From: Bacteroidetes bacterium 43-93
GTDB taxonomy: Bacteria; Bacteroidota; Bacteroidia; Chitinophagales; Chitinophagaceae
Direction: 5' to 3'
Assembly (NCBI GenBank): GCA_001897855.1
Contig: MKUO01000001.1
Location: 1-64,000 of the forward strand
Length of the DNA: 64,000 nucleotides
The notes beneath the pieces were generated by a model. It searched no databases, was not told the DNA's origin, and saw only the letters and a list, made by a program, of their open reading frames with translations. Shown piece by piece: positions 1 through 64,000 of this stretch; within the stretch, counting starts at the first letter, position 1, and each line of letters starts with the position of its first letter. The translations under genes and the position numbers were made by a program.

Positions 1-143
1 CAAGCAGCAACCAAAACCTGATCACCAACGGTAGCCGTGGTGGTAACCAAACCTTCAGTGTAATGTACCAGGCAACACCTGGCTTTAGCTACCCGGCAGG
101 TACTTATACTACCGACGTAGTGTACACTGCTACTCAGCTTTAA
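1..143 (+). CDS. C-terminal fragment of a probable secreted protein
   Basis: Only the last 46 codons are present, read in frame from base 3 to a TAA at 141-143. The residues are rich in Ser, Thr, Tyr, Gly and Asn with alternating beta-strand character and end in YTATQL, like the end of an exported beta-sandwich or fimbrial-type domain. The family cannot be named from this piece. A strong terminator follows 20 bases after the stop, so this is the end of its transcription unit. Confidence 0.6.
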   Translation, partial: SSNQNLITNGSRGGNQTFSVMYQATPGFSYPAGTYTTDVVYTATQL

Positions 144-163
144 TCAACTCATATTTAATAGTG

Positions 164-199
164 CAAAAGTCCTTCCTAAAGAAGGACTTTTGCTTTTTT
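164..199 (+). terminator. Rho-independent terminator
   Basis: A perfect 12-bp stem (164-175 with 181-192), loop CTAAA, followed by a T-rich run. It ends the transcript of the truncated gene at the left edge and insulates the hydrolase gene starting at 230. Confidence 0.9.
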
Positions 200-229
200 G
201 CTTAGTTTAGCAGCTTATATTGTTTCCTC

Positions 230-1570
230 ATGAAAAGATACCTACTGCTGCTGACGACGCTTTTTACAGTTCATATTTCGTCATACGCAAAGGATTACCG
301 GAAAGAAATAGACTCAGCACTTACTGCTTTTAACAAGCAGGGAAAGTTTAATGGTTCGGCCCTTGTGACGCAATACGGCAGTATGATCCTGGAAAAGGGT
401 TATGGTTATAAAGACCTGAAGCAAAAGACCCTTAATGATAGTAATACTATATACCAGATAGGATCAGTTACCAAAACGTTTACGTCTACAATGATCCTGA
501 TGTTGCAGGAGCAGGATAAACTTGATGTAAAGGACAAATTATCGAATTATTATCCTGATTTTCCCGAAGGCAATGACATAACCCTTGAAAACCTCCTGAC
601 CCATACCTCCGGTATTTTCAACTATACCGATGACAGTGCCTTTATGGCAAAAGAGCCATTCAAACATCATTCGAAGGCAGAAATGATGCAGTATTTTAAA
701 GACCATGCCATACAGTTTGCACCCGGCAGTAAATTTGGTTACAGTAACTCTAATTACAGTATTCTTGGGTATATCATAGAAGATGTTACAGGTAAGACTT
801 ATTTCTCAGCGCTTCGGGAAATGATATTGACACCTTTAGGCATGAAACATACGGGCTGTGATTTTGCCGGATTAAAAGATAAAAATAAAGCGACAGGTTA
901 CTACGCTATTGACGGAAACAGAGGAATGATAGCACCAAAGGTAGATTCGTCTGTTTCGTTTGCGGCAGGTGGTATATATACCACTGTTGGCGACCTTAAT
1001 AAATGGGCAGTGGCGATGTTGCACAATCAATTGATCACAAAAGCCGACTGGCAGATAGCGACCACTATCAACCAGGAAAATTACGGTTATGGCTGGATGA
1101 TAGGAGATAATTACGGAAGGGTAAGTATAGGCCACAACGGAGGTGTACATGGATTTATTGCCAATTTGTTTATGACCCCGGACGATGCAAGCGTCATTGT
1201 TTTATTGTCTAATGATATGGGCAATGACCTCTCCGCTATCAGGCGTACCATATCAGCGATCATCAATGATAAGGAATATCAGCTGCCGGCTGGGCATAGG
1301 GAGATAAAGATGACCACAAAGCAATTGCAGGAATATGCCGGCAATTATGAACTGGCACCAGGATTTGTAATGAAAGTATTTATGGATGGGAACAGCCTGA
1401 TGGGGCAATTGCCTGGCCAGAATGCTTTTCAGCTATATCCTGCTGCCCCGAATGAATTTTTCTTAAAAGTAACAGATGCTGAGCTACGTTTTCTTAGAGA
1501 CAAGAATAATAAGGTGGAGCGTGTATTGCTAAAGCAAAATGGTCGTGCTATCCCCGGAATAAAAAAATAG
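230..1570 (+). CDS. Serine hydrolase, class C beta-lactamase fold, exported
   Basis: A 446-residue protein with a signal peptide (about residues 1-20, ending near SYA-KDY) and a beta-lactamase/PBP4-type domain (PF00144 family). The three active-site motifs are visible: SVTK with Ser79 and Lys82, YSN at 171-173, and HNGG at 302-305. About 100 residues beyond the catalytic domain form a beta-rich tail common in Bacteroidota members. The family includes D-aminopeptidases, esterases and beta-lactamases, so the substrate is not predictable; periplasmic or surface location is inferred. The gene stands alone and converges on the monooxygenase gene with only 10 bases between the stops. Confidence 0.88.
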   Translation: MKRYLLLLTTLFTVHISSYAKDYRKEIDSALTAFNKQGKFNGSALVTQYGSMILEKGYGYKDLKQKTLNDSNTIYQIGSVTKTFTSTMILMLQEQDKLDVKDKLSNYYPDFPEGNDITLENLLTHTSGIFNYTDDSAFMAKEPFKHHSKAEMMQYFKDHAIQFAPGSKFGYSNSNYSILGYIIEDVTGKTYFSALREMILTPLGMKHTGCDFAGLKDKNKATGYYAIDGNRGMIAPKVDSSVSFAAGGIYTTVGDLNKWAVAMLHNQLITKADWQIATTINQENYGYGWMIGDNYGRVSIGHNGGVHGFIANLFMTPDDASVIVLLSNDMGNDLSAIRRTISAIINDKEYQLPAGHREIKMTTKQLQEYAGNYELAPGFVMKVFMDGNSLMGQLPGQNAFQLYPAAPNEFFLKVTDAELRFLRDKNNKVERVLLKQNGRAIPGIKK

Positions 1571-1580
1571 TGCGGAAGAG

Positions 1581-2765
1581 TTAGTATTCATCCAATACTA
1601 TATCATCTACCATAAATTTGCCGGCCATCCATTTTGCGAAGAATGGAAAACCTGATAGCCGCAGTGCCATATTACGTAACCAAATGCTGAGTGCAGACGA
1701 GGGGACAAAAGATGCGGCAAATCCTTGTGCAAGTTTCTGTTTGTTGTCGATAAATGGTTTGAATTTTCTTTCGTATTCACTGAAAGCAATAGTGTGGTCA
1801 CCATTAGATTTTTTTAATTCTCCCGCAAGGATATAGCTGGCTGCCATGGCAAGGGTAGAGCCTTGCCCGGAAAGAAGAGAAGGGCAATCACAGGCGTCTC
1901 CCACCAGCGAGATGCGGCCCCGAGACCATGTGTCCATTTTTATCTGGCTTACAGCATCGAAATAGAAATCTTCTGTTTTCTCCATTTCGTCAAGCATTTG
2001 CTGACAAAGCCAACCTTCATGGGCATATTCATTCCGTAGCAACTGCATTTGTTCTTTTACGTTATGATGATTGTATTTAAGCTTATTATTTGAGCGGTAG
2101 ATTAATAATGCCGCCTGCCTTCCATCATTTAAGGTATAAAGATTAGCTTGCTTACCAGGTAAGCTATAAGATAAGAAGTTTTTATTGACAGTCAACTTAT
2201 CTGGCATTGTAAATGACGATACGTAATAGCCGAAGAATTTTTCAAATTTGTCTTCGGGGCCAAATGCTAATTCTCTAACCTTTGAATGTAATCCATCAGC
2301 ACCTATAACAAGGTCAAAATTTCTGATGGTTCCGTCTTCAAATTCTACAGCCACTGCCCCATTTTCATCTTTTAATGATTTGATGCTATTATTATAAATG
2401 ATCTCAATTCCTTTGGGCAATGCATCGTAGATCGTCTTGGCAAGGGAACTACGTTTTAAGCTGAATACGCGACCTCTTAATGCTTTGCGAAACTGGTACA
2501 TATTAAGGCCGCTTATTCGTTTACCATCTTTATTTACGGCTGTTACCTCGTTCATTTGAATATCTTCGTTTCGTAATGCATCTACAATGTTCATCTTTTC
2601 TGCAACTTCGAAACCAACTCCAAAAAAATCTATGATATAGCCACCGGTCCTAAAAACAGGTGACTTCTCAACGATCACAGGTTTAAAACCGTATTTGCTA
2701 AGCCAGAATGCGACTGATGTACCTGCAATGCCTGCGCCCGAAATAAGAATGTTCTCGTTTTTCAT
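1581..2765 (-). CDS. FAD-dependent monooxygenase (PheA/TfdB, TetX-like class)
   Basis: A 394-residue group A flavoprotein monooxygenase. The N-terminus has the Rossmann dinucleotide motif GAGIAG at about residues 8-13, the middle has the IGADGLHSKVR (DG) motif, and the third FAD motif is GDACDCPSLLSGQG. The start at 2765 is preferred over an in-frame upstream start because it places the Rossmann strand at the N-terminus and avoids overlapping the upstream gene, whose stop is 10 bases away. It is the last gene of an operon led by a TetR repressor, so it probably oxidises a small aromatic or polyketide-like compound sensed by the repressor. Resemblance to TetX-type enzymes is by fold; activity on tetracyclines is not implied. 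Confidence 0.85.
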   Translation of the reverse strand: MKNENILISGAGIAGTSVAFWLSKYGFKPVIVEKSPVFRTGGYIIDFFGVGFEVAEKMNIVDALRNEDIQMNEVTAVNKDGKRISGLNMYQFRKALRGRVFSLKRSSLAKTIYDALPKGIEIIYNNSIKSLKDENGAVAVEFEDGTIRNFDLVIGADGLHSKVRELAFGPEDKFEKFFGYYVSSFTMPDKLTVNKNFLSYSLPGKQANLYTLNDGRQAALLIYRSNNKLKYNHHNVKEQMQLLRNEYAHEGWLCQQMLDEMEKTEDFYFDAVSQIKMDTWSRGRISLVGDACDCPSLLSGQGSTLAMAASYILAGELKKSNGDHTIAFSEYERKFKPFIDNKQKLAQGFAASFVPSSALSIWLRNMALRLSGFPFFAKWMAGKFMVDDIVLDEY

Positions 2766-2775
2766 GAAGCTATAT

Positions 2776-3465
2776 TTAGTATATGAACGGTATGAATTTT
2801 TTGGTATGAGATGCATAGCGGGTAAACTGCTCTTTGTATTTACCTGCCAGGTAAGCATCTAATTTGGGTACATTGTAGAATGCGAAAAAGCAGAAAAGAA
2901 ATAAGGGTATCAAAGCAGACCATGGATTGTGGCTGAGCAAAGCATAGCCAATTACCCAGAGCATGTCCCCGAAGTAATTGATGTGCATTGAATATTTGAA
3001 TAAGCCACCTGTATAAATTTTCCCTTTATTGCCAGGTTGTTTTTTCCACGCATCACGTAACAATTCTGATACTGTATTAATCAATGATCCTACGACAAAT
3101 AGAAATATTGCTGTATAGTCAAGCCAGTTAATAGATGCATTTGCATTACATGTTAATAAAGCGTAGCCTACATAGTATAGCGAAAAAGCGAAGGGAATGC
3201 TAACAGCTTCTTCCCATGGCATACTGCGTTTTAGCAGGTAGAGTATGGTAACACAGATTCGCAAAAAAACGACAATAGAGAAGGTGAGGTTGATCACGTT
3301 ACGGGTAGGGTTACCACCAGAGAAGGGAATATGGAACCATCTATATATAGTTGCACCAAGATCACCCAATAGTATGTTATAGGCAATAAACAAAAGAACC
3401 AGTTCCAGCGTGATGATCAACGTTTTCTGGGGTATGTTGTTCGATTGATTGCCGTACAAATCCAT
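2776..3465 (-). CDS. DUF1295/steroid 5-alpha-reductase-like membrane protein
   Basis: A 229-residue polytopic membrane protein with about six hydrophobic segments. The C-terminal third (YSMHINYFGDMLW, then KLDAYLAGKYKEQF, ending KKFIPFIY) has the pattern of the DUF1295 / isoprenylcysteine methyltransferase / 5-alpha-reductase superfamily, which handles lipid-like substrates with SAM or NADPH. It sits 3 bases downstream of the TetR gene and 10 upstream of the monooxygenase, so the three are surely cotranscribed. Membrane reductase plus flavin monooxygenase suggests modification of a hydrophobic compound; this is inference. Confidence 0.72.
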   Translation of the reverse strand: MDLYGNQSNNIPQKTLIITLELVLLFIAYNILLGDLGATIYRWFHIPFSGGNPTRNVINLTFSIVVFLRICVTILYLLKRSMPWEEAVSIPFAFSLYYVGYALLTCNANASINWLDYTAIFLFVVGSLINTVSELLRDAWKKQPGNKGKIYTGGLFKYSMHINYFGDMLWVIGYALLSHNPWSALIPLFLFCFFAFYNVPKLDAYLAGKYKEQFTRYASHTKKFIPFIY

Positions 3466-3468
3466 CTG

Positions 3469-4050
3469 TTATTTTTTATATGTTTGAATGATCAATTGCT
3501 CCATTTCGTCCAGGGGGTACTCCTCCTTAAAAACGTATAAATAGCCCAATGCTGCACCATCGAGCATAGCACCGAGGCGGAATGCCTCCAGCCTGGGGTT
3601 TGCTATATTCATATCTTTAAGCATTACTTCTATTACATCTATTAGTGAGGTGAAAGTATGTCGCAGCATTTCCTGCAATTGTTGCGATACACCCTGCTGT
3701 GTAATAACAGGCCATATAGTAGCATAGAATTCTTTTTTTTCTTTCAATAAAGTGAAAGTTGCCCTTACTATTTTTTCAAATTTCTCAAAAGGGTCTGTAA
3801 TGGCATGGAACGACATCATAAGGTGTCCCATTTCTTCCATCATAGAGCTGATGATGTATAGCAGTAAAGCTTCTTTGCTATTAAAATAATTATACATCAA
3901 TCCTTGTGACACGCCGGCCGTTTTAGCTATCTGATTAATGGATACATTGAGATAGCCGTATTCTGCAAATAGCTTTACTGCACTGTCTGTTATTTTTTCA
4001 ATGCTTTTTTGCCTAGCGGCCTCGAATTGTTCTTTTGTTTTAGGGGACAT
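3469..4050 (-). CDS. TetR/AcrR family repressor
   Basis: A 193-residue regulator. The N-terminal helix-turn-helix occupies about residues 17-63 (EYGYLNVSINQIAKTAGVSQ then GLMYNYFNSKEALL), the classic TetR DNA-binding signature; the C-terminal helical part is the variable ligand-binding domain. It is first in a three-gene operon. A perfect inverted repeat lies just upstream and overlaps the promoter, so it probably represses its own operon until it binds a ligand, plausibly the substrate of the downstream flavin monooxygenase. Confidence 0.9.
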   Translation of the reverse strand: MSPKTKEQFEAARQKSIEKITDSAVKLFAEYGYLNVSINQIAKTAGVSQGLMYNYFNSKEALLLYIISSMMEEMGHLMMSFHAITDPFEKFEKIVRATFTLLKEKKEFYATIWPVITQQGVSQQLQEMLRHTFTSLIDVIEVMLKDMNIANPRLEAFRLGAMLDGAALGYLYVFKEEYPLDEMEQLIIQTYKK

Positions 4051-4057
4051 TTATGAA

Positions 4058-4071
4058 TGAATGACCATTCA
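4058..4071 (-). promoter_or_regulatory. Probable TetR operator (inverted repeat)
   Basis: TGAATGACCATTCA: 6-bp arms TGAATG/CATTCA around AC, the form of many TetR-family operators. Its outer bases coincide with the last two bases of the -7 box on the minus strand and it covers the expected transcription start, 8-21 bases upstream of the TetR start codon. Confidence 0.75.
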
Positions 4072-4100
4072 AAAATAAAATATTAGAGATTAATATCCAA
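4070..4100 (-). promoter_or_regulatory. Promoter of the TetR operon
   Basis: On the minus strand: TTG (4100-4098), 20-base spacer, TATTTTTG (4077-4070). This matches the Bacteroidota consensus TTG-N19-21-TAnnTTTG exactly; start expected about 4066-4063. Confidence 0.75.
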
Positions 4101-4244
4101 AATGAATTTTATTCAATATTATAGATCTGCCTTGTGTAATAACAAAAAATATCCATTTGCTATTAATACATTGAAAACCAGACCTATTGTATAAGAAAAC
4201 GCTTGGCGACAATTAAGCATTATCTATACGTTAATTTTAATATT

Positions 4245-4277
4245 TTGTCTATATATCAAGTATATACTGTATCTTTG
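4245..4277 (+). promoter_or_regulatory. Promoter of the DEAD-box helicase gene
   Basis: TATCTTTG at 4270-4277 fits the -7 consensus; TTG at 4245-4247 lies 22 bases upstream, slightly long. The leader would be about 27 bases. The rest of 4101-4244 is AT-rich with no gene seen. Confidence 0.6.
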
Positions 4278-4308
4278 CGCCTCATTTTATAAAAAAGTTC
4301 TTTTCTAG

Positions 4309-6042
4309 ATGATTTCATTTTCGAGCCTCTCGCTTAGAGAGGAATTGACTCGTGCCGTATCGGACATGGGCTTTGAGACGCCGACCCCTATTCAACAAAA
4401 AGTTATCCCGCAACTCTTATCTCAACCTTCTGATATCATTGGACTGGCGCAGACCGGAACCGGTAAAACTGCTGCCTTCGGACTTCCGCTACTGCACCAC
4501 GTGGATGTTGCACAGAAACATGTGCAAGCTCTTGTATTAAGCCCTACACGCGAATTGTGTATGCAAATACAGGAAGAATTTAAAAAGTATGGTTATTACA
4601 TGCGTGGCCTGCGTACCACAGCTGTGTACGGTGGTGTGCCCATAGGTGGGCAGATCCGCGAAGTAAAGTCGCACCCGCAAGTAATTGTTGCAACACCGGG
4701 TAGGTTAATAGACCTCCTGGAGCGTAAAGCATTATCCCTGGAGCAGGTACAATATGTAGTATTGGACGAAGCTGATGAGATGCTGAACATGGGTTTCCGC
4801 GAGGATATTGAGTTTATCCTTAAAAATACGCCTGCGCGCCAATACACATGGCTGTTTTCTGCGACGATGAACAATGACGTGCGTAACATCGCCAAACGCT
4901 TTATGAGCAAATGGCAGGAATTTGCCGTTGCCAAAGAAAACGTAACTAACGAAAATATCGATCACCAATATTACGTTACCAGCCATCACAATCGTTTTGA
5001 AACTCTGCGCCGCTTGCTGGATTTTACACCCGGTATTTATGGTATCATCTTTACACGTACCAAGCAGGATTGCCAGGATATATCCGAGAAACTGATGAAG
5101 ATGGGCTATCATGTGAGCCCGCTGCATGGTGATATGGATCAAAAGATGCGGAGCAAAGTAATGGAGCGTTTTAAAAATAAGCAGCTCCAGGCCATAGTAG
5201 CTACCGATGTTGCCGCACGTGGAATAGACGTGAACGACATCACGCACGTTATCAACTACGAATTACCTGATGATCCGGAAGTGTACACGCACAGAAGCGG
5301 ACGTACGGCAAGGGCAGGTAAATCCGGTATCTGTATGTCTATCGTTTCACCGAAGGAAATATCCAACATCCGCCAGGTAGAGCGCATATCTAAAACACGT
5401 TTTAATAAGAGCGATATACCTGATGGGGCGGAGGTGATCCGTAAAAAATTGTTCTATTACCTGGAACAAATTGAGACAGCATCGCCTGAGGAAGATTTTG
5501 GGCGCGTTTACCAGGCTTCGATCCATGAACGCTTTGCCGATATGGAAAAGGATGAGCTGATCCGCAGGCTGATATGGTTGCAATTAAAAGAAACAATTGC
5601 AGCTTATGGTGATGCTGAGGATCTGAATGCAGGTTATAATACCCAGGAGCCAAGAGGCAAAGCCCGTTCGGGAAGTGTACGACTCTTTATTAATGTAGGT
5701 ATGAAGGATGGTATTAGCAGCAATGAAAAACTGCTTCACTTCATAACTGAATCTACAGATATTGAGGCAGGGCAGATAGACCGGATAACGGTTCGCGATC
5801 TAAGCAGCTTCTTTAACGTAAGCTCTTCTGCTGCTGAATATATCATCCAGGTGATGAGCCAGAAGAAATTCAAAGGCAGGAAAGTGCGTATAGAAGAGGC
5901 GGAACAACGTGACAGGGAAAGAGGTGGATACGCATCAAAAGGTTCATCTTCAACACGTTATGGAGGTGGATCGGGTAGGGCGCCCCGCAGCCATTCAAGT
6001 GGAGGTTCACAAAAAGTTAACAAGAGATATTACGATAAATAA
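4309..6042 (+). CDS. deaD: DEAD-box ATP-dependent RNA helicase (DeaD/CsdA type)
   Basis: A 577-residue helicase with the full motif set: Q motif (GFETPTPIQ, about 21-29), Walker A AQTGTGKT (47-54), PTREL (79-83), DEAD (153-156), SAT (184-186) and HRSGRTARAG near 330. A DbpA-type RNA-binding domain (PF03880 family) follows at about 455-535, then a Gly/Ser/Arg-rich tail of about 40 residues. This layout is that of DeaD/CsdA helicases, which unwind structured RNA during ribosome assembly and cold growth in the cytoplasm. It has its own promoter with a short leader and is transcribed alone. Confidence 0.95.
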   Translation: MISFSSLSLREELTRAVSDMGFETPTPIQQKVIPQLLSQPSDIIGLAQTGTGKTAAFGLPLLHHVDVAQKHVQALVLSPTRELCMQIQEEFKKYGYYMRGLRTTAVYGGVPIGGQIREVKSHPQVIVATPGRLIDLLERKALSLEQVQYVVLDEADEMLNMGFREDIEFILKNTPARQYTWLFSATMNNDVRNIAKRFMSKWQEFAVAKENVTNENIDHQYYVTSHHNRFETLRRLLDFTPGIYGIIFTRTKQDCQDISEKLMKMGYHVSPLHGDMDQKMRSKVMERFKNKQLQAIVATDVAARGIDVNDITHVINYELPDDPEVYTHRSGRTARAGKSGICMSIVSPKEISNIRQVERISKTRFNKSDIPDGAEVIRKKLFYYLEQIETASPEEDFGRVYQASIHERFADMEKDELIRRLIWLQLKETIAAYGDAEDLNAGYNTQEPRGKARSGSVRLFINVGMKDGISSNEKLLHFITESTDIEAGQIDRITVRDLSSFFNVSSSAAEYIIQVMSQKKFKGRKVRIEEAEQRDRERGGYASKGSSSTRYGGGSGRAPRSHSSGGSQKVNKRYYDK

Positions 6043-6100
6043 TTATTTCATGTTGCTTTTTAGGGAATAAAGCCCGTTCTTTGCAGTCAGCAAAAAAATT

Positions 6101-6565
6101 ATGAGTATGAGGTTGATGTTACTATTCGCATTATTGCTATTGCCTTTTTCTAAAATCAATGCGCAGGAATCTTCGCTTGATAAACTGGATAAGGTGATTA
6201 CTAAAGTTAGAAACGGCATAGCCAGTTATTATCACGACAAATTCGAAGGGCGCCTAACTGCTACCGGGGATGTGTTTGATAATGATAAGTTCACTGCCGC
6301 CAGCAATAAGCTGAAGCTGGGTTCTTACGTTAAGGTTACTAACCTGTCTAACGGAGAAGTTGTATATGTGAAGATCAACGATCGTATGGCAGCTGATAAT
6401 AAACGCCTGATAGACCTGGCGAGCATCGCAGCAAAAAAGCTGGATTTTAAAAATAAAGGTGTAGCTAAAGTTAAAGTAGTAGTAGTTCCTGAAGACGAGG
6501 GTAAAATTGGGATCCTTGCACAGAATAACCTGAAAGGTGCTACTATGGCTAAATCAGAATTATAA
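6101..6565 (+). CDS. RlpA-like double-psi beta-barrel protein, exported
   Basis: A 154-residue protein with a signal peptide (about 1-21, ending INA-QES) and a double-psi beta-barrel: GIASYYHDKFEGRLTATGD, then KLKLGSYVKVTN and VKINDRMA with RLIDLA. This is the catalytic fold of RlpA septal lytic transglycosylases, including the Asp of the NDR motif. It lacks the SPOR domain of enterobacterial RlpA, which is usual for short Bacteroidota homologues. It probably acts on peptidoglycan in the periplasm. A terminator follows. Confidence 0.88.
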   Translation: MSMRLMLLFALLLLPFSKINAQESSLDKLDKVITKVRNGIASYYHDKFEGRLTATGDVFDNDKFTAASNKLKLGSYVKVTNLSNGEVVYVKINDRMAADNKRLIDLASIAAKKLDFKNKGVAKVKVVVVPEDEGKIGILAQNNLKGATMAKSEL

Positions 6566-6583
6566 AAAAATACGCTTCAATAG

Positions 6584-6612
6584 AGCCCTCCGTAAATCGG
6601 GGGGCTTTTTTT
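6584..6612 (+). terminator. Rho-independent terminator
   Basis: Stem AGCCCTCCG / CGGGGGGCT with one wobble pair, loop TAAAT, then a run of T. It ends the rlpA-like transcript. Confidence 0.85.
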
Positions 6613-6633
6613 AATTTAGACTTTTCCGGACAG

Positions 6634-7026
6634 GTGATCGCTATTTTCTATAATTTATTCATTGATCAAACGGCAGAAAAAGGCCGTGGGGTTTTTACCT
6701 CGGAGCCCATTTCTGCGGATACAGTTATAGAGATTTCTCCGGTAATTGTCATGAGCGCTGAAGATCGATTATTGCTTGATAAAACGCTGCTGCACGATTA
6801 TATTTTTGAATGGAAGCCAGATGGACAAAACCTGTGCTGCATGGCACAAGGCTATATATCAGTTTACAACCATTCCTATACGTCCAATTGTGAATATTTT
6901 ATGGACTATGAAGAGGGGACAATAAGTATTAAGACAGTCAGGGAAATTAATGAAGGTGAAGAGCTTACTATTAATTATAATGGTAACTGGGATGATGCTA
7001 CACCAGTGTGGTTTGATGTTTTCTAA
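6634..7026 (+). CDS. Small SET-domain protein
   Basis: A 130-residue protein that is almost entirely a SET fold: GRGVFTSEPI near the N-terminus, YNHSYTSNC (the NHS motif that contributes to SAM binding) at about 77-85 and ELTINYNG near residue 111. SET proteins transfer methyl groups from SAM to lysine; the bacterial target of this single-domain form is unknown. The only start that keeps the first strand is a GTG at 6634. The next gene begins 27 bases after its stop, so the two are probably cotranscribed. Confidence 0.82.
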   Translation: MIAIFYNLFIDQTAEKGRGVFTSEPISADTVIEISPVIVMSAEDRLLLDKTLLHDYIFEWKPDGQNLCCMAQGYISVYNHSYTSNCEYFMDYEEGTISIKTVREINEGEELTINYNGNWDDATPVWFDVF

Positions 7027-7053
7027 ATAATAGTTACTAAATTGGAAGCTATT

Positions 7054-7287
7054 ATGTGGCAAGAAATAGACGATACCTTAGTTAAGACGTTTACGTTTAA
7101 AGATTTTTCGGAAGCTTTTGCTTTTATGACACGCGTAGCGCTCATCGCCGAGAAAATGAATCACCATCCACTATGGACTAATGTGTGGAATAAGGTGGAC
7201 ATTCGTTTGAGTACCCATGATGCAGGAGATGTGGTTACAGATAAAGATAGAAAACTCGCAGAGGCTATTGATAAGCTTATTGCCTAG
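7054..7287 (+). CDS. phhB: Pterin-4a-carbinolamine dehydratase
   Basis: A 77-residue protein matching the whole PCD/DCoH family: MW start, [10 protein letters not shown], the EKMNHHPLW active-site His pair, and a C-terminal [15 protein letters not shown]. It dehydrates 4a-hydroxytetrahydrobiopterin so that the cofactor of phenylalanine hydroxylase can be recycled. The ATG at 7054 gives the standard N-terminus; an in-frame TTG four codons earlier is less likely. No phenylalanine hydroxylase gene is in the window. Its stop lies one base from that of the convergent M14 gene. Confidence 0.9.
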
Positions 7288-7288
7288 G

Positions 7289-9007
7289 CTATTCTATTCT
7301 GAAAACCGGGTAACGCCCGTAAGTAGACTCAAAGTAGGGAGAGTGTTTATACACAAAATCAAGCTGCGCTTCTCCATCTGTAACAAAATTAGAATCTGCT
7401 TTTTGTCTTTCTTTCAACAATTGCTTTAGTTCGGGATTCTGTTTTAAAAGCTCTGCTGCTTCATCTTCAAATACATAATCACTATAGCCTTCCTTTTGCT
7501 GTAATATAGCGTCGAAAAATCCCCATGCGAAAAATCCATCGGGTGCAGTTGGCTCGAGTGTTTCCAGAATATAGCGTTTTGCAGGTTGATTGGTTGATAT
7601 AATGTAATCGCCTTTCAACACCCGTACCTCCTTATGGATGGCGTGTACCTTAATATTACTATGCAGATAGTGGCCCTCGTAAGGTTTTTTCACAGTTTCA
7701 TAGTCGTCAATATAATTCGCTGTTATCAGAATGGTTGTGTCTGCAGGAATGATGTCCATTTTTACCCCATTGATCTTTAGCCTATTAATAACATTTGTCC
7801 AGCCGTGGCCAATGATGTAAGTCTTAGGTACAGATGCAGATTGCGCAGGCGTATAGGAATCATGCAACGGAATTTGTTTAGTGTAAGGTTTGCTGCGGTC
7901 ATAAAATAGTCGAGGCTGGCCGGATACCAGGCTAGGTTTATATCCGGCTTCATATCCCTTGAATGTGATGGTAGTATGGCGGGCCGTATCTACCTGCCAT
8001 GCAATAGGTAACTTAGTTGCATTGCTGTAATATTCTTTTTGTGCTTTTCTTGTTGCGGTGATCTCATCCGCATGTAAATATGAGAAGGAAATGAAACTTT
8101 GCATCATAGCATAAGTTGCGTCAACACGTTGTTTGAAAGGCTTCAGCATATGTGTTTCTGTAACGAATGCGTATGTATGAAACAACGCTGCAAAGCCGCT
8201 CATGAAACGTGGCCCGTCATAAAACGAAATCCATCCTTTATCGGGGGTATGGCCCCAATGATTAACATAAGGCACCAGGTCATACCCGCGGTTTTTCATG
8301 TCAGCGTAGATAAGCGGCTCGAAGGTAGTACGCATATAAGAAGCCATAGATCCGCCCAGTTTATCGTGCAGGGTTGGTAACAAGGTCATTACATGCTGGT
8401 AATCTGCACCATCGCTTACATGGTTATCAATGAAAACATCGGGATCGAGCCGGCGGAATAGTTTTACCAGTGACCGCGTTTCCTTCGCATCCATTTTGAT
8501 GAAATCACGGTTTAGATCCAGGTTTTTACTATTGCCGCGAAAGCCATATTCTTCGGGGCCATCCTGGTTGGCGCGACTGTAGCTACCACGATTGAGCATA
8601 CCGCCTATATTAAATACGGGAATGACAGCGAGCGCTATATTGTCCGGTATTTTAAGTTTATCCTCTGCTGCATCTCTTAATAGCATCATGCTCGCGTCTA
8701 TGCCATCAGGTTCTCCAGGGTGAATACCATTATTAATCAGGATGACTATCTTCCCCTGATCCTTCCAGGTTCTGATATCAAAACTGGCGTCATTGCTATA
8801 GTAAACAACATGCAGAGGATAGTAAGCGTCAGTTGGGCCAACCTGTTCCATCTTGATAGTGGAATAATCCTCATCCAATTGTCTGTAAAAAGCAATAAGC
8901 TCTTTATAAGTTACCGATCTGCTACCATTGGAAAGTTCAAAATCAGTTTTACGTGCGTAAGCTGTTGTTACCAATAAGGTACAGATAAGAGTAAGCAGTT
9001 TGTTCAT
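7289..9007 (-). CDS. Exported M14-family zinc carboxypeptidase-like protein
   Basis: A 572-residue protein with a signal peptide (1-18, TTAYA-RK). The M14 zinc-site pattern is present: HPGEPDG (first His and Glu ligands, about residue 97) and a later DNHVSDGADY (His ligand). The spacing and the RDF/DLNRDF segment fit the M14 subfamily used by Bacteroidota for peptide or cell-wall peptide trimming. The roughly 250 residues after the catalytic domain form a beta-rich extension with no recognised domain. Periplasmic or outer-membrane location is inferred. Confidence 0.85.
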   Translation of the reverse strand: MNKLLTLICTLLVTTAYARKTDFELSNGSRSVTYKELIAFYRQLDEDYSTIKMEQVGPTDAYYPLHVVYYSNDASFDIRTWKDQGKIVILINNGIHPGEPDGIDASMMLLRDAAEDKLKIPDNIALAVIPVFNIGGMLNRGSYSRANQDGPEEYGFRGNSKNLDLNRDFIKMDAKETRSLVKLFRRLDPDVFIDNHVSDGADYQHVMTLLPTLHDKLGGSMASYMRTTFEPLIYADMKNRGYDLVPYVNHWGHTPDKGWISFYDGPRFMSGFAALFHTYAFVTETHMLKPFKQRVDATYAMMQSFISFSYLHADEITATRKAQKEYYSNATKLPIAWQVDTARHTTITFKGYEAGYKPSLVSGQPRLFYDRSKPYTKQIPLHDSYTPAQSASVPKTYIIGHGWTNVINRLKINGVKMDIIPADTTILITANYIDDYETVKKPYEGHYLHSNIKVHAIHKEVRVLKGDYIISTNQPAKRYILETLEPTAPDGFFAWGFFDAILQQKEGYSDYVFEDEAAELLKQNPELKQLLKERQKADSNFVTDGEAQLDFVYKHSPYFESTYGRYPVFRIE

Positions 9008-9056
9008 TATAAGTAAAAGTACAGCTATACAATTGTAGTAATGGTATTAAATAAAA

Positions 9057-9077
9057 ACTCCCGCTAAAAGCGGGAGT
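9057..9077 (-). terminator. Terminator of the exported-protein gene
   Basis: Perfect 9-bp stem ACTCCCGCT/AGCGGGAGT with loop AAA, followed on the minus strand by TTTTTATTT. Lies 7 bases after the stop of the gene at 9085-9882. Confidence 0.88.
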
Positions 9078-9084
9078 ATATCTG

Positions 9085-9882
9085 CTAATACATTTTTTTA
9101 CTGGTTTGTGTTCTGTCCCACCATCCCTCTGTTTTCCAGTTCCATGCAAAAGGCATCAGTATAAGGGAGAAATTTACGTTTGATTTACCTGTAAGTTTAA
9201 ATGAGGATACTACATCATTGAAGTTGCCCTTGATGCCACCATCCTGGGTGATCAATGGCACATTGCCAAATGAATACATCATACGTATTTTAAAGCAAAT
9301 ACCTGCGCGGATGCCTGCTTCGGCTTTTATATAGGGGCTAACGGCAGAATTAAGCCCTACGTTATCATCAAATGCGGTAACATAATATGCAGGCAATACA
9401 CCTGCACCTAGGCTGGCGCACATACGTTGGTTTTTACTGGTAGTAGCATCACAACCAAATTTAAAATCCAATCCTACAGGAACACCTATTTGGCCGGTTA
9501 CGCCCGAAAAGTTAAAACCTACGGCTGAGAATAGATCATTGCCAATGTTTTTCCACCATAATATGTTGTCAATAAGATTTACATCTACGGCAAGGCAACT
9601 GGCACGTCCCAAATGTGCAATTGGAAAATAAGTACCTATCATAAATCCATAAGCAGCCTTGGTTTGTACCGTTGTTTTAAAGGGCTCATCTGTGATGGTT
9701 CCTCCGTCGGCAGATGTATAAGACCTTCTTTGTCCATCATAATCGGCTGAAGCAGTAACGAAAGAATACCCCATTTCGTATCGCTGTATCACCTTTGGAA
9801 GGCGGAATTGAGCATTTGAAGTAAATGAAAAGGCCGATAATAATACGGCAATAGCAACAAGGCTTTTGTATTTAGTAGTCAT
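9085..9882 (-). CDS. Exported protein of unknown function, probably outer-membrane
   Basis: A 265-residue protein with a clear signal peptide (SFTSNA-QFRLPK, cleavage near 25). The rest alternates hydrophobic and polar residues with many aromatic ends, ending RTQTSKKMY, compatible with a small outer-membrane beta-barrel, but no family was recognised. The ATG at 9882 is preferred; a TTG two codons upstream is in frame. It has its own terminator and is separated from the sigma-factor gene by a divergent 115-bp intergenic region. Confidence 0.7.
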   Translation of the reverse strand: MTTKYKSLVAIAVLLSAFSFTSNAQFRLPKVIQRYEMGYSFVTASADYDGQRRSYTSADGGTITDEPFKTTVQTKAAYGFMIGTYFPIAHLGRASCLAVDVNLIDNILWWKNIGNDLFSAVGFNFSGVTGQIGVPVGLDFKFGCDATTSKNQRMCASLGAGVLPAYYVTAFDDNVGLNSAVSPYIKAEAGIRAGICFKIRMMYSFGNVPLITQDGGIKGNFNDVVSSFKLTGKSNVNFSLILMPFAWNWKTEGWWDRTQTSKKMY

Positions 9883-9997
9883 AATCAATAGTTAAAGGAT
9901 CGTCGAAAAATATGCATAGAAAATTAAAAAGCAAAATTTTTGATAAATTGTTTGTGGAATTATTTAAAAAATACGTTTACAATACAAATGCCAATAG

Positions 9998-10552
9998 TTG
10001 ATTACAGGTAATGATCTTAGCGATTTAGAGTTGCTGAAGCAATATCGTGTAGGTGGTGATACCTCGGCTCTTGGCATTTTGCTACAGCGCTACACATTGC
10101 TATTGTTAGGTGTTGCTATGAAGTATCTGAAAGATAAAGACGAAGCGCAGGACGCCGTACAGCAGGTATTTGAAAAGGCTATCAGGAACCTACCTACAGG
10201 AGCAATTCAAAATTTTAAGGGTTGGCTATATGTGTTGATGCGCAATCATTGCTATCAGCTGCTGAGGGATAAGCAATATTCTGCAGATCCTGAATTATTG
10301 AACAACATGAAGGGCGAAGGTACCGATTTGGAGGCCCTGTGGTGGAAGGATAGGGCCATTGAGGATGTACAGACAGCATTGCTGCAACTGGAAGAAGCAC
10401 AGCGAATAACGATTGCTATGTTCTATCTTGAGGATAAATCCTATAAAGAGATAATGGAAGCAACCGGGTATAGTTTTTCGCAGGTGAAAAGCTATATACA
10501 AAACGGGAAAAGAAACCTGAAATTAATATTGACACGAAACGGCAATGGGTGA
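9998..10552 (+). CDS. ECF RNA polymerase sigma factor
   Basis: A 184-residue sigma-70 family protein: region 2 (LGILLQRYTLLLLGVAMKYL, KDKDEAQDAVQQVFEKA, then FKGWLYVLMRNHCYQLLRD) and region 4 (LEEAQRITIAMFYLEDKSYK, EIMEATGYSFSQVKSYIQNG). The reading frame can only start at a TTG (9998); the next in-frame ATG would remove most of region 2. A tiny out-of-frame ATG reading frame (9988-10011) overlaps this start. The next gene begins inside its last three codons. A possible promoter is TTG (9948-9950), 21 bases, TACGTTTA (9972-9979). Confidence 0.88.
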   Translation: MITGNDLSDLELLKQYRVGGDTSALGILLQRYTLLLLGVAMKYLKDKDEAQDAVQQVFEKAIRNLPTGAIQNFKGWLYVLMRNHCYQLLRDKQYSADPELLNNMKGEGTDLEALWWKDRAIEDVQTALLQLEEAQRITIAMFYLEDKSYKEIMEATGYSFSQVKSYIQNGKRNLKLILTRNGNG

Positions 10553-10895
10553 TCTGAATAATATATGGACCGATCCTGAAGGGAAGCTGCCCGAAGATAA
10601 GCTACTAGCTTACCTGGAAGGCAAGCTGGCGCCCGGTGAGCAGCACAAGGTGGAGCAATGGCTTAACGGAGAAGGAATGGAGGCCGATGCCGTTGAGGGG
10701 CTTAAAGAACTTCCTGCCGAGGATAGCAAAGAAGCTGTCGATAGGATAAATTACAGATTGAGGCAGACTATAGACGCAAAAAGGAGAAGGCGCACTCGTG
10801 CTATAACTGGAAATAAATGGGCGTTGCTTGCGGTCGTAGTAATTTTGCTGCTTTGTATAGTGGGTTATATTGTAATTAGCCTAACTAAGAAATGA
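10545..10895 (+). CDS. Single-pass membrane protein, candidate anti-sigma factor
   Basis: A 116-residue protein with an acidic cytoplasmic N-terminal part (about 1-80, including KLLAYLEGKLAPGEQHKVEQ, which resembles the opening of Bacteroidota anti-sigma proteins), a basic patch KRRRRTR, and one membrane helix (about 90-112). No zinc-binding HxxxCxxC motif is present. It overlaps the sigma-factor gene by 8 bases and the next gene by 4, so all three are translationally coupled. By position and topology it probably holds the sigma factor at the membrane; there is no direct sequence proof. Confidence 0.68.
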   Translation: MGDLNNIWTDPEGKLPEDKLLAYLEGKLAPGEQHKVEQWLNGEGMEADAVEGLKELPAEDSKEAVDRINYRLRQTIDAKRRRRTRAITGNKWALLAVVVILLLCIVGYIVISLTKK

Positions 10896-11590
10896 GGATC
10901 TATAAAGTCAATTTACAAGATCAACTACGATCGGCGCGGCCTAATCTTCTGTTATTAGGGATATTTATCGTTATCGGAATAATAGTTGGCGTCAACGCTC
11001 AATGGTATCTTAGTCTTGAGTTCGTAATACCAGTCTTTTTGATATTGGGATTGCCAGCAGTTATTCTGCATATTATTTATTGGAGGTATAATAAGGGCAT
11101 GATTATCTCGATACAAAACGATGAAATTAATATTCAAACAAAAGCTAGCTTTTACAGATATAAACTGACTGATATCATATTGGCGGAAAAAATCATTAAT
11201 GGTAGTCCTGTGGCAAAAGAAAATAGTAGCAGGCAGTTGGTTGAAAATTATGGATACATAAAATTGGGGATGAAAGACGGTAGCATGTTCTATCTCACAT
11301 CACTAATGCTTGATCCCGAAAAGTTTGACATCATTACTACCGATACTGTTTACAGTCTATTCCCGATTCCCAATAAGCGTAATTACAAACAAAAACAGCG
11401 TTTGTTAGAACAAGAGAAAGACTTTGACGAGCGAGATAAGGAAACCGCTGTCAGTATGTTTGTTGAACAATTCAAGAGTATGGATGATGAGCGTTTACAA
11501 GAGAAGTTAATATTAGCGAAAAACTACAGACCTGAAGCTATAGAAGCTGTTAAACGTATTTTAGCGCAGCGTAAAACCACGTCTATATAA
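10892..11590 (+). CDS. Membrane protein of unknown function in the sigma-factor operon
   Basis: A 232-residue protein with two close N-terminal membrane helices (about 18-36 and 42-60), then a mixed alpha/beta cytoplasmic part reminiscent of a PH-like fold (GYIKLGMKDGSMFYL), and a charged helical C-terminus. No family is recognised with confidence. The start overlaps the stop of the previous gene (ATGA), tying its expression to the sigma factor and putative anti-sigma protein. It could be a target or a third member of the signalling unit. Confidence 0.62.
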   Translation: MRIYKVNLQDQLRSARPNLLLLGIFIVIGIIVGVNAQWYLSLEFVIPVFLILGLPAVILHIIYWRYNKGMIISIQNDEINIQTKASFYRYKLTDIILAEKIINGSPVAKENSSRQLVENYGYIKLGMKDGSMFYLTSLMLDPEKFDIITTDTVYSLFPIPNKRNYKQKQRLLEQEKDFDERDKETAVSMFVEQFKSMDDERLQEKLILAKNYRPEAIEAVKRILAQRKTTSI

Positions 11591-11626
11591 AAAACGTACC
11601 TTGCAATAGCTATTAGATAGATATTC

Positions 11627-12847
11627 ATGCAGTTAGCAGGTAAAAAAATAGTATTGGCTGTTACGGGCAGCATTGCAGCTTATAAGACTCCGCAGTTGGT
11701 AAGATTATTGGTAAAAGCAGGTGCAGAAGTACGTGTACTTGTTACTGCCGCTGCAGAAGCATTTGTAAGTCCTTTATCGTTGGCAACCGTCTCTAAGCAT
11801 CCGGTATTAAGTAATGTAGCTGACGGGGCGGCGTGGAATAATCACGTGGAGCTGGGCAGATGGGCGGACGCAATGCTTATTGCACCTTGCAGCGCAAATA
11901 GCCTGGCAAAATTGGCTAATGGCCTTTGCGATAACCTGGTGTGTGCAGTTTACTTATCAGCTATATGTCCTGTGTTTGTAGCGCCTGCTATGGACGAGGA
12001 TATGTGGCATCATGGAAGTACAAAGCATAATCTTGAAAAGATAAAGACTTACGGCAATCATATCATTCCTGTTGCTCATGGTGAACTGGCAAGCGGGCTG
12101 GTTGGTGATGGAAGAATGGCAGAGCCGGAAGATATAGTTCATTTTTTAGACGTTTTTTTTTCAGGGAACAACAATAGACTACCACTAAATGGCGTAAGAG
12201 CCCTGGTTACTGCGGGCCCTACTTACGAGCGCATAGACCCCGTACGTTTTATAGGCAATTTTTCTACCGGTAAGATGGGCGTTGCTATTGCCGAAGAGCT
12301 TGCAAATAAAGGTGCTTCTGTTACGCTTATTTTAGGCCCTTCTCAAATAAAGGTTAGTAATAAGCATATACAATTGGTGAGTGTGGAAAGTGCTGATGAA
12401 ATGTTTAATGCAGCAACCGCGGCTTACCAAACAACGGATATTGCCATATTAGCTGCTGCCGTTGCCGATTACAGGCCCGATCAAATGGCTCCGGAGAAAA
12501 TAAAGAAGGCTGACGATACGTTAGATATCAGGTTGGTAAAGAATAAAGATATATTGGCAACATTGGGCCGGCAAAAGAAGGATAACCAGGTTTTGGTGGG
12601 CTTTGCCCTGGAAACCAATAATGAGTTGGAACATGCAACGGGTAAAATGAAGGCAAAGAATGCCGACATGATTGTTTTAAATTCGTTAAATGATAAGGGC
12701 GCAGGCTTTGGTCATGATACCAATAAGGTAACTTTGCTATTTGCCGATGGCAGCAACAAAGCATTGCCGCTTCAAAGTAAAAACCTTGTTGCAGAAGCTA
12801 TTGTAGATAATATTGTTCAATTAAGAGATGCTAAAAAGATTGTTTAG
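11627..12847 (+). CDS. coaBC: Bifunctional phosphopantothenoylcysteine decarboxylase / phosphopantothenate-cysteine ligase
   Basis: A 406-residue CoaBC. The N-terminal flavoprotein half has GSIAAYKTPQLVR, the active-site NHVELG His, PCSANSLAKLANG and PAMDEDMW, all hallmarks of the decarboxylase. The C-terminal half is the ligase: ALVTAGPTYERIDPVRFIGN, AAAVADYRP and the lysine-rich LVKNKDIL. It makes 4'-phosphopantetheine from phosphopantothenate and cysteine on the way to coenzyme A. The following porD gene starts 20 bases before its stop, so CoA synthesis and a T9SS-linked protein are made from one message. Confidence 0.96.
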   Translation: MQLAGKKIVLAVTGSIAAYKTPQLVRLLVKAGAEVRVLVTAAAEAFVSPLSLATVSKHPVLSNVADGAAWNNHVELGRWADAMLIAPCSANSLAKLANGLCDNLVCAVYLSAICPVFVAPAMDEDMWHHGSTKHNLEKIKTYGNHIIPVAHGELASGLVGDGRMAEPEDIVHFLDVFFSGNNNRLPLNGVRALVTAGPTYERIDPVRFIGNFSTGKMGVAIAEELANKGASVTLILGPSQIKVSNKHIQLVSVESADEMFNAATAAYQTTDIAILAAAVADYRPDQMAPEKIKKADDTLDIRLVKNKDILATLGRQKKDNQVLVGFALETNNELEHATGKMKAKNADMIVLNSLNDKGAGFGHDTNKVTLLFADGSNKALPLQSKNLVAEAIVDNIVQLRDAKKIV

Positions 12848-13745
12848 TGTTGCACTGCTAGTTATCGTTTCCGCTTACAGCTATGCCCAGGAGCTTAACT
12901 GTAAAGTGAAAATATTGCATGAAAAGATCCAGGGGGTAGATAAGGAAGTGTTTAACAGTATGGAACGTAATATCACAAGTTTCATAAACACCAGGAAATG
13001 GACTAACGATCAGTTTCAGACGAATGAGCGCATAGATTGCAACATCATGATTAACCTGGTTAACAAACCGGATGAGGATATCTTTGAAGCTACCATGAAC
13101 ATACAGGCTACCAGGCCAGTGTATAATACCGGCTACACAAGCCCGCTGATCAACTTTATTGACAAAGATTTTAAGTTCAGATATAATCAGTATACGCCAC
13201 TACAATTTGATGATAATCGTGTAGCTGGCAATGAACCCTACGCAGCCAATCTTACGGCCATGATAGCGTATTACGCTTACCTGATATTGGGGCTAGATTA
13301 TGACAGTTTTGCGCTGAATGGTGGTTCGGACTTTTTCAAAAAGGCGCAAAACGTAGTGAACAATGCGCCGGAATCAGGCAAGTCTATTACAGGCTGGAAG
13401 GCGGTTGACGGTAATAAAAACCGCTATTGGATCATTGACCAGCTACTGAGCCCGCGGTACAAAGATTTCCATGATATCTGGTACACCTACCATAGAAAAG
13501 GAATGGATAACATGGCTTCGAAACCGGAAGAATCGAGGAAGGTGATACTGGAAACATTGCCCAAACTGATCCAGATGAACAGGGAAAACCCCGGATCGAT
13601 ATTGCTTCAGTTTTTCTTTAACGCTAAGAGCGATGAATATGCCAGTATAGTGTCTCAAACAGATCCCGGAGAACGTACCCGCTACTTGGCTATGCTGCAG
13701 CAGGTAGATGTGCAGAATGTTCAAAAATATAATAGCATTAAATAG
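12828..13745 (+). CDS. porD: DUF4835 family protein (type IX secretion PorD)
   Basis: A 305-residue protein with a signal peptide (1-20, SYA-QELNC). The mature N-terminus (QELNCKVKILHEKIQG, then FINTRKWTNDQF) is the typical opening of DUF4835 proteins, named PorD where studied because T9SS function is affected by its loss; the biochemical role is unknown. It overlaps coaBC by 20 bases and is followed 2 bases later by a DUF4296 lipoprotein gene. The presence of T9SS cargo elsewhere in the window agrees with this call. Confidence 0.85.
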   Translation: MLKRLFSVALLVIVSAYSYAQELNCKVKILHEKIQGVDKEVFNSMERNITSFINTRKWTNDQFQTNERIDCNIMINLVNKPDEDIFEATMNIQATRPVYNTGYTSPLINFIDKDFKFRYNQYTPLQFDDNRVAGNEPYAANLTAMIAYYAYLILGLDYDSFALNGGSDFFKKAQNVVNNAPESGKSITGWKAVDGNKNRYWIIDQLLSPRYKDFHDIWYTYHRKGMDNMASKPEESRKVILETLPKLIQMNRENPGSILLQFFFNAKSDEYASIVSQTDPGERTRYLAMLQQVDVQNVQKYNSIK

Positions 13746-13747
13746 GG

Positions 13748-14098
13748 ATGAGAACGATTCTTACCGCTTTTATGGTTTGTATCATGTTGTCGTCGTGCAA
13801 CGAAGGTAAACCCAAGGATATCTTAGATGCTCGTCAAATGGAGGCAGTACTCACTGATATATACCTTGCGGAGGCTAACAGTACGCTTGTTAATGACAGC
13901 GCCCATACAATTCGTAACAGAAATATAGACTCTTTGGCAGTTTATTATAAAGCTATTCTTACCCATCACAGTATCAGTATGGAAAAGCTTACCAAAAGTG
14001 TAGATTGGTACAAGAGAAACCCGGAAGAGCTCGATACCATATATGCGCGTGTAATTACAGACCTCAACAGGCTGCAAAGTCAGTATCCTCAGAAATAA
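13748..14098 (+). CDS. DUF4296 lipoprotein
   Basis: A 116-residue protein with a lipoprotein signal peptide (lipobox LSSC, Cys17) and a helical mature part with ILDARQMEAVLTDIYLAEA and WYKRNPEELDTIY, the DUF4296 pattern. It begins 2 bases after porD, so it is the third gene of the coaBC-porD unit. Its function is unknown; the genetic company suggests an envelope role. Its stop lies 5 bases from the stop of the convergent aminotransferase gene, with no terminator between them. Confidence 0.8.
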   Translation: MRTILTAFMVCIMLSSCNEGKPKDILDARQMEAVLTDIYLAEANSTLVNDSAHTIRNRNIDSLAVYYKAILTHHSISMEKLTKSVDWYKRNPEELDTIYARVITDLNRLQSQYPQK

Positions 14099-14103
14099 TA
14101 AAT

Positions 14104-15294
14104 CTATTTGAGTTTGGATAATGCCGTGGCCATACGCTCCATTGCGATGCGTAGCTTATCCATAGAAGTAGCAAAAGACAGGCGAATGCAGTTGTCATTT
14201 CCAAATGCTCCTCCGTTTACTGTGCTGATATGTGCGTTATACATCAGGTACATAGAGAAATCCTCATCGTTTTTGATGATGGTTGCTCCGTCTGATTTTC
14301 CGAAAAATGAACTGACGTTAGGAAATGCATAAAAAGCCCCTTCCGGCACATTAATAGAAATGCCCGGCATTGCTCTTAGAGCTTCTATAACATAGTCCCT
14401 GCGCTCGCGAAAGGCATCACGCATCTTATAGGTTTCTTCAAGGCTTGAGGTAAGTGCAGTAATAGCAGCACGTTGTGTAATGGAGTTGGCTCCAGAGGTA
14501 AATTGTCCCTGGAACTTTTCGCAGGCCTGTACCAGTTCTTTAGGGCCGGCAAGATAGCCAAGCCTCCATCCCGTCATTGCAAAGCCTTTTGATAAGCCGT
14601 TGACAATAATAACCCGATCTCTCAATTCTGTGAACTGGCCAATACTTTCGTGTTTGCCATTGTAATTAATGTATTCATATATCTCGTCGCTGATTATAGC
14701 AACCTGCGGATGCCTGTTAAATACTTCAGCCAAAGCGGCTAATTCGTCTTTTGAATAGACACTACCAGTAGGGTTGCAGGGTGAAGAAAATATGAATAAC
14801 CTGGTTTTAGGCGTTATTGCTTGTTCTAACCTTTCGGCAGTAAGTTTAAAGTCTGTGTCGATCGTACACGGCAGGAACTTATTAATACCCTCTGCCAATG
14901 AAACTAATGCACCATAAGTTACCCAATATGGAGTGGGGATGATCACTTCATCGCCCGGGTTAATGATGGAAAGTATTGCATTTGCCAGAGATTGTTTGGC
15001 ACCTGTAGATACTATAATCTCATCAGCACTATATTCAAGATCGTTATCGCGTTTTAACTTCTTACTGATGGCTTCTCTCAATTCAGGATAGCCGGCTACA
15101 GGAGGATATTTAGTGTATCCTTGTTCCATAGCCAATGTTGCTGCATCATCGATAAATTCAGGTGTAGCAAAATCAGGTTCTCCCAGGCTCAAATCTATAA
15201 TATCAATTCCTTTAGCTCTTAATTCGCGGCTCAATTTGGCCATTTTTATCGTCTGTGGCTCGGCGATACGATTCAGTCGTTGTGCTAATTGCAT
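14104..15294 (-). CDS. aspC: Class I/II aspartate (or aromatic) aminotransferase
   Basis: A 396-residue PLP enzyme of aminotransferase subgroup I gamma. Visible motifs are the N-terminal LSLGEPDFATP, the cofactor-binding NPTGSVYS (about 174-181), DEIYEY (203-208) and the Schiff-base lysine in GLSKGFAMTGWRLGY (Lys236). It exchanges amino groups between aspartate or prephenate-type substrates and 2-oxo acids in the cytoplasm. A -7-like TAAATTTG on the minus strand lies 24 bases upstream. Confidence 0.92.
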   Translation of the reverse strand: MQLAQRLNRIAEPQTIKMAKLSRELRAKGIDIIDLSLGEPDFATPEFIDDAATLAMEQGYTKYPPVAGYPELREAISKKLKRDNDLEYSADEIIVSTGAKQSLANAILSIINPGDEVIIPTPYWVTYGALVSLAEGINKFLPCTIDTDFKLTAERLEQAITPKTRLFIFSSPCNPTGSVYSKDELAALAEVFNRHPQVAIISDEIYEYINYNGKHESIGQFTELRDRVIIVNGLSKGFAMTGWRLGYLAGPKELVQACEKFQGQFTSGANSITQRAAITALTSSLEETYKMRDAFRERRDYVIEALRAMPGISINVPEGAFYAFPNVSSFFGKSDGATIIKNDEDFSMYLMYNAHISTVNGGAFGNDNCIRLSFATSMDKLRIAMERMATALSKLK

Positions 15295-15317
15295 GTGTAA
15301 AACTGCCGTTAAAGCGA

Positions 15318-15325
15318 CAAATTTA
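15318..15325 (-). promoter_or_regulatory. -7 box for aspC
   Basis: TAAATTTG on the minus strand, a full TAnnTTTG match 24 bases before the start codon; no good -33 TTG was found. Confidence 0.45.
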
Positions 15326-15365
15326 AGTAAGAATACCTGTTAAATTGATTTTCCTCCTGTTAAAA

Positions 15366-15881
15366 CTACATATGAGTGTAGGCAGTAGTAAAGAAGAAGA
15401 GATACAATGCAACTATTACGATGATACCTATTACTACGGAAAGGAACAGGATAGTTTTTTTATATGCCCCGTTGATCGTTTTCATACGGTGCAGCTCACT
15501 TACATTGTTTAGGATGTTTTCCATGCGTGAAAACGCAGTTTCTCCTTTTACAACGTAATCATAGGCTCCATATTTCATACTATCAATAGCTACATCGATC
15601 TTATCTTGTCCGGAAAGCATAATTACCTGTGTTGCCGGGCTTTTTTCTTTTATCCTTTTAAGGATGGCAACTCCATTTTCGGCATTCGGCTTATGAGCGT
15701 TCAGGTGAAAATCCAGTACAATGATCTCCGGGTTGAGATTCAGATTACTTATTGCTTCTTCACCATTGTCGAAAGTTTTAATATTATAAAGAAATCTTTC
15801 TGACAGATAGTCTTTGAGCATTTCATTCTGGATAGGTTCGTCGTCTACCAGAAAGATGTAACGTGAATGTTCTGTAGCCAT
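15366..15881 (-). CDS. Response regulator receiver with C-terminal membrane anchor
   Basis: A 171-residue protein. Residues 7-130 are a complete CheY-like receiver: acidic pair Asp13-Asp14, phosphoacceptor Asp57 (VLDFHL), Ser90 and Lys112. Instead of an output domain it carries one hydrophobic helix (about 143-165) and a very short tail, so the receiver should hang from the cytoplasmic face of the membrane. No cognate kinase is adjacent; the orphan hybrid kinase at 22207-24840 and the sensor kinase at 38020-39300 are possible partners. It may act by protein contact or as a phosphate sink. Function is inferred only. Confidence 0.82.
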   Translation of the reverse strand: MATEHSRYIFLVDDEPIQNEMLKDYLSERFLYNIKTFDNGEEAISNLNLNPEIIVLDFHLNAHKPNAENGVAILKRIKEKSPATQVIMLSGQDKIDVAIDSMKYGAYDYVVKGETAFSRMENILNNVSELHRMKTINGAYKKTILFLSVVIGIIVIVALYLFFFTTAYTHM

Positions 15882-15956
15882 TGATGATTCAATTTCGTGA
15901 AAAATAGAAAAAATATTTAAAAGTTAAAAGGTGTTTGGTCAGTATTCAAAAATAAA

Positions 15957-15978
15957 AGAGCCCCGATTTCGGGGCTCT
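15957..15978 (-). terminator. Terminator of the giant surface-protein gene
   Basis: Perfect 10-bp stem AGAGCCCCGA/TCGGGGCTCT with a 2-base loop, then TTTTATTTTTG on the minus strand, 20 bases after the stop. Confidence 0.9.
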
Positions 15979-15997
15979 TCATATATTAATAATTGAT

Positions 15998-18900
15998 CTA
16001 TTTTTTTGTGAATAGTGTTGATGTAGATATCTGTTCTGATAGATTAACAACCTGTAGTGTATAAACACCTGCTGCTAACCCATTTACATCTATTGTTGTA
16101 GTCCTTGTATTAACGAAGTCCACGGTAATAACCTTTACAACCTGGCCCATTTTATTCAGTACCCTGATGTCTGTTTTACCATGTATCGGGTTACTAAAGC
16201 TGATGTTCAGTTTGGCATCTGCAACGGGGTTAGGGTATACGGACAACATATTTCTTTCATTGCCTGCTACACTATTTACACTTAGCGCAGGATCTACTAT
16301 CAATGTGGATACGGTACTTGTGGTAGTGAGCGGTGCACACGCAGTGCCTTTAACAACACAGCGATAAGTGTTTTCGCTCATATCAAAACCAACAGGACTG
16401 ATGGTTAGCACATTCGTTTGTGTACCGGAATAGGGTGGTGTTTCCTGCAGGTCTATAAAGCCGGTATTGTTATGGTTTTCCTGCCATTGGTATTCTGTAG
16501 CAGTATTAGGAACTGTAAAGGTTACAGAGCCAAAGAATGGTGCAACTTCCTTAACTGGCAGTGCCACCGGTTTCAGGTTTACCTTCACAGGTATATCTGT
16601 TGTATATACTGTCTGATGGCAGAAAACCGTTTCGGTAACCATACACCTGTATATAGTACCATCTGCAGTTCCCGGTGTATTTGTGAAAGTAAGTGTAGCT
16701 GTATTAGCGCCGGAGTATGGTGGTATGTTTGCTACGTTCGTATAAGAACCATTCGATTCCTTTATTTGCCATTGATATAATAGTCCGCCTCCATAAGCAC
16801 CTACGCTAAGGCTTGTATTCGCGTTCTCACAAACAGTATCTGTAAGCGGTTGTGATGCAATGCCAACAGGATCGTACACACCTAATGTCAACGCCTGAGA
16901 TGTAACAGATGGATAACAAGAGCCACCTACGACGCAGCGGAACAGATAACCATTCATATTGCTGCTGACAGACATAATCTTCAGTATAGGATTGGTTTGT
17001 CCCTGGTATTGCGGCGTGTTAGGTACATTCACAAAGCCCGCACCCATATTTACCTGCCATTGATAATTCAGGTTTGAGCCAACTGCGGCAACATTGAAAG
17101 TAACAGCAGTTTTAGGGCAGAGCATTGCAGGACCCGACTTACTGACATTCACTATCATTGGAAGGTCATACATAGTGAGCGTCGCATCGTTTGATGTAAC
17201 GTTTGGCGCACAACCTGTAGATACAATGCAACGATATTTATTATTGTACAATGGAACGTTTGCTGTAATTGTAAGGCCACCAGTTGTTACACCGCTGTAA
17301 GTGCTGTTATTCGACAGGTTTACATAACCAGATCCGTCATCAACCTGCCATTGGTAAGTATAAGAAGGGTATGCTTGTCCGCCTACACCAATAGTGAATT
17401 GGGTAACCCCACCGGCACAAACTACTTTGTCCGATGGTTGCGTAGTGATAGTTGGCGGGGTATTAACATGGAGCATTTGTGTAGTGCTGACCGCAGCAGG
17501 ACTGCATATACCCGATACAATACAATGGTACCTATATCCATTCATGGTTGCCGGAACACTACTCATAGTCAACGTGGCGGTGGTGGCACCACTGTATGTT
17601 GCATTATTTGTTATTGCAGTGAAGCCAGATCCGGTGTTTACTTCCCATTGATAGCTAAGTCCGGTACCAACTGCTGCAACGGTCATGCTGGCATTACTGC
17701 CTGCACATGTTACAGCCTCAGAAGGATGGGTATTGATGTAGGGTAGTTGGTTTACAGTAAGGCTGGCTACGTTTGATGTTACTGAAGGCGAACAGGTACC
17801 GGATATCACGCAGCGATATTGTGAACCATTGAGGTAATATTGGGCATTGGTGATGGTAAGTGTTGCTGTGTTAGGATTAGAAAACGGAGATATTGCGGCA
17901 ATATTTGTCCAGGTAACACCGCCATTGCCGCTAAGCTGCCATTGGTATACAACTGAGGTGCCGGTTGCAGTAACAGCAAATGTAGTAGAACTGCCCTGGC
18001 AAATGGTTGTTGCTGCAACAGGTTGTGTAGTAATAGAAGGAGATGTATTTACCGTAAGTGTAACCGAATTTGACGTGAGAGTAGGAGCACATATTGCGGT
18101 TCCTACACATCGATATATGTATCCGCTCATAGTTGCAGGCGGAGATGTAAGTGTAAGAGTGCCGGTTGACGAACCACTGTAAACGCCTCCATCGCTTAAC
18201 GCAGTGAATCCTGAACCCGTATTTACATACCATTGATAGGTAAGTCCGGATCCTGAACCCGTGAATGAAAATGACGTATTGTTGCCAAAACAGATCGTTT
18301 TGCTGGTAGGTTGACTAACAACAGCCGGTATCGTGTTTACGGTGAGTGTTGCAGAATTTGTGTTAACTATAGGACCGCAAACACCGGTTAATACGCACCT
18401 ATATTTATACCCATTCTTTGCAGCTACAACGTTTGTAAGTGTTAATGAGGTTGTAGTGCTGCCGCTATAAATGCCGGTTGTATCTGATAAGTTAGTGAAG
18501 CCGGAGCCGTTATCTACCTGCCATTGATAACTGATAGATGTACCTGTTGCTGTAACTGTAAAATTAGTATTGGAGCCTACACATACTGATTGGTTAGCAG
18601 GAGATGCAGATACTGTAATAGGGCTATTTACTATAAGTTTTACTGTATCTGAAGTAATCACTGGTGCGCAAGTACCCGTAACAACGCATTTGTACAAGTT
18701 GCCGCTCAGTGTGGTTGGAGGTGTTATTAAAGATAACGTGCTTGTAGCAGATCCGCTATATACACCGCCATTGCTTAATGCAACGAAACCACCGCCGGTA
18801 TTTTCATACCACTGATAAGAGAGGCCTGTACCTGTAGCATTATAAGTAAATGACGCATTGCTGCCCAGGCATATCGTGCTGGAATATGGCTGCGTCGTTG

Positions 18901-21900
18901 CTCGAGGAATACTGTTTACAGTAAGTGTAGCAGCAGTGCTGGTAACAGAAGGTGTACAAATACCACCTACTATGCAGCGATATTGATAGCCATTATAAGC
19001 AGGAGCGGGATTGGTTAATGATAAAGTAGCTGTTGTTGCGCCGCTATAAATGCTGTTATTTACAACATTTGCAAAACCGGAGCCGTCATCTACCTGCCAT
19101 TGATAAGTACTATCTGTACCTGACGCAGTAATAGAAAAGCTGGTATTAGCACCTTCGCATATAGTGCTATTGGCTGGTGAGGAAGTGATTGCAGGTAATT
19201 GATTTACGTTTAGTGTTACAGGTACATACAATCCATCGGTGCAGGACTGATACCGGATCACACCGTTGAAGACGCGTGGTGAGAAGAATCCTCCGCCAAC
19301 ACCGAATATACCTTGCGATCCCTGCCCCTCTTTTATCTGTAAGTCTACGTTTTGCGCATACACATTGCCAATGCCTGTACCATTGGTGTAATTAATATAA
19401 ATTCCGGGATTGGATGATACTATGTAGAATGCGTAGTCGTTATTTGCAGAGAGGCTAAGTTGCAGGTTAACAGGAATAGAAAGCGCAATTCCGGCAGTAC
19501 CGGATACCACGGACGATGCCAGCAAAGTCCAGTTAGCCGCTGTATACTCAGAACCAACATGGGTGCCTGTTTTATAATATATCTGGAAGTTGAATGTACC
19601 TGACTGATTAGGCATTACATCGAAACCTGTAACTATAATGTTGCGTTTAGCATGAACATCATACATGATGCCATCTTGCCTGTTGCCACCCGCATAAGTT
19701 GTGAACAGGTTACCCAATGCAGTAACAGATTGTGCATAGTACGTCGCGTTGGTGGTAACACCCGGTAATGTCAGTGAATCTCCGAATGCTACAGACGATC
19801 CGCCATTAGATGCGGCGTACCACACAGTCAATCCGGTAGGTGAGTTCGTTGCAACTAGATGAGCTGTGCTGCCACTGCAAACAGTATCATTTTTGGTGGA
19901 TATTATATGTGGAAGTGTGGTAACGGTTAAAGTATCTTCGTTCGTTGTTACCGACGGGGAACAAGTTCCGGAGATAATACAACGGTAGATATAACCGGAC
20001 ATGGCTGGGGTAACGCTGCTGATCATTAGCTCACCGGAAGTATTAACTGAGTATGGGCTGCTAATGGTGAGGTTAGTAAAGCCGGCACCTGTATTGATCT
20101 GCCATTGGTAATTTAAGTTGGTACCGGTTGCTCCCGGAGTAAACGCCGCACCACTACCGCTACACGCTAATACATTTCCAGGTTGTGAAGTTATTGCTGG
20201 AGCAGTGTTAATATTTAGCGTAACAGTATCTGATATTAGTGTGTCACTACATTGGTCAATCGCTTTGCAAATAAATTTGTAGCCGTTCATAGATGCTGTT
20301 GCAGCCGTAATGTTCAATGTAGCGCTTGTAGTATTAGAATAAGGAGCCGCGGCAGGTATATTGGTATAACCTGCTCCGCTATTTACCATCCATTGGTATG
20401 TTATACCGGTTGTTGTGCTTAATCCCAACGTAAAAGATGTATTGGATCCTTCGCAGATAGTTACCGAAGACGGGTTTGATACAATAGCAGCGGGTGTGTT
20501 AATTGTTGCCGTAACTACATTTGTTGTGTCTATAGTAGTACAATAGTTTTGAACAATACAACGATACATACGGCCTGAATATGCGGACGTAATATTGCTG
20601 ATGATCATCTGCGAATAGCTTGTTGTTGCACTAAGTGCCACATAATTCGTAGCGACATTAACTCCTGAAAGCGTATGCCATCCGGATCCTGAATTTTCTT
20701 GCCAGATATAATAATTACCTGCTCCTGACGAATAAGTACTTGCAGATATCGTACCGCCCAGGCATGCCGCCATATTTGTAGAGTCCGGTTGGGTAGTAAT
20801 AACTGCTGGCGTACTTACTATTATATTTACGGCATTCGAAGTAACTGTTTTTCCACATGCGCCAATTGCATTGCAACGGAAATAATAGCCGTTCATTGAT
20901 GGATTTACAGCGCTTACGTGTACATAGTTGGAAGTGCTGCCGCTTATTACGCCGGTATCGGTAAGGTTCACCCAACCTGAGCCTGTATTTATTTGCCACT
21001 GGTAAGCTGTTGCGCCGGTAGCGGTGATGCCAAAATTAACGATGTCGCCATCGCAAAGATTAGCGCCAGATGGTTGGTTGACGATAGTTACATAATTCGT
21101 ATCACCAACATAGTAAGTTGGAGCCGACACTATATTGGAGTTGGTATCCGCTGTATAAAAATGAAAGTCGGAATATCCGTAATGCATTCCCCCTAATGAG
21201 TTTGTCGGGAATGTTGTTTGTGAGCATGAGTTACAATACCTCATGTCATAAAAGTTAAGTGCAGAGTTTATTTGCGGAGAAGCACCGAAATAATATCCAT
21301 CGCTGGCTCCCTGGTACATTTCAAGAAGATATTGCTGATTCTTATTCAGCCAAACAGGTGATGATAATGCGCCATAAGAATATACTGCAGCACTACCGGA
21401 AACCTGGCTTTGAGTAATAATAGCCTGTGATGAAAAATCAAACAAAGTAATGTAACGGGTAGATCCGGTTGGCTCATTTTTACCAAATTCCGTTACCAGG
21501 ATGGGGTACTTAGGAGAGAAACGAAATCCTCGCTGACTATTACCTACGCCCCCGGTATTTGCTCCCGAAACCGAGTCGGTTGCAGAGAATGGCCCAAAGA
21601 ATGTGGAAATTGTGGATGCTGCTGAAGCGCCAGAATTTCCATAGAACATATAGACGACCTGGCTGGAAGCAGCTTTTAAACTGTCTATCCTGATCCATAT
21701 CTTGGTCATCGAAGAATTCATGCCTGAGTCTATATAATAGTTATATAGCTTCGACATACTACAATCGCTGCTAAACCTTATATCTCTACCATCAGACTGC
21801 ATATAACCAGCAGATACCAGCGATGCTGTGTTAACATAGATCGGAACCTGGTAATTGACTAACAGAGGGTTTGCATTGTTATCTATACGTATAGGTATAG

Positions 21901-22009
21901 AATAAGACCATTGTCCATTTGCAGCAGACGATACTAACAAAAACAATACAATGCAAATGTTCAGTATACGTAAACGAGAAAAGGATACACCGCGTAGATG
22001 TTTCTTCAT
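15998..22009 (-). CDS. Giant T9SS-exported protein with 14 Ig-like repeats
   Basis: A 2003-residue exported protein. Order: signal peptide (about 1-33), a DUF2341 domain (about 34-145), a linker domain, then 14 Ig-like repeats of about 90-100 residues. Most repeats carry YQW, YSG and YRC...G.C signatures. Between repeats 4 and 5 lies a divergent module starting VWYAASNGG plus about 170 residues of other sequence. The end is a T9SS type A sorting tail (SVYPNP then GLAAGVYTLQV, last 75 residues), so it should cross the outer membrane through T9SS and be attached or released. The architecture suggests an adhesin. Paired cysteines in each repeat suggest one disulfide per domain. It has its own promoter-like box and terminator. 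Confidence 0.92.
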   Translation of the reverse strand: MKKHLRGVSFSRLRILNICIVLFLLVSSAANGQWSYSIPIRIDNNANPLLVNYQVPIYVNTASLVSAGYMQSDGRDIRFSSDCSMSKLYNYYIDSGMNSSMTKIWIRIDSLKAASSQVVYMFYGNSGASAASTISTFFGPFSATDSVSGANTGGVGNSQRGFRFSPKYPILVTEFGKNEPTGSTRYITLFDFSSQAIITQSQVSGSAAVYSYGALSSPVWLNKNQQYLLEMYQGASDGYYFGASPQINSALNFYDMRYCNSCSQTTFPTNSLGGMHYGYSDFHFYTADTNSNIVSAPTYYVGDTNYVTIVNQPSGANLCDGDIVNFGITATGATAYQWQINTGSGWVNLTDTGVISGSTSNYVHVSAVNPSMNGYYFRCNAIGACGKTVTSNAVNIIVSTPAVITTQPDSTNMAACLGGTISASTYSSGAGNYYIWQENSGSGWHTLSGVNVATNYVALSATTSYSQMIISNITSAYSGRMYRCIVQNYCTTIDTTNVVTATINTPAAIVSNPSSVTICEGSNTSFTLGLSTTTGITYQWMVNSGAGYTNIPAAAPYSNTTSATLNITAATASMNGYKFICKAIDQCSDTLISDTVTLNINTAPAITSQPGNVLACSGSGAAFTPGATGTNLNYQWQINTGAGFTNLTISSPYSVNTSGELMISSVTPAMSGYIYRCIISGTCSPSVTTNEDTLTVTTLPHIISTKNDTVCSGSTAHLVATNSPTGLTVWYAASNGGSSVAFGDSLTLPGVTTNATYYAQSVTALGNLFTTYAGGNRQDGIMYDVHAKRNIIVTGFDVMPNQSGTFNFQIYYKTGTHVGSEYTAANWTLLASSVVSGTAGIALSIPVNLQLSLSANNDYAFYIVSSNPGIYINYTNGTGIGNVYAQNVDLQIKEGQGSQGIFGVGGGFFSPRVFNGVIRYQSCTDGLYVPVTLNVNQLPAITSSPANSTICEGANTSFSITASGTDSTYQWQVDDGSGFANVVNNSIYSGATTATLSLTNPAPAYNGYQYRCIVGGICTPSVTSTAATLTVNSIPRATTQPYSSTICLGSNASFTYNATGTGLSYQWYENTGGGFVALSNGGVYSGSATSTLSLITPPTTLSGNLYKCVVTGTCAPVITSDTVKLIVNSPITVSASPANQSVCVGSNTNFTVTATGTSISYQWQVDNGSGFTNLSDTTGIYSGSTTTSLTLTNVVAAKNGYKYRCVLTGVCGPIVNTNSATLTVNTIPAVVSQPTSKTICFGNNTSFSFTGSGSGLTYQWYVNTGSGFTALSDGGVYSGSSTGTLTLTSPPATMSGYIYRCVGTAICAPTLTSNSVTLTVNTSPSITTQPVAATTICQGSSTTFAVTATGTSVVYQWQLSGNGGVTWTNIAAISPFSNPNTATLTITNAQYYLNGSQYRCVISGTCSPSVTSNVASLTVNQLPYINTHPSEAVTCAGSNASMTVAAVGTGLSYQWEVNTGSGFTAITNNATYSGATTATLTMSSVPATMNGYRYHCIVSGICSPAAVSTTQMLHVNTPPTITTQPSDKVVCAGGVTQFTIGVGGQAYPSYTYQWQVDDGSGYVNLSNNSTYSGVTTGGLTITANVPLYNNKYRCIVSTGCAPNVTSNDATLTMYDLPMIVNVSKSGPAMLCPKTAVTFNVAAVGSNLNYQWQVNMGAGFVNVPNTPQYQGQTNPILKIMSVSSNMNGYLFRCVVGGSCYPSVTSQALTLGVYDPVGIASQPLTDTVCENANTSLSVGAYGGGLLYQWQIKESNGSYTNVANIPPYSGANTATLTFTNTPGTADGTIYRCMVTETVFCHQTVYTTDIPVKVNLKPVALPVKEVAPFFGSVTFTVPNTATEYQWQENHNNTGFIDLQETPPYSGTQTNVLTISPVGFDMSENTYRCVVKGTACAPLTTTSTVSTLIVDPALSVNSVAGNERNMLSVYPNPVADAKLNISFSNPIHGKTDIRVLNKMGQVVKVITVDFVNTRTTTIDVNGLAAGVYTLQVVNLSEQISTSTLFTKK

Positions 22010-22060
22010 TTTTGGGCTTTTAAAAGAAAGTTAAAACTCTATATGTGCGTTAAATGCGCA

Positions 22061-22068
22061 CAAATATA
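22061..22068 (-). promoter_or_regulatory. -7 box for the giant surface-protein gene
   Basis: TATATTTG on the minus strand fits the -7 consensus 52 bases before the start; a 6-bp inverted repeat (22044-22062) directly follows at the start of the transcript. The -33 match is poor. The rest of 22010-22206 is AT-rich with no gene. Confidence 0.5.
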
Positions 22069-22206
22069 ATTAAAGCCAAATAATAAAGATTTATTTAACG
22101 ATTAAAGTATTTGTTATTAGCTCGTTAATAAGTATAGTAGGTATTATAATGTATAATATTGAATTATTAACTTTTGGATAAAATTAATTGTCGATTAAAG
22201 TTGGAG

Positions 22207-24840
22207 TTAGTTTAATCCGGACTGTAACTCGTCAAATGCCTTCTCACAAACCCTGCCCAGGTTTGTAATAAGTTGCGGAAGCCTGTCAAAATGCGCTGCT
22301 TCGCCAGCAGCTTGTTCAATTAAAAATATATGGCTGATTTCTTCTTTCACACCCATGTATGATAACTGTGGTTTCATTGAATGTGCTGCAATTTTTATAG
22401 CAGGATAGTCTTTTTTCTCAAGGCCTTGCTGAATAGCGTGTAATAGTTTTGGCCCGTTTTCCAAAAACATGTTGATGTACTTGGCCATCTTTTCCGGGGT
22501 ATTACCGGTAAACTGTTTCAAAAATGTTTTGTCCGTTATCACATCCGGCAAAGATGGTAAAGGCGGTTGCATACCTACCAGCTTCTGTTGCTCTAAGCCC
22601 GCATTTTCGATGTTGTTTTGTAAAACACCTGACATCTTTAACAGCAATTCATCTGTAAGGAAAGGTTTAGATACGTAAGCATTCATCCCGGCGTTAAAAT
22701 ATTCTTTTACATCGTCCTGTAATACATTGGCTGTCATTGCAATGATCTTTACATCCCTTGCAGGCGAGGGTAGCGTAGTACGGATAGTTCTTGTTGCAGT
22801 AACTCCATCCATAACCGGCATTTGGATATCCATCAATACGATATCATAGCCTTTTGCCTGCACCTTATCCACCGCTTCACTTCCGTTTATGGCAAAATCA
22901 ATGGTAATATCCGGCAGTAATTCACGAAGCGTATCTTCTGCTACCATCCTGTTAAATTCGTTATCCTCTACCAGCAGCAGGCTTATGTTATTAAGACGAT
23001 CCATGAGCTTTTTGTCGATGCCGGCATTGCTTGTAGTGGCTTCCTGTAATGCAGATATTTCCATCGGTATCACTACAGTAAAAATAGTACCTGTGCCTAA
23101 GGTGCTTTTTACTTCAATAGTTCCCCCCATAAGTTCTACCAATTGGCGCGATATAGTAAGGCCGAGGCCCGTACCGCCGAATTTTCGCGTTACATCTGTA
23201 CCCGCTTGTGTAAAGCTGTCAAAAATAACATTGATCTGTTCAGGGGCTATTCCTATGCCTGTATCTATAATATCAAACTGTATAGGTAGTTTATTGCCCG
23301 TCATTGGTTGAGCGCTTACCTTTACTTCAACATGGCCATGGTCTGTAAACTTGACCGCATTACCAGCCAGGTTAATAAGTACCTGGTTGATCCTGGTAGG
23401 GTCGCCCATCAGTCGGTTAGGGATATTCTCTGCAATAGAAATGCGGAAATCTATCTTCTTTTCTTCTGCCTTCAGCAAAAGCATATCGCGGATGCTTTGT
23501 AAAACATCTCTTATAGCAAAATCCGTTTGTTCAATGATGATCTTGCCGGCTTCTATTTTTGAGAGATCCAGGATATCGTTGATAATAACTAAAAGGTTAT
23601 CTGCTGATAATTGGATAGCATTAAGGTATTTTAATTGTTCCGGCTTAGGATCTTTGCTTAACAACAACCTTGTCATACCTACAATTGCATTCATCGGTGT
23701 ACGGATCTCGTGGCTCATATTGGCCATGAATTGCTGTTTCAATTGTGCTGTTTTCTCAGCAACCTCTTTTTCTTTTTGCGCCAGCTCTACCTGTTGTCTT
23801 GTTTGCAGGCTTCGTATCTTATTAAATGTTGTCTGTTGAAAGATTTCTTCTTTGAGTTCCTCGTAAGCTTTCAGATGATAAAACGCCTTTGGAATGTCTC
23901 CCATCTTGTCGTACAACATCGAAAGGCCCTCATGTACACTCATTACATCATGTTTCCGCATGTATTCATCTGCCAGTTCAAACGCGGCGTTCATGTGTTG
24001 CAAAGAGCTGCGGTAGTTGCCTTCATCCATCATCATCCTCCCGATATAAAAGTGGCAGATAATCTGCACTTCCACACTATTCAGGTCTTCTGAAAGTTTT
24101 AAAGCGCTGACAAGGTATTCACGGGCATGGTCAAAATCATGCATTTTGTAGTAAACTTTGCCCAGGCCGCTAATTGCCATTGCATAGGAAACCGTTTCTG
24201 GTTCGCTGAGTTGTAAATTTTCTTCAAAATATCTGAGCGCCTCGGTGGATTGTTCCTGCTTAAAATAGATGTTACCCAAGATATGGTATAACGTATTCAG
24301 GCGGTGTACGTCCTGCGCCTTTTGGAAAATAGGCAGGCATCTTAGGGCAAATTCCAGTGCATTTTCATAATCGTTGAGGTCGTAGAGAAGGTAAGCGATA
24401 GAAGACAGGTTTACCGATTGAGCTACTTCATCCCCGGTTATTTCATTGATTTTTAACGCTGCCTCAAAGTGGTTCAACGCATCAGCCAGGTCGCCACGGT
24501 CTCTGTAAATATAGCCAAGGTTGTTAAGTACGCGGGCCTCCAGCGGATTATTATTAATGTCTCTGGCAATCTTGAGTGCCTCCTGTAGTATATCAATCCC
24601 TTCATCATATTCTCCCTGCTGCCAAAGGCACCAGCCCTTCAGGTTCATACCACGCCCACGTCCTATTTTATAGCCTATGGTTTCAGATCGCCGCATAATG
24701 TCATCTGCCATATCCATGGCCTGCTCTACGTCTATATTACGTACCTCAAGTGCCATTTCAATAAGGATATCAAGACGTGCCCTTTCGTCCTTTAATGTAT
24801 CGTATTCCTGCTGCAGTTGCTTATATCTTGGCGTATCCAT
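22207..24840 (-). CDS. Soluble TPR hybrid histidine kinase with receiver and Hpt domains
   Basis: An 877-residue phosphorelay protein with no membrane segment. Residues about 60-335 are tetratricopeptide repeats, followed by a coiled coil, a HisKA dimerisation domain with His377 ([15 protein letters not shown]), an ATPase domain (NAVKF, DTGIGI, GGTGLGL, about 480-595), a receiver domain with Asp671 ([12 protein letters not shown]) and a C-terminal Hpt domain with His820 (AAHSMK). All phosphorelay steps except the final output are thus in one chain. The TPR part probably senses a cytoplasmic protein partner. No adjacent DNA-binding regulator is seen. Confidence 0.93.
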
Positions 24841-24874
24841 GCTTGCTTGTTTAAGACCAATATAAAATTAAAAA

Positions 24875-24896
24875 CCTCTTGCTATACTGCAAGAGG
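24875..24896 (-). terminator. Terminator of the 2TM gene
   Basis: Perfect 8-bp stem CCTCTTGC/GCAAGAGG with loop TATACT, followed on the minus strand by TTTTTAATTTTA; 24 bases after the stop of the gene at 24921. Confidence 0.82.
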
Positions 24897-24920
24897 CTAT
24901 AATATAATTAGGTTAGATGA

Positions 24921-25172
24921 TTATCCGTTTACTTCCTGGCGTTTGTATTCCTGGTGGCCTTTATCTTCAACACTGAAGAATGTTGCGCAGCCGTGACCCA
25001 GCAGGGAAAGTCCCCACGCGGCAATGATCCATGCATGCCAGGGATAAGCCCAATGCTCACGTCCTTGCTCTTTGTGTATCATTACCATTACTACAGTGGC
25101 AATTGCAAACACTATAACATGAATAAAGAAAATTGACTTTTGACGGCCTGTTGGTTTTATTTTCTGAGGCAT
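24921..25172 (-). CDS. 2TM domain protein
   Basis: An 83-residue protein with two membrane helices (about 14-32 and 46-66) joined by a short loop containing HKEQGREHWAYPWHAW, the pattern of the 2TM domain (PF13239) found alone or fused to signalling proteins in Bacteroidota. The Trp/His-rich loop is the conserved part. The ATG at 25172 is chosen; an in-frame TTG seven codons upstream lies inside the -7 box and is unlikely. Function unknown. Confidence 0.8.
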   Translation of the reverse strand: MPQKIKPTGRQKSIFFIHVIVFAIATVVMVMIHKEQGREHWAYPWHAWIIAAWGLSLLGHGCATFFSVEDKGHQEYKRQEVNG

Positions 25173-25190
25173 TATTACCGTGATTTTGTG

Positions 25191-25198
25191 CAAATATA
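25191..25198 (-). promoter_or_regulatory. -7 box for the 2TM gene
   Basis: TATATTTG on the minus strand, 19 bases upstream of the start codon; the -33 position reads TTT instead of TTG. Confidence 0.5.
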
Positions 25199-25231
25199 AT
25201 ACCCAATCCTGAAAAACTAAAACAGCATTAT

Positions 25232-25555
25232 TTAATATACCAGTGTATAATCATTGAGCAATGTATCTTCCTGTTCGGCTGCACAAGCGGCCAACTCATA
25301 TGGGTTGTTATTATATCCATATTTTAATGAAAGTAATGAATATCTAAGGATGAATAGGATAGTACCAACTGTTTCGTACTGCTGTACATGTTTCAGCTCA
25401 TGCAATACCCATTTTGTATTCCTAAGAAAATCCTTTGTAGAAACATGATGCAGATATATCGTTCTGCTAAATACAATAGCAACGCGGTCGGTTTTAAGTA
25501 CTCGTGCAGCTATTTTAGCTACCAGCGCATTTTCTTTAATAGTTACTTTTTTCAC
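25232..25555 (-). CDS. Small DUF4157-like protein with HExxH zinc motif
   Basis: A 107-residue protein from a GTG start. It carries HELKH (residues 52-56), an HExxH metallopeptidase-type motif, followed by VQQYETVG, a hydrophobic stretch and YNNNPYELAA, the arrangement of small DUF4157-like proteins. The frame stays open upstream but runs through a strong terminator and into the neighbouring gene, so the GTG at 25555, just after that terminator, is the sensible start. Whether it is an active protease is unknown; a third zinc ligand may be the Glu of NPYE. Confidence 0.65.
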   Translation of the reverse strand: MKKVTIKENALVAKIAARVLKTDRVAIVFSRTIYLHHVSTKDFLRNTKWVLHELKHVQQYETVGTILFILRYSLLSLKYGYNNNPYELAACAAEQEDTLLNDYTLVY

Positions 25556-25575
25556 ATAATAACGATATACAAAAA

Positions 25576-25600
25576 AGATGCCCCGATTAACGGGGCATCT
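25576..25600 (-). terminator. Terminator of the DUF6580 gene
   Basis: Perfect 10-bp stem AGATGCCCCG/CGGGGCATCT with loop ATTAA and a following T run on the minus strand. Confidence 0.88.
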
Positions 25601-25622
25601 AAGAAATAAATAATATAATAAA

Positions 25623-26171
25623 TTAAGCTTGTTGCAATTTTGGTGCGAAGGCACGTTGTCCCGCGAAGTATAGTCCAAACAGTGCTACACTACCTATCAG
25701 TTCGCTTACAATTGTATTTTTAAAGAATGGAATAGCTACTGTATACGTGGTCATCAGGCCCTTCAGATCGTAGCCATACCAGCCATTCAGGTAAGAACCA
25801 AAGTTGGAAACGATGAAAAACAGCACAGATCCCGCCAGGGAATAACCAACTACTTTAGCAGGGGTAATATTACCCATTTTAGATCCAAGGAAGGTAACGG
25901 CAGCCATTGCAGTATAAACTAAAACCTGCTCTACACCATAAAAACCTGTTACAGAGGTGAAAAACTGGAAATAAAGATCAGCAACAAACATGCTGAACAA
26001 GGGCATCAGATATGCCAAGCGCTTGTCTTTAATTACAGATCCTGCAAAGATACCTACTGCGCCAATCGGGGCAAGGTTGTAAAGATGTAGTTCCCTGTTT
26101 ACAATACGTAATGTTGCTGCTGCCAATATCAGCACTATTGCTAAAAGAATATTTACCTGGTTGCGTTTCAT
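25623..26171 (-). CDS. DUF6580 family membrane protein (putative transporter)
   Basis: A 182-residue protein with five or six membrane helices. The LAPIGAVGIFAGSVIKDKRLAY segment and the FVADLYFQF stretch fit the DUF6580 family, which resembles the substrate-binding S-components of ECF vitamin transporters. No ECF ATPase or vitamin gene is adjacent, so the substrate is unknown. The ATG at 26171 is chosen because it directly precedes the first helix and lies just downstream of a full promoter. Confidence 0.75.
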   Translation of the reverse strand: MKRNQVNILLAIVLILAAATLRIVNRELHLYNLAPIGAVGIFAGSVIKDKRLAYLMPLFSMFVADLYFQFFTSVTGFYGVEQVLVYTAMAAVTFLGSKMGNITPAKVVGYSLAGSVLFFIVSNFGSYLNGWYGYDLKGLMTTYTVAIPFFKNTIVSELIGSVALFGLYFAGQRAFAPKLQQA

Positions 26172-26180
26172 AATTGTCGT

Positions 26181-26210
26181 CAAAATTAAAAAGTCAAACT
26201 GCAAAAGCAA
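26181..26210 (-). promoter_or_regulatory. Promoter of the DUF6580 gene
   Basis: Minus strand: TTG (26210-26208), 19-base spacer, TAATTTTG (26188-26181). Full consensus; the predicted leader before the ATG at 26171 is only about 5 bases. Confidence 0.68.
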
Positions 26211-26220
26211 AATAAAATAC

Positions 26221-26260
26221 TTGTGCTGGTATTATCTAATTCACAAGATATTCAGCACAA
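26221..26260 (-). terminator. Probable secA terminator
   Basis: Arms TTGTGCTG (26221-26228) and CAGCACAA (26253-26260) with further inner pairing TATC/GATA; followed on the minus strand by GTATTTTATTTTG. It begins 2 bases after the secA stop. Confidence 0.6.
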
Positions 26261-26262
26261 TA

Positions 26263-29200
26263 CTACAAGCCTTTGCCGTGGCAGCTTTTATATTTTTTAC
26301 CACTACCACAAGGGCAAGGATCATTTCTGCCTATTTTAGGCCCTGTTTGTACAGGAGTGCGCCTTACAGCAGTTTGATCGTTATACATATCATGTTCATC
26401 AGCAGCATAATCCTGTCCGGCATCATCTATCTCATCTTTATTCATGTGCATCTGGCTCATGTCTGTATGCTGCTGCGGTATTTCGTTAACAGCTTGTGCA
26501 GGAACTTCCTCCTGTTGCATCGGGATGCCGGCACGTAATAAGAAAGAAATGATATTCTTGTTGGTTTCCAGCATCATTTGTTTGAAGAGGTTGAATGCTT
26601 CAAACTTGTATATCAGCAACGGATCTTTTTGCTCATAAGATGCCATTTGCACAGAGTTGCGCAAATCATCCATTGCACGCAGGTGATCTTTCCATGCGTC
26701 ATCTATCAGCGAGAGCGTGATGCCTTTTTCCAGGGATTGCACTACCGGCTTTGCCTGTTCGGCGACAGATTCTTTCAGGTTAGCATAAACCTGCATACCT
26801 CTGATGCCATCTGTAAATGGTATTACGATGTTTTCAACGCGATCTCCATTTTGTTCCAGTATTTGTGTCAATGGCCCTATCATTTGCTCACATACAGCAG
26901 TCCATTTGCGATGGTACAAGTCTTTTGCCTGATCGTAAAGCTGTTCGCCAAGCTGAGTGGTATTAATGGTTTTGAATTCATCAGCAGTAATGTTCGCCGG
27001 CTCCATGGCCATATGCTTCATTACCTCTATACGGAAAGCTTCAAAATCCCTGTTATCTTCAAACTGGCCTGCAAGATCTGCACAAACATCGAACATGGCA
27101 TTATCTATATCCAGCGCAAGCCTGTCACCAAACAGGGCGTGGTTGCGGCGCTTGTAGATAACATCGCGTTGCGCGTTCATCACGTCATCATACTCCAGCA
27201 AACGTTTACGAATGCCAAAGTTGTTTTCCTCCACTTTTTTCTGCGCGCGTTCAATGGATTTGCTGATCATGCTGTGCTGCAACACTTCACCATCCTTATG
27301 ACCCATTTTATCCATTAAGGAAGCAATACGTTCTGATCCGAAAAGGCGCATCAGGTCGTCTTCCAGCGATACAAAGAACTGAGATGTACCGGGGTCGCCC
27401 TGGCGGCCTGCACGGCCACGTAACTGGCGATCAACGCGGCGGCTTTCGTGGCGTTCTGTACCGATAATGGCAAGACCACCTGCGTCCTTTACGCCGGGTC
27501 CCAGCTTGATATCCGTACCACGGCCGGCCATATTGGTAGCGATTGTTATAGCGCCTGCCATACCGGCTTCCGCTACTATTTGTGCTTCCCTTGAGTGTTG
27601 TTTCGCATTCAATACATTATGCGGTATCTTTTTTTGCTGCAGCATACGGCTTAGCAATTCAGATACTTCTACAGACGTAGTACCTACCAGTACAGGCCTG
27701 CCTACGCCGCGCAATGCTTCTATTTCGTCAATAACAGCTTTATATTTCTCACGCTTGGTCTTATACACCAGGTCTTGCTGATCTTTACGGGAAATAGGCA
27801 GATTAGTTGGTATGCCTACTACTTCCAGTTTGTAGATTTCCCAAAATTCACCTGCTTCCGTTTCCGCAGTACCGGTCATACCACACAGTTTGTGGTACAT
27901 GCGGAAATAGTTTTGCAGTGTAATGGTAGCAAATGTCTGGGTGGCGGCTTCTACTTCAACATTTTCCTTTGCTTCGATAGCCTGGTGTAGTCCGTCGCTG
28001 TAGCGGCGTCCATCCAGGATACGGCCGGTCTGCTCATCTACAATCTTTACCTTTCCATCCATTACCACATACTCTACATCCTTATCAAATAGGGTGTAGG
28101 CTTTCAGCAATTGTTGTATAGAATGTATACGGTCTGCTTTTGTCGCATATTCCTGGAGCAGGACATCTTTACGTTGCGCTTTCTGTTCAGGCGTACCTTC
28201 TGATTTTTCGATCTCGGTCAGTTCTGTAGCAATATCGGGCAGTATAAAGAAGTTTGGATCTTCGCCTGATTGAGTGATAAGTGCCAGGCCTTTCTCCGTA
28301 AGATCAACACTATTGTTTTTTTCTTCGATAGTGAAGTACAATTCAGCATCAACTACCGGCATATTTCTTTTCTGCTCACCTATGTAATAGTTCTCAGATT
28401 TTTGCAAGATCTGTTTATTGCCGTCTTCACTTAGGTATTTAATAAGCGCAGTATTTTTAGGTAGGCCACGGAAAGCACGGTATAAGTGCAAGCCACCGGA
28501 GTCTTTATCGCTTTTGCCTTCAGCTATCAGCTTTTTAGCCTCTGTAAGACTGTTGTTGATCACACGCTTTTGCGCTTCTATCAATTTTTCTATGCGCGGT
28601 TTCAGCAGATGAAATTGTTGTTCATCACCTTTAGGAACCGGACCTGATATGATCAATGGCGTACGGGCATCATCCACAAGTACACTATCCACCTCATCCA
28701 CCATTGTGAAGTGGTGCTTGCGCTGCACTTTTTCGTCAGGGTGATGCACCATATTATCACGCAGGTAATCGAAACCAAATTCGTTATTGGTGCCATAAGT
28801 GATATCGGCCATATAGGCATTGCGCCTCATGGGTGAGTTAGGCTGGTGTTTATCTATACAGTCAACCGTAATGCCGAGGAACTCAAATATTGGAGCGTTC
28901 CATTCCTGGTCACGTCGTGCCAGGTAGTCGTTCACTGTTACAATATGCACGCCCTGCCCTGCAAGTGCGTTTAAGTAAGCTGGCAGGGTAGAAACCAATG
29001 TTTTACCTTCACCGGTTGCCATTTCAGCGATCTTACCTTCATGCAGTGTAATACCACCTATTAACTGCACATCATAGTGCACCATATTCCATATTACCGT
29101 ATTACCAGCGGCATTCCATGTATTACTATATATAGCTTTATCGCCGTCTATACGTATATAATCACGTTCCAGCGTCAGCTCCTTATCCAGGTCTGTTGCC

Positions 29201-29592
29201 GTAGATACGATCTCTGTATTTTCTTTAAAGCGGCGTGCTGTTTCCTTTACTACAGCAAATGCCTCCGGAAGTATTTTTTCCAAAACTACTTCCAGTTGCT
29301 CATCGCGCTTTTTTATGAGTTTATCTACTTCATTATATATGCCTTCTTTAGAATGCGGATCGTCATTTTCCTCTTCTGCTTTAGCCTTCAGACCATTGAT
29401 CTCAGCATCGATATCTTTTAATTGTTCAGCTATCTGAGCCCGGAATGCCCGGGTTTTATTGCGGAGTTCGTCAATAGATATCGACTGAAGGGTATTGTAA
29501 ATACGGTTTATCTCGGCAACAATGGGCTCTACACGCTTTACATCTTTATCAGACTTGCTGCCACCGAATAATTTTGAAAGAAAACCAATCAT
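26263..29592 (-). CDS. secA: Preprotein translocase ATPase SecA
   Basis: A 1109-residue SecA, the motor that pushes unfolded proteins through SecYEG. Visible are the nucleotide-binding [19 protein letters not shown], the [16 protein letters not shown] segment, [13 protein letters not shown] and [14 protein letters not shown], and the C-terminal SEC-C zinc motif [14 protein letters not shown] that binds SecB or the ribosome. It is about 200 residues longer than E. coli SecA because of inserts, for example around 330-420, typical of Bacteroidota. A cotranscribed partner is not evident. Confidence 0.97.
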
Positions 29593-29864
29593 CTTTTTTA
29601 GTTAATACTTGTATAGTTAAATAGTGCCGGAAATGTCAATCTTTGACACCGCAGACGGTATTCCTTTAATGTATCAAAGCCTGTGCTAAATTTTAAAACT
29701 GCCAGCCTGACACACAAAGGGCTCCAAAACTACGCCAAATGCCCGATTTGAACAAGCTAAAACGGTTTGATAACAAGCGGTTTAAAAAAAAATATCCCAA
29801 CCTCTTGCAAGGCAAGAAAATTTTTATGTATTTTGGAAACGATTTAGAAAAAACGCGCTTAATT

Positions 29865-30404
29865 ATGAAAAAAACCTTCATCCTCATTACAACTGTGCTG
29901 GCTTCGGTTTTTATAGCTAATAAAAGTTTTGCACAGGACGATGAATTAGTAAAGGTATACCGTTGGTATAATCCAAATGACCAAAATTACGTAACAGTTG
30001 CTGAAGGAGAATATCAGGAAGGCCAGATGTTGAACTGGAACTGGAAAGATAAGACTTCTATGTTTAGTGCGTATCGTAATCCCGGCGCTGACCGTGTTGC
30101 TGTTAATAGCTGGTACAATCCGGATACTAAGGATTATGCGAGCATTGCTGAAGATGAATATACAGACGATGCAATGATAAAGATGGGCTATACAAATAAG
30201 CACCTTCAATTCTATGCATTAACGCGCCGCGGACCCAATACGGTAAGTGTTTACCGTTGGTATGTTCCTAAAAACCACGATTGGGTTACTGTGTCTGAAG
30301 ATGGAGATACAGATGCTTACTATAAAAAAGGATATCGTCGTAAAACATTCCAATATTTTGGTATCGCACGTAGCTCTGATACGCAGATATACAATCAATT
30401 ATAG
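29865..30404 (+). CDS. Exported protein made of three RWY-type repeats
   Basis: A 179-residue protein with a signal peptide (NKSFA-QDDEL, cleavage near 24). The mature part has three repeats of about 50 residues, each starting V.RWYNP or V.SWYNP, then D-x-VTVAE/ASIAE and an aromatic FxA/FGI end. The layout recalls the DUF5648-type repeats of secreted lectin-like proteins, but the match is by eye. The start at 29865 is chosen because it opens a signal peptide; upstream in-frame codons read a charged, non-signal stretch. A bidirectional terminator follows. Confidence 0.7.
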   Translation: MKKTFILITTVLASVFIANKSFAQDDELVKVYRWYNPNDQNYVTVAEGEYQEGQMLNWNWKDKTSMFSAYRNPGADRVAVNSWYNPDTKDYASIAEDEYTDDAMIKMGYTNKHLQFYALTRRGPNTVSVYRWYVPKNHDWVTVSEDGDTDAYYKKGYRRKTFQYFGIARSSDTQIYNQL

Positions 30405-30425
30405 TTAAGATTGATAAATAATATT

Positions 30426-30450
30426 AAACCCCGCAATTGCGGGGTTTTTC
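30426..30450. terminator. Bidirectional terminator
   Basis: Perfectly self-complementary AAACCCCGCA/TGCGGGGTTT region (30426-30447) with T runs on both strands, between two convergent genes. Confidence 0.9.
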
Positions 30451-30453
30451 TAT

Positions 30454-31626
30454 TTACATCACTTGTACGATAAGGAATTTTAAATATTGTGTGCTGGGCA
30501 CATGCCAGAGAATTGGGTGGTCTGATGCCTGTGTTTGCCAGGTCACTTGCCGTATTTTCCTTTTCGCATCTTTGGCAGCCATGTCTATTATCTTAAGAAA
30601 CATGTCCGGCGGAACGAGGTTAGTGCAAGAAGCGGTAACGAGAAAGCCCCCGGGTTTGGTAAGTTTCATACTGCGCAGGTTGATTTCTTTATAGCCCGTG
30701 ATTGCTTTCTGTATGTTTTCCCTGCTTTTGGTAAATGCAGGAGGATCGATCATAACAACGTCGTACCTTCTGTTATCCTTACCCCATTGTTTCAGCACGT
30801 CAAAAGCATTAACCGCATCAAACTTACATATGTCCTGCAGGCCATTCAATTCTGCATTGCGGCGGGCTGTTTTTACTGCTTTTTCGGAAATATCGAGGCC
30901 TAATACGCTCTTAGCACCATAGTGAGCTGCATGCAAAGAAAATGTACCTGTATAACAGAAGGCTTCAAGTACATCTGCGCCTTTTACAATGTGTTGTATG
31001 GCCCGCCGGTTATCCTGCTGATCGAGGAAATAGCCTGTCTTCTGGCCGTTTTCTATATCAACGTGAAACTTTAGCCCATTTTCGTTCAGAATGATATTTG
31101 TATCAAAAGGCTCAGATAAAAATCCTTTTTGCTGTGCCAATCCTTCTAATTCGCGCACGGGCACATCATTTCGTTCATATATGCCTTGGGGCTTGAAGAT
31201 TTTTTGCAATGCGTCCACAATTGCGGGCTTCCACTTGTCAATACCCAAAGCCAGGGTTTGCAGTACCAGGTAATCGTTGAATTTGTCAATAATCAAGGCA
31301 GGCAAGCCATCGGCCTCCCCAAAAATAAGGCGGCAATTTTCTATATATCCAATGGACTGGCGATAAGCCCATGCCTCACTAATGCGGTTATAAAAGAATT
31401 CGTTGTTTATTTCTTCGCTTTTATTTCGGGAAAGTAAGCGTATACGTATTTGTGAAGCAGGATTTACATACCCTTTACCAATAAAAGAACCATTGTAAGA
31501 ATAAAGTTCTACTATATCACCTGCTTCATATTCTCCATCGCTATCTCCCAATTCGTTTGCAAAAACCCAAGGGTGGCCGTTAGCAACACGGTCTCCCGCT
31601 TTTTTTCTTAAAAAAAACTTAGCCAT
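30454..31626 (-). CDS. Class I rRNA large-subunit methyltransferase (RlmI/RlmK type)
   Basis: A 390-residue protein with an N-terminal PUA domain (about 1-85, RKKAGDRVANGHPWVFANE), a middle EEHD-like part and a C-terminal Rossmann methyltransferase (VLEAFCYTGTFSLHA as SAM loop, MIDPPAFTKS as the catalytic PP motif). This is the RlmI family, which methylates C5 of a cytosine in 23S rRNA. The ATG at 31626 is used; the first nine codons of the longer frame precede a -7 box, so the real start is probably here with a leader of about zero to two bases. recN is divergent, 61 bases away. Confidence 0.9.
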   Translation of the reverse strand: MAKFFLRKKAGDRVANGHPWVFANELGDSDGEYEAGDIVELYSYNGSFIGKGYVNPASQIRIRLLSRNKSEEINNEFFYNRISEAWAYRQSIGYIENCRLIFGEADGLPALIIDKFNDYLVLQTLALGIDKWKPAIVDALQKIFKPQGIYERNDVPVRELEGLAQQKGFLSEPFDTNIILNENGLKFHVDIENGQKTGYFLDQQDNRRAIQHIVKGADVLEAFCYTGTFSLHAAHYGAKSVLGLDISEKAVKTARRNAELNGLQDICKFDAVNAFDVLKQWGKDNRRYDVVMIDPPAFTKSRENIQKAITGYKEINLRSMKLTKPGGFLVTASCTNLVPPDMFLKIIDMAAKDAKRKIRQVTWQTQASDHPILWHVPSTQYLKFLIVQVM

Positions 31627-31630
31627 CGTG

Positions 31631-31638
31631 CAAAAATA
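31631..31638 (-). promoter_or_regulatory. -7 box of the rlmI-like gene
   Basis: TATTTTTG on the minus strand ends only 4 bases before the ATG at 31626, implying a leaderless or nearly leaderless transcript. No clear -33 TTG. Confidence 0.45.
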
Positions 31639-31664
31639 ACATACTGCAGACACCGGGGGTTAAT

Positions 31665-31672
31665 TATTTTTG
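31665..31672 (+). promoter_or_regulatory. -7 box of recN
   Basis: TATTTTTG on the plus strand, 15 bases before the recN ATG; together with the box at 31631-31638 it makes a compact divergent promoter pair 26 bases apart. Confidence 0.5.
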
Positions 31673-31687
31673 CGGTATCACGCTTGT

Positions 31688-33349
31688 ATGCTTAAGAAAC
31701 TAATTATTAATAACTACGCGATCATAGATCACCTGGAGCTGGAGCCGGACGCGAACCTGAATACGGTTACAGGGGAAACTGGAGCCGGAAAAAGTATAAT
31801 CCTGGGCGCATTATCTCTAATACTGGGAGAAAGGGCGGATACAAGTGTATTGATTAACAAAAATGAGAAATCTATTATCGAGGCGTGGTTCGATGTGGCG
31901 GATAACGCTTCTTTTGCAGCCATAATGGCAGAAGAGGAGCTGGATAATGATGCCATTTGCATTATCAGGCGCGAAATCAGCACTACAGGTAAATCAAGGG
32001 CATTTGTGAATGATACACCTGTAACGCTTAGTGTTTTAAATAAGCTTACATCCTTACTGGTAGATCTGCAGCAGCAATTTGGTCACCTGGCAATGGAAGA
32101 TGATAATTTTCAAATAGATGTAGTAGATGCCATTGCCCAAACCACGGAGTTGAAGAAAGATTACCAGTCTTTATATAGCAAGTACAAAAAAATATCTGCC
32201 ACCTTATCTGCTTTGATGGAACAGCAGGCTCAATGGCAAAAAGAGGCTGATTATAAGCAGTATCTGCTGAATGAGTTGACTGAAGTATCATTCAAAGAAA
32301 ATGAAATAGAACAGGCTGAATTGCAATTGAAGCAAATGACGCATGCCGAAAGGATATTAGGCGTTTTGCAGCAAGGACAGCAGATGTTAGCAGAGGGAGA
32401 GCAGCCGCTTGTCAACGAGATAAAACGCTTATTGCAACAGGTTCAGAGCATCGCAGAGGTTTTTGAAATGGCGAAGCCGTTGCAGGATAGAATTGCTTCG
32501 ACCTGGGCTGAACTGAAGGATATAGCTGATGAGTTTGAGGCATTGTCGGGCAGGGTGAATCTGGATGCCTCTCTGATGCAGCAGATGCAGGAACGTATAG
32601 ATATTGGCTATAAATTATTGAAGAAGCATAACGTCCGGACTACACAAGAGCTGATGGAACTGCAGCAACAATTGCAGAATGATTTAAAGGCAAGCCTTGA
32701 TTTGGGTGAACAAATTGATTCACTCATTTCAGATAAAAACAGCATATACGATGACCTTGTAAACAAGGCAAAAATATTATCAGCCGGTAGAGGTGCCGTT
32801 GTTCCTGACTTTGAGCATAAAATACAAGAGCTGTTAATCCTGGTTGGCATGCCTAATGCCCGAATCAAGATTGTGCAAAATTATTTAGCTGAACCGGTAG
32901 TTACGGGCATGGATGAAATAATGTTTATGCTAGACTCCAATAAGAGCGGTCAGTTTTCATTGTTGCATAAAGCCGCATCAGGTGGAGAAATGAGCCGTAT
33001 TATGTTATGCATCAAAGCACTTACAGCAAAGGCTATGGAATTGCCTACTTTAATATTCGACGAAGTAGATACAGGTATATCAGGGGAGGCGGCAAGACAA
33101 GTAGGCATACTGCTTCGCGAATTGGCTGAATATCACCAGGTGATATGTATTACGCATCAACCGCAGGTAGCGGCAAAAGGCACCCGGCATTTTTATGTGT
33201 ACAAAAATGAAGAAAAGGATGGGCGTATTACTACTAAGGTAAAAACTTTAACTAAAGATGAGCGTGTGCAGGCCATTGCCCAAATGATAGGAGGAGAAAA
33301 GCCTAGCGAGGCTGCCTTGCTCAATGCCAGGGAATTGGTTGGTGTATAA
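31688..33349 (+). CDS. recN: DNA repair protein RecN
   Basis: A 553-residue SMC-like ATPase: Walker A GETGAGKSIILGAL near residue 35, coiled coils at about 160-220 and 300-360 flanking the centre, the ABC signature ASGGEMSR (about 440) and Walker B LIFDEVDTGISG. RecN binds DNA ends and holds broken chromosomes together during double-strand break repair. The ATG at 31688 gives the usual MLKKLIINNYAIID start; six further in-frame codons exist upstream but only 14 bases after the -7 box. Confidence 0.95.
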   Translation: MLKKLIINNYAIIDHLELEPDANLNTVTGETGAGKSIILGALSLILGERADTSVLINKNEKSIIEAWFDVADNASFAAIMAEEELDNDAICIIRREISTTGKSRAFVNDTPVTLSVLNKLTSLLVDLQQQFGHLAMEDDNFQIDVVDAIAQTTELKKDYQSLYSKYKKISATLSALMEQQAQWQKEADYKQYLLNELTEVSFKENEIEQAELQLKQMTHAERILGVLQQGQQMLAEGEQPLVNEIKRLLQQVQSIAEVFEMAKPLQDRIASTWAELKDIADEFEALSGRVNLDASLMQQMQERIDIGYKLLKKHNVRTTQELMELQQQLQNDLKASLDLGEQIDSLISDKNSIYDDLVNKAKILSAGRGAVVPDFEHKIQELLILVGMPNARIKIVQNYLAEPVVTGMDEIMFMLDSNKSGQFSLLHKAASGGEMSRIMLCIKALTAKAMELPTLIFDEVDTGISGEAARQVGILLRELAEYHQVICITHQPQVAAKGTRHFYVYKNEEKDGRITTKVKTLTKDERVQAIAQMIGGEKPSEAALLNARELVGV

Positions 33350-33380
33350 AGAAGTGGAACTTCTAAGCCATCGCATAAAA

Positions 33381-33411
33381 TTAAAACAGCCTCGTAAAGA
33401 GGCTGTTTTAA
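33381..33411. terminator. Bidirectional terminator
   Basis: 13-bp perfect stem with loop GTAAA; A/T runs on both sides serve recN on the plus strand and the S46 peptidase gene on the minus strand. Confidence 0.92.
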
Positions 33412-33418
33412 TTAAAAA

Positions 33419-35599
33419 CTATTTTTTCTTGTCATTAACGATCTTCATTTCTTTCAACAGCCATCCTGCATTGCCAAACTTTTCTACGATGAAGAGGGTG
33501 TAGCGGATATCAAGCGAGATATTACGGCAAAGGTTCGGATCAAAATACAGATCGCTCATGGTACCTTCCCATACCCTGTCAAAGTTGGTTCCTATCAACT
33601 CACCTTTTGCATTTAATACCGGGCTACCTGAGTTTCCTCCGGATGTATGATTGCTTGCTATAAACGCGACAGGTACTGTACCATTGACAGCCCATCGGCC
33701 ATAATCTTTTTTGTTATAAAGCGCTTTTAATTTTTGCGGCACTTTAAATTCATCAACATCAGGATTGTCTTTTGCAATAACGCCATCTAATGTGGTTTGA
33801 TACGAATATCCTGCGGGGCCATCGGGATCAATACCATCTATTTTCCCATAGGTCAATCTCAATGTCAGATTAGCATCTGGGTAGAATACTTTATGCTTAT
33901 CCAATTGCATTTGGGCATTCATATAAAGCCTGTTTAGATAAGCCATATCGTTATAATAGCGGTTAATAAACGGAGTAAGATACATGCTCCTATATTGATT
34001 AGCGGCGTTGTAAAGAATCCATGCAGGATCGTTTTTGATCTTATTAGAATCAGTTGCAGTTGAGTTACCCGCAAAATGAGCGAGATCGTCACTGCTTGCA
34101 GCTATAGACGAAAAAACGTAGTTGCCCCATTGCGTATAGTCTTTCCCTTGCTCATTGTATTGTTTCGTAAACGCGGCTGGGATACGTCCCGCACATTTAT
34201 TCATAAAAAGTGGCATCAATACATCAAAAACATGTTTGTCTGTTTCTGCATCATAGTTTTTATAGAATCCGCCGGATGCTTTGGATAATTTTACCAGGCT
34301 ATCCTTTAATATGCCGCCATTTAACCCTGAACGCATCACCTGTAGCATTTTATCAAGAAGCGATGCTTGTTGGATGAGCTCTATTCCGTAAACAGCCTCT
34401 TTAAAATATTCATCCGTTTTAAGGATATCATTAACAGACAGTGATTTTGCTGCCATCTGGCTAAGCAGGTCATCGGCATAGGGCAAGCTATTATCGGTAA
34501 TAGCCCATTGCTGGAAGTTTCTTTCATAATCTTGTTTTTTGCCAAGAGCATTATTTATTTTCAAGCCTCTTACTTCTCCTTGCCATTTTTTCCAGCCGTT
34601 GGCAACCCCCGCGCGTTTAGAGGTATATTTAAGAAATACTTCCCTGTTCTTTTGCATTTGTTCCTGCCATGCAGTCAGTCTTTTTGTTCGGGCTTCAATG
34701 CGTATAGGATCAATAATGGAATATATCTGGTTGAGCTGGTACGACGATATATACTCACTGGTAGTGCCGGGGCAGCCATAAACCATTGTGAAGTCCCCCT
34801 CTTTGTAACCGGAAATATTAAGTGTAAAGTATTCTTTTGTTTCATACGGTTTATTGTCCTTTGAGTAATCCGCTGGTTTATTATCCTTGCCTGCATATAC
34901 TCTGAACATGCTAAAATCGCCGGTATGCCTTGGCCAGCTCCAGTTGTCAGTATCCCCGCCAAAGGTTCCTATTCCATTAGGTGGAAATCCTACCAGCCGT
35001 ATATCCCTGTAGGTTTCGGATAATATCACCCAGTATTGATTACCATTAAAATATGGTTTGATGGCAGCATCCAGCCCTGACGAAACTTTATATCCTTTTT
35101 CCAGATTTTTTATCCGCGTATTGACAATATTATTACGTTCGGCTTCGGGCATTGTATCAGTTAGGCCGGTTGTTATTTTGTCCGTAACATTCTCCATACG
35201 ACGTATGAATGTCACTGTCAATCCTCCGCAGGGCATTTCTTCACTGTTGCTCTGCGCCCAAAAACCATCAGCAAAATAGTCGTGTTCTTTGCTGCTTAGT
35301 CCTTGTACGGTTCCATATCCGCAATGATGATTAGTTAATATTAGCCCCTTTGATGATATGATCTCTCCCGTACACCCTTTACCGAATAATACTACGGCAT
35401 TGTTTAGTGAGGTTCCTGATGTATTGTAGATTTGCTCTATGGGTATTTGCAGTCCCATTTTTTGCATGTCTGTTTCCCTGCTTTTCAAGGTAGGTGGTAG
35501 CCACATACCTTCTTTAGCATAACCATGACAATTAGCGCCAACGAATGATAATAATATAGATGTCTTAATAATTGAAGAAAAAAGGGAAGACTTTAGCAT
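33419..35599 (-). CDS. S46 family dipeptidyl peptidase, DPP11-like
   Basis: A 726-residue periplasmic serine exopeptidase with a signal peptide (about 1-27). The catalytic His lies in TNHHCGYG (His91/92) and the Ser in SGGNSGSPV (Ser657). Residue 675, 18 after the catalytic Ser in FDRVWEG, is Arg; at the matching position Arg is found in DPP11 (Asp/Glu-specific) and Gly in DPP7 (hydrophobic), so acidic specificity is predicted. The length agrees with DPP11 (about 720). The ATG at 35599 starts the signal peptide; the 19 codons before it lack signal character. S46 enzymes help these bacteria live on peptides. Confidence 0.93.
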   Translation of the reverse strand: MLKSSLFSSIIKTSILLSFVGANCHGYAKEGMWLPPTLKSRETDMQKMGLQIPIEQIYNTSGTSLNNAVVLFGKGCTGEIISSKGLILTNHHCGYGTVQGLSSKEHDYFADGFWAQSNSEEMPCGGLTVTFIRRMENVTDKITTGLTDTMPEAERNNIVNTRIKNLEKGYKVSSGLDAAIKPYFNGNQYWVILSETYRDIRLVGFPPNGIGTFGGDTDNWSWPRHTGDFSMFRVYAGKDNKPADYSKDNKPYETKEYFTLNISGYKEGDFTMVYGCPGTTSEYISSYQLNQIYSIIDPIRIEARTKRLTAWQEQMQKNREVFLKYTSKRAGVANGWKKWQGEVRGLKINNALGKKQDYERNFQQWAITDNSLPYADDLLSQMAAKSLSVNDILKTDEYFKEAVYGIELIQQASLLDKMLQVMRSGLNGGILKDSLVKLSKASGGFYKNYDAETDKHVFDVLMPLFMNKCAGRIPAAFTKQYNEQGKDYTQWGNYVFSSIAASSDDLAHFAGNSTATDSNKIKNDPAWILYNAANQYRSMYLTPFINRYYNDMAYLNRLYMNAQMQLDKHKVFYPDANLTLRLTYGKIDGIDPDGPAGYSYQTTLDGVIAKDNPDVDEFKVPQKLKALYNKKDYGRWAVNGTVPVAFIASNHTSGGNSGSPVLNAKGELIGTNFDRVWEGTMSDLYFDPNLCRNISLDIRYTLFIVEKFGNAGWLLKEMKIVNDKKK

Positions 35600-35699
35600 T
35601 TGCAAGTGTTGATTACAGAAATAAAAATACTGCTTTGCTATAAAAGTTTTATCCAAATTGTTATATTAGCCCATAGAAAGTGAAACTCTTTTCTGCCTT

Positions 35700-37727
35700 A
35701 TGAGAAAATGCCTACTTCTTGTAGCACTTATAATAGTGTCACAACTTAATGTTTTAATAGCCCAGCCGCTTTTTAATTCGCCGGATACGGTATGTCCGAA
35801 GCAGCCTGTGCAGCTAACAACCAATGTACCCAATGCCAAGAGCCACTATTGGGGCTTTTGTTCGGGTTACCTCTTTAACACACCCGTTGCAACGGCTTTG
35901 GGTAAAAATGGGTTGGATGCACCTACTGCAGTAGAAGTAGAAAAGGATGGTAACAACTATTATGCATTTGTTGTTAACAGGGGGAATAATGGAGCCAGGC
36001 AATCATTAATTCGACTGGAGTTTGGTAATAGTCTTGATAATCAGCCTAAAATCACGAATTACGGCACAATGGATGATGTACTTCCCAAAGATCCATCGTC
36101 ACTATATATCATTAAAAATGAAACCAATGGCAACTGGCATGTATTTGTTGTAGGCGGTACAAATGTGGGAGCTTCTTCCCTCGCTCGCCTTGACTTTGGT
36201 AAATCTTTAGGTAATGTGCCGAACATCGTAAACTTTGGTAACTGGAACAATGTGCTTGATGGGCCAAGCGGATTGTTTTTTCAGCAGGAAGATAAACTTT
36301 GGTATGGTTTCACATTTAACAAGAATACAAACGATCTGCTCCGCATACAGTTCGATTCTTTACTTTCTTTAACTCCTACGTATGTAAATCTGGGTAAGTT
36401 GCCTTATATCAAGAAGCCTACAGACTATACATCCATTTTGGTAAATGGGGTTTGGCACTTTTTCGTAACCAATGAAGGTAGTGATAGCATCACCCGTGTC
36501 GACTTAGGTCCTAAACTGGCAACCACCACACCCACATCTGCTACAATAGGTTCTTTAAATAAAAATGTTAACAATGCCGGTGGTATCAGTATCATCAGGG
36601 ATTGCGATAGTTTTCATTTGTTTTTTGTAAACCGGGGGTCCAGTAACTTCGTAAAAGTGGATATGACTTCCATTACGGGGCCTTACACAGCAGTAAACTT
36701 CAATACATTTAGTTCTACGCTGTTTGGACCGACGGGGTTAACCAGGCCAATTCGTGATCACGATAATATCTACTTATTCACCACCAACGATGGGGATAGC
36801 AACCTGGTAAAAGTAACATTCCAGCAATGCAGTAATGCCAGTATCCAGTCTTCTACAACTATGATGCCACCTCCTTACAGTTATGATACTGCCGGTACTT
36901 ACAATATCTACTACATGGTAAATGAAGGTATGCCGGATATGCAGGTGCAATGTAAGATCATTACCGTATTGCCTACTCCGGACATCTTTATGTCTAACGA
37001 CACTACAATTTGTAGTGGGGATACCATCAGTTTACGCCTGATTTCCACAGCAGCAATTAACCAAACATGGTCTCCTGATTACAATATTGATAATACGACC
37101 CAACAGTACGTTAAGGTTTGGCCGCGATACAGCACTAATTACCATGTGCTGTTGCCTTATAAATCAGGTTGTATTGTAGATACGCTTATTAAAGTAAAGG
37201 TTTTCAAAGTGCAGTCTGATGCCGGGCCAGACAGAACAATAGCAGACGGTGCTACTACCGTATTAGGTGGGCCATTTACCAGTGATGGCATAAACTATTC
37301 TTACCTATGGTTTCCAGACAGGTATATGAGCAACAACAATGTGCCTAATCCAAGTGTTACTCCGCCTAACGACTATACTTATTACCTGCAGGTAAGAGAC
37401 AATAACTCGGGCTGCGCTGCATTAGATACTGTTGTAGTACACGTTAGCTGCGACGATATTAATTTACCGAATGCATTTGTGCCTAGTGGTAACTCGTCTG
37501 TAAATCGTTTCGGACTTGCTAATTCCCAGATTGTAAAATTGGTAGCATTCAGGATATTTGATCGCTGGGGTAAGGTTGTATTCGAAACAACGGACCCTGC
37601 ACAGCAATGGGACGGTAAAGTTAACGGAGCAGATGCAGCACTTGGTGTTTATGTATGGGAGGCAGAAGGGTATTGTATATCAGGTAAAAGGATCAAGAGC
37701 TCAGGTAATGTTACCCTTATACGGTAA
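35700..37727 (+). CDS. T9SS type B (CHU_C) exported protein with propeller-like repeats
   Basis: A 675-residue protein with a signal peptide (1-22, VLIA-QPL). Residues about 55-390 hold five to six repeats with NRG or NEGSD, LxRxDFG and xNFG motifs, as in a beta-propeller. Two Ig/PKD-like domains follow (DTTICSGDTISL and DAGPDRTIADGA). The last 90 residues are a gliding-motility-associated C-terminal domain (CHU_C: LPNAFVPSG, FRIFDRWGKVVFET, GVYVWEAEG), the type B T9SS signal. It is therefore predicted to be exported and surface-attached. Sequence alone does not give its ligand. A terminator follows. Confidence 0.9.
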   Translation: MRKCLLLVALIIVSQLNVLIAQPLFNSPDTVCPKQPVQLTTNVPNAKSHYWGFCSGYLFNTPVATALGKNGLDAPTAVEVEKDGNNYYAFVVNRGNNGARQSLIRLEFGNSLDNQPKITNYGTMDDVLPKDPSSLYIIKNETNGNWHVFVVGGTNVGASSLARLDFGKSLGNVPNIVNFGNWNNVLDGPSGLFFQQEDKLWYGFTFNKNTNDLLRIQFDSLLSLTPTYVNLGKLPYIKKPTDYTSILVNGVWHFFVTNEGSDSITRVDLGPKLATTTPTSATIGSLNKNVNNAGGISIIRDCDSFHLFFVNRGSSNFVKVDMTSITGPYTAVNFNTFSSTLFGPTGLTRPIRDHDNIYLFTTNDGDSNLVKVTFQQCSNASIQSSTTMMPPPYSYDTAGTYNIYYMVNEGMPDMQVQCKIITVLPTPDIFMSNDTTICSGDTISLRLISTAAINQTWSPDYNIDNTTQQYVKVWPRYSTNYHVLLPYKSGCIVDTLIKVKVFKVQSDAGPDRTIADGATTVLGGPFTSDGINYSYLWFPDRYMSNNNVPNPSVTPPNDYTYYLQVRDNNSGCAALDTVVVHVSCDDINLPNAFVPSGNSSVNRFGLANSQIVKLVAFRIFDRWGKVVFETTDPAQQWDGKVNGADAALGVYVWEAEGYCISGKRIKSSGNVTLIR

Positions 37728-37760
37728 AGTTCAATGAAGTTTAAATAAAAGAGTTATTAA

Positions 37761-37788
37761 AAACGCCACCTTTACGGGTGGCGTTTTT
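37761..37788 (+). terminator. Rho-independent terminator
   Basis: Stem AACGCCACC/GGTGGCGTT plus loop TTTACG and T run. The following 37789-38019 has no gene that I can support. Confidence 0.9.
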
Positions 37789-38019
37789 GGTGTATGTAAA
37801 TGTTGTAAATAAGCCTAAGAACTATGATGTAGAGTGATATAGAAATAGGGGATTATGTAGTTAATAATACAACAACGCCTCTCAGTACCCCGCATTATTT
37901 TATGTCTATGCAATCATTTATGCTATTTGATTAACGCTGAACAGCCCCTTGATAAAATTGTTTCATTGAGTGTCAGCAAGCGGGTATCATCAATCAGCCC
38001 AAGGTATCAACGGTTTTTC

Positions 38020-39300
38020 CTATACCAGCGGCATCAGCACAGTAAAAGTACTGCCTTTGCCAATGGTGCTTTCTACAGTCACTTTGCCCTGGTGAGCTTC
38101 AACAGTGGCTTTTACATAGCTAAGCCCTAATCCGAAACCTTTTACATTGTGAATATTGCCTGTGTGGGCACGGTAGAATTTTTCAAATACTCGGGACTGC
38201 GTTTCGCGGTTCATGCCAATGCCATTATCTGCTATCTTAATAGCAAGCATATTGCTTACATTGGATGTGCTTACTTCGATATGGAGATTGTTTTTAGAGT
38301 ACTTAATAGCATTGTCAAGCAGGTTGAAGATGATATTAGAAAAGTGCACTTCGTCAGCTTCTATTGTGTGCCTTTGAGCGTCTAATTTCAGCGTTATAGT
38401 ACCATTTTTTTCCTGTATTTGCAGTGATAAGTTATTAGCCACTTTATTAATAAGGTCATGCGCGTCAATTTTCTGTAGATTTAGTTTAATGTCTTGCTTT
38501 TCTATACGCGCAGCCTGTAATATCTTCTCTACCTGTTTATTCATCCGCTTATTCTCATCTTTGATCATCCCGCTGTAATAGCGGATCTTGTCCGAATCAT
38601 GAATTACCTTCTCATTTGTTAATGCATCAATAGCCAGCGAGATGGTTGCTAAAGGTGTCTTTAGCTCATGGGTCATATTATTGATAAAATCAGACTTGAT
38701 CTCGGAGAGTTTCTTCTGATTGAACATAGTGCGCACGGTAAGTGCAAATGCAGAAATAATGATAACCGTAAATAGGATGGAGGAGCCAATGATCCAGCCC
38801 ATTTTGTTTAAAATATAATTCTTATCGTCTGCTATATGCAGGTAAAAGGTTTCCGGTCTGCTACTTTTATTTGGGTCTGATGTTAAGGGCGATGCTGTAC
38901 TTGATGTGAAATATTCCGTTTTAAAGCCCGGTGAAGACATGATCGGAACATTGAAGATGTTAGTAACACAATATTCATAGTTCTCCTTTATGTTATATTT
39001 CTTCATTGCCTTGCTCACTATCGTATTCATTTCATCCGTAGTAAGCATCTGCACTGTAAAGTCTTGCAGGTAATAGTTGCGAGACTCTTCATCCATATAG
39101 CCAATATTGCCCGATTTAGTAAGGTATAATTTTTGCGCTTGTTCTTTTATCTGGCTGATGGCGTATTCAATATCAAGTGTACGTTGATTTTGGCGCAGCT
39201 TAATAGCGTCCCGTATCCAGGACATTTGAATGAATATAATGCCTAATACGGATAGAGTAATAAGGAATACGATTAAGGGGAAAACTCTTTTCATGCTCAT
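38020..39300 (-). CDS. Membrane sensor histidine kinase
   Basis: A 426-residue two-component kinase: membrane helix 1 (about 7-27), a periplasmic sensor region (28-165, no recognised fold), membrane helix 2 (167-188), HisKA with His211 (NNMTHELKTPLATISLAID) and an ATPase domain (N box FNLLDNAIKYS, IADNGIGM, FGLGLSYVKA). It is close to the PhoR-like kinases of this phylum but no response regulator is adjacent, so it must signal to a regulator elsewhere. It converges with nothing; the downstream end has no obvious terminator. Confidence 0.92.
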   Translation of the reverse strand: MSMKRVFPLIVFLITLSVLGIIFIQMSWIRDAIKLRQNQRTLDIEYAISQIKEQAQKLYLTKSGNIGYMDEESRNYYLQDFTVQMLTTDEMNTIVSKAMKKYNIKENYEYCVTNIFNVPIMSSPGFKTEYFTSSTASPLTSDPNKSSRPETFYLHIADDKNYILNKMGWIIGSSILFTVIIISAFALTVRTMFNQKKLSEIKSDFINNMTHELKTPLATISLAIDALTNEKVIHDSDKIRYYSGMIKDENKRMNKQVEKILQAARIEKQDIKLNLQKIDAHDLINKVANNLSLQIQEKNGTITLKLDAQRHTIEADEVHFSNIIFNLLDNAIKYSKNNLHIEVSTSNVSNMLAIKIADNGIGMNRETQSRVFEKFYRAHTGNIHNVKGFGLGLSYVKATVEAHQGKVTVESTIGKGSTFTVLMPLV

Positions 39301-39447
39301 ACCAAAGATATATATGATATACTGCTATCGCTGCCTTCTCAATTGGTTTAACGGCAATTTAACTGATGCAAACCAATCAATTAATGAAAATACAATTTTT
39401 CGCCGGTTTGCGAACTATAGTCATATTACTCTGTTATTTTGCATTAA

Positions 39448-40383
39448 ATGACAACCGAGATAATTGAAGCCAGGAGACTCACAAAATCTTTCGGCAGTTT
39501 TAAGGCGGTAGATGATTTGTCTTTTACGATAAATAATGGTGAAGTATATGGCTTCCTCGGGCAAAATGGCGCAGGTAAAAGTACCACGATGCGCATGTTG
39601 CTTGGCCTTATATATCCTGATAACGGAACGGTATACATCCGGGGTAGAGAATTTAATAACAGGACAAGACACTTATTAGCGTATATAGGCGCAGTGATAG
39701 AGCGGCCCGATCTGTACTTATATCTTACCGGCTGGGAAAATTTAAAGTTGTTTGCGCATTTAAGCGGCAAAGAAATAACTAGTGCACGGATGCATGAAGT
39801 CCTGGATATTGTAGGGCTAAGCGGCAGGGAAAAAGATAAAGTGAAGGGTTATTCGCAGGGGATGAAGCAAAGATTGGGCATTGCTATCGCATTGATTCAT
39901 GATCCTGAACTGTTGATATTGGATGAGCCTACTAACGGCCTTGATCCGCAGGGTATTGCAGAGATGAGGTTTCTTATCAATAGATTGAGCAAGGAGCTCG
40001 GTAAAACAATAATGATATCTTCTCACCTGTTGCACGAAATAGAGCAGGTCGCTACTAATATGATCATTCTTCACAAGGGCAGAAAGATTGTAGAAGGAAA
40101 GGTTGCAGATCTGCTCAGTCCTGCGGATACATCGGTCAAGATCAGACTAACGCCGGATGAAGCTGTAATAACTAAATTAAAAGACAGTGAATGGAAAGGA
40201 CAAATAAGCTCAACGCAAGTGGGGCAAATTACGTTCAAAACAGATCCAAAAAATGTTCCTGCAATTAATAGCTGGCTGGTCAATCATGGTGCCGAGGTGT
40301 TGCAAATAAATGTTACCCATTCGCTCGAAGATTATTTTTTATCCTTAACATCTGAAGATCATGCTGCGGCTGGAACTATTTAA
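39448..40383 (+). CDS. ABC-2 type exporter ATP-binding protein
   Basis: A 311-residue ABC ATPase with Walker A GQNGAGKST (about 35-43), signature YSQGMKQRLG, Walker B LLILDEPTNGLDP and the switch His in ISSHLLHEIEQ. The C-terminal 90 residues after the switch are the extension of the CcmA/BcrA-type subfamily. The permease gene overlaps its last 23 bases and a LolA-like gene follows, so the three form one export unit. Substrate unknown; lipid or peptide export is inferred from the LolA-like partner. Confidence 0.93.
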   Translation: MTTEIIEARRLTKSFGSFKAVDDLSFTINNGEVYGFLGQNGAGKSTTMRMLLGLIYPDNGTVYIRGREFNNRTRHLLAYIGAVIERPDLYLYLTGWENLKLFAHLSGKEITSARMHEVLDIVGLSGREKDKVKGYSQGMKQRLGIAIALIHDPELLILDEPTNGLDPQGIAEMRFLINRLSKELGKTIMISSHLLHEIEQVATNMIILHKGRKIVEGKVADLLSPADTSVKIRLTPDEAVITKLKDSEWKGQISSTQVGQITFKTDPKNVPAINSWLVNHGAEVLQINVTHSLEDYFLSLTSEDHAAAGTI

Positions 40384-41191
40384 AATATTCAAACGGCCGC
40401 GTACGTACATCAGCTTTGGGATTGTAGCGGCTATAGCGTTAGTTATAGAACTGGCAATGTATGCTGATGGGAAGAACTTCATAAACTTTGCATTGCAAGG
40501 CATCAACGAGCAGTTTGATCTACGGGGGAACATACTCAATGGCTACCTGATCACCTACATCATTCTGCAAACTTTGCTGGTACAAATTCCTTTATTAGTG
40601 GCCCTGGTGGCAGGAGATGCGATTGCAGGAGAAGCAAGTATGGGCACGTTACGGCTGTTACTTACCAAGCCGCAGTCGCGCAGCAAGGTGATCATCGTCA
40701 AATTTGTTGCCTCCTTATGTTATGCGTTGCTTCTATTGCTATGGCTGGCAATTGTAGCGCTGGGCCTTTCTGTATTAATATTCGGGGCAGGGGATATGAT
40801 CAACCTGAAAAGTGATGCGATGGTAATTATTTTGAAGGACGATGTTCTTTGGCGGTACATAGCTGCATTTGCCTTCGCAGCCCTGGCAATGGCTACGGTT
40901 GCAGCATTGGCATTGCTATTATCCTGTTTTGCAGATAATTCAATAGGCCCTATCGTGGGCACTATGGGCATCATTATTGTGTTAATGATATTCTCAACGC
41001 TCGATCTGCCTATATTTTCTGTAATCAAGCAATACCTGTTTACAACTCATATGGTTGGGTGGAAGGCCTTTTTTGACGATCCGGTTCCATATAAAGCAGT
41101 AGGTACATCTGCTATGGTATTGCTGGTTTATACGTTTTTGTTTTTGGGGGCTTCGATAGTGTGGTTCAATAAAAAGGATATACAATCATGA
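40361..41191 (+). CDS. ABC-2 type exporter permease
   Basis: A 276-residue integral membrane protein with six hydrophobic helices and the ABC-2 family topology: short basic N-terminus (LRLELFKIFKRPRTYI), GDAIAGEASMGTLRLLLTKP after helix 2, as in the coupling region of BcrB/NatB-like permeases. It overlaps the ATPase gene by 23 bases and the next gene by 4, so translation is coupled. It pairs with the ATPase as the membrane half of the exporter. Confidence 0.9.
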   Translation: MLRLELFKIFKRPRTYISFGIVAAIALVIELAMYADGKNFINFALQGINEQFDLRGNILNGYLITYIILQTLLVQIPLLVALVAGDAIAGEASMGTLRLLLTKPQSRSKVIIVKFVASLCYALLLLLWLAIVALGLSVLIFGAGDMINLKSDAMVIILKDDVLWRYIAAFAFAALAMATVAALALLLSCFADNSIGPIVGTMGIIIVLMIFSTLDLPIFSVIKQYLFTTHMVGWKAFFDDPVPYKAVGTSAMVLLVYTFLFLGASIVWFNKKDIQS

Positions 41192-41901
41192 TCAGGACAT
41201 TTTCGGTGGTAGTTTTTTGTGTGATGAGTGCGGTAAGCTTTGCGCAACCGTTAACCGCAAACCAGCTTTTTCTAAAGCTTAGAGCAAGGCTGGATGCGGT
41301 GAAAGATTATGAGGCCGATGTTTCTATGAAGATCGATATCCCGTTTATAAAAGTGCCGAGGCTTAAGGGTAAATTATACTTCAAAGCACCTGATAAAATG
41401 AAACTGGAGCGAAATGGCGGCATCTCTATTCTGCCCCGGAACGGAGTAAACCTAACTATGAATAACCTGGTGCCCAACGCTGATGCGGCTGTGATAGATG
41501 CTGGTAAAGACATGCTAAACGGGAAGGAGCTACGATTAATAAAAGTAATACCGGCAAACGAACAGGATCCTATTATCCTCACAAAGATATGGGTAGATGA
41601 AAATAAGATATTGGCTATGAGAATGGAGACTACTACACGAGATAATGGTACGGTAAAAATGGACCTTGATTATGGCCGCTATGAAAAGCTTGGCTTGCCT
41701 GATAAAGTGCAGTTTCAAATGGATGTGAAAGATTTTAAATTGCCTAAAGGGGTTACCATGGATTATGATGGAGATACTAAGCCGGCTGCACAGAAAGCAA
41801 ATGCCGGTGGACGAAAAAAAGGCCGTATCGAGATAGATTACCAGGATTACAAGGTCAATAAAGGTATTCCCGATAAGGTTTTTGCAGAAAAGAGGCAATA
41901 A
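41188..41901 (+). CDS. LolA-like periplasmic protein
   Basis: A 237-residue protein with a signal peptide (1-19, SFA-QPL). The mature part (LRARLDAVKDYEADVSMKID, FKAPDKMKLERNGG, KIWVDENKILAMRMETT) resembles the open beta-barrel of LolA/LolB or DUF4292-type proteins that carry lipids or lipoproteins. It starts on the stop of the permease gene (ATGA) and so belongs to the ABC unit. A two-step path (ABC exporter to periplasmic carrier) for a lipid-like substrate is a reasonable inference, not shown by sequence. Confidence 0.72.
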   Translation: MIRTFSVVVFCVMSAVSFAQPLTANQLFLKLRARLDAVKDYEADVSMKIDIPFIKVPRLKGKLYFKAPDKMKLERNGGISILPRNGVNLTMNNLVPNADAAVIDAGKDMLNGKELRLIKVIPANEQDPIILTKIWVDENKILAMRMETTTRDNGTVKMDLDYGRYEKLGLPDKVQFQMDVKDFKLPKGVTMDYDGDTKPAAQKANAGGRKKGRIEIDYQDYKVNKGIPDKVFAEKRQ

Positions 41902-41970
41902 ATTAGTCGCAAATCTTTTGCATCACCAAGATAATGATTAGTTTTAGGTGATTAATTCGTATAATAGGTT

Positions 41971-42489
41971 ATGAAATATTTTCTGTTGGCATTATCGGCC
42001 ATTTGTATCATTACTTCGTGCAAAAAAACGGAAACACCGATGAGTCAGGCCCAAAAACTAGAGGCATCTCAATGGGTGCCCGTGACGTTAAATATTACAT
42101 ATTTGAGCTATACAGGTGGAGACTCGCTGACCAACCCCGTTTGGGAAAAGGTTTCAACAGTTGATCCAACAAAAGGACAAGATACACGGCCTGAATGCAT
42201 CAAAGATGATTATCTGAAGTTTAAGATGTATAACCAGGGTGATCACATTACCGGCGGTACTAAATGCTCTGATAACGAAACAGATGACATAGAATTTAGC
42301 TGGGGATTATCAGACAATGATAAGAAAATGTATATATACGGCCTGTTCTCATTGTTAAAGCAGGATGCCAATGGACTTTTGCAGGATCCAACAGACGATA
42401 AATTTTCTTTTGCATATCCCGGCCAAGTTAAGGATGCAGACCAAAAAGATATTACCGTAAGGTACACGATGACTTTTAATAAAAAATAA
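41971..42489 (+). CDS. Lipoprotein, lipocalin-like
   Basis: A 172-residue protein with a lipobox (ITSC, Cys17) and a beta-rich mature part opening with SQAQKLEASQWVPVTLNI and containing KDDYLKFKMYNQGD and ending YTMTFNKK. The layout recalls the small lipocalin-like lipoproteins of Bacteroidota, but no certain family can be given. It lies 69 bases after the LolA-like gene and is followed by a strong terminator. Confidence 0.68.
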   Translation: MKYFLLALSAICIITSCKKTETPMSQAQKLEASQWVPVTLNITYLSYTGGDSLTNPVWEKVSTVDPTKGQDTRPECIKDDYLKFKMYNQGDHITGGTKCSDNETDDIEFSWGLSDNDKKMYIYGLFSLLKQDANGLLQDPTDDKFSFAYPGQVKDADQKDITVRYTMTFNKK

Positions 42490-42510
42490 TCGGTAAAACA
42501 GGTATTTATA

Positions 42511-42540
42511 CCCACCGGTTACTTTTCCGGTGGGTTTTTT
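42511..42540 (+). terminator. Rho-independent terminator
   Basis: Stem CCCACCGG/CCGGTGGG with an 8-base loop and TTTTTT. It sits directly upstream of the thrS promoter. Confidence 0.9.
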
Positions 42541-42546
42541 AATTCG

Positions 42547-42554
42547 TACATTTG
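42547..42554 (+). promoter_or_regulatory. -7 box of thrS
   Basis: TACATTTG matches the -7 consensus 30 bases before the thrS ATG. The -33 site falls in the terminator stem and reads TTT. The short leader has no T-box or attenuator. Confidence 0.5.
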
Positions 42555-42584
42555 GTGCCAAATTTTTAAGGAGTAATTAAGTAT

Positions 42585-44531
42585 ATGATTCATATTACAT
42601 TGCCCGATGGGGCAGTAAGGGAATACCAGGATGGTGCTACCGCGTTAGATGTAGCCAAGTCTATCAGTGAAGGACTGGCACGCAAAGTGCTGGCGGCAGA
42701 AGTTGATGGAGAAGTGTGGGATGCTACCAGGCCTATTAATAAAGATGTAAAACTCAAGTTGCTAACATGGGATGATAAAGGAGGGAAATCTACCTTTTGG
42801 CATTCATCTGCACACTTGATGGCCGAAGCGCTGGAGCAACTATATCCCGGCGTTAAATTAGGTATAGGCCCGTCTATAGAAAGTGGGTTTTACTATGATG
42901 TAGACCTTGGAGGAAGAGCTATTAATGAAGAAGAGCTGAAAAAGCTGGAAGATAAAATGAAAGAGCTGGCAAAGCACAATAGTGTTTATCAGCGCAAAGA
43001 AGTGTCTAAGGCGGATGCGATCAGTTATTTTACTGAAAAGGACGATCCCTATAAGCTGGAATTGATCCGGGATCTGCAGGACGGTAATATCACCTTTTAT
43101 ACTCAAGGCGGATTTACTGACTTGTGCCGCGGGCCACATATTCCTAACACCGGGTTTATAAAAGCCATTAAGCTTACAAATATTGCAGGAGCTTATTGGA
43201 GAGGTAATGAGAAAAATAAAATGCTCACGCGCATATATGGTGTTACCTTCCCGGCGCAGAAAGAACTGGATGAGTACCTGACCTTGCTTGAGGAAGCCAA
43301 AAAGCGCGATCACCGCAAATTGGGTAGGGAGCTGGAGCTATTCACTTTTTCTGAAAAAGTGGGTAGCGGGTTGCCTTTGTGGTTACCTAAGGGCGCTATG
43401 CTGCGCGAACGCTTGCAACAATTCCTGCAAAAAGCTCAGTTGGATACCGGTTATCTGCCGGTTATCACGCCACATATTGGCAGTAAGCAATTGTATGTAA
43501 CATCCGGCCACTGGGAAAAATATGGTAAAGACAGCTTCAGGCCTATAACTACACCGCAGGAAGGTGAAGAGTTTATGCTGAAGCCAATGAACTGTCCGCA
43601 CCATTGCGAGATATATAAATCATCCCCCAGGTCTTATAAAGACCTGCCACTTAGGTTGGCAGAGTTCGGTACCGTTTACCGTTATGAACAATCCGGGGAA
43701 TTGCACGGATTAACCCGCGTAAGAGGATTTACCCAGGATGATGCGCACCTTTTCTGCCGTCCCGACCAGGTATTAGAAGAATTTAAAAAGGTAATAGACC
43801 TGGTAATGTACGTATTCCGATCTCTGGATTTTGACAACTTCACTGCCCAGGTATCGCTACGAGACCAAGAAGACAGAAGTAAATATATAGGCAGTGACGA
43901 AAACTGGGAGATCGCCGAACGTTCCATTATGGATGCCGCGGCGGAGAAAGGGCTGAAAACAGTAGTAGAGTATGGTGAAGCGGCGTTCTATGGCCCTAAG
44001 CTAGACTTTATGGTAAAAGACGCACTGGGACGTAGCTGGCAATTAGGCACAATACAGGTAGATTATAACCTGCCGGAACGCTTTGAGCTGGAATATGTAG
44101 ATAGCGATAACAGCCGTAAACGCCCGGTTATGATACATCGTGCTCCGTTTGGTTCTATGGAGCGTTTCATAGCTGTATTGTTAGAGCACTGTGGTGGTAA
44201 CCTGCCTTTGTGGCTGGCACCTGTGCAAGTAAAAGTGTTACCTATAAGCGATAAGTTTGGGGATTACGCTAATTCTGTTGTTGCAAAATTAAAAGATGCA
44301 GGCATCCGTGCCGAAGTTGACGACCGCAACGAAAAGATAGGCAAGAAGATCAGGGATACAGAGCTCATGAAAGTACCTTATATGCTGGTAGTAGGTGAGA
44401 AAGAAATGAACGAAGGGAAAGTTGCCGTGCGCAAGCATGGGGAAGGGGATAAGGGAGCCGTTGCAGTTGATGATTTCCTGGTAGATACTTTGGAGATTAT
44501 AAAAAAGCAATTGGCCGGAAAGAAAGATTAA
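42585..44531 (+). CDS. thrS: Threonyl-tRNA synthetase
   Basis: A 648-residue class II synthetase: TGS domain (about 1-62), the editing second-additional domain ([13 protein letters not shown] with the His ligands), catalytic core (motif 2 [20 protein letters not shown], motif 3 [15 protein letters not shown]; zinc ligands CPHHCEIY) and a C-terminal anticodon-binding domain ([13 protein letters not shown]). It charges tRNA-Thr. infC follows 66 bases later in the common thrS-infC order, with its own -7 box. Confidence 0.97.
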
Positions 44532-44568
44532 TGCATATCCGCTAAATATAGAATTGAAATAAATACAC

Positions 44569-44576
44569 TAATTTTG
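44569..44576 (+). promoter_or_regulatory. -7 box of infC
   Basis: TAATTTTG, a full consensus match 21 bases upstream of the infC start; no -33 TTG at the expected distance. Confidence 0.4.
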
Positions 44577-44597
44577 CCATCATTTTAAAAATATTGA

Positions 44598-45149
44598 ATG
44601 CAAAGAAGAGGTAAACCAAATTTTAAACCAAAACAAGTACAAAACGAACACCGTTTAAATAGAGAGATCACTGCACCTGAAGTGCGTTTGATAAGTGATG
44701 GAATGGAGCCGGCAGTATACCCCTTAGCAGAAGCTTTAAAGCTTGCGGAAGAGCAGGGTGTTGATCTGGTTGAGATATCTCCTAATGCGGTTCCTCCGGT
44801 TTGCCGTATAATAGATTATCGCAAGTTTCTTTACGAGCGCAAAAAGAAAGAAAAGGAACAAAAGGCCAAGGCAAAGCAGTCAGAGGTGAAGGAAATACGT
44901 TTCACTCCTAATACCGATGAGCATGATTTTGACTTTAAGGCCAAACATGCCGAAAAATTTCTCCAGGAGGGTAACAAGGTTAAATGCTACGTTCAATTTA
45001 AAGGACGTGCCATCATGTTTCAGGAGAGAGGCGAATTATTACTGCTGAAGTTTGCAGAACGCCTTGCAGAGGTAGGTTCATTAGAATCTATGCCAAAGAT
45101 GGAAGGAAGGCGTATGCTGGCAATTTTTACTCCTAAAAAGAAGAAATAA
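44598..45149 (+). CDS. infC: Translation initiation factor IF-3
   Basis: A 183-residue IF-3 with the N-terminal domain (NEHRLNREITAPEVRLI, AEEQGVDLVEISPNA) joined by a lysine-rich linker (ERKKKEKEQKAKAKQSEVKE) to the C-terminal domain (IRFTPNTDEHDFDFKAKHAE, FKGRAIMFQERGELLL). It checks the initiator codon and keeps ribosomal subunits apart. It starts at an ordinary ATG rather than the rare AUU of E. coli. The genes for L35 and L20, which normally follow, are absent; the duplicated element at 45.29-45.47 kb takes their place. Confidence 0.97.
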   Translation: MQRRGKPNFKPKQVQNEHRLNREITAPEVRLISDGMEPAVYPLAEALKLAEEQGVDLVEISPNAVPPVCRIIDYRKFLYERKKKEKEQKAKAKQSEVKEIRFTPNTDEHDFDFKAKHAEKFLQEGNKVKCYVQFKGRAIMFQERGELLLLKFAERLAEVGSLESMPKMEGRRMLAIFTPKKKK

Positions 45150-45211
45150 TTATTTCTTCATCAAAGGGTAACTATTTTATCAAAATTTTTGCAGATTATT
45201 TTAAAATGTAC

Positions 45212-45242
45212 TTGTTTAGAATCAAAAGGCAATGTACATTTG
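45212..45242 (+). promoter_or_regulatory. Promoter in front of the first 59-bp element
   Basis: TTG (45212-45214), a 20-base spacer, TACATTTG (45235-45242): a full Bacteroidota consensus. No protein gene of normal size follows, so it should drive a short RNA from about 45247. Confidence 0.7.
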
Positions 45243-45246
45243 CAGT

Positions 45247-45344
45247 TAGAAAGAGGCCATATCAACGCATAAGCGTTTTTATATAAGAAGTTTTCATGGT
45301 GATAGGGTTTATAGGGGCTGGCCTGTTCTCAGGCTGGCTTTTTT
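45247..45344 (+). ncRNA. Putative small RNA 1 (duplicated 3' module)
   Basis: A transcript of about 98 nt is predicted between the promoter above and the terminator at 45317-45344. It would contain a small 5' hairpin (AACGC/GCGTT, loop ATAA, 45264-45277), the 45289-45316 single-stranded-looking part and the terminator. The same region can be read as a 28-codon peptide from 45296 (see the findings). No known RNA family was recognised. Confidence 0.5.
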
Positions 45345-45347
45345 ATT
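45289..45347 (+). repeat. 59-bp direct repeat, copy 1
   Basis: Copies 1 and 2 match at 56 of 59 positions, 119 bases apart. Each begins AGTTTTCAT, continues GTGATAGGGTTTATAGGGG and ends in a hairpin and six T. In copy 1 the hairpin is 45317-45325 with 45330-45338 (9 bp, loop TTCT) with two wobble pairs. Confidence 0.9.
45317..45344 (+). terminator. Terminator in repeat copy 1
   Basis: Stem GCTGGCCTG/CAGGCTGGC, loop TTCT, then TTTTTT (45339-45344). Confidence 0.8.
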
Positions 45348-45373
45348 TTAAGAAAATATTTGCAAAAAAAATT

Positions 45374-45403
45374 TTGTTGTGAATTAATCTACGTTTAATT
45401 TTA
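45374..45403 (+). promoter_or_regulatory. Possible promoter in front of the second element
   Basis: TTG (45374-45376), 19 bases, TAATTTTA (45396-45403, 7 of 8 to consensus). It would start RNA at about 45408, exactly where copy 2 begins. Confidence 0.4.
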
Positions 45404-45407
45404 CGTC

Positions 45408-45466
45408 AGTTTTCATAGTGATAGGGTTTATAGGGGCTGGCCTGTTCTCGGGCCGGCTTTTTTATT
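45408..45466 (+). repeat. 59-bp direct repeat, copy 2; putative small RNA 2
   Basis: Differs from copy 1 at 45417 (A for G), 45450 (G for A) and 45454 (C for T). The last two lie in the hairpin and both keep base pairing (U-A to U-G, G-U to G-C), so the stem is retained. If transcribed from the weak promoter above, the RNA would be about 56 nt. The copy ends 25 bases before the start of the secreted-protein gene at 45492 and could act as its leader. Confidence 0.85.
45436..45463 (+). terminator. Terminator in repeat copy 2
   Basis: Stem GCTGGCCTG/CGGGCCGGC with two wobble pairs, loop TTCT, then TTTTTT (45458-45463). Confidence 0.8.
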
Positions 45467-45491
45467 ATATTTACTCCCTCAAACACCCGCA

Positions 45492-46586
45492 ATGCCCCGT
45501 TTATTTTTCTTAGCACTACTATTGTCTGTTTGCACAGCCGGCGTATTCGCCCAGCCTTTAGCGTACTATGTTAATCTTCAGAACCAGGTAATGGTTTGGG
45601 ATAAAGGCATGATCAGAAAAGTTGACTACCTGGAGCCAACAGAAGTAAAGACAGGCAGGGTAGCGATTCCATACCTTGATAATTCCCGTTCCTTCAAAAT
45701 TTATTACGGTGGTGGTGTACGCACCGTTAATATCGGTTTCACCAATGAATTCCAGGTGAGTGATAACCTTGTAGCATTTCTCAATAGTAAATCATTAAAT
45801 GTTTTCGAAAAGGGAACTGTCAAAAACCTTTGTACTTATTGCACACAATATTTTGTAGGTGATAGTGTTATCTTATTTTTTGATGGGGTAAGAAATGAAT
45901 ACAAAGCATATTATGGAGGGCAGATATACCCGATAGAAGGTTTCCTTGCAGGCAATCCGTTGGAGGTAATTAAAGTATCCGACAATATCATTGCCTACGA
46001 TAATTACGCCAACCAGTTCCGCATATTTTATGATGGCAACATTATTAAGCAGGAAGACTATGCTGTTAATAGCTTTGATGCAGGCCGTAATACTGTTAGT
46101 TATGTTGACATCAACAAGCAATTCAAAATATTTCATGCCGGGCAAACATTTGTGGTAGAAGATTTTGCACCACTCAGTTCGCAGGCGGGCGACAATGTGG
46201 TAGCTTATACATCAAGCGACGGGTATTTTAAAATTTTTTATGGCGATAGCATTCATGTTGTAGGTTACTTTACGCCAACTGATGTAAGGGTAGCCGATAA
46301 TATAGTAGCTTATCGGGATCCAAGCGGCTATTTCAAGGTGTTTTATAAAGGCGTTACCTATAGCCTCGAAAACTATTATCCTGATAAATATGTGGCGCAG
46401 TATAATTCTCTTGCCTATGTCAATGCAGCCGGGATACTCAGGTTATTTTCAGAGGGAGAGCTTTATGATGTTACTACTTCTCAGCTGGATAGCTGGGAGC
46501 TGAATTATGATGTGATCAAGTACCAGATAGGTAAAAACATGTTCCGGATATACTATAAAGGGCAGGACTACGACGATAACGAATAA
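45492..46586 (+). CDS. Exported protein of about nine 40-residue repeats, function unknown
   Basis: A 364-residue protein with a signal peptide (1-20, GVFA-QPL). The whole mature part is made of about nine repeats of 38-45 residues, each with a DN-x-x-AY or NTVSY strand, a FKIFY/FRIFY/FKVFY strand, then G and a YxLEDY-like strand; this is the look of a propeller or solenoid. No family was recognised. It begins 25 bases after the second 59-bp element. Its stop lies 2 bases from that of the convergent NlpC/P60 gene, so transcripts from the two genes should overlap. Confidence 0.72.
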   Translation: MPRLFFLALLLSVCTAGVFAQPLAYYVNLQNQVMVWDKGMIRKVDYLEPTEVKTGRVAIPYLDNSRSFKIYYGGGVRTVNIGFTNEFQVSDNLVAFLNSKSLNVFEKGTVKNLCTYCTQYFVGDSVILFFDGVRNEYKAYYGGQIYPIEGFLAGNPLEVIKVSDNIIAYDNYANQFRIFYDGNIIKQEDYAVNSFDAGRNTVSYVDINKQFKIFHAGQTFVVEDFAPLSSQAGDNVVAYTSSDGYFKIFYGDSIHVVGYFTPTDVRVADNIVAYRDPSGYFKVFYKGVTYSLENYYPDKYVAQYNSLAYVNAAGILRLFSEGELYDVTTSQLDSWELNYDVIKYQIGKNMFRIYYKGQDYDDNE

Positions 46587-46588
46587 TG

Positions 46589-47374
46589 TTAAAATAAGCG
46601 TTTAACGAGTCGTAGATGATGTGTACGCCTTTTTAGTCCAACACTTATAATTCCTCCCTGGTCTATCTTGTCTATAACTACTCGTCCGCTGGTTTCAGTA
46701 GCATGTATGATAGTAGATTTATCGAGCAGGATACCTACATGCACGATCTTACCATCTTCATTGTTGAAAAATGCCAGGTCGCCACAATGAGCATGTTGTA
46801 GAAAATCCACCAGTTCACCTTCGTTTGCCTGCTGGCTGGCATCCCTTGGGATAGCTTTACCGCATAGCTTAAAAGCCATTTGGCTGAGTCCGGAGCAATC
46901 TATACCCGCCATAGTGCGACCACCCCATAAATAAGGAGCATGGAGGTACTTTAAGGCAGCGTTATGGATGTTTTCACAGTTAAGCTCCAGTTGGTCGATC
47001 TTCAGCTTCTTGCCTTTAAACTTCGCTATGTTGTTATATATGGATATTTGGCCGCCTTTAAATCCGAACAATTCACTTCCCATCGGCATCCATTGCTGGC
47101 CCGAATCAAAAACAAGCTTGTCTGTATGAGTTGCAGCCATCGCCTTAGGAATCTTCTTGTATTCTTTCCGGTTAATCAAAGATAACTGTCCCAGCCGGCA
47201 CCATCCTTCATACATATCCCATTCGCAACGTATGCGTACCCATTCTTTGTCGTTCACCTCCAATACCTCGCACCGTTCCCCGAAAAGCATCTCGTTGACT
47301 TGTTCTGCACGGTGAGAGGGCTCAGACCGCATAGGCATTACCGAAACATTACAAAAAGCGTAAGACAAAACCAT
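46589..47374 (-). CDS. NlpC/P60 peptidoglycan hydrolase with SH3 domain
   Basis: A 261-residue protein. An N-terminal SH3b-like region (VMPMRSEPSHRAEQVNE, GERCEVLEV) precedes a C-terminal NlpC/P60 cysteine peptidase with the nucleophile in GIDCSGLSQMAFK (Cys) and the later His in VHVGILLD, and a polar residue at IIHATE. It cleaves stem-peptide bonds of peptidoglycan, typically D-Glu-diamino acid. No signal peptide is obvious, as in several Bacteroidota members; it may be exported another way or act on recycled muropeptides. Confidence 0.88.
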   Translation of the reverse strand: MVLSYAFCNVSVMPMRSEPSHRAEQVNEMLFGERCEVLEVNDKEWVRIRCEWDMYEGWCRLGQLSLINRKEYKKIPKAMAATHTDKLVFDSGQQWMPMGSELFGFKGGQISIYNNIAKFKGKKLKIDQLELNCENIHNAALKYLHAPYLWGGRTMAGIDCSGLSQMAFKLCGKAIPRDASQQANEGELVDFLQHAHCGDLAFFNNEDGKIVHVGILLDKSTIIHATETSGRVVIDKIDQGGIISVGLKRRTHHLRLVKRLF

Positions 47375-47577
47375 TAAAACTTAATAAGGTGCGCAATATT
47401 ACATTCTATGCAGCAAATTAGGCCGAAGTCAGCAGGTTTTCTTAACAGAAATCTTTTACTAACTTAGCAGGCTAAATTACGCCATACTACATTTATTATA
47501 AATTAATATAAAGATAATGAATGAAAGGTTGGTAGAAAAGGAAATAAAAACTGGACTAAAAGTTAGAAAGCATTATT

Positions 47578-49155
47578 ATGGACTCAAGTGCAATACTCGT
47601 TGCCATCGTTGCGGTGGCAGCTATATCAATAGGGATCTTTCTCGGGAAACTCTTATTTGCTAAAAACACTCAAAGACAAGTAGAAGAAGCAGAACAGTCT
47701 GCGAAGAAGATAATTGAAGACGCTAAAACTCACGCAGAAACACTCAAAGAAAAAAAGATACTTGAAGCAAAAGAGAATTTCTTAAGATTAAAAAGCGAAC
47801 ACGAGAAAGAAGTACTGGTACGCAACCAAAAAATAGCGGAAGGCGAGAATAAGCTCAAACAGATGCAGCAAAGCATTAATGATAAAAATGCTTCGCTTCA
47901 AAAACAAATTAATGAGAATCAGCAGCTTAAAGAAAATTTAGATAAGCAGCTGGAAGTGGTGAACATCAAACGCACCGAGCTGGAACGCCACCAGGAAGAA
48001 CATATCAAGCGTTTGGAAAAAGTATCCAACCTCTCTGCCGAAGAAGCCAAAGCTGAACTTATAGAATTAGTAAAGGAAGAAGCCCGCACGGCTGCTATGG
48101 CGCATGTGAAGGAGATAATGGAAGAAGCCAAGGCAAACGCTACTAAAGAGGCTAAAAAGATCATCATTCAGACGATACAACGTACCGGTGCAGAACAAAC
48201 CATTGAAAATGCTATTACGGTATTTAACCTGGAAAGTGATGAGATCAAAGGCCAGATCATTGGCCGTGAAGGTCGTAACATACGTGCCTTAGAAGCAGCT
48301 ACCGGTGTTGACCTGATTATTGACGATACCCCGGAAGCAATAGTATTAAGCTGCTTCGATCCGCTGCGCCGTGAGGTAGCCCGTCTTTCTCTGCAACGCC
48401 TCGTGCAAGACGGACGTATCCATCCGGCTCGTATTGAAGAAGTGGTTGAAAAAACCAAAAAGCAACTGGAAGAGCAGGTAATGGAAATAGGAGAGCGTAC
48501 CATTATAGAATTGGGTGTACATGGTTTGCATAAAGACCTGGTGCGCATGGTAGGTAAAATGCGTTTCCGTTCATCTTATGGCCAAAACCTGCTGATGCAC
48601 TCCAAAGAAACTGCAAACCTTTGCGGTATCATGGCTGCAGAATTAGGGCTCGGTCAAAAAGTAGTGAAACTGGCAAAACGTGCAGGCCTGCTCCACGATA
48701 TTGGTAAAGTTCCTGATGAAGAAACAGAACTGAGCCACGCATTACTGGGCGCTAAACTGGCCGAAAAGTCGGGAGAACATCCTGCTATAGTAAATGCAAT
48801 AGGAGCTCACCACGATGAGATGGAAATGGCCTATATTATTTCGCCAATAGTGCAGGCGTGCGATGCTATTAGCGGCGCGCGCCCGGGGGCACGCAGGGAA
48901 ATGATGCAAAGCTACCTGCAGCGTATCAAAGACTTGGAAGCATTGGCTATGGCCTATAATGGTGTAGAAAAAGCATATGCGATACAAGCGGGCCGCGAAC
49001 TGCGTGTAATTGTAGAGGCTGACAAAGTGAGCGATGCAGATAGCGATCGCCTGTCTTTTGAAATAGCCGATAAGATTCAAAAAGAAATGCAATATCCCGG
49101 ACAGGTAAAAGTTACCGTTATCAGGGAATTAAGGGCGGTAAATATTGCCCGCTAA
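47578..49155 (+). CDS. rny: Ribonuclease Y
   Basis: A 525-residue endoribonuclease: one N-terminal membrane helix (about 5-23), a long coiled coil (about 30-205), a KH domain ([20 protein letters not shown]), an HD domain with the metal site LLHDIGKVP and the C-terminal RNase Y domain (ending [10 protein letters not shown]). It starts mRNA decay at the membrane. No zapA gene precedes it as in many related genomes; the 200 bases upstream have no gene. A possible -7 box is TACATTTA (47488-47495). Confidence 0.97.
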
Positions 49156-49183
49156 TACATCTTTTGGGTTAGTTAAATAAAAC

Positions 49184-49211
49184 GGCTCCGGATTTTTCCG
49201 GGGCTTTTTTT
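49184..49211 (+). terminator. Rho-independent terminator of rny
   Basis: Stem GCTCCGG/CCGGGGC (one wobble), loop ATTTTT, followed by TTTTTTT. Confidence 0.88.
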
Positions 49212-49288
49212 ATTAACGTAATTGAATATAAAATCCCCCTTTTGGGGCAGAACATATTTTATAATTTCAAAAGCTAAACCCGATGTAA

Positions 49289-50422
49289 ATGAAGAAAGTC
49301 TTAAAGGTTGTCGGTATCATCCTCCTTGTGCTTGTAGTTTTAATAATAGGCACGATCTTCTACTTGAGGTATCATATAACTCACATTAAAGACAGTCATG
49401 ATCTGCAGGCACAGGTAGATGCAATAGGTAACAATTTCATTCAGAAGAAATTTGCTCCGGGCATCTGCGTAGGGATAGTAAAAGGAAATACCGTGATGAT
49501 AAAAGGATATGGAATGACAAATAAGAACGGCGGGCAGATTCCTGACAGTAATACGATTTTTGAAATAGGATCTATCACCAAGGTATTCACAGCAGAGATA
49601 ACACAGCGCCTCGTAGATGATGGGTTACTGCATTGGAATGATAATATCCAGGCCGTATTACCCGATAGTGCGAAACTTAAATTTGATGACAGCACCACAT
49701 TATTAAACTTAGTTAATCATACTTCGGGTTTTGCAAGGATACCAGACTCTATTCTGGCGTTGCTAACAAATGAATGTGATCCATATAGTACACTTACTAA
49801 TGCGGATATTGCCAGGTACTTAAAACGATGTACCGATAAAAAGAGTCCTGATCTGCATCATTACGATTATTCCAATTTTGGCAGCGCATTGTTAGCTAAT
49901 ATTGATGAATACAGAACAGGTAAAAGTTATGAAACACTTTTACAGGAGTTGATATGCTTTCCTTTGCATATGTCGCATACCTCTTTGTTTGTTAAAGACA
50001 GCAGCAAATTTGCTACCGGCTATGATGAAAAAGGAAATAGAACCTGCCATTGGAATTTTGGTGCCATGTATGGATGCGGAGCTATCAGATCTGATATTGC
50101 CGACATGATTAAATTTCTAAAAGCAAATATGGATAGTAATAATCTTCTTTACAATTCTTTTCATAAAACACATCGGGAGACCGCTTTGATCCCGACTGGC
50201 GGGATTGCTTATGGATGGCATATAGACAAGGTAAACGGCGTATTCTCCGGCATATTCAATATCATTTGGCACAATGGCGGTACGGGAGGCTTTAGATCTT
50301 ACATGGGTTTTGACCCAAAGAGGAAAACAGGTGTCATTGTTATAGCTAACCAGGCCACTGATGAGGTGGATAGGGCTGGTATCGACATACTGATAAAGGC
50401 ATGTACTACATCATGGCAATAG
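49289..50422 (+). CDS. Serine hydrolase, class C beta-lactamase fold, membrane-anchored
   Basis: A 377-residue protein with one N-terminal hydrophobic helix (about 5-28), probably an uncleaved anchor, then a PF00144-type domain. The motifs are SITK (Ser95, Lys98), YSN in YDYSNFG and HNGGTGG near residue 331. It is the second such hydrolase in the window, differing from the one at 230 by its anchor and lack of a C-terminal extension. Substrate unknown. The gene converges on the metallo-hydrolase gene with 7 bases between the stops. Confidence 0.87.
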   Translation: MKKVLKVVGIILLVLVVLIIGTIFYLRYHITHIKDSHDLQAQVDAIGNNFIQKKFAPGICVGIVKGNTVMIKGYGMTNKNGGQIPDSNTIFEIGSITKVFTAEITQRLVDDGLLHWNDNIQAVLPDSAKLKFDDSTTLLNLVNHTSGFARIPDSILALLTNECDPYSTLTNADIARYLKRCTDKKSPDLHHYDYSNFGSALLANIDEYRTGKSYETLLQELICFPLHMSHTSLFVKDSSKFATGYDEKGNRTCHWNFGAMYGCGAIRSDIADMIKFLKANMDSNNLLYNSFHKTHRETALIPTGGIAYGWHIDKVNGVFSGIFNIIWHNGGTGGFRSYMGFDPKRKTGVIVIANQATDEVDRAGIDILIKACTTSWQ

Positions 50423-50429
50423 CGTATGA

Positions 50430-51464
50430 TTAATCAATACCCAGCCACCACTGTTTATGTGCGTTTTCGTCTTTGAGATTTACTGCTTCCCCGATCATAG
50501 GGTGCAGAATAGGCATCCCCATTTTGCTTGCCTCTGCAACCACTCTTGTAATAGGCTCATCCCATGCATGTAGCGAAAGCGAGAACTTGGCCCAATGTAC
50601 CGGTAACAAAACTTTAGCTTTGAGGTCTATAGCTGCCTGCACTGTTTCTTCGGGCATCATGTGTATATACTTCCAGTATGTATTGTACTGGCCGCATTCC
50701 AGTATCGCAAGATCAAAAGGTCCGTGTTGTTCACCGATGATCTCAAAATGAGTGTCGTACCCGGAATCCCCGCCGATAAATATTTTCATAGTTGGGGTTA
50801 CAAGCACCATAGACAGCCATATCGATTGGTTTCGCTTAAAACCTCTGCCGGAAAAATGCCTGCCTGAAGTAGTAAATATTTTAAACCCATCTCCCAGGTC
50901 TTCTTCTTCATCCCAGTCTTTTTCTGTGATGATTTTATGTTCAAAGCCCCACTGCTCAAAATGAGCCCCGACACCTAAGCCTGTAATAATTCGTTTTACT
51001 TTGCTTTTCAGTTTAATGATCGTTTCATAATCCAGATGGTCATAGTGGTCATGCGTTATGATAAGGTAATCGATCTCGGGCATGTCTTCAGGGGTGTACA
51101 CATCGCTGCCTTTGAAACTGTAGGTTGTAAAGCTGAATGGTGATGCATTGCCACTGAATACGGGGTCTACCAATATTTTTTTACCATCTACCTGTATAAA
51201 GTAAGACGAGTGCCCAAACCATACGAGCACATCCTTTTTGGGATCCAGGTGATGGAGGTCCGTTTTTTCGGATGGGAGCGTGACGGATGGCCTGTTTCTT
51301 TTATCCTTATTGTAAAGAAACTCTTTGGTTACTTTAAAAAAGCTGGCACCTTCGGCAAGATTAGGTGTAAAGCTTTTATTCTGGAAACTGCCATTGCTAT
51401 AGTTAGCAGAAGCTTTTATTCTTTCCAGTCTTTTACCTGTTGGTAATTTGCCAAAAGTGTGCAT
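50430..51464 (-). CDS. MBL-fold metallo-hydrolase, NAPE-PLD-like
   Basis: A 344-residue metallo-beta-lactamase-fold protein: LVWFGHSSYFIQVDG, then the dinuclear-zinc motif THDHYDHLD (His138, His140, Asp142, His143), GRHFSGRG, GGDSGYD and LLPVHWAKF. These fit the N-acyl-phosphatidylethanolamine phospholipase D-like / UlaG-like branch. No signal peptide is present, so a cytoplasmic enzyme on phospholipid-like or phosphoester substrates is likely. It is last in a three-gene minus-strand unit, 15 bases after the DinB gene. Confidence 0.88.
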   Translation of the reverse strand: MHTFGKLPTGKRLERIKASANYSNGSFQNKSFTPNLAEGASFFKVTKEFLYNKDKRNRPSVTLPSEKTDLHHLDPKKDVLVWFGHSSYFIQVDGKKILVDPVFSGNASPFSFTTYSFKGSDVYTPEDMPEIDYLIITHDHYDHLDYETIIKLKSKVKRIITGLGVGAHFEQWGFEHKIITEKDWDEEEDLGDGFKIFTTSGRHFSGRGFKRNQSIWLSMVLVTPTMKIFIGGDSGYDTHFEIIGEQHGPFDLAILECGQYNTYWKYIHMMPEETVQAAIDLKAKVLLPVHWAKFSLSLHAWDEPITRVVAEASKMGMPILHPMIGEAVNLKDENAHKQWWLGID

Positions 51465-51479
51465 ATGCAGCGATGTCGT

Positions 51480-51983
51480 TTATCTATTGTGTACATTTAA
51501 ATCTCTGCCCGCGTAAAATCCCAGGTCTTTGTTGCGGAGCATTTTGGTCAGTAACGCAATCTGCCCGGTGTGGTAAGAATAGTGTTCTGTAACATGGACA
51601 ATAATACCAATTCCCGAAAGATTAAAGCCCTGTACGCTGCGAATCTCTACCAGGCTATCTTCATCGCAGTTTTTTATTACTGATACTGCGCTGCTAATTG
51701 TGTGTTGCAATTTTTGTAGCAGCTCAGCTTTGGATAAGCCGCCTTTGATCGAAAACTCCTTATCTCTTTCTCTGTGATCTGACAACCCGCCAATAGATGA
51801 TAATATGTATTGGGTAATGTTTCCGCACAGATGCAAAATAAGGTTGCCAATGCTGTTAGTTGATTCATTGGGTTGATTCCATACCTCCACTTCTGTAAGG
51901 TCTGCGAGGCATTTTTCTATTCTCGGTGTATTAAGTTCTATATAATAAATGCTTTTTTCAATAAACTCCCGGCTTATTATCAT
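51480..51983 (-). CDS. DinB-family (DUF1572) protein
   Basis: A 167-residue four-helix protein of the DinB/YfiT superfamily. The three metal-binding His sites are visible: HLCGN near residue 51, HVTEHYSYH at about 130-138. Members often bind nickel or zinc and are linked to stress response or thiol transferase reactions; the exact role of this one is unknown. Its start overlaps the stop of the preceding adenylate-forming enzyme gene by 4 bases, so the two are co-translated. Confidence 0.82.
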   Translation of the reverse strand: MIISREFIEKSIYYIELNTPRIEKCLADLTEVEVWNQPNESTNSIGNLILHLCGNITQYILSSIGGLSDHRERDKEFSIKGGLSKAELLQKLQHTISSAVSVIKNCDEDSLVEIRSVQGFNLSGIGIIVHVTEHYSYHTGQIALLTKMLRNKDLGFYAGRDLNVHNR

Positions 51984-53290
51984 ACTTCAAATTCAAAATC
52001 TCTGTTATCAATAAATTTTATTTGCTTCCGGCTATTAGGTGGAAACTGCATTTGCTGCATTTCGCTGCCGGAGTGAAAATGGAGTAGTGGTATTACCCGA
52101 AGTTTAGATTGAAGGATTGGCTTCAGCTTCGCTTCGCAATCATCCACAGGCAGTGGAGTAGTAAGATGTAGTCTTAGTTCGTCTGTGCCCAGTTCGTTAA
52201 TAAATACCTCCACCACGTATTCCTTGATGTAGGGTATGCTATTGAGGATATCGAATATCGCAGGTGGGTACAGGGTTGTTCCCTTGTACTTGATCATCTG
52301 TTGCTTGCGTCCCAGAACGGGGCTTAGCCTGCGCGACCTTCTGCCGCAACTACATTGTGTTTCATATACCGTGCAAATATCGCCCGTTCTATATCGCAGA
52401 AGTGGCATACCTTCTACACCCAATGTTGTGATGGTAACTTCTCCGTATTCGCCATGTTTCAATGGCTCACCATGTTCATTGAGTATTTCCAGGATGATCA
52501 GGTCTGGCTGCTGATGTCCGCCCATACCGGCGGCACATTCGGTAAATGCTGTTTGCATTTCGGTAGAGGCATAGGTGCCAAATAGTTTTATAGGCCAATG
52601 CTCATGAATTTTTTGCCCCAATACATTGTATTCAAAATCAGCTTGCCTGAGGCTCTCACCAATACAAATGGCTTTCTTCACAGGAGTATGTTTCAGGTCA
52701 ATCCCATGTTCATTTGCATATTCTATCATCTTCAGCATAAAAGTGGGCACAGCTACAAGACTGTTACACTGCAGGCGAAATATAGTATCCCATTGCATTG
52801 CAGGTAGTCCCGGGCCGGTGCGCACCAACGCTGCCCCAAGTTTGCGAATGCCTTGATAATATGCAATGCCTGCCATGAATTGCCTGTCGAGGGTGAGCAT
52901 TAATTGGTAGCAATCTCCTTCTTTGCCATCCGCAGTAAGGAAAGATTGTTGTTCATTATAAGCCAGTCTTTCCAGGTCATTTGCGGTTAATGCTATCGTT
53001 ACCGGTTTGCCAAGCGTGCCCGATGTTGCTGTGTATTCTTTGATCTTATCGGCAGTAACGCAAAGAAAATCCCAGTTATGTTCCTGCATATCACTTTTGC
53101 TGGTGGTTGGCAGAAAATGCATATCCTTTAGCCCGTGGATATTATCGATATTGATATGATGCTCTTTAAAAATACGCTGATAGTAGGGCGAATGTGCTTG
53201 CAGATACTGAAGCAATCGCTTCAGCTCTTTAGATTGCCATTCGTCCTGTACATGTAATGGATCAAAAGCCAGTTTCGGCTGGTATTGCAT
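51980..53290 (-). CDS. Phenylacetate-CoA ligase-like adenylate-forming enzyme
   Basis: A 436-residue protein of the PaaK/coenzyme F390 synthetase type. It has the phosphate-binding loop YTATSGTLGKPVTIAL, the adenine-binding FGTYASTEMQTAF and the YRTGDICTVY motif, a cysteine-containing CSCGRR segment, and a C-terminal AMP-binding subdomain. Such enzymes activate a carboxylic acid with ATP and transfer it to CoA or another thiol. It leads the operon with the DinB and MBL-fold genes. The acid is unknown; aromatic catabolism genes are not nearby. Confidence 0.87.
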   Translation of the reverse strand: MQYQPKLAFDPLHVQDEWQSKELKRLLQYLQAHSPYYQRIFKEHHINIDNIHGLKDMHFLPTTSKSDMQEHNWDFLCVTADKIKEYTATSGTLGKPVTIALTANDLERLAYNEQQSFLTADGKEGDCYQLMLTLDRQFMAGIAYYQGIRKLGAALVRTGPGLPAMQWDTIFRLQCNSLVAVPTFMLKMIEYANEHGIDLKHTPVKKAICIGESLRQADFEYNVLGQKIHEHWPIKLFGTYASTEMQTAFTECAAGMGGHQQPDLIILEILNEHGEPLKHGEYGEVTITTLGVEGMPLLRYRTGDICTVYETQCSCGRRSRRLSPVLGRKQQMIKYKGTTLYPPAIFDILNSIPYIKEYVVEVFINELGTDELRLHLTTPLPVDDCEAKLKPILQSKLRVIPLLHFHSGSEMQQMQFPPNSRKQIKFIDNRDFEFEV

Positions 53291-53427
53291 GGGGCAAAAA
53301 ATTTATGAAAAGGTACAATTTAGTGCCCGATAATAAATAGCAAAAGCCTAAAAGCTTGCCTGTAGCGCCTTTTATAGGCCTATTGACTATTGTTATGGAC
53401 AATTTTTATAAATTCATTTTCCTGCAT

Positions 53428-53435
53428 TATCTTTG
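53428..53435 (+). promoter_or_regulatory. -7 box of guaB
   Basis: TATCTTTG, a full match, ends 3 bases before the ATG at 53439, so the RNA should start on or next to the start codon. No TTG at the -33 site. Confidence 0.6.
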
Positions 53436-53438
53436 CAC

Positions 53439-54908
53439 ATGGCTGCAAAATCTAAGTTCTACGGCGAAGGTCTTACATTCGATGATGTACTCCTTGTGCC
53501 CGCTTACTCTGAAGTCCTTCCGAAAGATGTAAGCTTAGTTACCCAACTTACAAGAGATATTAAACTGAACATACCCATGGTGTCTGCTGCTATGGATACA
53601 GTTACAGAAACGCCGTTAGGCATAGCGCTGGCCCGCGAAGGTGGTATTGGTATGCTGCATAAAAATATGAGCATTGAACGGCAGGCAGAACAGGTGCGTA
53701 AGGTAAAACGCAGCGAGAATGGCCTGATCGTAGATCCCATAACCCTGGCGCCGGATGCTACTGTGGGTGAGGCATTAAAACTGATGCGCGATAATAAAAT
53801 AGGCGGTATTCCTATAGTTGATGCAGGCAAAACCCTGTTAGGTATTCTTACCAATCGCGATATGCGTTTTGAAAAGAATACTAAAAAGAAGGTAGGCGAT
53901 ATAATGACCCGCGAAAACCTGGTAACAGCCGCCGCGGGAACCAGCATGCAAAAGGCAGAAGGCATACTGGAACAATACAAGATCGAAAAACTCCCAATAG
54001 TAGATAAGAAAGGTAAATTGATCGGTTTGATCACTTTCAGGGATATCATTCAATTGAAAAGTCATCCCAACTCTGCCAAAGATAGCATGGGCCGCCTGTT
54101 GGCAGGTGCAGCGGTAGGTGTTACCGGCGATATGATACAGCGCATAGAAGCGCTGATGGCTGCCGGTGTGGATGTTATTACATTAGATAGCTCTCATGGC
54201 CATTCCAAAGGAGTTATCGACGCACTGAGGCTGGTAAAGAAAACATTTAAAACACTCCCCGTGATTGCAGGTAATATTGCTACTGCTGCTGGCGCTAAAG
54301 CATTAGCAGATGCAGGTGCAGATGCAATAAAAGTAGGTGTAGGGCCGGGCTCTATTTGTACTACCCGTATAGTAACGGGGGCTGGTGCTCCACAGTTAAC
54401 GGCAATTATGGAAGCGGTATCCGCAGTTAAGAAAAGAGGTATTCCCGTGATAGCAGATGGTGGCATACGTTATACCGGCGATATGGTAAAGGCTATTGTT
54501 GCAGGTGCATCCTGTATTATGGCGGGTTCCATCTTCGCGGGTACGGAAGAGAGCCCGGGTGAAACTATCATCTACGAAGGCCGTAAGTTTAAGTCATACC
54601 GCGGTATGGGCTCGCTGGAGGCTATGCAGGAAGGTTCTAAGGATCGCTACTTTCAGGATGGGGAAGCGGATGTGAAGAAACTGGTACCTGAAGGTATTGT
54701 GGGCAGGGTGCCTTATAAAGGAATGGTAAACGAGGTAGTGCAGCAATTTGTTGGTGGTTTACGTGCTGGTATGGGTCTTTGTGGTGCAAAAGATATTAAG
54801 GCATTGCAGGAAGATGCGCAATTCCTTCGTATCACATCGGCTAGTATGGCAGAGAGCCATCCACACGATATTGTGATCACTAAAGAGGCACCAAACTATT
54901 CGCGTTAA
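53439..54908 (+). CDS. guaB: Inosine-5'-monophosphate dehydrogenase
   Basis: A 489-residue IMPDH, the first committed step to GMP: IMP plus NAD to XMP. The barrel starts [14 protein letters not shown], two CBS domains lie at about 97-205, then DSSHGHS, the catalytic loop [11 protein letters not shown] with Cys307, and GGIRYTGDM. The flap ends GRVPYKG. The ATG at 53439 is chosen; a TTG two codons earlier overlaps the -7 box and is not credible. A 17-bp-arm palindromic terminator follows. Confidence 0.97.
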
Positions 54909-54924
54909 TCTGATATTCCAGGAG

Positions 54925-54958
54925 ATAGAAAAGAGCTGCAATTGCAGCTCTTTTCTAT
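54925..54958. terminator. Bidirectional terminator
   Basis: A perfect 17-bp-arm palindrome centred between 54941 and 54942, T-rich at both outer ends, between guaB and the convergent HTH gene. Confidence 0.92.
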
Positions 54959-54969
54959 TATAATGAATG

Positions 54970-55254
54970 CTATAAATGTAGGTATCCCTTGATATCGTTT
55001 ACATATTTTTCAAATGCTTTTATGCCTTTGGGGGTGATCTTGCATTTGGTAAGGGGGTAGTTTTTCTTAAATGTCTTGATGATTTCTATGTATCCTGCTT
55101 CCCTGAGTTTATCCAGCTGCAGGCTTAGATTGCCGGCAGTAGCCTTCGTTTTTTCCTTTAGATACACAAATTCTGCTTCTTCCAGGCTTACTAGCAAAGA
55201 GATAATGGAAAGTCTTAGCTGCGAGTGTAATATAGGATCAAGATCATTAAGCAT
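54970..55254 (-). CDS. Winged-helix regulator (HTH_27-like)
   Basis: A 94-residue DNA-binding protein of the PF13601 (MarR-like, 'transcriptional regulator') type: ILHSQLRLSIISLLVSLEEA, then FVYLKEKTKATAGNLSLQLD (helix-turn-helix) and the wing KLREAGYIEIIKTFKKNYPL. In Bacteroidota it is usually paired with a small polytopic membrane protein, as here (the upstream gene overlaps it by 8 bases). The pair lies behind a promoter with a perfect inverted repeat, which this protein may bind to regulate its own operon. Confidence 0.86.
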   Translation of the reverse strand: MLNDLDPILHSQLRLSIISLLVSLEEAEFVYLKEKTKATAGNLSLQLDKLREAGYIEIIKTFKKNYPLTKCKITPKGIKAFEKYVNDIKGYLHL

Positions 55255-55831
55255 TCACCTTGCGTTTATAATATCCTTTCATCATTAATCCGGGTACAAT
55301 GCAGGCAAACACCATAGCAGCTGCACAATACAGGAATTGTGTCGTAAATTCTGAATTGAATGCAAATATGGAACAAACCGTGCATAAAACAGCACCTATT
55401 ATAGAAGGATAGTACTTAGTTACACCACCTGTAATAAAAGCTGCCAGTGCGTATAATAATATGATTACGGGCATTACATTGGCTATGCCCAATTTGGTGC
55501 CGAACGACATGATAATTCCTGCACAAAAACCTAAGCCGCCCCACGTAAAACCATACAGGCGATCTGAAAATGTCTTAGCCTTTTCCTCTTTTTCATCTTT
55601 TCTGTTTCTTATCACAGAAAGTAATCCACCAATCGGAAATAGAATCCACGCATAGGATAGCCACTCCAATTTATAGGTAAATCCAATGTATAGGCTCAGG
55701 CAATAAAGCCCGGTTAAAATGCCCCATATAGTGAGATAGTACGCAGCACCTGTTTGCTCTTGCTTAGCTGTGTGTATCATATCCTCAATGATCTCAAGGC
55801 TTTGTTTTTCTGAAAGTGATTCGTTTTGCAT
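55247..55831 (-). CDS. Membrane protein partner of the HTH regulator
   Basis: A 194-residue protein with a short charged N-terminus (SLSEKQSLEIIEDMIHTAKQ), then about five or six membrane helices broken by a charged loop (RNRKDEKEEKAKTFSDR). The last helix ends just before the basic tail YYKRKVNA. It is first in a two-gene operon with the HTH protein and overlaps it by 8 bases. The pairing suggests a signal or transport role that the regulator controls; no function can be named. Confidence 0.72.
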   Translation of the reverse strand: MQNESLSEKQSLEIIEDMIHTAKQEQTGAAYYLTIWGILTGLYCLSLYIGFTYKLEWLSYAWILFPIGGLLSVIRNRKDEKEEKAKTFSDRLYGFTWGGLGFCAGIIMSFGTKLGIANVMPVIILLYALAAFITGGVTKYYPSIIGAVLCTVCSIFAFNSEFTTQFLYCAAAMVFACIVPGLMMKGYYKRKVNA

Positions 55832-55864
55832 ACAGATATGTAAATTTGATTGTAAAAATAAACT

Positions 55865-55881
55865 GGTTAATATTATTAACC
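55865..55881 (-). promoter_or_regulatory. Inverted repeat on the promoter, candidate operator
   Basis: GGTTAATATTATTAACC: perfect 7-bp arms with a 3-base centre. It begins on the last base of the minus-strand -7 box and covers the expected start site. Confidence 0.65.
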
Positions 55882-55911
55882 AAAATTATTTCAAATATTT
55901 TTCTAACGCAA
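55881..55911 (-). promoter_or_regulatory. Promoter of the HTH/membrane-protein operon
   Basis: Minus strand: TTG (55911-55909), 20-base spacer, TAATTTTG (55888-55881), a full consensus. The leader to the ATG at 55831 would be about 45 bases. Confidence 0.72.
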
Positions 55912-55921
55912 AACCATTCAA

Positions 55922-58381
55922 TTAAAAGGTTATTGATATGCCGGCTACAATGCGCCCTTGGCTGCCAAAATCAAATTTGCCCGGGGTAATGTGATAATAA
56001 GCGCCCAGATCCAGGTTGAGATAGGCTAGATGCAGATAGTTAACCCGCAGTATATGATTAATGAGTACGCCCGCTTCATGATATCCTGTTTCATTGGCTA
56101 CAAGCCCTGCGTCTGCAGCACGATTATTGTCTGATAAGGTTCCGTATAAAAAATTATACGCAAGGCTTAAATAGGGTTGGCTATACCGGTTTGTGTAAAA
56201 ACACCTGTCAAAATCGTGTCGATATAAAATACCTGCAAAACGGTCATTAAAATAAGAGAAAGGCAGCATGGTAAGAAACCCGCCCTGCGCATAGAACTGT
56301 ATATCTCCCCTGTCAACTTTATACCCGGTGCCGGCAAGCAAAATGGACCTTGGTAAAGGATTGTCATTTTTACTTTTAATAATACCTCCCATTATTTTAA
56401 AGTTGTCTTTGCCCCAGTGATTAAAATGGTGAGTATATAAAATTGCCACCAACCCCCTTGCATAATTGGTAGTATAGGTACCGCTTGTTAATTGCCCGTA
56501 CGATAGTTTAGCATAAACAATAGGGTATTTAGTGCCTGCAGGAAGATAATAGCCAAAGAACGGTGTACGTTTTTCAGCGTAGGCATAGCGCAGGTTCAAA
56601 GATGCTTCTGTAATATCATAAATGCCTGGTGCAGCGCCGGGCTGATTGAATGCATAATTGTATAGAGGCTTTAACTCTTGTTTCAAACCCTGAAGTTCCA
56701 GCTCCAGGTAATTGATTCGCCCATGTGCGGTTGCAGAGAATTCAGTAACATGATCTACCCTTGCAAGTAACCATGTTTGCAGCCCTCGCCGGTCTATTTC
56801 CGGGTTTATATTTATGTTGCCGGTATTTCTATAATTGTTTTGATACGCAGCTTCAATCCAATATTCTTCGTTCTTCGCGGGAAAAATCTTTAAAGAAGCG
56901 CCATATTTAACCACCTTGTCTTTAAATCCATAGCCAAACCAGCCTCCGGCAGTGAAGAAGCTGGATATTTTATCATTGGTATATAGTCCGAGTCCAAGCC
57001 TTGTGCCTTCATAGGTGTTATACGCCAGTATTTTTGTAAGGTCTATATCTACAAACTTAATGGGCAACCGGCCAAGGGCTATATTGGTGGCGCTGCTCAG
57101 GTATTGGTCAATACCTGCCTGTTGCATCAGCGTATCCATGTTTACATAGGTATTCCGTTCTTTTATTGTAATGGTGTCAAACCTGTATCTGCGCCAATCA
57201 TCTTCTGAGTGCAAGTCAACCGAATCGGTTAGTTTGATCGCATGCGCTTTGTCGAAATGAACTGTTTTGTCCAAAGTATATCTTACAGAGTCTATAATAG
57301 AGTGCCCCGACCATACCATACCTATGTCAGGAGACGGATATTTGTTGAATGTAAATTCATAGTTGAGTTCTCTTGGAAACCACTTGCCATCGACAAAGCG
57401 GTATATCTGTTCCATTTTTACACTACGTTCATCTGTAGTGTCAGTAGTTTTAGCTATGATGTGTGATATAGCGTACCCGTTAGTGTTAATATACACTACA
57501 CCTTCCAGCGAATTAAAGACCACATTCTTCTTAGGCTTATACTTAAGCACATAGATCGTGTCGCTGCCGTTTTGCAATTCATCGAGCAGGTAAAAGTTGT
57601 AGCGGTATTGCCATCCTTCCGATATGGGGTTGGTATAGTCAATGGTGTTTAATTTAATGTAGTTGTCATAAGCATGAAAAGGCAATATGCCATTAATGAC
57701 GTTGGTAAAAAAAGTTTTGCTAAAACCCGAGAAACGCGACGCAACTACATCTTCCTGTCTTGTATTAGGTCGTTTATAGGCTACTTTGCTATATGTTTCT
57801 GAAAAGATGATGTGCATACTGTTGCGTATCGAGTCTATTTCTTTGCGCGAAGCTGCTATAATAGAGTCTGCCAGTTTGCGGTCGCTTTCAGATAGGGTGT
57901 CCAGTTTATTGTGCTTTACCGTTTTTACCTTAGCGAAGCCTTCGTTTGGCAACAAGTCCACATACATTTTATAGTATATCTCGTAGGCATACTGTGCATA
58001 TTTGTCCGGGTTGTTATTGGCCTTGTTGCGGATGGTAGTGTTGATGATCCTTTTTATTTTTTCATACGGTGGGCGGATCACTACTTCGTTGTTGTCGTTT
58101 ACAACAGGGGAAAGAAATATAGTGTCAACATCGTGGACGCTAACGGTTTTAGTAGTGTAGCCAACATAAGAGATGTGAAGTTGCTGAATGCCTGATAGTA
58201 ATTCAAAAGAGAATTTGCCATTGATATCGGTGACTAATCCTTGTCTTGTATTTCCCTGGCGTATGGTGGCAAAAGCAAGTGGCTGATGCGTTTGTTCATC
58301 TACGACAATACCGGCCACGTGCTGGCAGATACCTGCAACAGGTATCATAAAAGCGATGATAAGAAGATAGAGTCTGCCCAT
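55922..58381 (-). CDS. DUF5686 outer-membrane protein with carboxypeptidase-like plug
   Basis: An 819-residue protein with a signal peptide (1-19, GICQHVAG), an N-terminal carboxypeptidase-regulatory-like beta-sandwich (GIVVDEQTHQPLAFATIRQG to YVGYTTK, about 20-92), then the DUF5686 pattern beginning IRPPYEKIKRIINTTIRNKA. The C-terminal half alternates strands and ends in IVAGISITF, the aromatic end of an outer-membrane barrel. Members may be surface receptors or transporters; the cargo is unknown. Confidence 0.86.
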   Translation of the reverse strand: MGRLYLLIIAFMIPVAGICQHVAGIVVDEQTHQPLAFATIRQGNTRQGLVTDINGKFSFELLSGIQQLHISYVGYTTKTVSVHDVDTIFLSPVVNDNNEVVIRPPYEKIKRIINTTIRNKANNNPDKYAQYAYEIYYKMYVDLLPNEGFAKVKTVKHNKLDTLSESDRKLADSIIAASRKEIDSIRNSMHIIFSETYSKVAYKRPNTRQEDVVASRFSGFSKTFFTNVINGILPFHAYDNYIKLNTIDYTNPISEGWQYRYNFYLLDELQNGSDTIYVLKYKPKKNVVFNSLEGVVYINTNGYAISHIIAKTTDTTDERSVKMEQIYRFVDGKWFPRELNYEFTFNKYPSPDIGMVWSGHSIIDSVRYTLDKTVHFDKAHAIKLTDSVDLHSEDDWRRYRFDTITIKERNTYVNMDTLMQQAGIDQYLSSATNIALGRLPIKFVDIDLTKILAYNTYEGTRLGLGLYTNDKISSFFTAGGWFGYGFKDKVVKYGASLKIFPAKNEEYWIEAAYQNNYRNTGNININPEIDRRGLQTWLLARVDHVTEFSATAHGRINYLELELQGLKQELKPLYNYAFNQPGAAPGIYDITEASLNLRYAYAEKRTPFFGYYLPAGTKYPIVYAKLSYGQLTSGTYTTNYARGLVAILYTHHFNHWGKDNFKIMGGIIKSKNDNPLPRSILLAGTGYKVDRGDIQFYAQGGFLTMLPFSYFNDRFAGILYRHDFDRCFYTNRYSQPYLSLAYNFLYGTLSDNNRAADAGLVANETGYHEAGVLINHILRVNYLHLAYLNLDLGAYYHITPGKFDFGSQGRIVAGISITF

Positions 58382-58463
58382 AGTATTCGCAAAAAAAATA
58401 CTAAAAATGGGTGACTATCAAGGGGATAATTGTCCTTTAAATTTTATTTAACTAATGTCCGGC

Positions 58464-59666
58464 TTATTCTTCGGTATCAAAACCGGCTTTTACCGGTGTG
58501 CGTTTTACCAGCGAATAGATGATCTTCGCCTGCTGGTAGATATTATTGTTGTATTTATTGCCCAACACAATAATTGTAAAGTTCTCTTTAATAAAACGAT
58601 AAAACACCGTGTTATTGCCATGCCACCAGCCATTGTGGTAAATGACCTTGCCGCCATCAGGGAAGCAAAGCATACGCCAACCAAGGCCATAATTTTTTTG
58701 ACCGGGCCTTTCAAAAGAGCAGGGGCCATAAGCCAGCTCCAGGGTTTCATTATTTAGCAGCGTATTATTATAGAAAGACTGGTCCCAGCGATACATGTCT
58801 TCAACCGTACTGTAGATATTTTTATCGCCATATACCCCATCGGCAAACATGTCTGGTTCGCGCCTCCAGTTATATTTATAACTGATGGCGTTACCCGGTG
58901 GCATTGGATGACGGGTAGGGTCATAGACAAATGTATTTTTCATACCCAGCGGATCAAAGATGTATTTTTTCAGGAAATCGGGGTAACGCATTTCTGTTAC
59001 AGCTTCTATAACGCAGGCAAGTATTGCATAGTTGCTGTTGCAGTAGCGGAACCTGGTGTTGGGCCTTGACTCCAACTTGGGTTTATATTTGGCGAACATA
59101 TCCAGCACTTCATCATTAGTGATGGGTGTCCGTGTATCTTTTCTGTAAGAAGGTATCCAATGTATATAATCGGGCACGCCAGATCTGTGGCAGAGCAACA
59201 TTTTTACGGTAACATCTGCATATGGGAATTTAGGAAGATAGGTTTGAACCTTCTCATCTATATTCAGGTATTTGTGCTGATACAGGTACATGATAGCAGC
59301 AGCCGTAAATGTCTTGGATGTAGATGCCAGCTGGCTCGATGTAGTGGTGGTCAGTCTTTGTTGTGTTTCGCGGTTGGCAAAGCCAATATACCTTTCGAAA
59401 AGGACCTTCCCTTTATATCCAACTAAAACACTTCCGTTAAAACCTACGCGAGCTTGTACATTATAAAAGGAGTCAAGGCTATGGATAATGGCCCTGTACT
59501 CCGCCGCATTAGTATCTGCATAGTTTACACTGGTACTTTTAAGAGCAGCAGGTTCGTCATGAAACCCCGATGGGGTAGCCTTAACAGGATCTGTTTTGGA
59601 ATGGCAGGCTACTATCAATACGAATAGTATGCCGGTGGCTATATATGGAAAAAAATATTTACGCAT
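58464..59666 (-). CDS. Lipoprotein serine hydrolase, class C beta-lactamase fold
   Basis: A 400-residue protein with a lipobox (LIVAC, Cys21) and a PF00144-type domain with STSK (Ser115, Lys118), YCN in RYCNSNYA and HNGWWHGN near residue 340. It is the third serine hydrolase of this class in the window but is lipid-anchored, so it probably faces the periplasm or surface. The ATG at 59666 is chosen because it begins the lipoprotein signal; nine further in-frame codons precede it. A -7 box lies 16 bases upstream. Confidence 0.87.
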   Translation of the reverse strand: MRKYFFPYIATGILFVLIVACHSKTDPVKATPSGFHDEPAALKSTSVNYADTNAAEYRAIIHSLDSFYNVQARVGFNGSVLVGYKGKVLFERYIGFANRETQQRLTTTTSSQLASTSKTFTAAAIMYLYQHKYLNIDEKVQTYLPKFPYADVTVKMLLCHRSGVPDYIHWIPSYRKDTRTPITNDEVLDMFAKYKPKLESRPNTRFRYCNSNYAILACVIEAVTEMRYPDFLKKYIFDPLGMKNTFVYDPTRHPMPPGNAISYKYNWRREPDMFADGVYGDKNIYSTVEDMYRWDQSFYNNTLLNNETLELAYGPCSFERPGQKNYGLGWRMLCFPDGGKVIYHNGWWHGNNTVFYRFIKENFTIIVLGNKYNNNIYQQAKIIYSLVKRTPVKAGFDTEE

Positions 59667-59681
59667 TGTTGTCGGAAACTT

Positions 59682-59689
59682 CAAAAATA
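59682..59689 (-). promoter_or_regulatory. -7 box of the lipoprotein hydrolase gene
   Basis: TATTTTTG on the minus strand, a full match 16 bases before the start; no -33 TTG. It lies between this gene and acpH, so the hydrolase may have its own start in an otherwise continuous run. Confidence 0.45.
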
Positions 59690-59707
59690 ACATGCCATTG
59701 CTTGCTC

Positions 59708-60295
59708 TCAGGCACTTAACTCAATTTTAACATATTCCACCATGTCATCTATAAGTTCGTAATAACATTGGTTCAGTTCGTAATAATGTTTTATAAAGGT
59801 CTGATAAGCTTTTTCCGTAGGCGCTATATATTTCGCCCTGCGCTGTAGTCCTTGCAGGGAACGTTGTATGCCCAGTAAGTTACGATAGCCATATAGCCAA
59901 TTATGTTCTTTCATATGCGGAAAGTAAGCGGCAAATGAAGAAGGAAAATATTGGCTGAAGACTTCCAGCTTTTGATAGATTTCCAGTGTAAATTCCAGCA
60001 ACATATCTTCTGATGGGAAGTACCGCGCATCACTAGCCAGGAAGTGATCAAATAGTGTATCTAACACCGCACCTGAATAAAGTCCGAAATCTTCCCGGAA
60101 CCAAACCTTTGCACGCAAAATTGCCGGGTGATTATCTGCGAATCCGTCTATCTTTCTATGCAGCATTGCCCCCTTTGCAATTCGCTCAGGAAGTGTATCA
60201 AGTATTTTTAACCCCTTAAAATGATCGCCGGTGATGTTACCTGTTAATATCTCGCCATCTCCAAAAGACAGGAAAGCATGACCTAAATAGTTCAT
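59708..60295 (-). CDS. acpH: Acyl-carrier-protein phosphodiesterase
   Basis: A 195-residue protein matching the DUF479/AcpH family over its full length: MNYLGHAFLSFG, GNITGDHFKG, HRKIDGFADNHP, FREDFGLYSGAVLDTLFDHF. It removes the 4'-phosphopantetheine arm from acyl carrier protein and so resets it. It follows the FUSC gene by 18 bases in the same direction. A phosphopantetheine-making gene (coaBC) is also in the window, but not adjacent. Confidence 0.9.
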   Translation of the reverse strand: MNYLGHAFLSFGDGEILTGNITGDHFKGLKILDTLPERIAKGAMLHRKIDGFADNHPAILRAKVWFREDFGLYSGAVLDTLFDHFLASDARYFPSEDMLLEFTLEIYQKLEVFSQYFPSSFAAYFPHMKEHNWLYGYRNLLGIQRSLQGLQRRAKYIAPTEKAYQTFIKHYYELNQCYYELIDDMVEYVKIELSA

Positions 60296-60313
60296 AAGAA
60301 CGAAACTACGGTT

Positions 60314-62485
60314 TTATTCAGTTTCATTATTGGCAAGTTTCAGCAGGTCGCTATGTACTGCTTTTAGTTCGATGAGCATCCTGTCAAGATAGAGCTGTTG
60401 CAGCGAAGACAGAGGTTGATTAAAATAGGGGCTTGTTCCATTTTCAACGAGCTGGGTAGTATTCTCTGTATTTATTTTCTTTACCAGTTCCATATTTGCA
60501 TTAAACCAATAGAGAAGTTCAGTCAGTTTGCTGTTTTGAAATTGCAGGTCGCTTTCTCCGGTTGTCGTTGCGTTCTCCTGCTCCAGGTACACATTATTTA
60601 GTTCTCTTGTTACCCGCACATTATGCATGATGAGCTGGTAATAAGGTCCGAATTGTTTTCGCTTTGCCCGCGGTTCCTGCATATACCTGTTAAACGAATC
60701 GAAGGCATTGCTGTTCTTGGTTTCTGCGCTTCTCTTCAGCCTTGTCCAGTTAGTGACAGGCATATCAGAAAAGTAGGTGGCGACAAAATAGCTGTAGTTA
60801 CTGCATATAGCATCTGCAAGATAGGATGGCAGCCATTTGGCGTCCCAGTGTGGTAAAAGCGCAAAGCCTGCAACGATGGCTAAGGTGGCACCTCCTGCTG
60901 TTGCAAGTGCCCGCGTAAGTATCAGCATAGGGTTAAGGCTGTCTTCCACATCAAACAAAAGCACCACGCTTATGGTTATAAAAAATACGGCTACCGAATA
61001 TCGCCTCCGCAGGAAATATACCATCATCAAATAACTGATGAATAGTATGATCTCATTTAAATAAAGCCTCATTGGGGTTATCAGGAAAATACCACCGGCG
61101 ATACCACCGGTTATGGTACCGATCATGCGATCAAAAGCCTTGGTAAGGGTAGCGCCGAAATATGGTTGCAAAACAATGATCACCGTAAATGGCAGCCAGT
61201 AGCCATGATCTATCTTAAACCATTTAAAAATGAAGAGTGCAATGGTGCTTGCTATTGCTGAACGCATTGCATATCGGGTAGTAAATGTGTTGAAGTTGAA
61301 AAGTAGTTTAACGTTTCGTATCCAATGTTTAGGATGAATGATAAACATTGTGCGCACTAAGGAATAGGAACGGAAAACGGAATGATCCTTTTCCATCTCC
61401 TTTAGATTGTTTACTGCAGACAATGCAAGTTTTATTACCCGCTCGCTTAGGTGGACGATACGTTTGGCGGGTTCTGCAAATTTGCTATCGTCGTTGGTAT
61501 TATATTCCTTCAATAAAGAGGTGAGGTTGGCAAGCCTGTTGATACGGGAGATTACTAAAAGTTCTTCTTCCGGTTTTAGTACGATCATGAATGAGGCCAT
61601 CCGTTCCGATAGCTTTTGCATCGCTTTTAGTATCGCGTAGATTTTTAACTTCAGGCTGTTATCCGCTTCCTGTATGTTTAGTCGTTCCAGCTCTTCGCTA
61701 ATGGTAATAATATGCGCGGCAACTAATGAAGTAGCCTTACGTGTTTGCGCCAGTTGATATTCATGTTTGTCCTTTGCCGTTACCTGGTGCGCCATCGTTT
61801 CATATAGCGCAAGGGAGCTGTCAATTGCGGTGCGGACAGATTTTTCCTTCAGGTAAATATCCCTTAACGAGCTGCGAACTTCTGTTCCTTCCCAGCCCTT
61901 TGCTATTACTTCTATCAGGTCTGATATATTTCTCCATATCACTGCAACCGACCGCCTGTACGGCTGCCTGGCGGGTGTAAACAAGGCAGCTGCTATGCCC
62001 ACTAAGGCATTCCAGGTTCCTCCAATTAATACCAGGAGCATTCGATGTTCCAGGCCTTTGCTGTCCTGGGTTGGATAGGCATTGGTAATGATAAAGACAA
62101 CGTATACGCATATTGCAAGTCCGCTGCCACGGTCGCCCAGGTTCTTAAATAAGCCTGAAATAAAGCCAACGGCCAGCATGCTGATAACACTTATCCATAT
62201 ATTGTTACCTGTAACGCTTCCCAGTAAGGTAAAGGCAAGAGTGAGGAAAATGCCCCCAAGCAGGATGCGTAATCTTTGTCCGAAAGAGCCTTTTAGCTCT
62301 ACCCAGCATATACATTCGGCTGTCAGGGTCATCCAACTCGCATCAGCAACATGGTTGGTTGCGCTTCCCCATATAACCGGTATAATGGCTGCAAAAGCCA
62401 TGCGCAATCCCCAGCTAAAGACAGGTTCAAAGGTTTCCTGCTCCAGCAGCTTATTGATTGTTTTATATGGGGCTATTTGCGCCAA
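60314..62485 (-). CDS. FUSC-family (YccS-like) inner-membrane protein
   Basis: A 723-residue protein with two hydrophobic blocks of about six helices each (about 20-170 and 390-545), separated by a helical cytoplasmic region and followed by a helical C-terminal domain; this is the FUSC/YccS architecture. FUSC_2-type motifs (SAIASTIALFIFKWFKIDHG, TKAFDRMIGTITGGIAGG) are seen. Family members take part in export of aromatic acids or polyamines, but substrate is open. It begins 1 base after the TlpA-like gene and is surely cotranscribed with it. Confidence 0.86.
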   Translation of the reverse strand: MAQIAPYKTINKLLEQETFEPVFSWGLRMAFAAIIPVIWGSATNHVADASWMTLTAECICWVELKGSFGQRLRILLGGIFLTLAFTLLGSVTGNNIWISVISMLAVGFISGLFKNLGDRGSGLAICVYVVFIITNAYPTQDSKGLEHRMLLVLIGGTWNALVGIAAALFTPARQPYRRSVAVIWRNISDLIEVIAKGWEGTEVRSSLRDIYLKEKSVRTAIDSSLALYETMAHQVTAKDKHEYQLAQTRKATSLVAAHIITISEELERLNIQEADNSLKLKIYAILKAMQKLSERMASFMIVLKPEEELLVISRINRLANLTSLLKEYNTNDDSKFAEPAKRIVHLSERVIKLALSAVNNLKEMEKDHSVFRSYSLVRTMFIIHPKHWIRNVKLLFNFNTFTTRYAMRSAIASTIALFIFKWFKIDHGYWLPFTVIIVLQPYFGATLTKAFDRMIGTITGGIAGGIFLITPMRLYLNEIILFISYLMMVYFLRRRYSVAVFFITISVVLLFDVEDSLNPMLILTRALATAGGATLAIVAGFALLPHWDAKWLPSYLADAICSNYSYFVATYFSDMPVTNWTRLKRSAETKNSNAFDSFNRYMQEPRAKRKQFGPYYQLIMHNVRVTRELNNVYLEQENATTTGESDLQFQNSKLTELLYWFNANMELVKKINTENTTQLVENGTSPYFNQPLSSLQQLYLDRMLIELKAVHSDLLKLANNETE

Positions 62486-62486
62486 A

Positions 62487-62972
62487 TTATTCTAACGATA
62501 ATTGTTTCTCTATAAGCGGACGCAGCATGTCTGCTTTGAGTGATCCTTCAAAGAAATTTGCATATTCGTTTTTCTTATAGCGAAGCATAGTGGCCGGAAT
62601 AGAACCTTGCCAACGGCTATCTATTTTCGGAATAAACTCGTTAGCATTAGTCTCATTAAGCCATAGTACTTCATGAGCCAGCTTTTTCTTCTTCACAAAG
62701 GCAATTATTTTGGCAGGGTAGGCCTCTTTGAAGTCCATACTTACCAGTAATATTTTTACCGGCTTATCAGCCAGGCTGGTTCGTAGTTTTTCAAATTCAG
62801 GAAGTTCCTTTACACAGGGACCACACCATGTTGCCCAAAAGTTTACCACATAAAATGTATCGGGATTAGATGTTCGCTTCATTAAGTCATCAGCGCTATA
62901 TGCCGTTATTTCCTGGGCACTTGCCCCGATCGACAGTAATACGAATAAAATTGTATAAGCTATATATCTCAT
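62487..62972 (-). CDS. TlpA/ResA-like periplasmic thioredoxin
   Basis: A 161-residue protein with a signal peptide (1-19, GASA-QEI) and a thioredoxin fold with the active site FWATWCGPC (Cys50, Cys53) and a cis-Pro loop in GSIPATML. It is a TlpA/ResA-type thiol-disulfide oxidoreductase of the periplasm. First in a minus-strand run with the FUSC, acpH and lipoprotein hydrolase genes. Its partner thiols are unknown. Confidence 0.88.
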   Translation of the reverse strand: MRYIAYTILFVLLSIGASAQEITAYSADDLMKRTSNPDTFYVVNFWATWCGPCVKELPEFEKLRTSLADKPVKILLVSMDFKEAYPAKIIAFVKKKKLAHEVLWLNETNANEFIPKIDSRWQGSIPATMLRYKKNEYANFFEGSLKADMLRPLIEKQLSLE

Positions 62973-63095
62973 ATTTATCCCGCTCTTTATGTAAAGTTAT
63001 CACGGCATCATCAACAAGCAAATAAAACAACAGCATAAATAGTTAATGTTTGCCCCATTTACAGTAGGTTTGTTCCTGATTTTTTAAAACTCTGT

Positions 63096-64000
63096 ATGGA
63101 CAAGATATCCTTATTAAATAAGAAGCAGCAGGAAGCAGTATTGGGTGGCGGGACAAAACGTATAGATGCACAACATAAGAAAGGAAAGCTGACAGCGAGA
63201 GAGCGTCTGCAATTATTATTAGATGAAGGTTCTTTTGAGGAGATTGGGATGCTGGTAACGCATCGTAGCCAGGATTTTGGAATGGAAAAGGAAGTGTACC
63301 TGGGCGATGGCGTAGTTACGGGCTATGGAACTATCAATGGCAGGCTGGTCTATGTTTTTTCACAAGACTTCACCGTGTTCGGGGGCAGCTTATCAGAAAC
63401 ACACGCGGAGAAGATATGTAAAATCATGGACCTGGCTATGCAGAATGGTGCGCCTGTGATTGGCCTGAACGATAGTGGTGGCGCGCGCATACAGGAAGGT
63501 GTTGTTTCATTAGGAGGGTATGCAGATATCTTCCATCGTAATGTGCAGGCATCAGGCGTTATACCGCAGATATCTGCTGTTATGGGGCCATGTGCCGGTG
63601 GCGCAGTGTATTCTCCTGCCATCACAGATTTTATTATGATGGTGGAGCATACCTCTTATATGTTCGTAACGGGGCCAAACGTTGTAAAGACTGTAACGCA
63701 CGAAACAGTTACAAGTGAAGAATTGGGTGGTGCTCAGACACATGCTTCCAAATCGGGGGTTACTCACTTTGCCTGTGCAAACGAGGTAGAATGTATTGAG
63801 AATATTAAGCGATTGCTGAGTTATATACCACAAAATTGCGAGGAAGATGCCCCTGTTTATGCTTATGAACAGGCCGACGAAACAAGATCAAAACTGGATA
63901 GCATTATACCGGATAATCCGAACCAGCCTTATGATATCAAAGAAGTAATAGAAGAACTGGTTGATGCAAACTCTTTCCTTGAAGTGCATAAAGATTATGC
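63096..64000 (+). CDS. Acyl-CoA carboxylase carboxyltransferase (beta) subunit, partial
   Basis: The first 301 codons of a biotin-dependent carboxyltransferase run off the right edge. The start ATG at 63096 opens [12 protein letters not shown]. Family markers are [17 protein letters not shown], the oxyanion-hole pair [13 protein letters not shown] and [13 protein letters not shown], and [11 protein letters not shown]. This fits propionyl-CoA carboxylase beta or methylmalonyl-CoA decarboxylase alpha; the C-terminal part needed to separate them is missing. It moves CO2 between carboxybiotin and propionyl-CoA. Confidence 0.93.

Follow-up and report, generated by a model that had tools for sequence, protein, structure and literature searches.

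A probable multicopy family of small RNA genes in Chitinophagaceae, with two copies downstream of infC

Sequence comparisons strongly suggest that two near-identical units found downstream of infC, in the 64,000-nucleotide stretch of DNA analysed here (the window), are two separate small RNA (sRNA) genes belonging to one multicopy family. The complete explanation, in which these paralogous genes would each have their own promoter and intrinsic terminator and would give RNAs acting in trans, is likely as a whole, though less firmly so. The RNA of copy 2 would begin near GUUUUCAUAGU and measure about 55-60 nt, and that of copy 1 would measure about 100 nt, including a 40-nt leader. This reading is founded on the dispersal of the copies, on promoter boxes located at a set distance, on a covarying terminator and on the lack of a coding signature. 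A first-pass annotation had hesitated between twin small RNAs and tandem attenuators; the same four observations support the former, which is the better of the two guesses. The features of the locus are as follows.

44598-45149, plus strand: infC, upstream neighbour (PF00707, PF05198)
45212-45242, plus strand: putative promoter of copy 1, with TTG (45212-45214), N20 and TACATTTG (45235-45242), from the sequence and from the distant box in infC loci
45247-45287, plus strand: predicted 5' leader of the copy 1 RNA, its start being placed by the distance from the promoter box
45288-45346, plus strand: putative sRNA unit, copy 1, CATGG type; 88.6 bits to the covariance model R1 (copy included in the R1 seed)
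45291-45300, plus strand: UUUUCAUGGU, putative pairing segment of copy 1, identical to the FopS start in a local alignment
45301-45317, plus strand: GAUAGGGUUUAUAGGGG, near-fixed core of copy 1 with two UAGGG, from the conservation of TAGGGTTTATAGGGG
45317-45344, plus strand: terminator hairpin of copy 1, stem 45317-45325 with 45330-45338, then six T
45396-45403, plus strand: TAATTTTA, putative promoter box of copy 2, 5/6 match to TAnnTTTG, from the sequence and from the close box in infC loci
45407-45465, plus strand: putative sRNA unit, copy 2, CATAG type; 86.2 bits to R1 (copy included in the R1 seed)
45410-45419, plus strand: UUUUCAUAGU, putative pairing segment of copy 2
45420-45436, plus strand: core of copy 2
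45436-45463, plus strand: terminator hairpin of copy 2, stem 45436-45444 with 45449-45457, then six T
45492-46586, plus strand: 10-bladed beta-propeller protein gene, downstream neighbour (PF21734, 461 bits)

The two copies (45289-45350 and 45408-45469) are 94% identical over 62 nt, with a start-to-start distance of 119 nt. Within a 59-nt unit, 56 positions are identical. One of the three differences lies outside the hairpin (G to A, giving CATGG in copy 1 and CATAG in copy 2), and the two others, A to G and T to C, are inside the hairpin, where both keep base pairing. Both copies share one layout, in which UUUUCAU[G/A]GU is followed by GAUAGGGUUUAUAGGGG and by a hairpin of 9 pairs that has UUCU as its loop; six U come last. 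A mechanical search for terminator-like hairpins returned four in 1.8 kb (1.4 ± 1.2 in shuffles), two of which are those of the copies. All this agrees with the first-pass annotation, which had described the position directly after infC, the identity and spacing of the copies, the two pairing-preserving changes, the terminal hairpins with six T, the TTG-N20 promoter of copy 1 and a weaker promoter ending where copy 2 begins. The secreted-protein gene that it had placed downstream, on the plus strand, encodes a 10-bladed beta-propeller protein.

Using a 108-base query, strong matches (E ≤ 1e-8, a cut that reflects our reading of the match table) were obtained in 19 of 59 genomes. These comprise every genome of the genus (15 of 15) and 4 of the 21 remaining family members, but none of the 23 genomes from the rest of the order. 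The covariance model R1 was built from 52 sequences: two of 73 copies were skipped (no core, or an N), and two of the remaining 54 distinct ones were left out as diverged. R1 matches 37 of 195 family genomes at E ≤ 1e-9, the next best match being at 4e-7. Thus, the idea that homologues might be lacking beyond the strain, which had been considered at first, does not hold. In a sample of the phylum (n=395), only two genomes, both of this family, contain matches at E ≤ 1e-9, and five further genomes give R1 matches of 28-33 bits; matches around E 1e-4, in the family as in the phylum, were taken for look-alike terminators. A pattern scan of named genomes gave at least 118 stretches. Among the matches listed, the hosts include Flavipsychrobacter, Taibaiella, 'Chitinophagaceae bacterium' and many 'Bacteroidetes bacterium' bins, and the labels Azovibrio and Phycisphaerales were taken for misnamed contigs. 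Because the same element recurs in dozens of genomes, it is not a product of chance. No further strong copy is found in the 3.99-Mb genome (27 contigs) beyond these two, and copy number is higher in some relatives, one of which (G007) has seven places at E ≤ 1e-5. The element is therefore most likely a multicopy, clade-wide sRNA family of related environmental bacteria. Nothing reaches the Rfam 15 thresholds in the window, so that a match to a described RNA family, also envisaged at first, is limited to a FopS look-alike. Among the open-licence papers listed, no published description of such sRNAs in Taibaiella, Flavipsychrobacter or Chitinophagaceae was found.

Several observations point to selection acting on an RNA. 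In the 52-row alignment, 99.1% of the stem cells are paired (89.1% in shuffles). The covariation score reaches 0.430, whereas shuffles give 0.220 and sliding gives no more than 0.099. Both sides have changed in six of the nine stem pairs, which 29 of 500 shuffles match and which is the least extreme of five covariation measures; the rows being related, such shuffle counts are not to be read as probabilities. The suggestion that the hairpin changes favour selection on RNA, drawn initially from the two copies alone, is thereby extended to the family: the covariance-model search in Bacteroidota that had been proposed with it yields clade-wide homologues and a covarying hairpin, and coding signature is absent. 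TAGGGTTTATAGGGG is intact in 68 of the 73 copies found by similarity, the other five comprising one with an N and four diverged ones. Folding z-scores range from -2.5 to -3.6, and the predicted centroids of the 62-nt and 48-nt forms consist of a single-stranded 5' part followed by the terminator hairpin. In the predicted 104-nt RNA of copy 1 (45247-45350), the leader segment GGCCAUAUCA pairs with UGAUAGGGUU, a part of the core; going by this fold, the leader might mask the core. Leaders differ much among relatives, and in the alignment that of copy 1 shows low conservation except for the last bases before TTTTCAT.

The promoter boxes were studied by reference to the Bacteroidota consensus TAnnTTTG. 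Canonical sigma-ABfr promoters are mentioned in PMC11697453. In 117 non-redundant copies carrying TTTTCAT, boxes with at least 5/6 matches are commonest at -26 (21 copies) and -25 (9 copies) from TAGGG, whereas farther upstream the mean is 1.9 per position and the maximum 5. A box at -28 to -24 is present in 34 of these 117 copies (7.6% in shuffles) and missing from 83; windows farther upstream have a box in up to 17 of 117, which partly corresponds to the distant promoters of first copies. Among 16 non-redundant copies without TTTTCAT, 13 have a box at -17 to -11 (9% in shuffles), most commonly at -15 (7) and -14 (4). When the RNA lacks its first ten bases, the box is thus found about eleven bases closer, and in both forms the predicted start therefore coincides with the unit's 5' end. 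Of the 85 places away from infC, 48 have a close box; a control window gives 10.

At infC, 51 distinct loci with copies were counted, 36 with two copies, 14 with one and 1 with three; 5 are cut by a contig end. These loci were retrieved because they hold a copy, so they cannot reveal infC loci free of copies. In the 37 loci that have more than one copy (two or three), the CATGG type comes first in 36 cases; this first copy has a 6/6 TAnnTTTG box 50-85 nt before TAGGG in 32, and never has a close box (0/37). The second copy is always of the CATAG type (37/37), with a close box (at least 5/6) in 33 cases and a distant one in 1. At infC, the use of a distant box by the first copies explains why these TTTTCAT copies lack a close one. 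Judging from this sequence pattern, the infC copies are two old paralogues in a fixed order and not the result of a recent duplication.

The genomic settings were surveyed in 167 places picked by an exact TAGGGTTTATAGGGG, in which the core is consequently fixed by construction; at least one of them (L293:13124), and probably a second, correspond to runs within integrated elements instead of sRNA copies. De-duplication of this set by flank may remove from an infC locus a copy identical to that of another genome, and the infC figures given above come from the recount of the 51 loci. It could be argued that the copies are tandem leader or attenuator elements of a 5' untranslated region controlling the beta-propeller gene, as first suggested along with the twin RNAs. 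The order infC, copies, propeller gene is conserved, with infC upstream on the same strand in 82 of the 167 places and the propeller-gene cluster downstream on the same strand in 80, and copy 2 ends about 28 nt before the propeller start codon. The association is nevertheless not constant, since the propeller cluster follows in just those 80 places. Moreover, 85 places have no adjacent infC and many different neighbours, none of the other neighbour clusters having more than 5 members. In most infC loci with several copies, the second one is preceded by a close box of its own, box and core stay together in the copies without TTTTCAT, and two terminators in tandem would be an odd design. Control of the propeller gene by the copies is therefore improbable. 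Even less probable is small mobile or repeated DNA of the REP type, or plain repeated terminators, without RNA function. Many copies do lie at unrelated sites, five of them on integrated elements in four genomes, but a near-fixed core beside diverged flanks, compensatory changes in the stem, and a copy-specific base and promoter ordered alike at 37 infC loci argue against such an origin. As to a short ORF encoding a hydrophobic peptide (MVIGFIGAGLFSGWL...), for instance a small membrane peptide or a type I toxin, an open frame with ATG exists in 91 of the 167 places. ATA, however, replaces ATG in 59, the frame runs into the terminator, 58 different peptides would be made, 9 of them with an in-frame stop, and variation is spread over the three codon positions (0.109, 0.070 and 0.106). 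With a variable start codon and all three codon positions varying, this reading was rejected and has hardly any credibility left; examination of the 167 places for a short ORF gave no coding signature. A point against the sRNA reading is that 15 of the 167 places overlap an ORF of at least 80 aa by more than 25 nt.

The sRNA reading calls for comparison with FopS (RF04319, BTncRNA_FopS). In Bacteroides, PMC11697453 describes 14 FopS paralogues made of a single-stranded 5' part and a terminator, FopS being conserved within Bacteroidaceae. Translation of a susC message is halted when FopS-10 binds beside its start codon, a repression that the RRM protein RbpB counteracts. Like FopS, the RNAs proposed here are short, intergenic, present several times per genome and started from a box. 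They share with FopS the first ten bases, the alternation of G and A, and a single-stranded 5' start, UUUUCAU[G/A]GU, followed by a Rho-independent terminator; the 104-nt form of copy 1 is an exception to this build, as its leader might fold onto the core. Unlike FopS, which has AUUAGAUUUAAGGUUAAUAAA, they have GAUAGGGUUUAUAGGGG as core, and they differ also by their Chitinophagaceae hosts and by the conserved pair at infC. By analogy, they probably work like FopS, although they are not filed in that family, being far below the Rfam cut-off. Could they nonetheless be true, diverged FopS members, derived from a common ancestor of Chitinophagaceae and Bacteroidaceae? The shared order of parts, first bases and alternation speak for it, and the CATGG form aligns with FopS better than all but 90 of 20,000 shuffles. 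On the other hand, the two copies reach 20.4 and 20.9 bits with the RF04319 model, for a gathering cut-off of 56, and none of 38 relatives has a match over that cut-off; at E ≤ 1, matches occur in 33 of the 38, partly on these copies and all below it. Over the phylum sample, FopS passes in 5 of 395 genomes, none of this family. In addition, the likeness is modest, with 1,165 of 20,000 shuffles aligning as well as the CATAG form (11,244 for the core alone), and pairing to AUGAAAA could yield the same bases by convergence. Common descent is accordingly a minority option, to which we give about one chance in a handful or slightly better. A little less probable still is the most elaborate scenario, that of a separate sRNA family of Chitinophagaceae whose double-UAGGG GAUAGGGUUUAUAGGGG would dock an RRM protein, with an ancestral infC pair whose two promoter types would divide the labour, and with integrated elements that would carry the sRNA and would mimic the protein site by same-sense (UUUAUAGGG)n runs.

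Some related searches deserve mention. A phylum scan with TTTGN{2,9}TTTTCATRGT proved unspecific, as this FopS-like start pattern occurs in 306 of 395 genomes and its reversed control is widespread too; it also misses copy 2 here, which has an A as the last base of its box. A FopS-like stretch from a different family of the class (L353, G319:C1:2970447-2970515) has TTTTTCATTGT and a terminator, and scores 43.9 bits, under the cut-off. One genome that also has FopS (G564) contains many TTTGRATTGACTCTTTTCATGGT repeats. The L20 leader (RF00558), which resembles the element by its AU-rich stretch and terminator, was discarded, with 30.2 bits for copy 1 and 21.0 for copy 2 against a cut-off of 58.7; the single match to rplT lies on another contig (C18:420884), the element being on C1. 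Other weak Rfam matches, including DUF3800-I and STnc340, are below the cut-off and cover mostly the terminator.

Regarding the mode of action, translation would be blocked through base pairing between the 5' UUUUCAU[G/A]GU and either ACCAUGAAAA or ACUAUGAAAA in the vicinity of start codons. This pairing is proposed because the build, the first ten bases and the G/A alternation match those of FopS, and for repression in trans at start codons, based on this analogy, we consider the chances to be even. In B. thetaiotaomicron, GibS, as presented in PMC7366714, also uses a 5' single-stranded seed that pairs at translation starts; the likeness would be one of mechanism, GibS differing in being a single gene with two seeds. 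Pairing was evaluated on 464 kb, or about 12% of this genome, with 374 genes. In absolute terms, gene interiors give stronger pairing than starts. Compared with 40 shuffled RNAs, the 5' part is favoured at starts, with 1 of 40 shuffles as good; since CAU pairs with any AUG, this preference is close to trivial as a test. An anti-start seed within the core is unsupported on the same genes, 16 of 40 shuffles being as good. SusC/TonB-type targets are not preferred either, with a mean of -11.4 against -12.3 for all genes, on the 16 of 30 loci that were usable (14 were dropped, an in-frame ATG not being found where expected). Finally, the reverse complement of TGATAGGGTTTATAGGG, allowing two mismatches or fewer, has 76 matches in the 15 genus genomes: 54 are exact and were taken for sRNA copies, 3 are diverged copies and 6 are integrated-element runs. 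The remaining 13, to be compared with 11 in a reversed control, led to rejection of a long target for the core.

As the core does not favour starts, protein docking is the likelier reason for its constancy. The core GAUAGGGUUUAUAGGGG, with its two UAGGG boxes, might then be a docking site whose likeliest partner would be an RRM protein, a proposal that we regard as tentative and rather unlikely to hold. The eukaryotic RRM protein hnRNP A1 prefers UAGGG. This genome has four RRM domains, and RRM genes occur in 35 of 39 genomes, including genomes without the sRNA, which makes their co-occurrence with the sRNA uninformative. In B. thetaiotaomicron, RbpB is reported to prefer GUAGGAUA (PMC12119571), and these bacteria are described, in PMC11697453, as lacking classical sRNA chaperones. 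If true, docking of an RRM protein would define a second RRM-sRNA network, in environmental Bacteroidota, and the near-fixed core offers a defined bait for the protein partner. More generally, the occurrence in Chitinophagaceae of a FopS-like build around another core suggests that sRNAs in several copies, directed at start codons, recur in the phylum. The infC pair, with its distant and close promoter types, makes a division of labour between paralogous sRNAs testable.

Carriage by phages or plasmids was also considered and set aside, as nothing matched in phage and plasmid collections. One IMG/VR contig contains the 17-mer and lacks the hairpin. In a viral contig (L243:2795-2811 and 6632-6648), GGGTTTATAGGG occurs in two short gaps just before start codons, with no hairpin, possibly by chance. 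The five copies associated with mobile DNA lie near genes of one integrated element (G002 twice, G004, G006 and G007). A relative of this element, 83% identical over a single protein, is carried by the genome studied here (L315:3241-3948, that is, G000:C1 at about 407.2-407.9 kb); the surrounding stretches retrieved showed no sRNA copy. Three of the elements (L293, L294 and L297) contain one to three same-sense TTTATAGGG repeats that resemble the sRNA core and lie between two element genes without a Pfam or PHROG match. A serine recombinase is confirmed in one of them (L294: 6565-8217, minus strand). In that element, the sRNA copy is located near 9758 on the minus strand and the TTTATAGGG repeats near 14040 on the plus strand, about 4.3 kb apart.
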